In this document: in pieces, positions 1 through 45,968 of the stretch
Layout: each line of letters opens with the position of its first letter
Numbering within the stretch: the first letter of the stretch is position 1
Assembly (NCBI GenBank): GCA_016946835.1
Contig: JACVTC010000110.1
Location: 592,501-638,468, forward strand
Direction: 5' to 3'
Length of the DNA: 45,968 bases
Origin: Neocallimastix lanati (nom. inval.)
Lineage: Eukaryota; Neocallimastigomycota; Neocallimastigomycetes; Neocallimastigales; Neocallimastigaceae
Notes under the pieces: generated by a model
The model's input: only the letters and a program-made list of their open reading frames with translations
Database searches by the model: none
What the model was told of the DNA's origin: nothing
Position numbers and translations under genes: made by a program

Positions 1-309
1 TATATATTTAAAAGTAGGATGATAATATAAAGATATATTATTAATTTTAAAATTAATAATATTTCTTTAAAAGTATATATTTATTAATTAACTTTTAATT
101 ATAAAATAATAAAGAAGAAATAAGTAATTGTTATACATTTTATATTTTTATTTTATATTTTTTTTATCCTTTATATGATGATTTTTTATCCATCATCATC
201 ATAATAAGATTAAAGATAAATAATTTCATTCGATATATTGTCACCCATTTATAAAATGTCCTTAACATAGAATAATGGTACTTTAGAATTATAGATATAT
301 ATTTTTATA

Positions 310-329
310 TAATAAAATAAAAATAAAAA

Positions 330-386
<57 letters not shown>
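310..386. repeat. (AAAT)n microsatellite
   Basis: About 75 bases of AAAT/AAAAAT units end in an A-run. The rest of 1-1060 is plain AT-rich DNA with no supportable gene on either strand. Confidence 0.85.
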
Positions 387-548
387 AAAAAGAAACGCCT
401 TTATTTAATAATGATGACATTTTATAATTGAATTTTTTTTTTTTTTTAATTTAATTTAATTTATTTTATTTTATATTAATTATTATTGGAAGAGGATATT
501 TTTAATTAATACTGAAAAACATTATTAATTATTAAAAGAAAAAAAATA

Positions 549-716
549 ATTAATGTTCTTCCTCAATTTATTATTAATTAAAAAGAGTAATTAATGTTCT
601 TCCTCAATTTATTATTAATTAAAAAGAATAATTAATGTTTTTCCTCAATTTATTATTAATTATGTTCTTCCTCAATTTATTATTAATTATGTTCTTCCTC
701 AATTTATTATTAATTA
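549..716. repeat. Tandem repeat, five units
   Basis: Five copies of a unit with core ATGTTCTTCCTCAATTTATT follow one another. The first units are spaced about 41 bases apart and the last ones about 29, because an AAAAAGAGTA-type spacer is lost. There is no coding sense. Confidence 0.85.
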
Positions 717-1224
717 TAAAGAGTAATTATTATTACTGTTAGAATAGGTGAAGTATATGACATAAGTGTCAAATGTTAATGAAATATATTGTATTAATTA
801 TCTTGTACAAGCCATATTAAAATTTAAATATACAAATACTCATGTAAGCAACGCTACTAACATTTAATCATAAATAAAAGAATAAAGGTTGACATGGATA
901 CTTTGATATCAGCGATTAAATAAATTATTAAAATAAACAATTATACATAAAGTAAATTAATATAAAGAAGATGGAACTGTTGACATTTATTTTTCTATGA
1001 CCGTATTATTATTTAAAAGTGTATTTTTTTTATTTTTATTTTTATTTTTTTTTTTTTTTTAACTACTAATGAAGGAAATCACTTCTGACAATCATTGCAA
1101 AATTATATTATTTAATATAAGAATTTGTGCTGTTTGGATAAATTTTATTATTATTTTACATTAATGCTAATGTTAACATTTTTTCACAAATAATAAGATG
1201 ATATAAAACTCAAATAAAAACTTT

Positions 1225-1706
1225 AATTATTAATAAACACGTGAAAACAAATTTAAAAATAATGAAAGTAACATGATAAAAATTAAACGTGATTTAAAAT
1301 AACGTGATTAAAATAAATCTATGTCGAAACATAAATTTATTTTAATTCATTAATTTATGTGAACATAAATTTATTGTTATTCATTTTTATGTAAATAGGT
1401 AAATAGGTAAATAATTTTTATAATTTATTTTCTCTAAAGATTTTTATTTATTATTTTAATAATTTTAATTAATTATTAATAAACACGTGAAAACAAATTT
1501 AAAAATAATGAAAGTAACATGATAAAAATTAAACGTGATTTAAAATAACGTGATTAAAATAAATCTATGTCGAAACATAAATTTATTTTAATTCATTAAT
1601 TTATGTGAACATAAATTTATTGTTATTCATTTTTATGTAAATAGGTAAATAGGTAAATAATTTTTATAATTTATTTTCTCTAAAGATTTTTATTTATTAT
1701 TTTAAT
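1225..1706. repeat. 246-bp tandem duplication
   Basis: Two nearly identical units are offset by 246 bases; the AAACACGTGA landmark is at 1235 and 1481. The counterpart upstream of copy 4 (40855-41080) has a single unit, so the doubling happened after the segmental duplication or was lost on the right. Confidence 0.9.
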
Positions 1707-2855
1707 ATTTTAATGAATTTATTATATTTTTAATATTTATAGTTTACAAAAATATTTTATATTTTTAATATTTATAGTTTACAAATACATTTTATACTTT
1801 TTTCATATACTTTTTTATACTAAATATTATAAATCCTAATTAATTAAAATCATAAGAATACTTTATATATTAGTTTAAAATAAATTATATGTATAAAAAT
1901 ATATTAGTTTAAAATAAATTATATGTATAAAAATAAGTATTTTTCAAATTGTAATTATTAATTGTTTGCTTTTTAGCCAAATTTATTTACTAAATATTAT
2001 ATTAAATAAAAATAGATTAATAAATAATTAATAAAATTCCTCTCTAAAAGGGAAACAGAACTGTGAGTTTATCAAAGATGAGTTAAAAATAAATTAAATT
2101 CTAACATTATTGTTTAATGTAATATTTTTTTTATACATAATAAGGTGGGTAAAATAAATTAAATTTCTAAACCGAGTTTAATTAAGACTTAATATATAAT
2201 TGATATGTTACACAAAATCAGTATAAATTAAAAATTATTAAAAGTGTTGTCAACTATTTATTTAACAAAAAAAGAAAATAAAATAACAAAAAGTTGTTTA
2301 TTATATGTATTTTTATTTAAAAAAAAAAAGCTAATATCATGTTTAAAAAAAAAGTTGTTTAGTATAGAAATAAAAGTTGTTTAATATAGAAACGAAAATT
2401 ATTTAAAAAAAAAAAAAAAAGAATCAATTACATATTGAAATAATTTTTAATATATAAAAATGTAACATATTAAAATTATTAATATAGATATAATAATATA
2501 ATTTCATATATACTTTTATATAATATTAAAAAAAAAAAAAAAAAAAAAAACAATATATGTACTAATTAATTTTTAATATATAGAATATATTTTTATTATA
2601 AGTCATTTATATTATCGTACTCACAATATAAAATTAAATCGATATTATTTATATTACAAAAATGTAATACAATTATTTTTAATATTTTTCAAATTTCGAC
2701 AATGTATTTGGGTAACATTATTATTTTAATAATATTACTCAAAAAAAACAAAAAAAACAAAAAAATAAAGATGAATAGGTCATATTTTATTAATGAAAAC
2801 TTTATATTATATAAATATAATTATTTTAATTTATATTTATATTAATAAAATAGAA

Positions 2856-3005
2856 TACTATATTTTTTAATTAAATATATAAAATATATCTATTATATTT
2901 TTTAATTAAATAAATAAAATAGATATATTATATTTTTTAATTAAATAAATTAAATAGATATATTATATTTTTTAATTAAATATATAAAATAGATATATTA
3001 TATTA
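2856..3005. repeat. Short AT minisatellite
   Basis: About four units of roughly 35 bases, with core TATATTTTTTAATTAAATA followed by AATAGATA. The same array with a different unit count is at about 42295-42465 upstream of copy 4. Confidence 0.75.
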
Positions 3006-3275
3006 AATATATTAATAATATTTTGTTGTTATTTCCAAAGTTTTTTAAACAATTATAAAAAATTTATACAATAGAGTTTTAATATTGAATAATGATTTAA
3101 TATATAAATAAATATATATAATATGTTAAATGATAAATATCTATTATATATTATATTATAAAAATAAATGTATAATATATTTTATTAATAATAAATAAAA
3201 TCAATTGATTTAACATACATTAAATAAAAGGGGGTAAAATTTATTGTATTATTGATATAATTTAAATCAATTTGT

Positions 3276-3463
3276 AACTTTATTAATATTATAATATATT
3301 ATGTAATTATGTTATTTGTAAAATTAAAAAGACTATAAAAAGAGAAAAAAATTTCATAATTTTTAAAAAAACCAAAATTAAGTAAATAATTACTTAATAA
3401 AATAAAAGTAATATAAAATAAAAAAAAAAAATTAATTTAAATTAAGTTTATTTAATATCAAGT
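3276..3463 (+). promoter_or_regulatory. Promoter and 5' leader of transporter copy 1
   Basis: A TATA-box-like TATAAAAAG lies at 3334-3342, 130 bases before the ATG, inside a block nearly identical upstream of copies 2 and 4. The rest of the leader is A-rich and ends ATATCAAGT before the ATG; the other copies have ATATCAACT. Conservation of this block across copies with otherwise different upstream DNA supports promoter function. The transcription start is not visible. Confidence 0.6.
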
Positions 3464-4906
3464 ATGAGTGAAAAAGGAGAATCAGATAATAGTGGATTTA
3501 ACAAACTTAACTGGTTCACCAGAATCGGTTATGGTTTAGGTGATTGTGCACAAAATTTAATTTACCAAGTTGTTGCAGGTTACTGTGCTTTCTTCTATTC
3601 TGATGTATATATTGTTGGTAATAATACGAAGGAATCTTCATCTATTGCTGGTACCATTATGACAACAGCTCGTATTATTGATGTCATTTGGGATCCATTT
3701 GTTGGTGCCTTTGTTGATAAGCACAATCCACGTTTAGGTAAATACAGAACTTATTTACTTGCTTGTGGTCTTCCATTAACTATTGGTTGTATTCTTGTTT
3801 TCTGTCCATTCGATTTCCTTAGAGGTAGTATTATCTACGCAGCTGTTACTTATGTTCTTCTTCAAATGTTATACACTTGTGTCAATGTTCCATACGGTGC
3901 TTTAAATGCTTCATTAACAAGAGATACTCATGAAATTACTATGCTTACCTCCATTCGTATGGTTTGTGCTAATATTGGTGGTTTCTTCGTCTGGACACTT
4001 ATTCCAATTTTCCTTGGTTTAGCCGCCGGAAAAGCCATTCCATGGGGATTCGTATTCTTCCAATTTGTTGGTAGTATTCCAGGTATTCTCTTCATGCCAT
4101 TTGTTCCAGCTGTTAAGAAGGTTGTTGGTAAGAAGAACATGTTCTATCTCTTCGGTACTATTGCCATTATTGGTAACATCATGATCTATATTGTTAGTAA
4201 GAGTGGTGTTAATTCTGGTGATAACACTTGGATGCGTATTGCTAACTTTGTTAAGTCTACCGGTTTCACCATTATTACTGGTTACATGTGGGCTATTGTT
4301 CCAGAAGTTATTTCCTATGCTGAATACACTACTGGTCGTCGTATTGCAGGTATTGTTAATGCCCTTACTGGTATGTTCTACAAGTTAGGTAATGCTCTTG
4401 GTGGTATTATTCCACTTTATGGTCTTCGTATTCTTGGTTATATTGCGGGTGAAGAAGAACCAAGTTCTCTTACCAAGGAACCAAAAGCCTGGTTTACTGT
4501 CATGTCCATTTATAATATTGTTGGTTTAGTCCTTCTTATTACTTGTTTCTTCGCTTCTAAGGAACGTATTGCTATGGAAGAGAAAGAAACTAAGAACGTC
4601 AAGGTTACTGATTTATTTACAGAATTTGTTCGTAACGGACCATTACGTATTATTGCTTTATACTTCGTTACTGCTTTCACTTGTATGACTACTCAAAACA
4701 CTATTAACAGTTACCTCTTTGGTATGAGCAACCAAAAAGCAGGTACTCAAGAAGGTATTCGTTGGTTAGCTTCTTTAATTCCAGCTATTTTCAATGTTGT
4801 TATGATTATCATTATCTTCTTCTACTCTTTAACTGATGAAAAGATTGATGAAATCAACAGAGAAATTGAAAGACGTCACAAGGCCTCCAATGCTGAAGAA
4901 GCTTAA
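3464..4906 (+). CDS. GPH/MelB-type sugar:cation symporter, permuted helix order (copy 1)
   Basis: A 480-residue, about 12-helix membrane protein of the glycoside-pentoside-hexuronide:cation symporter family (MFS_2, MelB/XylP/UidB type), expected to couple sugar uptake to Na+ or H+ at a membrane. Residues 20-185 match canonical TM1-5: YGLGD (23-27), RIIDVIWDP with D73 and D77 at MelB D55/D59, and NVPYGAL (141-147). The rest is out of order. Residues 192-340 resemble TM8-11 (VGSIPGI, VGKK at 221-224, ISYAEYTTGRR, K307 at MelB K377). Residues 342-426 resemble TM6, the central loop (FFASKERI) and TM7. Residues 429-480 resemble TM12 and the tail (FFYSLTDEKIDEI). The positions of MelB D19 and D124 are Asn here (N31, N141), so melibiose is unlikely; the substrate is unknown. 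There are no introns. The start is supported by the conserved leader and by agreement among four copies. The family call is firm; function despite permutation is inferred from conservation. Confidence 0.9.
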   Translation: MSEKGESDNSGFNKLNWFTRIGYGLGDCAQNLIYQVVAGYCAFFYSDVYIVGNNTKESSSIAGTIMTTARIIDVIWDPFVGAFVDKHNPRLGKYRTYLLACGLPLTIGCILVFCPFDFLRGSIIYAAVTYVLLQMLYTCVNVPYGALNASLTRDTHEITMLTSIRMVCANIGGFFVWTLIPIFLGLAAGKAIPWGFVFFQFVGSIPGILFMPFVPAVKKVVGKKNMFYLFGTIAIIGNIMIYIVSKSGVNSGDNTWMRIANFVKSTGFTIITGYMWAIVPEVISYAEYTTGRRIAGIVNALTGMFYKLGNALGGIIPLYGLRILGYIAGEEEPSSLTKEPKAWFTVMSIYNIVGLVLLITCFFASKERIAMEEKETKNVKVTDLFTEFVRNGPLRIIALYFVTAFTCMTTQNTINSYLFGMSNQKAGTQEGIRWLASLIPAIFNVVMIIIIFFYSLTDEKIDEINREIERRHKASNAEEA

Positions 4907-5669
4907 GTTATTACTCAGAGGTGATATTAAGTATGTTTTATCAACATAAAAAAGTTAAAATATTAAAACTATAAAAATATGTAAGGTTTTATATTTTAGT
5001 AAATATAATTAAAATAATAAAATAAAAAAAATTTTAAATACTTTCATTTTTGAATTAACATTTCAATAAATGTAATATAGATTAAAAATTGAAAGTATAA
5101 TATATATATATATATATTTTATAAAGAACAAAAAAAAAAAAAAAAATAAAGAAATAATAATGTATTAATAAAATTACAAAATTAGAAAGAAAAAATAATA
5201 TTGTTTAAAGAAAAAGTAATTATTTAAAATAATAAAAGTAAATATGTAATAATAAACTAAATATAAAATATATATAAATATGTTATATATATCTTATAGT
5301 TGTAATATTTTAAAACTAATAATAAAAATGAAAAATAAAAATAATAAGATAATAATAAAAAAATAAAAAAAAAAAAATAAAACAAAAAAAAAAAAAAAAA
5401 ACAAAAAAAAAAATGAAAAAAATAAAAATGTAATGATTTTTATTTGTGTAATATTGTAAATTTGTGGTTGAATTTATAGTAATTTATAGAATGGACAAAA
5501 AAAAATGGAAGACTAGAAAAAAAAAATATAATAGTTTTTATTTGTTGTTAATATATATTGGAGAATTTTTTTATCATATTTATTAAATTTATTATTATTA
5601 TTAGAGTACTTGTATACCTTAAATATATATCGTTATCATGTAATTTAATTATAAATTATAAAAACTATA
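4907..5669. other. 3' flank of copy 1, shared with copy 4
   Basis: An AT-rich, non-coding flank starting GTTATTACTCAGAGGTGATA. It matches 44356-45240 behind copy 4 up to the LINE junction. It contains a (TA)n near 5101-5117 and several A-runs. I see no gene. Confidence 0.8.
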
Positions 5670-5687
5670 TATTCTTAGTGAGGAATT

Positions 5688-7601
5688 GGTCCATATTACA
5701 ACTCAGTTTTCCTTAAAGCTAATCCTAAAACCCCTGGTTTGAGAGGACTCTTTATTGGTGTTCATTCTTCGTGCTCTTTCTTCCAAGAACCGTTTTTATA
5801 CAAATATATCATTTCAGTTAATATTACTTCTTTTTGGAATCAAAAATGTACTATTGGTAATATCTACTTCCCTCAAAGCAAATGGAAGGAAGCAAGACTA
5901 GTTGCTTTTGATGAACTCTCTCAATGGTTACGTTTTCACAATAGAAAAAATGTTCCGGCTGTCCTAGTTGGTGACTTTAACATGTCATTAAAGAAGATCA
6001 AAACATACATTTCAAATAATTTTCCTAATTGGTATATTGCTCCTTTATATGGTAATCAATTTACATATGCTAAAGGTACTAGATCATCTTGCATTGATCA
6101 TGTCATCTATAATGAGGCTTTGGCATCCCATATTAATAAAACCTCGGTTTGTACTTCGTTTTATGGTATTTCTGATCATAAACCTATTTTACTTTCTTGC
6201 AACAAAGTTCTCTCCGATGGTTTTATAAGGCCTACTAAAGTTTCTAAATGGTCAACTCATATTTGTAAAACAAAAAATTCAGATATTTTATCACATAATT
6301 ATTTTTCAATCCTAGAAAATGACCTTGATTCTCATTACAATTCGCTTACGGCTAATGAAATGGTAGAAAAATTTATCAATACAGCAAATAATATCGGGAA
6401 AGATATTAAGGCTTTTATTCCAACAAATTTAAAGGGCTCTGCTTTTCATTGTCCTTATTACATTAAAAAACTATCTCATGAAAAACATATTGCATTTCGG
6501 AATATTAAGCCTTACTTTAATTGTGAAAATGTTGATAATTACCTTGAACAATTTAATAAATATGAAAAACTTTGCAAATTAATCAAGAAAACTAAGAGTA
6601 AATTTCGTTCTGCTAGATTTAAAGCTAATATAGTAAAAATAGGTAATTATTTTTTGAATAAAGATTTCAAAAATGGTTGGAGATGTTTAAAGAAAATGGC
6701 TAAACCATCATATTCATCTACCTCCCTTACTTGCATTAAATCTAAGTTTGATCAAGATATTATCTCTCCTTCAAAGCAATTAGATAGATGGGCTGAATAT
6801 TATAAAGATCTTGCTTCGGATCCCTCAGGTCACAGCCTTAATCGTAATTACTGGAATCATGCTTTAAGGAATATTAGTCTTAGATCCACTACCTGGAAAA
6901 TAAATGGTCCTATTACGATTGAAGATATTAAAAAAACTATTTCATCGATGAAAAATAACAAAGCACCCGGCCCCGATGGTATTCCGATTGAATTCTACAA
7001 AGCTCTTTTTTGTAACGAAGAATTACTAGAATCACATCCTGCTGCTGGAAAGTGTCTAAAATTGATATTTAATAAAATATGGAATGGGTCATTTCCTAAA
7101 AAATGGAACTCAGCTTCTATTGTATCAATTCCTAAGAAGGGTGACCTATCAGATTGTAGTAATTATCGAGGTATTTCTCTCATTAACGTTGGACTAAAAA
7201 TCATTTCAAAAATTATAACAGATAGAATATCTACTTACGCACTCTCACACAATTTCATTAGACCTGAACAATTTGGATTTCGCAACCGCGAAGAATGCAT
7301 TAGTTTATTCATTTCCGTTAGAGAAATTTGTCAAAGAAGAAAATTCCAAGGAAAATTCACATATTTAGCTTTTTTAGATCTTAAAAAAGCTTATGATTCA
7401 GTTCCTATTTTTAACATTCTTACTAAATTATATCATTATGGAGTACGCGGTAAATGTTTTGATTTTCTATGTAATTTATATACTTCATCTAAAGCACGTG
7501 CTCGATTTGCTTCAATGTTATCAAATGAATTTCCTATTAAAAGAGGTGTTCGTCAAGGTTGTCCTTTATCTCCAATCTTATTCAATTTATTCATTCAATG
7601 A
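5688..7601 (+). pseudogene. LINE A endonuclease-RT reading frame, broken
   Basis: About 637 open residues from 5688 (first ATG at 5739). Counted from that ATG, endonuclease motifs are GDFN (78-81), SSCIDHV (116-122) and SDHKP (145-149). RT motifs are APGPDGIP (409-416), the IPKKGDL...NYRGISL fingers, PEQFGFR (509-515), motif A FLDLKKAYDSV with D547, and motif B RGVRQGCPLSP. The frame ends at TGA 7599-7601, where one extra base after TTATTCATT shifts the frame. The FADDVV motif C lies at about 7668 in another frame. The endonuclease lacks the SWNTNGWN and QET motifs seen in LINEs B and C. This is the longest open RT frame in the window. Confidence 0.9.
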
Positions 7602-9167
7602 TATACTAAATGACTGTGAAAAGTATGGTGTTAATGTTGGAAGAAAAAAGTGTTGTGGTGGACTCTTTGCTGATGATGTTGTTCTCATTGCTCCAAGTTC
7701 AAAAAAAAAAAAAAAAATTTAGAAAAATTACTAAAAAAAAAGGTACATAGATGGGCTAATTTAAATGAAAATGACTTTTGGTATTGAAAAATGTGCAACT
7801 ATGGTTATAAAAACCAATGAAACTTCCAAACTATAGTGACCCAACCTTCTATTTTTAGGAATGAATGCTATTCCTAAAGTTTCTAGTTATATTTATCTTG
7901 GTATTCCCTTTTCTGATGATCTCTTACTAGAACACATTATATCTCACATGCATTTTAAAGTTAGAAAATCTCTTCTTTCTTTTACTCATTTCTTCTCAAA
8001 TAAGCTTATCCCTATTGCATACAAGAAAAAAAGTTCTTCAATCCTTTGTTATTAGTAAAGTAATTTATTATTCTCCTTTTACTTGGTTCAAACAAATCTA
8101 GAACGGCCAGAATTCAAACATTAATTAATATACTGGTCTATTTTGGTGTATCGGCTCCTTCTCTAAAAATGGTAAAACAAGTTCAGAAGACAATGACTAT
8201 ATATTAGACATAATTCTACTATGAGTACTTATGCCATATCTCGAGATCTAAGCATTCCTCCTATTGCTGGTGTCTGCGCAGCCTTACAGATTAAATCTTT
8301 TTTGAAAAATGAAGTAAGTAAATCAAACTGTATTATAAAGGATCTTATTAAATCTAAATCTATTCCCAAAATGTATTATTATTCCTGGACTAAAGAAATC
8401 TAGAACACTGTATAAAAAAAAAATCAAAAAAAAAAAAAAAAAAATATAAATGTGAAAAATATGACTATATTTTAGGAACGTTACTGGAAATCAGTTTCCA
8501 AAAATTTCAAGGTATTAAAGGTCAACATTACGATTGTAATAAGTTCTCAAACAATAAAGCTATAAATTATGCTTAGCTTAAAAATATCCCCAATTCAACT
8601 TAGGGTTTTCGTGGATTATACGTTTACGCTGTGGTTGTAAATACAATACTACTATTGCTATTAAAATGGGTAGAGTTTCAGAAGATTGTCTCAAGTCTTG
8701 CCCCCTGTTGTGGCGAAGATAAACAATCTTTTTGAACATTGGATTTTTTAAATGCGATGCTCTTGCATCTTTTTAGATGGAAATTCTTTAAATTTCATCG
8801 CTGAATCTCTAATGTTTTATTCCTTAGGAAAGATTAAGAGTGTTTAATCTTCTTTTCTTCCTATGACTATATTTCTAATTTTGAAGATTATATATCAATC
8901 ATTATATATACTTGTTCCTTCTTGGTGGTGGGACTTTTAGTTTTAAATGAGCTACATTTCGATAGTGGGGAACAGAGAGACAATTAAATGAACTACTTTT
9001 CAAAGGTTCATCTGAGTCACCTGTTCCAAAAAAAATATGGGGCTTGGCGGAATTCTTAGCAAGTGCCATACCTATCATATTAGTAGTTCGTTTGAGCTAT
9101 TATTTGATAGGTATTGCAAAATACCAAACTTAATCCAAGAGCGTCGACGTCGTACTGATAAGGCATA
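7602..9167 (+). pseudogene. LINE A RT motif C, thumb, zinc knuckle and C-terminus (remnants)
   Basis: Frame-shifted pieces continue the polyprotein: GGLFADDVVLIAPSS near 7665, IPKVSSYIYLGIPF near 7873, an LSIPPIAGVCAA-type segment near 8251, a CPCC...FEHWIF..C zinc knuckle near 8700-8750 in two frames, and the basic QERRRRTDKA-like C-terminus near 9137. Two A-runs (7701-7717 and 8414-8444) interrupt the coding sense. The knuckle and basic tail are shared with LINEs B, C and D. No intact product is possible. Confidence 0.8.
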
Positions 9168-9503
9168 ATGATAATACAGGATTATCATCTATTACTACGA
9201 AGGGTGATTCTCGCCCTAGTAGCTCAATAAATGATGAATCCGGGGAGAGTTTAGTGGACACCACACTATCTATTTTAAGGATGTTACTTCTAAATTTTAT
9301 TTCTTTTTTATTTGATAGGAAGGGAAAAATTCCCGCATAGTACAACTTGCCGAAATACATAGTATTTTTGAGCTTTTTTTTATTTTTTTATTTTTTAAAT
9401 TTTTTTTTTTTTTATTTTTAATTTCAAAATGTACTTTTCACCTACATGTATTTTTTTTTAAAATAAAATTTAATAAAGTTTTGGAAGTGTATTCTCTTCC
9501 CAG

Positions 9504-9538
<35 letters not shown>

Positions 9539-9539
<1 letters not shown>

Positions 9540-9852
9540 AGAAAATACAAAATAAAAAAAAAAAAGATATTATTCATTACTTAAAATAACAGGAAAGAAG
9601 TTTTTATTCATTACTACAAAATTCTTAAAATTGTTCATTTTTTATATACTTAATTTCTCCACGAAGATAGGATCTTCATATTTTTATTATTATTTTATTT
9701 TTTGTTTTTAATTTTTTATATTTTTCTATTTATATTTATATATATATATATATATACTTATATATTTTTTATATCAATATTTTTTTTTAGTTTTTAGTAT
9801 TTTAGTTTATTATTTGTTTCATTTTTTTTTAATTTGTAGTTTTTAGTTCATT
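9539..9852. other. Spacer / putative 5' UTR of LINE B
   Basis: AT-rich sequence between the poly(A) of LINE A and the first conserved LINE B codon. It holds A-runs, a (TA)n near 9737-9755 and T-runs. It is probably LINE B 5' UTR, but the true 5' end cannot be placed. Confidence 0.5.
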
Positions 9853-10208
9853 ATGGAAAAGATATTTCACCGGGGTTCTCGCTGCTATGGAACATCTATT
9901 GACAACACAGGGTTGATTTTTATTCATGGTATACACTCATGGACTAATGCTAAAATGAAGGAATTTATTCATTCTAAATGCAAAAAAAAATTCAATAATA
10001 ATAATTTTTGTCAGTAAAAAGAATTACTAAATTCAATGATAGCTTCTTCAGGATAAAAGTATTCACTTCAAATTTTAACCTCAGAAAATTTAAAAAAAAA
10101 GTAGTTCAAAAGGCATTATCAGGAGTTAAAATTTCATATAGTAGATGTTCCAAATGGAATCATAATAAGGTTTCTTTTCGGCATTTTAAAACAAAATTTA
10201 ATATCTAA
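9853..10208 (+). pseudogene. LINE B N-terminal domain (unrecognised)
   Basis: ATG at 9853 opens 54 codons to TAA 10015-10017. The homologous end of LINE D (20671) shares RG.R..G..IDN, then LIFIH, then SWT and EF at matching spacing. The sequence continues in another frame (10008-10208) with KRITKFNDSFFRIKV, resembling INIENYFIIRV of LINE D. It is probably the N-terminal, ORF1-like part of the LINE protein. I do not recognise a named domain, and nucleic-acid binding would be a guess. Confidence 0.6.
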
Positions 10209-10219
10209 TAACACATCCA

Positions 10220-13200
10220 ATGAATATTAACACAGCAAACCTCAGTTCAACAAATTTAGTAAATGTTAAAAATAATGGCAATCATGAACTCATTGCTCCC
10301 AATATTCCTAATCTTAATTCTCAAAATCCATCTTCACATTCTAACACAGGAAAGTTTTCTTTTTGTTTTAGTTGGAATACTAACGGATGGAATTTTGTGA
10401 AAAGAGATGGTATTGAGTACTTCAACACATTATTTAGAACCATTATTCCTAATGTTTTCAGGAAACAGGTAATGGTACCAATGAGGCTAGAAATCCATGT
10501 AAAGTAACACTTCCCAACTATAAATATTTCTTGAAAAGAATGGATCCTACTACTCCAGGTTTTCAGAGGTTTATATCTTGGTTATCATGTCTCATGTCTC
10601 ATGTCTCATGTCAAGCAGTACTTGAAGATAATTCCTTTACTTATCTTGTTTCTTTAACAACATTATAGTCTCTGGGAATCACTCATAAGTGTTCTGTGGG
10701 TAATGTCTATATTCCCACTAAGAAAACACTCATTACAAGTCCGATATGTATTTTCAGAAGTTTTTACATGGCTTCAGAATTACACTAAATCATCCATCTA
10801 TTCTTCTTGGAGACTTTTACATGAGTACCTCTGATTTACAAGATAAATTATTCCAATTAGTAACCTTTGATAATTGGTTTATTCCTTCCGATTAATGGTT
10901 CACCTATTTCATGGACAAGAGGTAGTTTTTCATCAGATATTGATCATGCGTTAGTCAATTCAAGTTTTGCTGAATAAAATATCAAGTGCTTACTTTGTTG
11001 ATTATCCTTCGGTATCTGATCATAAAACCTCTCTTTAGTTTATTGTAAGAGAAAATTTCCACTGATGAATCATTTTTTGTTACCAAAAAAAAAAAATTTG
11101 TAAGATGGGATAGGTATAAATGTCTTGAACAAAAGAAAAAAAAATATGTCATCATCACAATAAATTTGAGATTCTTGGTGAAGAAATAGGAAATAAAGAT
11201 CTTCCGATAGATTGTGTGTTATTGAAAAGTTCATTAACACTACTAATTCTATTGCTAAGGATTTTTATCGATTACATCTTCAACAGAAATCCGTAAAGGC
11301 GATGTTTAGAATGTCACGAAAAATTTATTGTCTTCAAAAGGTTAAACATATTAAAATACAAACAAATTATAAGCGTTTTGTTTCTGCAAATGATTCCAAT
11401 GAATTTGCTAAAATATAGTTGACTCGTATAACCGACTTTGTGAATCAATTCATAAAAAAATGTAACGAATTTAGGAAGAAAGAATATTTATATTGGATTT
11501 AAAATTGGATGTTCGTTAGCTCTTAAAAAAAAGGATAGTAGGAAAGCATAGCATGGAAATGGGTTAAAAAGAAACGCAAAAATAAATAATCAATCTTTCA
11601 CGGTCCTCTCATCCTATTAAAAATTATAATAATGAACTTGTTTCTTCTACAGACGAAAAATTAAAAAAGTTTGGCATTCTTCATTATAAAATTCTTAGGG
11701 TCGGGATTCTTCCGGTCATAGTCTTTCTAAAGGATTACTGGAAAAATTCTGATGCACTAAGGAATTTGGGAAGACCAAGGCAACAAGAATTGGGATATTA
11801 ACCAAGATATTAGCGATGAAGAAATTAGCGAAGCAATCTCCTCCACTCCTAACTTTAATTAAAGCTTATGGTTCCTGATGGTATTCCAATGGAATTCTTC
11901 AAAGCTTTGATTCCTTTGTAAAGATGATTCAGAAGAATCATGGGATGATAATAGTAATTATTTCTTCTGGCTTTAAATGTCTTCAAAGCCTTAATCAATC
12001 GTATTTGGAATGGTGATTTTCCCAAAATCATGAAATAAATGCATCTATAGTTTTTCTATTCATAAAAAAAGGGCGATCCATCAGATTGTAATAACTATCG
12101 TGGCATCTCTCTTATCAATAATGGATTTGAAAAAATTATAGAAAAAAATTATTGCTAATAGAATCTCTAAATATGGAATTGATAAAGGCTTTATTAGACC
12201 TGAACAATATGGATTTCTAAATATGGAATTGATAAAGGCTTTATTAGACCTGAACAATATGGATTTCTAAATATGGAATTGATAAAGGCTTTATTAGACC
12301 TGAACAATATGGATTTCGTAATCGAGAAAGAATGCATTAGCCTTTACACTACATTAAGAATTATATGTCAGAGAAGGAAATTTGAAAATAAGGATACTTA
12401 ACCTTGCTTTTTTTGGATCTTAAAAAAAGCGTATGACTCAGTGCCCATATATAATGTTTTAATGAAGATTCATCACTTAGGTATATTAGAGGTAAGTGCT
12501 ATAATTTTATTGAAAATTTATACTTATCTTCCAAGGCTTGTTGTAAGAGTTGATGGACAATTATCGGAATCATTTTAATATTATGAAAGGAGTTCGTCAA
12601 GGTTGTTCCCCTCTCACTAATTTTGTTTAACTTGTTCATTAATGATATTTTTTAATAATTGTAATAATTATGGCATCTCTATTGGTGGTAAACGTTGTTG
12701 TGGAGGTCTTTTTTTTTTTTACAGATGACATTGTGTTATGTGCTTCAACAAGATCCCAACTTTAAGAAATTGTTAAAAGTCTGCCAGTAAATGGGCTAGG
12801 AATAATGAAATGCAATTTGAGTATCAATTAATGTGCCAGTCTAGTTGTACGAGGGGAGGTTTCTGATTTTCTTTATAATAAATAATCCTACCTTTTTATC
12901 TTTCAAGTCAAGAGTTACCTAAAAAACGAATTGCTATACCTAACTTAGGTGTACCGTTTTCAAATGATTTAAGATTGAAACCGAATCATACAGAGAATGA
13001 ATAATAAAGTTAGAAAAGCACTTTATTCCATAAAAAGGATTTCTTAAGAATCCTCATATCCTCATATTCCTATCCCTTATAAAAAGAATGCTTATTTTCA
13101 GCTATAGTAATTGGACAAGTTTCATATTATGCACCTCTTACTTGGATCTAACAAAGATAGAACGAGAAGTACAGAGACACTAGTTAATTTAGGTCTATAC

Positions 13201-13860
13201 TGGATTTAAAGGATTTTCTAAAGGGAATATAATAGCTTTTACTTCCCTTTTATTGTGTTTCTAAAAGAACTTAACATTCCTCCTCTTTCGGCGAAATGTA
13301 CGATTGCTCAGGTAAGGTGTTTTAAAAAAATGGAAAAACTCGAAATGTATTTATCTCTGATTTACTTAGAGAGATATATCTCGTTTGTAGACGTCATGCA
13401 TGGGATAAAGAAAGTAAAAATTTTAGCTGACAAATTAGATAAATTTCCATCAAAAAAAAAAAAAAAAAGCTATTTTTTTAAACTTTTACTGGGATAGAGA
13501 TATGTGGCAGGAAAATCAATCAAAGACTAAGGCTTATAAAAAATAATAATTTTGAGAAATCTAGAGAGTATCTTAAAAAAACTAAATTATAAATATCCTG
13601 AATTTTAGCATTGGCTTCTGATGGGTACTACGTGCCAGATGTGTATATAAATTCGATAAATTCGATGCTCGTGTTGCCAAAGCCGCCAAAATGATTGAAG
13701 AAGACTGTCCTGAAAGGTGTCCTTTGCTGTTATAGAATAAATAGTAATCCTCGATTGGGAACATTGGTTTTCTAAATGCTATCTTTTCCTGTGAATTTCG
13801 AATGAAAATATTTTAAAGATATTGAAAAAACTTTATGAAAAAATTTTATATTATTATTAC
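10220..13860 (+). pseudogene. LINE B endonuclease-RT coding remnant
   Basis: The coding sense is intact in short pieces over three frames. An Asn/Ser-rich linker (10220-10360) precedes SWNTNGWNFVKRDG. Endonuclease motifs recur up to SDHK, then an EFAK-type connector leads to the RT segments. Disruptions include the A-run 11085-11096, a triplicated 50-bp stretch inside the RT (12166-12315), a T-run just before the DD motif (12711-12720; the Ala of FADD reads Thr) and the A-run 13452-13468. All catalytic motif groups are still recognisable, so this copy was complete when inserted. Confidence 0.8.
12166..12315. repeat. 50-bp triplication inside LINE B RT
   Basis: Three tandem copies of a 50-base unit encode KYGIDKGFIRPEQYGF; the TCTAA landmark recurs at 12166, 12216 and 12266. 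Since 50 is not a multiple of three, each unit changes frame. Confidence 0.95.
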
Positions 13861-13999
13861 TAAATACTGTTCCAATATCTAATAGTAATGTAAGACCCTG
13901 TTATCACAGATATAAATAATGTAGAACTAAGTTCTGATTCTGATTGTAGTAACGAAGTAGATAATATTAATAATATTAACAATAGAAATAATAATGTTA

Positions 14000-14221
14000 A
14001 TAATAGTAGAAATAGTTGATAGTGTAAATAGAAATATTAATAGTAGAAATAGTTGATAGTGTAAATAGAAATATTAATAGTAGAAATAGTTGATAGTGTA
14101 AATAGAAATATTAATAGTAGAAATAGTTGATAGTGTAAATAGAAATATTAATAGTAGAAATAGTTGATAGTGTAAATAGAAATATTAATAGTAGAAATAG
14201 TTGATAGTGTAAATAGAAATA
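14000..14221. repeat. 37-bp minisatellite in the LINE B Asn-rich segment
   Basis: Six units with period 37; the GTTGATAGTG landmark is at 14015, 14052, 14089, 14126, 14163 and 14200. It lies in the low-complexity AAT-rich stretch between the zinc knuckle and the C-terminal domain. The same place in LINE C (19490-19600) encodes an Asn/Ser-rich tract without this expansion. Confidence 0.9.
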
Positions 14222-14446
14222 GTGATAGTGAAAATTATAATAATCGTTACTTCTAATTTTAGTGAATAGTTCAATTGGTGAAAAATGGTGGTAATTTTTA
14301 AGTAATTTTTCTGAATAATGAGTGTGTAGATATATATGTGACGTTGGTATCGATTGTATTCCTTTCTTCTTGGTGGAAAGGGATGCTAACATAATCGATT
14401 CAAATTATAAAAAGGAATGGGATAATTTGTTTAAGAACCAAATTAT

Positions 14447-15503
14447 GGGAGAGTTGCATTTCGCCATATTGCATTTCGCCAAGTGGCGTATTATTAAAAT
14501 GCTGCATTTCCCCAAGTTGCATTTCGACAAATGACTTATTGATATAAGTAAATGAATGAATAAATAAATAAAAATTCAAAATAATTTTTTTAAATAAATA
14601 AAAATTCAAAATAATTTTTTTAAATAAATAAAAATTCAAAATAATTTTTTTAAATAAATAAAAATTCAAAATAATTTTTTTTAAACTTGTTTTTATTATA
14701 TTTTATAATTAATTATAGATATTTTTTAAAATAAAATAATTATTAATAATATTTAATTATAAAAATAAATTTAATTATAAAGATATATTTTAATATTTTG
14801 TAAAAAAAATAATATTATCACAATACTTTAATTATAAAAATATATTTTTAAAATAATAAAATTTTATCATAAAAATATATTTTAATGTTCTTAAGCTAAC
14901 CTAATCTAAAAAAGATTAAAAATACTTTAATAATTATTGTATTTACTCATTTATTCTCTTTTTAAAATAATTTTTACTATTAAAAAAAATTATTATTATA
15001 TATTTTAATATTTCGTAAAATAGTAATAAAATAATAATTTATAATATTTAATTATAAAGATATATTTTAATATTTTGTAAAATAGTAATAAAATAATTAT
15101 TTAAAATATTTAATTATAAAGATATATTTTAATATTTTGTAAAATAGTAATAAAATAATTATTTAAAATATTTAATTATAAAAATATATTATTATTTTTT
15201 TTTATTAATTATATAATAATATTATTATTATTTATAATTTAATCGTCATTATTATTATTATTAATGACAATCCTTTTATAATTATAGCAATAGTGTTTAT
15301 ATTATTATTTTTTTTTTATTAATTATATTACTATATTGTTTATTTTATTATTATTATTTTTTTTTTTATTTATTATTTATCAATTTATTATTTATTTAAT
15401 CAGATATATGTAAAGCTATTTATATATGAAAAAAAAAAAAAATTTTAATATTTAAATATTTACTTCAAAAATATAAATACATCAATATTAAAAATATTTA
15501 ATT

Positions 15504-15535
<32 letters not shown>

Positions 15536-15645
15536 TAATTCTCAATTTGGCGAAATGCCACATTTTTTTAATACGCCACATGTTTTCAAAAAAATGGCGA
15601 AACACAACCTGGCGAAATGCAATTTGGCGAAATGCCCCACACCCC
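14447..15645. mobile_element. Non-autonomous DNA transposon (MITE-like) in LINE B
   Basis: The ends are long imperfect inverted repeats: left 14447-14530 and right about 15541-15645, both built of iterated GCATTTCGCC and GTGGCGTATTA blocks in mirrored order. The 8-bp flanks are CAAATTAT (14439-14446) and CAAATCAT (15646-15653), a target duplication with one mismatch (9 bp if the preceding C is included). Removing the element joins the LINE coding sense KNQ to IISGDYS, as in LINE C. The interior has no ORF, only a 30-bp array (about 14561-14681), a 62-bp-type array (15008-15185) and TTTA repeats. An 8-9-bp duplication suits hAT or Mutator-type transposases, and none is present here. Confidence 0.8.
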
Positions 15646-16200
15646 CAAATCATTTCTGGTGATTATTCAAAACCAACCATTCTTGGTGCGATCTGCGGCT
15701 CTCTTCACAGAAATTATGCCTAGGGCTAGTATACTCGGCAAGGGTTACTATTCCGAAAGTATAAGCGCAATCTAACCAGGAGCGTCAACGCTGAAAATGG
15801 CAAGTAAGACAGGCTAGTAGGGCCTAATGCCTCTGAAGGAGAAGACCATAATTTCTTTCAGATAGTCAATTCAAACCCTAATCCATAAGGAGGTGAGGTT
15901 CGTTGCCTATGGACTTTTTTTTTCTGAATTTATATATTACACTTATTTTTTGAATATTACATTTTTATTTCACGTTACTAATTTTATTTATTATTATGTT
16001 CAAATTGGACAAATAATATTTATTTTTTTTATTAATTACGTGTTTTTTTTTTTTTTAATTTTTATTTTTTATTAAAATTAAAAATATTCATGTATCTTGA
16101 ATAAGAATAAATAAATAAATAAAGATTAAAGTTCGCAATAATTGCGGCTGTAAAAAAAAAAAAAAAAAAAAATTCTACTTCTATTATTTGCAATCATTTT

Positions 16201-16331
16201 TTAGAAGGAAATACACGTCTTGGTTGGATCGATCCTGTTTTTTTTTACCTTGGCCTGTATGAAATACCTAAGGTTTCTTGCTACACTTATTTAGGTATTC
16301 CTTTTAATGATTCCTTATCATCTATTTTTTT
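16201..16331 (+). pseudogene. Isolated LINE RT-thumb fragment
   Basis: From 16210 the frame reads about 40 residues including FFYLGLYEIPKVSCYTYLG and IPFNDSLSSI, matching the segment after RT motif C in LINEs A (7855-7920), C (18600) and D (23493). It stops in a T-run. It lies between the poly(A) of LINE B and the linker of LINE C, out of order for either, so it is a leftover of another copy. Confidence 0.8.
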
Positions 16332-16369
16332 TTTTCCCCCTTAGGGGCGTGTATCACCTTTTTGGTGCT

Positions 16370-16403
16370 ATTCAAATTATTAGATAGAGGGAATAATTTG
16401 AAT
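16370..16403. repeat. 12-bp perfect hairpin
   Basis: ATTCAAATTATT (16370-16381) and its exact reverse complement (16392-16403) flank a 10-base loop. A small CACC-TTTTT-GGTG hairpin lies just upstream (about 16355-16367). The 100-base stretch 16332-16430 between the RT fragment and LINE C is otherwise unexplained. Confidence 0.7.
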
Positions 16404-16431
16404 ACATCCTGAACACTATTCAATTTTTGTA

Positions 16432-16711
16432 AATTCAAGTTCAAGTTCAAGTTCAAGTTCAAGTTCAGGTCCAAATTCAAGTTCAAGTTCAAGTTCAAGT
16501 TCAGGTCCAAATTAAAGTTTAAGTTCAAGTTCAAATTCAAATTCAAGTTCAAGTTCAAATTCAAGTTCAAGTTCAAATTCAAGTTCAAATTCAAGTTCAA
16601 GTTCAAATTCAAGTTCAAGTTCAAGTTCAAGTTCAAGTTCAAGTTCAAGTTCAAATTCAAGTTCAAGTTCAAATTCAAGTTCAAGTTCAAATTCAAGTTC
16701 AAATTCAATTT
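16432..16711 (+). repeat. (TTCAAG/TTCAAA)n hexamer array, codes Ser/Asn linker
   Basis: About 46 hexamers. In the LINE sense frame the array reads Ser-Ser with Asn-Ser variants and runs into ISNPINNNHSNHSNN and then the SWNTNGWN endonuclease motif. LINE B has a shorter Asn/Ser linker at the same place. One TAA (about 16512) interrupts it. Confidence 0.9.
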
Positions 16712-16768
16712 CAAATCCAATCAATAATAATCATTCCAATCATTCTAATAACATTCAAATTAATAATA

Positions 16769-19700
16769 ATGCAGTTAAAGAATTTCCTCTTTGTGTTAGT
16801 TGGAATACTAATGGATGGAACTTTGATAAAAAAGACAGTGTTGAACTCTTTATTTCAATGTATAAACCACTTTTCATATACTTTCAAGAAACAGGAAAAT
16901 GGTTCAGGTTCAAAAAGTAAATATCCATGTCGAGTATCATTAAAAAAACTATAAACACTTCTTCAAAAAAGCTAATGATGAAATTCCCCGGTAAAAGAGG
17001 ACTTTACATAGGGTTTCATAATTCTTGTCAAGCCTCTCTTGAAAACAATACTTATGAGTATATTATTTCTTTGTAATACTTATAATTTTTGGAATTTCAC
17101 TAAATGTTCTATTGGTAACGTGTATTTACCACATAGTACATAGTGGCCATAGCCTTCATGCTAGAGCTGCTAGAATAGAAATTTTGTCTTGGTTAAATAG
17201 TCATTCTTCTCATCCTTCAATGTTGGTTGGTGATTTTAATTTAACTACAGAAAAATTAAGTAACTTGCTCTCCAAATTTAGTAATTGAAAATTCTTCCTT
17301 TATGGGGTTTCCCAATTTCATGGAGTAGAGGCAATAGAGAATCCGATAATAGACCAATGCGATTGTCAATGTTCATATGTTAGATTTAACTTTCATATGG
17401 TACTTTTTATTGACTTTCCCCCTATTTCGGATCATAAGCCTCTATTAATAAAAAAAGGTAAATGCTTTTCTTTAGGTAATTCAGATAATTCTTTCTCTCT
17501 GCCAAAAAAAGAGACAGTTAAATGGGATAGATTAAAATGTTTAAATGAAAAAGAATCAATTTTTTTGATAATAACTACTTTTAGTGTATTAGAGAATGTT
17601 ATTCAAGATCCTAATATTAGCATTGATGATGTTTCTAAGAAATTTATATCAACTTCATTCGATATTGCTAAAGAACTTGATATCACTTTCAATGTCAGAG
17701 GTTAGAAAATCGTTTTTTCCATATGTCAGACAAAATATTTAATTTGAAAAAAACTCAAAATGAAATTATATAAAGACATTAAAAGAAGAGGTTCTAATTG
17801 TAATATAGATGAATTTGAGGAACTAATTGAAAAATACAATAGAATGTGCAAAATTATTCATCATATGTTTAATATGTATAGGAAAGCTGAATATCAACAT
17901 TGGATCAATAATGGTATAAAACTTATTTCGAAAATAGTCTCTAAAAGAATTTCAGTATATGGACTCAAGAATAATTTTATTAGACCAGAACAATTTGGAT
18001 TCCGTAATAAAGAAGAAGGCGTTAGTTTATTTATTTCAATTAGAGAAATTTGTCAAAGACGTAAAAAACGATAATAAAGAAACTTACCTTGCATTTCTAG
18101 ATTTGAAAAAGGCATATGATTCTGTTCCAATAAGGTAATATTTTAATATAAATTAGATGCTTTAGGTATTAGAGGTAGAGGTAAATGTTATCAATTTATA
18201 AAAAAATCTATATATGAATTCCAAAGCCAGTGTTAAAATTGACGACCAATCTTCAGAATCTTTTAATATTATGAAAAGAGTTAGACAAGGTTGTCCACTA
18301 ATCACCAATTCTTTTCAATTTATTTATCAATGACATTTTTAAACAATTGTTAAAGAACTAGGAATTCCTTTAGGCGAATCAAGATGTTGTGGTTGGACTC
18401 TTTGCGGATGATATTGTTCTATGTGCACCGTCAAGGACCAAGTTAAAGAAAATTGCTTAAAAAGGTAAATGAATGGGCTAAATTTAATATGATGAATTTT
18501 GGAATTAATAAGTATGCAAGCAACAATGGTAAAATTCGACCAGACACAGCTTCTTTTCAAAATAAGAGAGATCCTTACATTTCATCTTGCTGGTCAACCA
18601 ATCCCAATTACTAAATGTTATACTTATTTAGGTATACCATTTGATAAAAGTTTATCGTTGAAGTCTATTATTAAATTACTTAACACTAAGTTACCAAAGC
18701 TCTCTTTTCTGTTTGTAAATTTTCTTTCAAATTCCAAAATTCCTATTCCATTTTAAGAAGATTATAATTAACTCCTATGTGCTTAGTAAAGTCTCTTACT
18801 TTGCACCTTTACTTGGTTCAAATAAAGCGAGAACAAATAATACTCAGATATTAATTAATAAAGGATTAAGATGGATTGCAGGTTTACACAAAGCCAAAAT
18901 CCTTTATTAATGTTTATTCTATTTCAAAAGATTTTAAATATTCCACCATTGTCAGCTAAGTGTGCTTTGTCTCAAGTCAAATGTTTTTGAAAAATGGAAA
19001 GATTCAAACTGTATTATCTCCTATTTAGTTAATAATATTCCAAAATTCTAGAAAATATACATGGACAAAAGAAAGTCGAACTCTTAAGCCTAAACTAGAG
19101 AAAAGAGGTAGTAACGATAATGTAATAAAGAATTTTTATTGGAAAAAGAGATATGAAAAATCAATTCTATTAAAGCAGAATTTTTATGACGAAAAAACAA
19201 ATTTGAAGAAACATCGGATTTTATAAAACTTTGTTATGAATATCCTGAACTTTCAATATGGTTTCTATTGGCTATTGAAAGCACGAAGCGGATATAGACT
19301 AGATGCAAAAGTTGCTAAAGCTGCAAAAATATATAGATCAAGTATGTCCTAATTTTTTGTCCCTGTTGCAAAAGTAATAAACAATGGATAAAGCATTGGT
19401 TAATTGTGAATGTCCATCTTTCAACCCAATTCGTAGTAAATTCAATGATAAAATTTTTATTCTTATATAATGCTTTTAACCGTGACAACCTAACAAATGA
19501 TAACGTTAATAATAATATTGATAATAGTAATAGTAATAATAGTTATAGTATTAATAATTATAATAATATTAGTAATAGTAATATTAGTAATTAGTAATAT
19601 TAGTAATTTTAGTAATAGTTTTGAAAATAATGTGTATGTTGATTCTAGTGTGTGTATGAAAAAAGTGTTTAATTTCCTTCTTGGGGGGAAGAAGTATTAA

Positions 19701-19936
19701 TAACAGTACAAGGGAATGGAAGGATCTACTTAAGTGCCAGATGAAATCAGGTGCTTATTCTGATACTCCATTCTTGGTGGTTATTGCGGCTCTTCTTCAA
19801 TCGATTATACCTCATTGCTATTGGCCAGCAATGGTCTTTGTTCAATAGGTTCAAATCGAACTGTACTACTACTACCAAGAGCGTCAATGCTGAAGAAACA
19901 GTAAGACAGGCCAGCAGGGCTAAGCGTAACCAATGA
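16769..19936 (+). pseudogene. LINE C endonuclease-RT-C-terminal coding remnant
   Basis: Open stretches of 60-100 residues in changing frames carry the motifs listed for LINE C. The last open piece (19751-19936) ends with KSVNAEETVRQASRAKRNQ, a basic C-terminus that matches the QERRRR/VRSVDIEMIKAKKK ends of LINEs A and D in position and character. With the 0.6-kb RT deletion and multiple stops no product is expected. Confidence 0.8.
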
Positions 19937-20216
19937 AGATCATAATTTCGTTTCTTAAAATTATGATTAACATTGCGAAGTCAAAAATAATTATTGTACT
20001 ATAGTATTATAGTATAATAGTGCCTTTGTGAAGTCTTACTAATATTAATTAAATAAAACTAGAATACATTATACCATTATTTTATTTTATTTGTGTTTTT
20101 TTTTTATTTTTCTTTCAACCTTTATTATTTTATTTTTTTTATTCATGTATTTATAAAAATTTAATTAATAAAGACTGCACAATTTTTGCTGCCGCCGTTA
20201 AAAAAAAAAAAAAAAA

Positions 20217-20670
20217 TCCTGAAGTAATTAATTTTCAATCCACTATTCAGTTTTGTTTATTTACGTTTTTCTTTTTATCTTTAAAATTTATGAATTTAGT
20301 AAAATATACGTTATAGTTTAAAAAGCAATTTAACGATTAGAGAAGAAATTAAGGAAGATTTTAAAAGCGAAATTTAATTTAGTTACAAAGTTAAAATTTA
20401 AAAAAAAAAAAAAAAATAAAAGAGAACATTATTAAGAAAAAATAGGAAAAAAAAATTATAATTATAATACAAAATCATTTATTAATACTAATATTTTATT
20501 GATACTACTATATTAGTTAACGACATCAAATATCTTATAAAGACTACAACAGCAATTATATTATTATATATTATATTATTATTATACACACCAACTTTTT
20601 TTATTCTATATTTTTATTTATTTTTTTTTTTATATATCAATTTCATTAATAACTTATCTTTTTATTCAAC
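20217..20670. other. Spacer / putative 5' UTR of LINE D
   Basis: AT-rich, non-coding DNA between the poly(A) of LINE C and the ATG of LINE D. It has A-runs (20401-20416), ATT-rich tracts and T-runs. It is probably LINE D 5' UTR; no second transposon is visible. Confidence 0.5.
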
Positions 20671-20829
20671 ATGTCAATCTCAATCAATCGCTTTCACATA
20701 ATCCGTAGAGGTCTTAGACAATTTGGACCGGAAATTGACAACTTTGTTTTAATTTTCATCCATGATCTTGAATCTTGGACTGAAAGCAGATTATGGGAGT
20801 TTTTAAGTAAAAAAAATTTCAAAATGTAA
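20671..20829 (+). pseudogene. LINE D N-terminal domain (unrecognised)
   Basis: 52 codons from ATG 20671 to TAA, rich in aromatic and basic residues (RRGLRQFG, IDNFVLIFIH, SWTESRLWEF). It pairs residue for residue with the LINE B start at 9853. A frameshift at the AGTAAAAAAAATTTC run ends it, and coding sense resumes downstream (INIENYFIIRVNYDNH about 20866). Function unknown. Confidence 0.6.
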
Positions 20830-21079
20830 TGAGATTATTCATGGAATTGTTAAAAAAACACTATAATTAATATCGAAAATTACTTCATCATAAGAGTTAA
20901 TTACGATAACCACTCAGATTATTTAAAGATTTTTATTAATGATTAACAAAATACTTAACCTGTTAAAAGAATAAATTGGAAAATTTCATCAAGGATTCGT
21001 ACATATAGTAGTATTAGCCATGTTAGATCTGCATATCAATCTGAACCTACTATTCCAATTCCCAACTGTATTCTATATA

Positions 21080-23340
21080 CAAATCCTTCCTCAAATGCTG
21101 AATTCTTTAATTTCTGTACTAGTTGGAATATCAATGGTTGGAATGCTGAAAAACGTGATGGAATTACTTACTTCAACTTTATTTTCAAACCAATTTGTAT
21201 ATGTTTTCAAGAAGTCGGAAATAGTTCTTTCTTGGGTTCTTTTCTCCAATTCTTACCCCTTCCTGAACCATTATAATTCAGTGCTAAGACGCGCAGACGA
21301 GAAAACTCCAAGGTATGAGAGGTCTTTACATCGGCATACACTCTTCATGCCAGTTTACGAACGATCTCTTAGAATATAAGTATATCCTTTCGGTTAGTAT
21401 ATTTTCGTTTTGGGGTGTTAAATGTTATTTTAGGGAACATATAACATTCCTAGCAAGAAACATACGGATTCTAGAGATAAAGCAAAAAAAAAAAAAAAAA
21501 AAGATCTTGTTAATTGGCTCAAAAATCACCAAAACGTTCCTTCGGTAATTGTTGGTGATTTTAATGTGACCAAACAACAACTTCAAGACCTATTTTCATG
21601 GATATGATTGGACATCAGTTTACTTGGTCTAGTGGAGGTAAGAATTCATGTATTGACTTTATTGTTTTCAATGATAAGATGAGAGACTACTTGAACATCG
21701 CTTCTGTTTTGTAATTCCTTTAATGATATTTCTGATCATTTCCCGTTAATTCTTTCATGTAAGAAAACTTCTCCTGATGGATTCACTACAACCCTCTCCT
21801 AAAAAGAAAGTTAAATGGTTCCAACCGAGTATGTCGTACTAATCAAGAAACCATTTTTTCACATAACAGATTTTCTATTCTGTTAAATGAATTTGAAAAT
21901 AATAGAACTTTGGACTCCAACACTATGGTAAATAAATTTCTGGAAACTGCCAATAAAATTGGAGATGAAATACATGCAAGAGTACCCACAGATCATCAAG
22001 GTTCTGCATTCCATTGTCCTGGTTTCATTAAACAACTTTCACATGAGAAACATTCTATATACTATAGAATTAAAAACTTTGTTCTGGATGATGATCTTAC
22101 TAATCTTGATGAATTCTGTAAACTTTTAAAAGACTACAGGAAGTTCTCTAATAAATCCAAAAAAATTGAAGAAATTTATCAGAAAATGTAGATTTAGAAA
22201 CTCGATCCACTCAAATTGGTGACTGTTTTTTTAAATAATGATACACAACGAGGATGGTGATGGTCGCTTCTCAAGAAAATAACCAAACCTTCTTACTCTC
22301 CATCAAAATCCCCTATTTATATTAAGGATAAAGTAGGTCATGCAATCATTTCTCAAGATGGACAACTCAAACCGTTTTGCTGAACATTATAAAGAACTTG
22401 CTTCAGATATTACTGGTCATAGCCTAAATGAAAACTACTGGAGTAGACAATTCAACAACTCTTCTACATCGGAAACTTGGGATATTAATCAACCAATATC
22501 TATGTCTGATATCTATACTACACTACTGTTCTCTCAATGAAAAATAATAAAGCTCCTGGCCCTGATGGTATTCCTACGGAATTTTTTTAAAGCTTTCTTT
22601 GATTCTATAGCAATACCACTTCTGAACAGGCCAATTCAAATCAAGAAATCATTTATTCCAACTGTGCAAAAATGTTTATTATTACTTTTTAATAAAATTT
22701 GGGATGGTGATTTCCCGGAAGATTGGAATTTAGCTTCTCTTGCTTCCATTCCAAAGAAAGGAGATCTTTCAGACTGTAATAATTACCGTGGTATTTCACT
22801 TATTAATGTAGGATTAAAAATTCTGTCGAAAATTAAAATTGTCACTAAAAGAATTTCTGATTATGCACTACCTCATGGTGCTGTTCGACCAGAACAATTT
22901 GGATTCAGGAATAAAGAAGAATGTATTAGCTTATATATTTCAATTCGAGAAATATGTCAAAGAAGAAAATTTCAAGGTGAATTTACATACCTTGCTTTTC
23001 TTGACCTTAAGAAAGCATAATAACTCAGTTCCAATCTTCAACATTCTTACAAAGCTTAAAAATATCGGTATTCGTGGTAAATGTTTTCAATTCCTACAGA
23101 ACTTATATTTAACATCGAAAGCTCGTGCAAAATCTTAACGGAAATCTTTCAGATGAACTTCCAATTCATCATGGGGTTAGACAAGGATTGCCCATTATCA
23201 CCAATTTTATTTAATATATTTATTAATGATATACTAAAATAACTGTGAAGATTTAGGAGTGGATGTTGAGAATAGAAAATGTTGTGGAGGACTATTTGCT
23301 GATGATATTGTGTTAATGGCCCCTTCTAAGGATAATTTTT
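21080..23340 (+). pseudogene. LINE D endonuclease-RT coding remnant
   Basis: The endonuclease is split over three frames (GLYIGIHSSCQ at 21318, then an A-run 21484-21502, then NVPSVIVGDFN at 21533). The connector 21910-22191 is open for 93 residues. The RT piece 22565-23020 is open for 151 residues, spanning FNKIWDGDFPEDW, IPKKGDLSDCNNYRGISL and PEQFGFRNKEEC up to motif A, where an inserted base gives a stop just before the motif A DSV. Motif C FADDIV is intact in a later frame. Damage is mostly small indels, consistent with a fairly young copy. Confidence 0.82.
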
Positions 23341-23492
23341 CAATCACTTTTGAACAAAGCTCATGATTGGGGTGTTACTAATGAAATGTCCTTTGGAATC
23401 AGTAAATGCGCCACTTTAGTTGTTAAACCTATATATTTTTTGCCACACCTAGTGATTATGTTGATCCCATTTTCTTTCTTGGCATTCACAAA

Positions 23493-24733
23493 GTGCCGAA
23501 AACCAACCAATATACATATCTTGGGATACCTTTTAACGAATCTCTTGAGTTAAAACCTATCATTTCTACGATGAACAGTAAAATTAATCATGCGGTTAAT
23601 TCCTTTTATCGTTTCTTATCTAATAATAACGTTCCTTTTTATTTTAAAACTCGAATCTTAGTTTCCTTTGTTCTTAGTACAGTTCTCTACTACGCACCAT
23701 TATTTGGATCTAATAAAGCACATGTAAAGGAAGGCTCAATCAGCTTTTAATCGAGGATTATTTTGGAGTTTTGGCTTTAAAAGTAAATCTTCTAATACTA
23801 CAATTTACAGTATGTCAAAGGAATCTTAATATTCCTCCTATTGCAAGCTTTTGTGCTAATGCGATGATTCGTTGTTTTAACAAATGGAAATCATCTTCAT
23901 GTATCATTGCTCATTTGGTCAATAATATTCCCACTCTTTCACACTATTCTTGGACTAAAAAAGCACGCAGATTAAAAGAACATACCCATAGAGATAGAAG
24001 TGCTAAAGAAATAAAAAACTTTTATTGGGAAAATGACTTTTATAGAAGAACTCCAGCTATTAGATCAGTAAATTACAAAAAAATATAAATTTGAATCTAA
24101 AGAAAAGATAGATCGCCTTTCTCTTAAATATTCACAATTCTCATATGGATTTTTTTTTTTTTTTGGATTGGACGAATTAAATGTGGATTCAAATTTGATG
24201 TGAGAACTTACACTAAGAGTAAAAATGTATGGAATGAATGCCCAACATATTGTCCTTGCTGTAAAGAACAAAACAGTGTTCCCAGCTTCACTCATTGGAT
24301 TCATTCGTGCTCTAAATTTAATAAACTAAGAAAAAAATTCATTCCTTTTGTAGATCAACTTTTTATTAATCTTTCTGTTACTGCAGTTGCTCGAGGATTA
24401 AACATCCCTGACGACTCAGAGGAAGATTTTAAAGATAACATTAATTTTTACGTACGTACTGTGTCTCCTTCTTGGTGGAAATACAGTACAGTAATTGATA
24501 TCTTATCAATTAATCAGGGGAAGAGAGGGCCAATTTTGGGAAAATTTTTTGGAACATCAGAGGAAAGGTCTTCTCTCCCGATTCCTTATTTTGTGGGGCT
24601 TGCGGAATTCCTTACTTATGTTATGCCTGTTGTTCAAAGTGATTTTTTCACAATGATCGATGGGTATACCATAAGACCTACCGTTGTCAGGAGCGTCGAC
24701 ATCGAAATGATAAAGGCAAAGAAGAAATTCTGA
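23493..24733 (+). pseudogene. LINE D thumb, zinc knuckle and C-terminal domain
   Basis: Three long open pieces: 23493-23750 (YTYLGIPFNESLELKPI), 23771-24088 (LNIPPIASFCANAMIRCF, then YSWTKKARRLKEH) and 24200-24733 (177 residues). The last carries ECPTYCPCCKEQ, then F.HWIHSC, a C-x2-C...H...C knuckle typical of LINE C-termini, followed by a hydrophobic, Trp-rich domain (SPSWWKYST, LPIPYFVGLAEFLTYV) and a basic end VRSVDIEMIKAKKKF. A T-run (24150-24164) separates the second and third pieces. It is the best template for the family's C-terminus. Confidence 0.82.
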
Positions 24734-24976
24734 TACGAATTCATCAAATGATGCTCAGGGAGTTATCATTAATGAATGGGAAGAATTAGAAGTCGCATCG
24801 CCTTCTAACTCTTAATGTAGTTTTTTTTTTTTTTATATTAATATAAATTCCATGTATTTTTTTATAATTTTTTTTTTTTTTAATTTTATAATTAATTCCT
24901 GTAATGTATTTAAACCTATTATTAATAAATAAATAAAGTTATGCCTAGTCTAAAAAAAAAAAATAAAAAAATAATC

Positions 24977-25155
24977 CTTTTATATTATATTATATTATAT
25001 TATATTATATTATATTATATTATATTATATTATATTATATTATATTATATTATATTATATTATATTATATTATATTATATTATATTATATTATATTATAT
25101 TATATTATATTATATTATATTATATTATATTATATTATATTATATTATATTATTA
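24977..25155. repeat. (TATAT)n pentamer satellite
   Basis: About 36 nearly perfect pentamer units directly abut the A-rich tail of LINE D. The apparent 71-residue YYIIL reading frame here is only the translated repeat. Confidence 0.97.
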
Positions 25156-25277
25156 AATTAAAATAGTAAATACTCTTAAAAAAAATTATTCAACTATTCT
25201 ATCAAAAAAATGTATATCTATTTAATTATATAATAAAATTAGAAATGAAAATAAAATTTTTATTAAAATAAATACTT

Positions 25278-25282
<5 letters not shown>

Positions 25283-25314
<32 letters not shown>

Positions 25315-25815
25315 AATAAAAAACACTTATTTTATAAAATAAAATTTTAATAAAAAAAAAAAACTTATATTATTATAAAATAAAATTTCATTGAAAAAAA
25401 AAAAAAAAATTTCATTGAAAAAAAAAATAAAATTTCATTGAAAAAAAAATAAAATTTTAATAAAAAAATACTTATATTATTATAAAATAAAATTTCATTG
25501 AAAAAAAAAAGATATTATTATAAAATAAAATTTCATATTATTATAAAATAAAATTTCATTGAAAAAAAAAAAGATATTATTATAAAATAAAATTTCATTT
25601 TATTATAAAATAAAATTTAATTGAAAAAAAAAAAGATATTATTATAAAATAAAATTTCATTTTATTATAAAATAAAATTTAATTGAAAAAAAAAAAGATA
25701 TTATTATAAAATAAAATTTCATTGAAAAAATAAAATTTCATTAAAAAAAAAAAAGATATTATTTCATTGAAAAAAAAAGATATTATTATAAAATAAAATT
25801 TCATTGAAAAAAAAA
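25283..25815. repeat. T-tract and complex AT minisatellite
   Basis: A 30-base T-run is followed by about ten irregular units with core ATAAAATAAAATTTCATTG, A-run and GATATTATTAT. Unit length varies with the A-run and with deletions. No coding sense. Confidence 0.85.
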
Positions 25816-27804
25816 AGTTAAGTAATACTATACTGATATTATAATATTATAAATTATAATAATAAATTATAATAATTAATATTTACTATACCAATATTAA
25901 AAATATTATTATACCTTTATATTTTCAATAAATAAAATTATATTATAAATTATCTAACTAATATTTATTACTTTATTAAAATAATTATATATATATATAA
26001 TTATATAAAATGTTTTATAATTTTAAAAATATAAAACGATAAAATTTTTACTATAATCATAATAATTAATATAAAATATTAAAAAATGCACTATCTTTAG
26101 CTATATTTAAAACACTTTCTTATCTATATTTAAAAGTAAATATTATCATTATCTAGATTAAAGTATACCTAGTCTTATGTTCTGAAAAAAAGGAAAAAAA
26201 AAAATATAATGCTTTATTATTTTATTTATATATTTAATTTTTTTTCTAAATTCCCCACTTTATATAAATAATTATAATATAAATAAATTCTCAAAGTAAC
26301 TTTTCATAAATAATTAGCATTACCTAAATTTTTCTTTTTAATATATGTATTAATTTATTTAATATATGTCTTATTTAATTTTTTTTTTCTTTTATTTTTA
26401 AATATTTCTTTTTCTTTTATAAAATTGAACAATTAAATTTTTGTTTTTTTTTTATTGAAATTTAATTAAAAACTTAAAATAGATTATATTAAATAAAAAT
26501 TTCTCCATTTATTAATTAAATAAACTATTTATAGAATTTAATCAATAATATAAATTAAATCAATTATTTATTGGAACTTTATTCATCTATTATGATATAA
26601 TGATAATTAACACCAATAAAAAAAAAAAATAAAAAAAAAAATAATAGAATGAAAAATACTAAAAATTCAACTAACAACAGTTTCAATAAATTTAACTTCC
26701 TGAAAAAATATATATATATATTTTATTAAATAGAAATAAAATATTGAAATGACAATTTTATTGCAACAATAATTGAAAGAATATATAATACTTCATTAAC
26801 TGATTAATTATAGAATATAATCTTTATTTATCATATAATATGTATATATATATATATTTTCTTTTTTTTTCACCATTTCTTTATTATTTTTATTATCGAA
26901 TATTATTTGAATATGATTGTCCCCCATTTATTTATTTAATTTATATATATATCAAAGTTTAAACAAGAATAGGTTGAAGAATATTATTTATTTAAGTTTT
27001 TAATATTTAATATTTATTAATTAATAAAACTAAAGATTTTCATCTTTAAAGTAATTATTGATTTTTATATATTGATTTATTGTTATTGTGTATTAGTAAA
27101 TTAAAAATGTGTATTAGTAGATTTGTTACATAGATTTAAGAGTTCATATGATTTTTACTATTTTAATACGCCACATTATTCTTAGTTAATGTTTAATTAT
27201 CAATAAATTTATGTGTATAAGTAAAAACATAAATTATTTAAATTTTAATAATAAATAAGGTTAATTATAAAATAAATTACTAATACATTTGATAATATAA
27301 TAATATTTGTGTAAATAATAATACTGAACTTTATTAGTGGAAAGGAGATAATATATTATTTTAATATATAGATGCCTTGAAATATGCTTATTCATATTAA
27401 ATATATTTAAATTTTAATTTTTATATTATTTTATTATTTTTAAATTAAAATTTTACCGTATCATGTTACTTGTTAATATTAATTAATATTTCCCATTATG
27501 ATATTATTAATTTTTATTAATTTTTATATATCGTATAAATTTGTTTACTGATTGGTGAAAAATTAAAAAAATTAATTAAATCATATATATTTATAGTTAT
27601 TTTAATTTAATACTTATGATTATGATTTTATTTATTATAATTTAAATTACATATATATTAAAATATAATATTTTAAATATTAAAATTTAATTTTTTTTTA
27701 TTTTATTTTATTGTGTAACATTTAACAATTATATTAGTAAAATAAATAATTAATCCTTTAACCATTATTTTTATTATTGTTTTTATTAGTTACTGTAATT
27801 ATAC
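25816..27804. other. AT-rich intergenic DNA, no gene seen
   Basis: About 2 kb of AT-rich DNA with (TA)n runs near 25988, 26708 and 26840. No ORF with believable composition and no RNA gene was recognised. An AATACGCCACAT 12-mer at about 27165 also occurs in the right end of the MITE (about 15580), too short to call. Confidence 0.6.
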
Positions 27805-27869
27805 TTAAAAGTTATTGTATTATTGATATAAATTGATTTAAATTATATCAATAATACAATAACTTTTAA
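27805..27869. repeat. 26-bp perfect palindrome at the copy 2 promoter edge
   Basis: The left arm 27805-27830 is the exact reverse complement of the right arm 27844-27869, with a 13-base loop. The loop plus right arm is the inverted form of the sequence at about 3240-3272 upstream of copy 1, so copy 2 carries a fold-back of its own upstream DNA. Homology to the copy 1 promoter begins right after it. Confidence 0.95.
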
Positions 27870-28054
27870 CTTTATTAATATTATAATATATTATGTAATT
27901 ATGTTATTTGTAAAATTAAAAAGACTATAAAAAGAGAAAAAAATTTCAAAATTTTTAAAAAACCAAAATTAAGTAAATAATTACTTAATAAAATAAAAGT
28001 AATATAAAATAAAAAAAAAAAATTAATTTAAATTAAGTTTATTTAATATCAACT
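27870..28054 (+). promoter_or_regulatory. Promoter and leader of transporter copy 2
   Basis: TATAAAAAG at 27926-27934, 129 bases before the ATG, in a block nearly identical to copies 1 and 4. Homology to copy 1 stops at the palindrome, so this short block is the smallest shared upstream unit and probably holds the core promoter. Confidence 0.6.
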
Positions 28055-29497
28055 ATGAGTGAAAAAGGCGAATTAGATAATAGTGGATTTAACAAACTTA
28101 ACTGGTTCACCAGAATCGGTTATGGTTTAGGTGATTGTGCACAAAATTTAATTTACCAAGTTGTTGCAGGTTACTGTGCTTTCTTCTATTCTGATGTATA
28201 TATTGTTGGTAATAATACGAAGGAATCTTCATCTATTGCTGGTACAATTATGACAACAGCTCGTATTATTGATGTTATTTGGGATCCATTTGTTGGTGCC
28301 TTTGTTGATAAGCACAATCCACGTTTAGGTAAATACAGAACTTATTTACTTTTCTGTGGTCTTCCATTAACTATTGGTTGTATTCTTGTTTTCTGTCCAT
28401 TCGATTTCCTTAGAGGTAGTATTATCTACGCAGCTGTTACTTATGTTCTTCTTCAAATGTTATACACTTGTGTCAATGTTCCATACGGTGCTTTAAATGC
28501 TTCATTAACAAGAGATACTCATGAAATTACTATGCTTACCTCCATTCGTATGGTTTGTGCTAATATTGGTGGTTTCTTCGTCTGGACACTTATTCCAATT
28601 TTCCTTGGTTTAGCCGCCGGAAAAGCCATTCCATGGGGATTTGTATTCTTCCAATTTGTTGGTAGTATTCCAGGTATTCTCTTCATGCCATTTGTTCCAG
28701 CTGTTAAGAAGGTTGTTGGTAAGAAGAACATGTTCTATCTCTTCGGTACTATTGCCATTATTGGTAACATCATGATCTATATTGTTAGTAAGAGTGGTGT
28801 TAATTCTGGTGATAACACTTGGATGCGTATTGCTAACTTTGTTAAGTCTACCGGTTTCACCATTATTACTGGTTACATGTGGGCTATTGTTCCAGAAGTT
28901 ATTTCCTATGCTGAATACACTACTGGTCGTCGTATTGCAGGTATTGTTAATGCCCTTACTGGTATGTTCTACAAGTTAGGTAATGCTCTTGGTGGTATTA
29001 TTCCACTTTATGGTCTTCGTATTCTTGGTTATATTGCGGGTGAAGAAGAACCAAGTTCTCTTACCAAGGAACCAAAAGCCTGGTTTACTGTCATGTCCAT
29101 TTATAATATTGTTGGTTTAGTCCTTCTTCTTATTTGTTTCTTCGCTTCTAAGGAACGTATTGCTATGGAAGAGAAAGAAACTAAAAACGTCAAGGTTACA
29201 GATTTATTTACAGAATTTGTTCGTAACGGACCATTACGTATTATTGCTTTATACTTTGTTACTGCTTTCACTTGTATGACTACTCAAAACACTATTAACA
29301 GTTACCTCTTTGGTATGAGCAACCAAAAATCAGGTACTCAAGAAGGTATTCGTTGGTTAGCTTCTTTAATTCCAGCTATTTTCAATGTTCTTATGATTGT
29401 CATTATCTTCTTCTACAGTTTAACTGATGAAAAGATTGATGAAATCAACAGAGAAATTGAAAGACGTCAAAAGACCTCAAACGCTGAAGAAGCTTAA
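28055..29497 (+). CDS. GPH/MelB-type sugar:cation symporter, permuted helix order (copy 2)
   Basis: 480 residues, intact, with the same permuted block order as copy 1 (joints near K190, K341 and K425; 28622, 29075 and 29327). It differs from copy 1 at a handful of sites: L7 for S, F100 for A, LLLICFF for LLITCFF, S426 for A, FNVLMIVII for FNVVMIIII, and RRQKTSN for RRHKASN. Almost all other differences are silent, which points to selection on the protein or recent conversion. Cation-site D73/D77 and K307 are kept. Same expected role as copy 1, sugar uptake coupled to a cation gradient. Copy 3 shares this version of the C-terminus and the 3' flank. Confidence 0.9.
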   Translation: MSEKGELDNSGFNKLNWFTRIGYGLGDCAQNLIYQVVAGYCAFFYSDVYIVGNNTKESSSIAGTIMTTARIIDVIWDPFVGAFVDKHNPRLGKYRTYLLFCGLPLTIGCILVFCPFDFLRGSIIYAAVTYVLLQMLYTCVNVPYGALNASLTRDTHEITMLTSIRMVCANIGGFFVWTLIPIFLGLAAGKAIPWGFVFFQFVGSIPGILFMPFVPAVKKVVGKKNMFYLFGTIAIIGNIMIYIVSKSGVNSGDNTWMRIANFVKSTGFTIITGYMWAIVPEVISYAEYTTGRRIAGIVNALTGMFYKLGNALGGIIPLYGLRILGYIAGEEEPSSLTKEPKAWFTVMSIYNIVGLVLLLICFFASKERIAMEEKETKNVKVTDLFTEFVRNGPLRIIALYFVTAFTCMTTQNTINSYLFGMSNQKSGTQEGIRWLASLIPAIFNVLMIVIIFFYSLTDEKIDEINREIERRQKTSNAEEA

Positions 29498-29510
29498 GTA
29501 CTCATTAGTT

Positions 29511-29582
29511 GAAATCAACAGAGAAATTGAAAGACGTAACAAGGCCTCCCAACGTCGAAGAAGCTTAAGTACTCATTAGTTG
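29511..29582 (+). repeat. Duplicated 3' end of transporter, downstream of copy 2
   Basis: The last 70 bases of the gene plus a short tail are repeated (GAAATCAACAGAG at 29441 and 29511). The second unit reads AACAAGGCCTCC where copy 2 has CAAAAGACCTCA. That matches copies 1 and 4 better than its own neighbour, and frame changes make it non-coding. Confidence 0.9.
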
Positions 29583-29912
29583 ATATTGAAATTATATATA
29601 AACGAATTAATAATAAAAATAATACAAATTATATAAAATAATATTTTTATTATTTTTGTTTATATAAAAAATATATATTAAAAAAAAATAATACAATAAG
29701 ATATATAAATAATATTATAATTTAATATAGAAAAAAAAATATAAATAAATTTGTAATTTTAATATATAATAAGAAATATAAATAATATTCATTTTGATAT
29801 TATTAATTTTTTAACTTTTTAAAATAATCAATTTTAATAATAAATAAAATTTGATATATAAAAAAATAAATTTTATGAAAGTCTGAATTTAAAGCTTTTT
29901 TTTTTTTTTTTT
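29583..29912. other. 3' flank of copy 2, shared with copy 3
   Basis: AT-rich, non-coding; matches 39290-39655 behind copy 3 up to GAAAGTCTGAATTTAAAG and a T-run. It differs from the flank behind copies 1 and 4. Confidence 0.8.
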
Positions 29913-29978
29913 GAAGACTTTTTATGAAGTAATATAGAATAGTACATATAAAAAATGGTTAATGTATTATAGAATTTA

Positions 29979-30111
29979 TTCATAAGTTATATATAAACTA
30001 GATTATTAAAAAGTATTAATTTTTAATAATTTATTCATAAGTTATATATAAACTAGATTATTAAAAAGTATTAATTTTTAATAATCTAGTTTATATATAA
30101 CTTATGAATAA
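29979..30111. repeat. Direct plus inverted repeat with a 37-bp perfect hairpin
   Basis: A unit beginning TTCATAAGTTATATATAAAC occurs directly at about 29979 and 30032. The second is followed by its exact reverse complement (arms 30031-30067 and 30075-30111, 7-base loop). Diverged copies without the inversion recur at about 30210 and 30350. Confidence 0.93.
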
Positions 30112-30112
30112 A

Positions 30113-30150
<38 letters not shown>

Positions 30151-30199
30151 CTTTTTATGAAGTAATATAGATATAGTACATATAAAAAATGGTTAATGT

Positions 30200-30488
30200 A
30201 TTATAGAATTTATTCATAATTTATATATAAACTAGATTATTAAAATTAAAACTTTAAATATAATAATAATTAATATTTATATAAGTATTAATATCTACAT
30301 AAGAATTTAAGGCGTATCCTTTTAAAACAAAGAAATTAAAATTAATAATTTATTCATAATTTATATATAAACTAGATTATTAAAAATTAATACTTTAAAT
30401 ATAATAATAATTAATATTTATATAAATATTAATATCTACATAAGAATTTAAGGCGTATCCTTTTAAAACAAAGAAATTAAAATTAATA
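30200..30488. repeat. About 141-bp tandem duplication
   Basis: Two units with the AAGGCGTATCC landmark at 30309 and 30450. Non-coding. Confidence 0.88.
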
Positions 30489-30677
30489 ATAATAAGATTT
30501 TTGAAATAAAAAAAGTTGTTTAAAATTAATAATAATAATAATATCTATGAAATAAAAAAAAATTGTTTAAAGTTAAAACTAAAGATACTTCCAATAAATA
30601 TATTGATAATATAAACTAATAAATATATTGATAATATAAACTAAATAAATTAAGCCTTTATTAAAAAAAAAAAATAA

Positions 30678-30810
30678 TTATTTATTAACATGGCTAAGGA
30701 TTCTAAATGGTTTAAAGAGACATTTCCCAAAAATTAAATGTTGTTGCTGCTGTTCTGCTAAAACATCAATAATTTCTTGTACCTTATTACTTTTAATAAA
30801 AAAAATAGAA
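30678..30810 (-). pseudogene. Possible coding relic, unrecognised
   Basis: A patch of higher GC whose minus strand reads about 40 residues, including KVQEIIDVLAEQQQQHLIFG and then a short C-terminus to a stop at 30678-30680. The composition looks protein-like rather than repeat-like. I cannot name a family, and it may be chance. Confidence 0.25.
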
Positions 30811-30906
30811 AAATAAATAAACATAATACATATATATTTTATATATTTATATTAATATTTTATATTAATATTTAATATTTATATTTATATATATTTATTT
30901 ATTTGT

Positions 30907-30942
<36 letters not shown>

Positions 30943-31064
30943 TATATTCTCTAAGTATACTACTGTTTAGTACTACAATTTCCATATATAATAAAGTAAT
31001 GAATAAAATTGATGTAAGTACTGGTATGGTAATAAATAATAATAATGATAATAATAATTATAAT

Positions 31065-31282
31065 TTTTAAGAGTCAAGAATTTATGTTTTATAATTATGT
31101 CAACTTTATTAATATATTTTATGATAAAGAGTTACTTCGTGAGTTACTAGAGTAACTAATAACTAATAACTAATGTTTTACAACTTTTACGTTGTGGCTT
31201 ATATATTAAATTTATCACATTATGTTTCAATACATTTTAAATATATTAAACTCCTATTTCTCCTATTTTACATATTCTAATA
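31065..31282 (-). repeat. LTR (3' LTR of the minus-strand element)
   Basis: Matches 33652-33886 except for small indels; the 17-base region holding TATAAAAG in the other LTR is deleted or changed here. The terminal TG is mutated to TA. Confidence 0.8.
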
Positions 31283-31292
31283 TTCCCCCTTA
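31283..31292 (-). promoter_or_regulatory. Polypurine tract of the LTR element
   Basis: On the minus strand TAAGGGGGAA abuts the start of the 3' LTR, the expected position of the plus-strand priming site in LTR retroelements. Confidence 0.65.
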
Positions 31293-31433
31293 AACCTGAT
31301 TATTCTTGTAATGAAAAATTTGGTTTACTGGTGAATATGTGTATATAAACTATCCTATTCTTTAATATTAATTTGATCTTAATTAACGACTAATTAGTTC
31401 TATTCTAAACTAACATTTAATTTTACATGAATA

Positions 31434-32729
31434 AAATATTTTTATTTTATATTAATTTCTAACTCAATATGAATTTTTTATTAAAATAATTCTAAATAAA
31501 TATGTAATCTAATAAATTCCCCCTAAACTAAGTACTTAATATTATTATTACACCATTGATATTGGATGTATCTATGACATATTTTTATTTTATATTAATT
31601 TCTAACTCAATATGAATTTTTTATTAAAATAATTCTAAATAAATATGTAATCTAATAAATTCCCCCTAAACTAAGTACTTAATATTATTATTACACCATT
31701 GATATTGGATGTATCTATGACATATTTTTATTTTATATTAATTTCTAACTCAATATGAATTTTTTATTAAAATAATTCTAAATAAATATGTAATCTAATA
31801 AATTCCCCCTAAACTAAGTACTTAATATTATTATTACACCATTGATATTGGATGTATCTATGACATATTTTTATTTTATATTAATTTCTAACTCAATATG
31901 AATTTTTTATTAAAATAATTCTAAATAAATATGTAATCTAATAAATTCCCCCTAAACTAAGTACTTAATATTATTATTACACCATTGATATTGGATGTAT
32001 CTATGACATATTTTTATTTTATATTAATTTCTAACTCAATATGAATTTTTTATTAAAATAATTCTAAATAAATATGTAATCTAATAAATTCCCCCTAAAC
32101 TAAGTACTTAATATTATTATTACACCATTGATATTGGATGTATCTATGACATATTTTTATTTTATATTAATTTCTAACTCAATATGAATTTTTTATTAAA
32201 ATAATTCTAAATAAATATGTAATCTAATAAATTCCCCCTAAACTAAGTACTTAATATTATTATTACACCATTGATATTGGATGTATCTATGACATATTTT
32301 TATTTTATATTAATTTCTAACTCAATATGAATTTTTTATTAAAATAATTCTAAATAAATATGTAATCTAATAAATTCCCCCTAAACTAAGTACTTAATAT
32401 TATTATTACACCATTGATATTGGATGTATCTATGACATATTTTTATTTTATATTAATTTCTAACTCAATATGAATTTTTTATTAAAATAATTCTAAATAA
32501 ATATGTAATCTAATAAATTCCCCCTAAACTAAGTACTTAATATTATTATTACACCATTGATATGATATTGGATGTATCTATGACATATTTTTATTTTATA
32601 TTAATTTCTAACTCAATATGAATTTTTTATTAAAATAATTCTAAATAAATATGTAATCTAATAAATTTCCCCTAAACTAAGTACTTAATATTATTATTAC
32701 ACCATTGATATTGGATGTATCTATGACAT
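31434..32729. repeat. 143-bp satellite, nine units
   Basis: Nine head-to-tail units; the TCCCCC landmark recurs at 31518, 31661, 31804, 31947, 32090, 32233, 32376 and 32519, with a variant at about 32667 after a 5-base insertion. Units 1-8 look identical or nearly so. On the minus strand each contains TTTAGGGGGAAT followed by TTATTAGA, resembling the polypurine-tract/LTR-start joint of the host element. No ORF. Confidence 0.95.
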
Positions 32730-32863
32730 CTCTTATATTATTGTACGGTTTATATATACCATTTTGTATGACGGAAACCTTTCTCTTGAAGGGTGATATT
32801 ATACCATCTATATTTGTGTGAATACCTCATATATTGTGTTTTTACATCACTTTTAATTATAAT

Positions 32864-33519
32864 CGCTTTATAGATTAGCGTTAACTTTTATATATATTCG
32901 CTTTGTAGTTTAAGCGATAACTATTTAAATAAAGTTAATTTTTTTTTTTTTTTTTTTTTTTTTTATTCAAATTAGTTAGCTTTCATTAATATTTTACATT
33001 CACTATTCCCCCTAAAATCCGAATTTCTAAAATAATTTTATATATTTGGATTTTTTTTTTATTCAAATTAGTTAGCTTTCATTAATATTTTACATTCACT
33101 ATTCCCCCTAAAATCCGAATTTCTAAAATAATTTTATATATTTGGATTTTCTCACTATTAAAATATTAATGATGTAAGTTTAATTATAACTTTATGAATA
33201 TTTTGCAATCAATAAGTATTGCTTGTAGATTGATAAACCTCATTTGTTTGTATATAACTCATGGTTATATTTATTATATTATACCTTTCATTATTAAAGT
33301 TTTTATAAAATTAGCATTAAATTAGTTATTATCTAAACCCATTTCACGCTAGGTTTAATAATACTATTATTGTTATTATTGAATATATCCATTTCACGCT
33401 AGGTATTCAATTTAAATAAATTATATTTAATTATTTAGAAGAATATGCTTATTTCACGCTAAGCATTTCTTCATTAATTTGACATCCTCCTTCGAATATT
33501 TGCTTTGTAGTTGAGCAAA
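32864..33519. other. Cluster of stem-loops with conserved loops
   Basis: Family 1 hairpins (plus-strand loop TTGTAGTT-like): 32864-32880, 32898-32917 and 33499-33519, with stems CGCT/AGCG, TCGCTT/AAGCGA and TTTGCT/AGCAAA. Family 2 hairpins (loop TTTCACGC): 33334-33357, 33381-33408 and 33439-33471, with stems TAAACC/GGTTTA, GAATA..CC/GG.TATTC and AAGAA.ATGCTTA/TAAGCAT.TTCTT. The loops are constant while stem sequences change in a paired way, which suggests a structural role in RNA or single-stranded DNA. Function unknown. Confidence 0.65.
32961..33152. repeat. 96-bp tandem duplication in the LTR element
   Basis: Two units (ATTAGTTAGC at 32971 and 33067), each with a further minus-strand purine tract TTTTAGGGGGAATAG. 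Confidence 0.9.
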
Positions 33520-34149
33520 AAACCCCTTTTTTTTTTTTTTTTTTTTTTTTTTATTTTAAATATGTTTTATATTCTGCTAGGTAGCTCAATTTTCAAAATA
33601 GTAAATAGCTCTATTTGGTTTTCATGAGTGGAGTCCATGAGACTCTTAATCTTTTAAGACTCAAGAATTTATGTTTTATAATTATGTCAACTTTATTAAT
33701 ATATTTTATGATAAAGAGTTACTTCGTGAGTTACTAGAGTAACTAATAACTAAAACTAATGTTTAATTCTATTACAAATTACATGCTTTTATACTTTTAC
33801 GTTGTGGCTTTTATATTAAATTTATCACATTATGTACATTTTAAATATATTAAACTCCTATTTCTCCTATTTCACATATTCTAACAATAATAATAATAAT
33901 AAATAATGTCAGAAGAAACTATTAAAATAGTATATTAATTGTTTATGTTATAAATTAAATATTTAACCAATAGTTTTATATAAATAAATATTAATATAAT
34001 GAGTTAAAGTGTATAAATAATTGTATTATTATAATCAACAATTCACTTTCTTGAACATTTTTTTCTTTTCAATAAAAAATATAATAAAACATATAATAAA
34101 AACATACTAATATATCTCTTTAATATTTCGTGTGTCTTTTTGGATTTAA

Positions 34150-34260
34150 AAAATAATAATATTAATAATAATAATAAATAATAATAATAATAAATAATAA
34201 TAATAAATAATAAATAATAATAATAAATAATAATAATAAATAATAATAATAATAATAATA

Positions 34261-34311
<51 letters not shown>

Positions 34312-34372
34312 TAATAATAAATAATAATAATAAATAATAAATAATAATAAATAATAATAATAATAAATATTA
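34150..34372. repeat. (AAT)n / (AAATAAT)n microsatellite
   Basis: Over 200 bases of AAT units with occasional extra A. Reading frames across it are translated repeat only. Confidence 0.95.
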
Positions 34373-34429
34373 TTTTTTAGGTTTCGACATATCAAAGTTT
34401 TTTTTTTTTTTTTTTTTTTAAATGTGATT

Positions 34430-34995
34430 TACATTTTATTTTTTTAACTTTGTTTTTATTATATTTTTTTTTTATTTGTTTTTATTACATTTTTTTTTAA
34501 TTAGATTTACATTTAATTTTTTAATTTTTTTTTTTTTTTTATAATTTATTTTATCTACCTATGATAGTAATAATAAATATTCTTTAAATTGCTTTAATTC
34601 TTATTCATATTTTTATTTTTATTTTTATTTTTATTTTTTATTTGTTTTTATTACATTTTTTTTTAATTAGATTTACATTTAATTTTTTAATTTTTTTTTT
34701 TTTTTTTATAATTTATTCTATCTACCTATGATAGTAATAATAAATATTCTTCTTTAAATTGCTTTAATTCTTATTCATATTTTTATTTTTATTTTTATTT
34801 TTATTTTTTATTTGTTTTTATTACATTTTTTTTTAATTAGATTTACATTTAATTTTTTAATTTTTTTTTTTTTTTTTATAATTTATTCTATCTACCTATG
34901 ATAGTAATAATAAATATTCTTCTTTAAATTGCTTTAATTCTTATTCATATTTTTATTTTTATTTTTATTTTTATTTTTATTTTTTATTGACTAAT
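34430..34995. repeat. About 170-bp tandem repeat, three units
   Basis: The landmark CTACCTATGATAG is at 34555, 34722 and 34892. Each unit includes a T-run and a (TTTTTA)n stretch. The array ends with AATAAAAGCTGTG and an A-run (about 34998-35022), reminiscent of the LINE B/C 3' end but too short to assign. Confidence 0.88.
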
Positions 34996-35049
34996 TAATA
35001 AAAGCTGTGAAAAAAAAAAAAAATTAATACATAAAATTGTTTCATAATT

Positions 35050-35058
35050 TTCAAAAGT

Positions 35059-35089
<31 letters not shown>

Positions 35090-36200
35090 GATATTTTATA
35101 ACTTTCGAAGTTTTTTTTTTTTTTTTTTTTTTTTCTTAATTTTGAAATATTTTATTCACTACTTATTTCAAGATTCAATTCTTGTAAATTTCATTCTAAT
35201 TAGTTTTATGTATAAACATGATACATTTATTATTAATAATAATTTTAGATTATCATCATTTCATTTTATGTTTATTGATATGAAATAGAAATAAAAACTC
35301 TAATTAATAATAAATTTTTGTTAATTAAGAAATGGTGTAAAAGCATAAATTTATGTATTAATCTAATTTTTATTGTATTTATATTAGAAATTAATTTATT
35401 ATTATTTTTTATTATTTAATTTTAACATTAATGAAAGTAAATTTAAATATTTATTACTTTAATATAGGAAAACTTTATTATAATAAATAATTATTATATA
35501 AAAGAGTTTTTAGTTCTCTGTCCAAGAATAAGAAATAGTAGATTAGTGTAATTCTTGAGATCAAAATATAAAAATAAATATTAATTTTAAGAATAAATGT
35601 TAGTTTATATTTTTAATAATGATAAGCAAATGTAATTCTTTTTAAATAAATAAAATTTAAATAAAATTATTTTTATAAAACATATAAATTATATCCCCCA
35701 AATAAAGAATAAACCTTAAAAGAGCCGAACCTGAACTCATATTTTATTTATTAATTAAAGTTTTTTTTTTTTTTTTTAATGACTCGTTTAATCTGTTCCA
35801 AAATAAATTAAAAATATAAATATATATTTAATCAATTTCTTTAATTTTTTCACCAATCAGCAAGTAAATGTATACGATACGATATATAAAAATTAATAAT
35901 ATCAAAATGGGAAAATATTATTTTATTATTTAATAGTAATATGATATGGTAGATTTTAATTTATATATTAATTAATTATTTAAGTAATATGATATGGATA
36001 TGGTAGATTTTAATTTATATATTATTTTATTATTTAATTTAATATTTATGGTTAATATTCCAATTATTAATTAATTTGAGTTATATTTATTGTTAAAATA
36101 TTTTAAATATTAAAATTACATAATAGTTGTTTTTCTTTTCTTTTTTTTTATTTAACAATTAACTATTATATATATATATAATAAATAATTAAACCCTTAT
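35050..36200. other. AT-rich intergenic DNA, no gene seen
   Basis: Starts with two long T-runs (35060-35088 and 35110-35134). The 66-residue frame across the second is Phe-run plus AT-rich translation and is not supported as a gene. A short duplication of ATGATATGG occurs near 35940-36000. Confidence 0.55.
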
Positions 36201-36202
36201 TC

Positions 36203-37480
36203 ATTATTTTTATGGTTTTTATTATTTATTGTAATTATACTCTATTCTAATCATTATTTTTATGGTTTTTATTATTTATTGTAATTATACTCTATTATAG
36301 AGTGATTAATTTCTTTGTCTTCAATTAGTATGGTTAATTTCTTGGTTTTCAATTACTTATTTATTATATTGTAGTTTTGATTTATTATTGTTATATACTG
36401 TAGTGTGATAAATAACTTAATTATTTTTTAATGAAAGAGTAATGAGTATAATAAAATCATAAAAATAAAATAAATTGTTTTACCCATAAATACTTTTAAC
36501 CCTTCTATTAAAAGTTATACAAGAATAACTAAAATAAATTATTAAAATGTGCCAAAAAGTATTCGAAATATTCATGAATATGATAATTCCAATATTTAAA
36601 AGTTCAAACTATATTACTGATACCATTTTAATTATTATTGATACCATTTTAATTATTATTAATACTATCTAGTTAATATTTATGATTATTATTGATACCA
36701 TTTTAATTATTGTTGATACCATTTTAATTATTATTAATACTATCTAGTTAATATTTATGATTAATACTATCTAGTTAATAGTTAATATTAATAACAATAA
36801 TAATTATTTTTATTATTATTAAAATAATATAATTAATAATGTATTATATTCATAAATCTTTTAGACTTTATTATTAATAATTATTATTCTTATTCTTATT
36901 ATTAATATTCTTATTATTTATACAAATTTAAACATAAACTTTATTTATTAATTAAAAAATTTGTGTTAAGTTCGTATATTAAATTAATATTGTCAATGAA
37001 TAATTGGTAAACAATATAAATTAAAAATAAATAATTATGGTGTATTTATAAACTTTTAACCCTTCTATTAAAAGTTATACAATAATAACTAAAATAAATT
37101 ATTAAAATGTGCCAAATACAATAATAACTAAAATAAATTATTAAAATGTGCCAAAAAGTATTCGAAATATTCATGAATATGATAATTCCAATATTTAAAA
37201 GTTCAAACTTTATTATTGATACCATTTTAATTATTATTAATACTATTTAGTTAATATTTATGATTTATACTATCTAGTTAATAGTTAATAACAATAATAA
37301 TTATTTTTATTATTATTAAAATATTTTAATTAATAATGTATTATACGAATTTAAACATAAACTTTATTTATTAATTAAAAAATTTGTGTTAAGTTCGTAT
37401 ATTAAATTAATATTGTTAATGAATAATTGGTAAACAATATAAATTAAAAATAAATAATTATGGTGTATTTATAAATTTTA
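36203..37480. repeat. Nested tandem duplications upstream of copy 3
   Basis: A 47-base unit is doubled at 36203-36298. A larger segment (about 36489-37050) is repeated at about 37049-37480 with internal deletions; the landmark AACCCTTCTATTAAAAG is in both, as is the AATTGGTAAACAATATAAAT tail. Within them a GATACCATTTTAATTATTAT unit is iterated. Part of it resembles the DNA before the copy 2 promoter (27760-27800). Confidence 0.82.
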
Positions 37481-37593
37481 TTAAAATATTTAATAGATAC
37501 AATATGATAATCTATTCATAATCATAATCTATTCATAATCGAACTCCTAATAAAATCAAGTTAATATTTTATATAATATATATATAACAAGAG

Positions 37594-37838
37594 TATAAAA
37601 AGAGTAAAAAATATCATAAATATTTTCAAAACCAAAAAATTATTAATTATTGAATAATTAATATAAATTTAAATTTAGGTTCAATAATTCGATATTAAAA
37701 AAAAAAAAAAGAAAGTTAAAAAAAAAAAAAAATTAAAGTTTATAAAAATCTATATTTCAATCAATCATTCAATTTTAAAAAAGCTCAAATTTTAATAAAA
37801 AAAAAATTAATTTAAATTAAGTTTATTTAATATCAACT
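37594..37838 (+). promoter_or_regulatory. Diverged promoter and longer leader of transporter copy 3
   Basis: TATAAAAAG at 37594-37602 sits 245 bases before the ATG, about twice the distance in the other copies. Only the last 45 bases or so of the leader are nearly identical to the others. The rest is recognisably related (TATAAAAAGAGTAAAAAATA) but diverged and has extra A-rich insertions. Confidence 0.55.
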
Positions 37839-39282
37839 ATGAGTGAAAAAGGCGAATTAGATAATAGTGGATTTAACAAACTTAACTGGTTCACCAGAAT
37901 CGGTTATGGTTTAGGTGATTGTGCACAAAATTTAATTTATCAAGTTGTTGCAGGTTACTGTGCTTTCTTCTATTCTGATGTATATATTGTTGGTAATAAT
38001 ACGAAGGAATCTTCATCTATTGCTGGTACAATTATGACAACAGCTCGTATTATTGATGTCATTTGGGATCCATTTGTTGGTGCCTTTGTTGATAAGCACA
38101 ATCCACGTTTAGGTAAATACAGAACTTATTTACTTTTCTGTGGTCTTCCATTAACTATTGGTTGTATTCTTGTTTTCTGTCCATTCGATTTCCTTAGAGG
38201 TAGTATTATCTACGCAGGCTGTTACTTATGTTCTTCTTCAAATGTTATACACTTGTGTCAATGTTCCATACGGTGCTTTGAATGCTTCATTAACAAGAGA
38301 TACTCATGAAATTACCATGCTTACCTCCATTCGTATGGTTTGTGCTAACATTGGTGGTTTCTTCGTCTGGACACTTATTCCAATTTTCCTTGGTTTAGCC
38401 GCCGGAAAAGCCATTCCATGGGGATTCGTATTCTTCCAATTTGTTGGTAGTATTCCAGGTATTCTCTTCATGCCATTTGTTCCAGCTGTTAAGAAGGTTG
38501 TTGGTAAGAAGAACATGTTCTATCTCTTCGGTACTATTGCCATTATTGGTAACATCATGATCTATATTGTTAGTAAGAGTGGTGTTAATTCTGGTGATAA
38601 CACTTGGATGCGTATTGCTAACTTTGTTAAGTCTACCGGTTTCACCATTATTACTGGTTACATGTGGGCTATTGTTCCAGAAGTTATTTCCTATGCTGAA
38701 TACACTACTGGTCGTCGTATTGCAGGTATTGTTAATGCCCTTACTGGTATGTTCTACAAGTTAGGTAATGCTCTTGGTGGTATTATTCCACTTTATGGTC
38801 TTCGTATTCTTGGTTATATTGCGGGTGAAGAAGAACCAAGTTCTCTTACCAAGGAACCAAAAGCCTGGTTTACTGTCATGTCCATTTATAATATTGTTGG
38901 TTTAGTCCTTCTTCTTATTTGTTTCTTCGCTTCTAAGGAACGTATTGCTATGGAAGAGAAAGAAACTAAAAACGTCAAGGTTACAGATTTATTTACAGAA
39001 TTTGTTCGTAACGGACCATTACGTATTATTGCTTTATACTTCGTTACTGCTTTCACTTGTATGACTACTCAAAACACTATTAACAGTTACCTCTTTGGTA
39101 TGAGCAACCAAAAATCAGGTACTCAAGAAGGTATTCGTTGGTTAGCTTCTTTAATTCCAGCTATTTTCAATGTTCTTATGATTGTCATTATCTTCTTCTA
39201 CAGTTTAACTGATGAAAAGATTGATGAAATCAACAGAGAAATTGAAAGACGTCAAAAGACCTCCAACGCTGAAGAAGCCTAA
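37839..39282 (+). pseudogene. GPH/MelB-type symporter copy 3, +1 frameshift
   Basis: Full-length relative of copy 2, with the same permuted order, residues F100 and S426, and the same 3' flank. An extra G in GCAGGCTG (38217-38218; the other copies read GCAGCTG) shifts the frame after about residue 126, giving a 156-residue product ending within TM4. The remaining 350 codons are otherwise intact and nearly free of amino-acid changes. It is therefore a very young pseudogene, or the extra base is an assembly error. Confidence 0.85.
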
Positions 39283-39611
39283 GTACTCATTAGTTGATAT
39301 TGAAATTATATATAAACGAATTAATAATAAAAATAATACAAATAATATAAAATAATATTTTTATTTATTTTTGTTTATATAAAAAGTATATATTAAAAAA
39401 AAATAATACAATAAGAAATATAAATAATATTATAATTTAATATAGAAAAAAAAAAATATAAATAAATTTGTTAATTTAAATATATAATAAGAAATATAAA
39501 TAATATTCATTTTGATATTATTAATTTTTTAACTTTTTTAAAATAATCATTTTTAATAATAAATAAAATTTAATATATTAAAAAATAAATTTTATGAAAG
39601 TCTGAATTTAA

Positions 39612-39655
<44 letters not shown>
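39283..39655. other. 3' flank of copy 3, shared with copy 2
   Basis: AT-rich, ending in a 40-base T-run at the point where homology with the copy 2 flank stops. From 39656 to 39890 is further AT-rich DNA with T/C tracts and no gene. Confidence 0.8.
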
Positions 39656-39659
<4 letters not shown>

Positions 39660-39852
39660 CATTTTTTTTTTACTGAAATAGTACTATATTTATTGAAATG
39701 TATATATTAGGAATTAAATATGGTACAATGTGATATACAGATTACGAACCATTTATATATTAGGTTTTATTTAAAAATAAGGAAACTTTTGAATTTTTAA
39801 AAATGTTTATTTATGCATCCTGTCTTATATTATTAGGTGCCTTTTTTTTTTT

Positions 39853-39883
<31 letters not shown>

Positions 39884-40225
39884 TTTTCTTAACTACTAAT
39901 GAAGGAAATCACTTGTGACAATCATTGCAAAATTATATTATTTGTTTTTTAAATTAAAAATGATATAGAAAAAATAGATTCATTCTAATTTTCAATATAT
40001 TGTTAGATATTATCTGTGAATGACATTATATTAAGATAAATTATCTGATATAAAATATAAATAAAAACCTTAACTAATATAAAAATCATTTATATGTAAA
40101 AACATAAATTTATTAAAATTTATGTTAAAAAGAAATCAATCATCAATTAATAATTGTGGCTGATATTAAGATCAAAGGTTAAATATAAAATCACACTACA
40201 ACATAAAACTATGAAAATATTAATT

Positions 40226-40353
40226 AATATTTATTTTTACTATTGATATTATATTTTATTATAATCTTTATATTTATTAAAATAAAAAGCTACTATATAA
40301 AATAAATATAAAGATTATAATAAAATATAATATCAATAGTAAAAATAAATATT
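40226..40353. repeat. 53-bp perfect palindrome with 22-base loop
   Basis: Arms 40226-40278 and 40301-40353 are exact reverse complements. It lies in the segment unique to the copy 4 flank. AT-rich, with no transposon-like ends recognised. Confidence 0.95.
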
Positions 40354-42723
40354 TATTTTATTATTATTTGTATGAAATACTTAATAACATTTTTAATTAG
40401 TCTTAGAAAATTAATATTTCCTATTTTTAAATCTAAATAACTTTATAATAAGCAATGATTATATAAAGAGAATAGTTTTTATAAAAAAAAAAAAAAGGGA
40501 TAGTTTTTAGTAAAAAAAAAGAATTATGAACCAGAAGTAATAAAAAAATAACTAGCAAGAGTTATTAACAAAATAAATTAATAAAATAAAGAACTATCAT
40601 TCTAATTAATAAGATAAATTATCGAATATTATACTAATTAAAGTTATTATTTTAATTTAAAGTAAATTTAATTATTATATTTTAAATATTTTTTATTTAA
40701 TATAAAAACCTCCCCCGGTATATTAATATATGAATTTGTGCTGTTTGGATAAATTTTATTATTATTTTACATTAATGCTAATGTAACATTTTTTACAAAT
40801 AATAAGATGATATAAAACGCAAATAAAAACTTTAATTATTAATAAAATAAATTTATTAATAAACACGTGAAAACAAATTTAAAATTATGAAAGTAACATG
40901 ATAAAAATTAAACGTGATTTAAAATAACGTGATTAAAATAAATCTATGTCGAAACATAAATTTTTTTTAATTCATTAATTTATGTGAACATAAATTTATT
41001 GTTATTCATTTTTATGTAAATAGGTAAATAGGTAAATAATTTATAATTTATTTTCTCTAAAGATTTTTATTTATTATTTTAATATTTTAATGAATTTATT
41101 ATATTTTTAATATTTATAGTTTACAAAAATATTTTATATTTTTAATATTTATAGTTTACAAAAATATTTTATACTTTTTTCATATACTTTTTTATACTAA
41201 ATATTATAAATACCTAATTAATTAAAATCATAAGAATACTTTATATATTAGTTTAAAATAAATTATATGTATAAAAATAAGTATTTTTCAAATTGTAATT
41301 ATTAATTGTTCGCTTTTTAGCCAAATTTATTTACTAAATATTATATTAAATAAAAATAGATTAATAAATAATTAATAAAATTCCTCTCTAAAAGGGAAAC
41401 AGAACTGTGAGTTTATCAAAGATGAGTTAAAAATAAATTACTCTCTAAAAGGGAAACAGAACCGTGAGTTTATCAAAGATGAATTAAAAATAAATTAAAT
41501 TCTAAAATTATTGTTTAATGTAATATTTTTTTTATACATAATAAGGTGGGTAAAATAAATTAAATTTCTAAACCGAGTTTAATTAAGACTTAATATATAA
41601 TTAATATGTTACACAAAATCAGTATAAATTAAAAATTATTAAAAGTGTTGTCAACTATTTATTTAACAAAAAAAGAAAATGAAAATAACAAAAAGTTGTT
41701 TATTATATGTATTTTTATTTTAAAAAAAAAAAAAGAAAATAAAATAACAAAAAGTTGTTTATTATATGTATTTTTATTTAAAAAAAAAAAGCTAATATCA
41801 TGTTTAAAAAAAAAGTTGTTTAGTATAGAAATAAAAGTTGTTTAATATAGAAACGAAAATTATTTAAAAAAAAAAAAAAAGAATCAATTACATATTGAAA
41901 TAATTTTTAATATATAAAAATGTAACATATTAAAATTATTAATATAGATATAATAATATAATTTCATATATAATATTAAAAAAAAAAAAAAAAACAATAT
42001 ATGTACTAATTAATTTTAATATATAGAATATATTTTTATTATAAGTCATTTATATTATCGTACTCACAATATAAAATTAAATCGATATTATTTATATTAC
42101 AAAAATGTAATACAATTATTTTTAATATTTTTCAAATTTCGACAATGTATTTGGGTAACATTATTATTTTAATAATATTACTCAAAAAAAACAAAAAAAC
42201 AAAAAAATAAAGATGAATAGGTCATATTTTATTAATGAAAACTTTATATTATATAAATATAATTATTTTAATTTATATTTATATTAATAAAATAGAATAC
42301 TATATTTTTTAATTAAATAAATAAAATAGAATACTATATTTTTTAATTAAATAAATAAAATAGATATATTATATTTTTTAATTAAATAAATAAAATAGAT
42401 AAATAAATTAAATAGATATATTATATTTTTTAATTAAATAAATAAAATAGATATATTATATTAAATATATTAATAATATTTTGTTATTGTTTCCAAAGTT
42501 TTTTAAACAATTATAAAAAATTTATACAATAGAGTTTTAATATTGAATAATGATTTAATATATAAATAAATATATATAATATGTTAAATGATAAATATCT
42601 ATAATATATTATATTATAAAAATAAATGTATATTATATTTTATTAATAATATATAAAATCAATTGATTTAACATACATTAAATAAAAGGGGGTAAAATTT
42701 ATTATATTATTGATTTAATATAA

Positions 42724-42913
42724 ATTAATTTATAACTTTATTATAATATATTATGTAATTATGTTATTTGTAAAATTAAAAAGACTATAAAAAGAGAAAA
42801 AAATTTCAAAATTTTTAAAAAACCAAAATTAAGTAAATAATTACTTAATAAAATAAAAGTAATATAAAATAAAAAAAAAAATTAATTTAAATTAAGTTTA
42901 TTTAATATCAACT
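42724..42913 (+). promoter_or_regulatory. Promoter and leader of transporter copy 4
   Basis: TATAAAAAG at 42786-42794, 128 bases before the ATG. Small differences (ATTTCAAAATTT, ATATCAACT before the ATG) follow copy 2 rather than copy 1, although the DNA further upstream follows copy 1. Confidence 0.6.
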
Positions 42914-44355
42914 ATGAGTGAAAAAGGCGAATTAGATAATAGTGGATTTAACAAACTTAACTGGTTCACCAGAATCGGTTATGGTTTAGGTGATTGTGCA
43001 CAAAATTTAATTTATCAAGTTGTTGCAGGTTACTGTGCTTTCTTCTATTCTGATGTATATATTGTTGGTAATAATACGAAGGAATCTTCATCTATTGCTG
43101 GTACAATTATGACAACAGCTCGTATTATTGATGTCATTTGGGATCCATTTGTTGGTGCCTTGTTGATAAGCACAATCCACGTTTAGGTAAATACAGAACT
43201 TATTTACTTTTCTGTGGTCTTCCATTAACTATTGGTTGTATTCTTGTTTTCTGTCCATTCGAATTCCTTAGAGGTAGTATTATCTACGCAGCTGTTACTT
43301 ATGTTCTTCTTCAAATGTTATACACTTGTGTCAATGTTCCATACGGTGCTTTAAATGCTTCATTAACAAGAGATACTCATGAAATTACGATGCTTACCTC
43401 CATTCGTATGGTTTGTGCTAATATTGGTGGTTTCTTCGTCTGGACACTTATTCCAATTTTCCTTGGTTTAGCCGCCGGAAAAGCCATTCCATGGGGATTC
43501 GTATTCTTCCAATTTGTTGGTAGTATTCCAGGTATTCTCTTCATGCCATTTGTTCCAGCTGTTAAGAAGGTTGTTGGTAAGAAGAACATGTTCTATCTCT
43601 TCGGTACTATTGCCATTATTGGTAACATCATGATCTATATTGTTAGTAAGAGTGGTGTTAATTCTGGTGATAACACTTGGATGCGTATTGCTAACTTTGT
43701 TAAGTCTACCGGTTTCACCATTATTACTGGTTACATGTGGGCTATTGTTCCAGAAGTTATTTCCTATGCTGAATACACTACTGGTCGTCGTATTGCAGGT
43801 ATTGTTAATGCCCTTACTGGTATGTTCTACAAGTTAGGTAATGCTCTTGGTGGTATTATTCCACTTTATGGTCTTCGTATTCTTGGTTATATTGCGGGTG
43901 AAGAAGAACCAAGTTCTCTTACTAAGGAACCAAAAGCCTGGTTTACTGTCATGTCCATTTATAATATTGTTGGTTTAGTCCTTCTTATTACTTGTTTCTT
44001 CGCTTCTAAGGAACGTATTGCTATGGAAGAGAAAGAAACTAAGAACGTCAAGGTTACAGATTTATTTACAGAATTTGTTCGTAACGGACCATTACGTATT
44101 ATTGCTTTATACTTCGTTACTGCTTTCACTTGTATGACTACTCAAAACACTATTAACAGTTACCTCTTTGGTATGAGCAACCAAAAAGCAGGTACTCAAG
44201 AAGGTATTCGTTGGTTAGCTTCTTTAATTCCAGCTATTTTCAATGTTGTTATGATTATCATTATCTTCTTCTACTCTTTAACTGATGAAAAGATTGATGA
44301 AATCAACAGAGAAATTGAAAGACGTCACAAGGCCTCCAACGCTGAAGAAGCTTAA
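42914..44355 (+). pseudogene. GPH/MelB-type symporter copy 4, -1 frameshift, mosaic
   Basis: Full-length relative of the other copies with the same permuted order. One T is missing in GGTGCCTTGTTG (43160-43162; others have CCTTTG), shifting the frame near residue 84 and ending the product at 90 residues. Downstream codons are intact. The N-terminal part (L7, F100) is copy 2/3-like. The C-terminal part (LLITCFF, QKAGTQ, RRHKASN) and both distant flanks are copy 1-like, so it is a recombinant. D116 is Glu here (FEFLRG). The lost base lies in a short T-run, so an assembly error is possible. Confidence 0.85.
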
Positions 44356-44700
44356 GTTATTACTCAGAGGTGATATTAAGTATGTTTTATCAACATAAAA
44401 AAGTTAAAATATTAAAACTATAAAAATATGTAAGGTTTTATATTTTAGTAAATATAATTAAAATAATAAAATAAAAAAAATTTTAATTACTTTCATTTTT
44501 GAATTAGCATTTCAATAAATGTAATATAGATTAAAAATATTAAAACTATAACAATATGTAAGGTTTTATATTTTAGTAAATATAATTAAAATAATAAAAT
44601 AAACAAATTTTAATTACTTTCATTTTTGAATTAGCATTTCAATAAATGTAATATAGATTAAAAATTGAAAGTATAATATATATATATATTTTATAAAGAA

Positions 44701-44735
<35 letters not shown>

Positions 44736-45240
44736 AAGAATAATGTATTAATAAAATTACAAAATTAGAAAGAAAAAATGATATTGTTTTAAAGAAAAAG
44801 TAATTATTTAAAAATAATAAAAATAAATAAGTAATAATAAACCAAATATAAAATATATATAAATTTGTAATATATCTTATAGTTGTAATATTTTAAAACT
44901 AAAAATAAAAATGATAAATAAAAATAATAAGATAATAAAAAAAAATAAAAATAAAAAAAAAAAAAATAAAATAAAAACAAAGACAAAAAAAAATAAAAAT
45001 GAAATGATTTTTATTTGTGTAATATTGTAAATTTGTGGTTGAATTTATAATAATTTATAGAATGGACAAAAAAAAATGGAAGACCATAGAAAAAAAAATG
45101 TAATAGTTTTTATTTGTTGTTAATATATATTGGAGAATTTTTTTATCATATTTATTAAATTTATTATTATTATTAGAGTACTTGTATACCTAAATATATA
45201 TCGTTAACATGTAATTTAATTATAAATTATAAAAATTATA
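44356..45240. other. 3' flank of copy 4, shared with copy 1
   Basis: Matches 4907-5669. A 128-base unit is doubled here (TAAGGTTTTA at 44431 and 44559) but single behind copy 1. A long A-run lies at 44702-44732. No gene. Confidence 0.82.
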
Positions 45241-45968
45241 TATTCTTAGTGAGGAATTGGGAAATGAAGAACTTTCAACAGATTGTATGTTGAAAAGTTA
45301 TTAACACTACCAATTCCATATTAAGTTCTAATGAAATGGTCAATTAATTTATAGAAACGGTTAATAAAGTTGGAGATAAAGTTCATGCTAGAGTTCCTTG
45401 TAATCTTATAGGCTCAGACTTTCCACTGCCCTTATTACATCAAGAAGCTTTCTCATGAAAAGCATGTTGCATTTTATAGAATTAAAAATTTTACTTTCGA
45501 TGATAATCTTGAAAACCTTGATGAATTTTTTAATTTGCTTCGTGAATATAAAAATTTTATGTAATATAGTCAGGTCCATTAAGTTTTCTATTAAATCAAA
45601 ACAATTTCATCAGTCGATAGAATCTGTATGTAATGATTTTCGTAACAAAAATGCTAGGAGTGCTTTGTTTAAAATTAAAGAAGCTATCTCACCCTATGTA
45701 CTCTAATTCTACTTCGTCAAGCGTTTTAAAGGACAAACAGGGTAAATTTTTTATCTTCTCATTCGGACCAATTGAATCGATTCGCTGAACATTATAGCGA
45801 ACTAGCTTCTGATGTTACCCAACATAGTCTGGATAATAAATACTGGGAAAATTTATTTGGAATTAATCCTAATAATAATCCTACTTGGGATATTAATGAT
45901 CCCATCACTATGGAAGAAATTCAAAAACACTGTGCTTGAAATGAAAAATAATAAAGCTCCTGGCCCTG
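45241..45968 (+). mobile_element. LINE E: 5'-truncated LINE, continues past the window
   Basis: Starts abruptly at ATTCTTAGTGAGGAATTGGG, which corresponds to LINE B at 11171 (the region after the endonuclease). It continues through the connector (NEMV, VHARVP, KKLSHEKHVAFYRIKNF in shifting frames), FAEHY.ELASDVTQHSL, YW, and ITMEEIQK to KNNKAPGP at the window end. Its left junction is the same base position as in the flank of copy 1 (5670). Stops and frameshifts show it is degenerate. Confidence 0.85.

Follow-up and report, generated by a model that had tools for sequence, protein, structure and literature searches.

A putative GPH-family symporter with a non-circularly permuted helix order in a gut fungus and in bacteria

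In canonical proteins of the major facilitator superfamily (MFS), the two halves are joined once, via the cytoplasmic loop between trans-membrane helices 6 and 7 (TM6 and TM7). A mix-and-match hypothesis for the MFS, which invokes permuted three-helix motifs, was reportedly put forward by Madej et al. in 2013. The closest described relatives of the protein reported here are the GPH:cation symporters, such as MelB and YagG, which are like it in the sequence of all four of its blocks, in having 12 helices and in the equivalents of the cation-site Asp pair, Thr121 and Lys377; in these symporters TM6, the central loop and TM7 follow TM5, whereas in the permuted form they follow TM11. Helix pairs that run in a different order through a membrane fold that is itself conserved are also found in VKOR and DsbB, which are related by circular permutation and belong to distant families (PMC4555120), whereas the exchange of blocks described here is non-circular and separates groups that average 66-76% identity by block. 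Likewise, segment shuffling in transporter evolution is described for the CPA/AT transporters, whose repeats are shuffled between the Mem_trans and SBF-like families; in the part available, two repeats trade places there and their orientation flips (PMC8396727), whereas here the orientation is kept and the blocks are unequal. The triple-helix hypothesis for the MFS is recounted as disputed in a further paper (PMC4889909), and the work of Madej et al. is also cited in PMC9440201. Common to the mix-and-match hypothesis and the present case is the notion that the order in which MFS helices are matched may vary, but the hypothesis concerns a disputed three-helix comparison, whereas the swap reported here is plain in the sequence, can be aligned and involves units of four and two helices. 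Sugar transporters of gut fungi have been surveyed (PMC5168858), and the words "GPH" and "melibiose" are absent from the accessible text of that survey. No paper on a permuted GPH transporter was found by title or abstract in an open-access library, in agreement with the preliminary description of this locus, which knew of no GPH transporter built this way.

The window, i.e., the whole stretch of DNA analysed, comprises 45,968 nucleotides of the Neocallimastix lanati genome and contains at positions 3464-4906 (+) a single intact frame of 480 amino acids. Its product matches Pfam MFS_2 with 255.9 bits over four stretches (cut-off 27) and TIGR00792 (GPH) with 267.1 bits summed across four stretches (cut-off 231.35). 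A test profile built from canonical relatives together with E. coli YagG and MelB (loci L081 and L082) divides the protein into blocks A (TM1-5), B (TM8-11), C (TM6-loop-TM7) and D (TM12), the native order being A-B-C-D, as follows:

3464..4033, + strand: block A, TM1-TM5, residues 1-190, in its canonical position (residues 4-190 match profile positions 4-182, 227 bits)
4034..4054, + strand: junction 1, extracellular linker from TM5 to TM8, between the HMM stretches; AlphaFold2 (AF2) loop at residues 189-193
4055..4450, + strand: block B, TM8-TM11, residues 198-329 (profile 288-417, 143.6 bits)
4451..4462, + strand: junction 2, core of the extracellular linker from TM11 to TM6, between the HMM stretches
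4463..4720, + strand: block C, TM6, central cytoplasmic loop and TM7, residues 334-419 (profile 190-275, 93.9 bits)
4721..4726, + strand: junction 3, extracellular linker from TM7 to TM12, between the HMM stretches
4727..4903, + strand: block D, TM12 and C-terminal tail, residues 422-480 (residues 422-473 match profile 419-470, 43.6 bits)

The usual place of block B is behind the central loop and TM7, and block C is shifted downstream of block B. When the four blocks were rejoined in all 24 orders, a single full-length profile match was obtained solely for A-C-B-D (533.7 bits), which rejects the possibility that the pseudo-symmetry of the MFS imitates a swap. A-C-B-D also gave the top global score against YagG (446, compared with 287 for the native order), MelB (236 and 187) and the Bacteroides relative L021 (1150 and 773). 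Against solved structures, phmmer aligned only residues 16-202 of the window protein significantly, to MelB, and the sole significant stretch of a profile of 88 permuted sequences was positions 14-198. The protein is not circularly permuted by one cut of a closed ring, because A-B-C-D is no rotation of A-C-B-D. The swap of a four-helix with a two-helix block (TM1-5, 8-11, 6-7, 12) proposed in the preliminary description agrees with both the profile and the 24-order test: canonical profiles match the window protein in four out-of-order stretches, and the colinear full-length HMM alignment (TM1-6, loop, TM7-12) that had been named beforehand as evidence against the swap was not found. The breakpoints given in that description, at 4031, 4484 and 4736, lay about 5 to 35 bases off the refined junctions. 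The window protein is a GPH-family (MFS_2, MelB-like) protein with a non-circularly permuted polypeptide.

Relatives named Neocallimastix californiae and Piromyces sp. E2 are 91 and 80% identical to the window protein, respectively. A tblastn search of genome contigs confirmed 104 stretches, and among the best 80 of these 16 are colinear with the window protein and 64 are canonical. The 16 permuted loci include Succinivibrio dextrinosolvens DSM 3072 (L003) and ACV-10 (L013), Prevotellaceae and other Bacteroidales, a Succinatimonas MAG and a verrucomicrobial MAG. The 344 proteins from three protein searches, with the window protein included, comprise 273 permuted and 64 canonical proteins, four with a second TM6-TM7 block and three partial ones, as counted among the matches listed (the best 120 for each of three queries) and not as prevalences. 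With L132, a permuted protein from the class of the verrucomicrobial genome, all 120 matches listed are permuted, and the few that are named are Kiritimatiellae; L134 and L135, permuted loci of the same class, each have one in-frame TAG within the matched stretch. Permuted queries found matches in 16 of 399 drawn genomes from the family of G001 (limit 1e-150), in 4 of 56 from the family of G003 (1e-130) and in 7 of 240 from the class of G012 (1e-110), and every such match fetched as a locus is permuted (L128 lacks its end). By these counts, the permuted gene is widespread yet not common. Close canonical relatives were not found in 193 drawn genomes of the class of G012 at 1e-70 or in a second set of 247 drawn genomes, both of which yielded only permuted genes; at 1e-35, the same 247 genomes contained further canonical proteins of 28-32% identity. 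The preliminary claim that the order predates the array of copies in the window was right but understated, as the order is present in bacteria and older than the fungus. The permuted sequences sit unremarked in databases, where the listed records, if named at all, carry ordinary names such as Na+/melibiose symporter-like transporter or MFS transporter, a warning that colinear annotation overlooks permuted proteins.

Canonical and permuted bacterial-type proteins have a mean identity of 0.66-0.76 by block (every fourth protein compared). Within the fetched flanks, some of which are short, of the best 80 of the 104 stretches, GH43 relatives occur at all 16 permuted loci and at 50 of the 64 canonical ones, and GH10 relatives at 9 of 16 and 47 of 64, respectively; the queries came from permuted loci, and self-matches are included. 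The neighbours tested with Pfam were confirmed as GH10, GH43, GH67, GH115 and carbohydrate or GDSL esterases; an amidohydrolase next to L012 and a short-chain dehydrogenase next to L003 are non-xylan neighbours, and two neighbouring frames match no Pfam family, L016 being among the loci concerned. Canonical and permuted relatives share the same kind of GH10/GH43 xylan operon.

The galactoside ligands of MelB include Lys18, Asp19, Asp124, Trp128 and Arg149, as given in the available part of PMC8329300. The window protein does not have these residues; it has Q30, N31, N141, G145 and M166 at the five positions, with Asn replacing both D19 and D124, and the same Q, N, N, G and M occur in every one of the 170 permuted and the 127 canonical rows. 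The equivalents of the MelB cation-site residues D55, D59 and T121 are D73, D77 and T138 and that of Lys377 is K307, all by profile alignment. The positions of D59, T121 and Y120 are conserved in every permuted and canonical row (170 and 127), and that of D55 is retained in 169 of 170 permuted versus 65 of 127 canonical rows. Canonical rows such as L017 and L038 have Asn at the Asp55 position (62 of 127) and at the Arg52 position (62 of 127), each of which is retained in 169 of 170 permuted rows. From the shared kind of operon and the identical residues at the ligand positions, we infer that both forms carry similar xylan-derived oligosaccharides. The substrate suggested by the bacterial operons would be a xylo-oligosaccharide, possibly a substituted one. 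The fungal genes are about 51-55% identical to their bacterial relatives and lie outside any GH10/GH43-type operon, so that the fungal substrate is carried over from those relatives.

The AF2 model of the window protein has a pLDDT of 85.5. It can be aligned to MelB over 354-362 residues, compared with 443-444 for a canonical control, and the shortfall on the same four MelB entries (82-89 residues) corresponds approximately to block C, from which the slot of that block in the MFS fold is deduced. Re-formation of the fold in structure prediction is supported for the alignable part of the model, which matches MelB, with the slot of block C deduced as above. In the proteins compared, all three junction linkers are extracellular, with 20-26 residues between the anchors used, and the two-helix hairpin has moved together with its cytoplasmic loop, so that the direction of every helix is kept and each helix may well take its usual MFS slot. 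The loop charges broadly agree with the preliminary proposal that helix parity and membrane sides are preserved, the weak spot in the pattern being the TM11-TM6 linker of the window protein (3 K/R, balanced by 4 D/E). The six-helix halves would then be linked by three chain crossings rather than one, of which TM5-TM8 and TM11-TM6 would lie outside and TM6-TM7 inside. An altered fold, in which the downstream TM6-TM7 hairpin packs elsewhere or is exchanged between two subunits, might account for mean-field couplings of TM6 with TM11 and TM12 that exceed those with TM3; these data are shallow (68 effective sequences, 47 without fungi), and the top TM6 partner changes from TM12 to TM11 once the fungal rows are removed, being neither time the expected TM3. 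Such a fold is improbable given that the alignable part of the high-confidence AF2 model, about ten helices' worth, matches MelB and that the sequence of block C is conserved with canonical relatives.

With each helix in its usual slot, transport by the permuted form would probably still proceed by rocker-switch alternating access, and the most likely consequence would be a normal rocker-switch symporter whose outer side is constrained. We therefore propose, with considerable confidence, that the window protein is a non-circularly permuted GPH symporter predicted to re-form the MFS fold and to import xylo-oligosaccharides. Such a protein would offer an unmistakable natural example of a major facilitator with a different threading of its helices. 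Close canonical relatives found in operons of the same type provide ready controls for it, and the roles of insertion order, of co-translational folding of the halves and of the single interdomain linker in MFS folding and alternating access become directly testable.

For phylogenetic analysis, sequences were thinned at 90% identity to 71 rows, of which eight fungal-type rows were kept (the window protein, two others with a fungal name or origin and five placed by sequence). P0204, P0205, P0188 and P0201, four of the 12 sequences flagged among 297, were dropped; in an earlier tree, P0204 drew canonical rows into the permuted clade. Over the first half of its block A, each of these four proteins matches a protein of the other architecture at 99-100% identity, which suggests either chimeric assembly or an exchange of sequence between genes of the two forms. 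In the 71-row tree, a branch (96/97) separates the canonical proteins from the remainder, and the fungal-type clade (100/100) lies within the bacterial permuted proteins. This placement indicates that the gene was most likely permuted already when the fungus obtained it, probably from gut bacteria, and that it was amplified afterwards. When MelB and YagG were the only outgroups, the branches were saturated and the fast fungal rows stayed next to the root. A wider tree, to which verrucomicrobial and kiritimatiellal permuted rows, seven canonical outgroups of about 30% identity and YagG were added, places the root among the permuted rows without significance and has a very long outgroup branch; trees of single blocks (A; C+B) give no resolution near the root.

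The best wider tree nests the canonical clade within the permuted rows. This would fit a history in which the permuted form is ancestral in the xylan-operon subfamily and the canonical Bacteroidales relatives have reverted, the order having switched at least twice, as would the seemingly narrower distribution of close canonical relatives in the class of G012 (0 of 193 at 1e-70, compared with 7 of 240 for permuted genes). A single permuted clade is, however, not rejected (AU p = 0.112), the outgroup branches are very long, and the canonical TM11-TM12 linker has the outgroup length and the pattern GF.A...VQ..A..GI, which is split in permuted proteins, a resemblance that favours the canonical order as ancestral. 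We consider reversion unlikely, though worth keeping in mind. Unlikely, too, is the broader proposal that helix order is labile in this MFS subfamily, with a GPH symporter that was non-circularly permuted, spread over at least three bacterial phyla and fungi and reverted in Bacteroidales within the same operon. If it were true, the extra extracellular links between the halves would alter how the transporter opens, and recombination between the two forms would also give A-C-B-C-D proteins, for which there are four candidates.

These candidates (P0035, P0040, P0050 and P0184; 559-565 amino acids) have 14 helices and two TM6-TM7 blocks. In P0040 and P0184, the 5' part (A, the first C and the first half of B) is nearest to canonical proteins (93-100%) and the remaining part to permuted proteins (94-100%). 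P0035 and P0050 most resemble each other, and next canonical proteins, in A and the first C; in the first half of B each is again closest to its partner, and for most later segments the closest sequences are permuted proteins. With 5' parts that are canonical-like and 3' parts that are mostly permuted-like, the four proteins look like recombinants or assembly chimeras, and their interpretation as duplication intermediates is unsupported.

The 199-Mb, 762-contig genome of N. lanati, in which the window lies on contig C14, contains 33 full-length transporter copies; a permuted nutrient transporter of bacterial type is present dozens of times over in a gut fungus. Three further C14 copies are matched without their 5' part, and fragments account for 11 of 47 matches. 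The copies are located as follows:

Window 3464-4906, + strand: copy 1, intact, 480-amino-acid frame
Window 28055..29497, + strand: copy 2, intact, same block order, 480 amino acids, 98.1% identical, MFS_2 in four stretches
Window 37839..39282, + strand: copy 3, same order, frame interrupted by an indel of one base, leaving two overlapping frames (37821-38309 and 38155-39282)
Window 42914..44355, + strand: copy 4, same order, frame interrupted by an indel of one base (matched by tblastn at 42914-43165 and 43159-44352)
Contigs C14, C555, C721, C4, C71, C58, C170, C220 and C135: the 33 full-length copies
G000:C14, 199063-264164 (-) and 595964-636852 (+): inverted transporter clusters

The order is common to all four window copies (L084, L088, L092 and L090), as first described, and was found in 30 of 30 fungal loci fetched. 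An assembly or sequencing misjoin might be suspected because many homologues are metagenomic and the four 14-helix proteins could be misassemblies; the same junctions nevertheless recur at many separate places of the fungal genome, in the N. californiae and Piromyces records and in S. dextrinosolvens DSM 3072 and ACV-10, Bacteroidales and Verrucomicrobiota, and a misjoin is rejected as having a negligible chance of explaining the order.

Only copies 1 and 2 of the four in the window are open, and 10 silent and 12 replacement changes separate them. Among the 26 full-length paralogues off C14, seven were compared and have dN of 0.002-0.013 and dS of 0.136-0.438 (21 pairs): those tested are under purifying selection and differ mainly at silent sites. 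The two broken frames among the window copies would suit a gene that is a non-transporting relic or a mere sensor. Against this stand the strong purifying selection in the seven paralogues, the retained cation-site and Lys377 positions, the xylan enzymes near the bacterial genes and the finding that the permuted gene is the sole match at E <= 1e-40 in 12 of 16 bacterial genomes searched, which together make a relic or sensor very improbable. The selection on these paralogues and the presence of the bacterial genes in xylan operons also bear out the earlier view that the order is tolerated or useful.

On C14, the cluster of the window is mirrored by the second, inverted one, and in each cluster one copy is interrupted at the same position; the pair is either a large inverted duplication or an assembly effect. 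Between the window copies, frames at 5682-7722 and 20959-24733 resemble, by eye, remnants of a LINE-type endonuclease/reverse transcriptase, and positions 31436-32729 hold a 143-base tandem repeat in nine copies with 99% matches.
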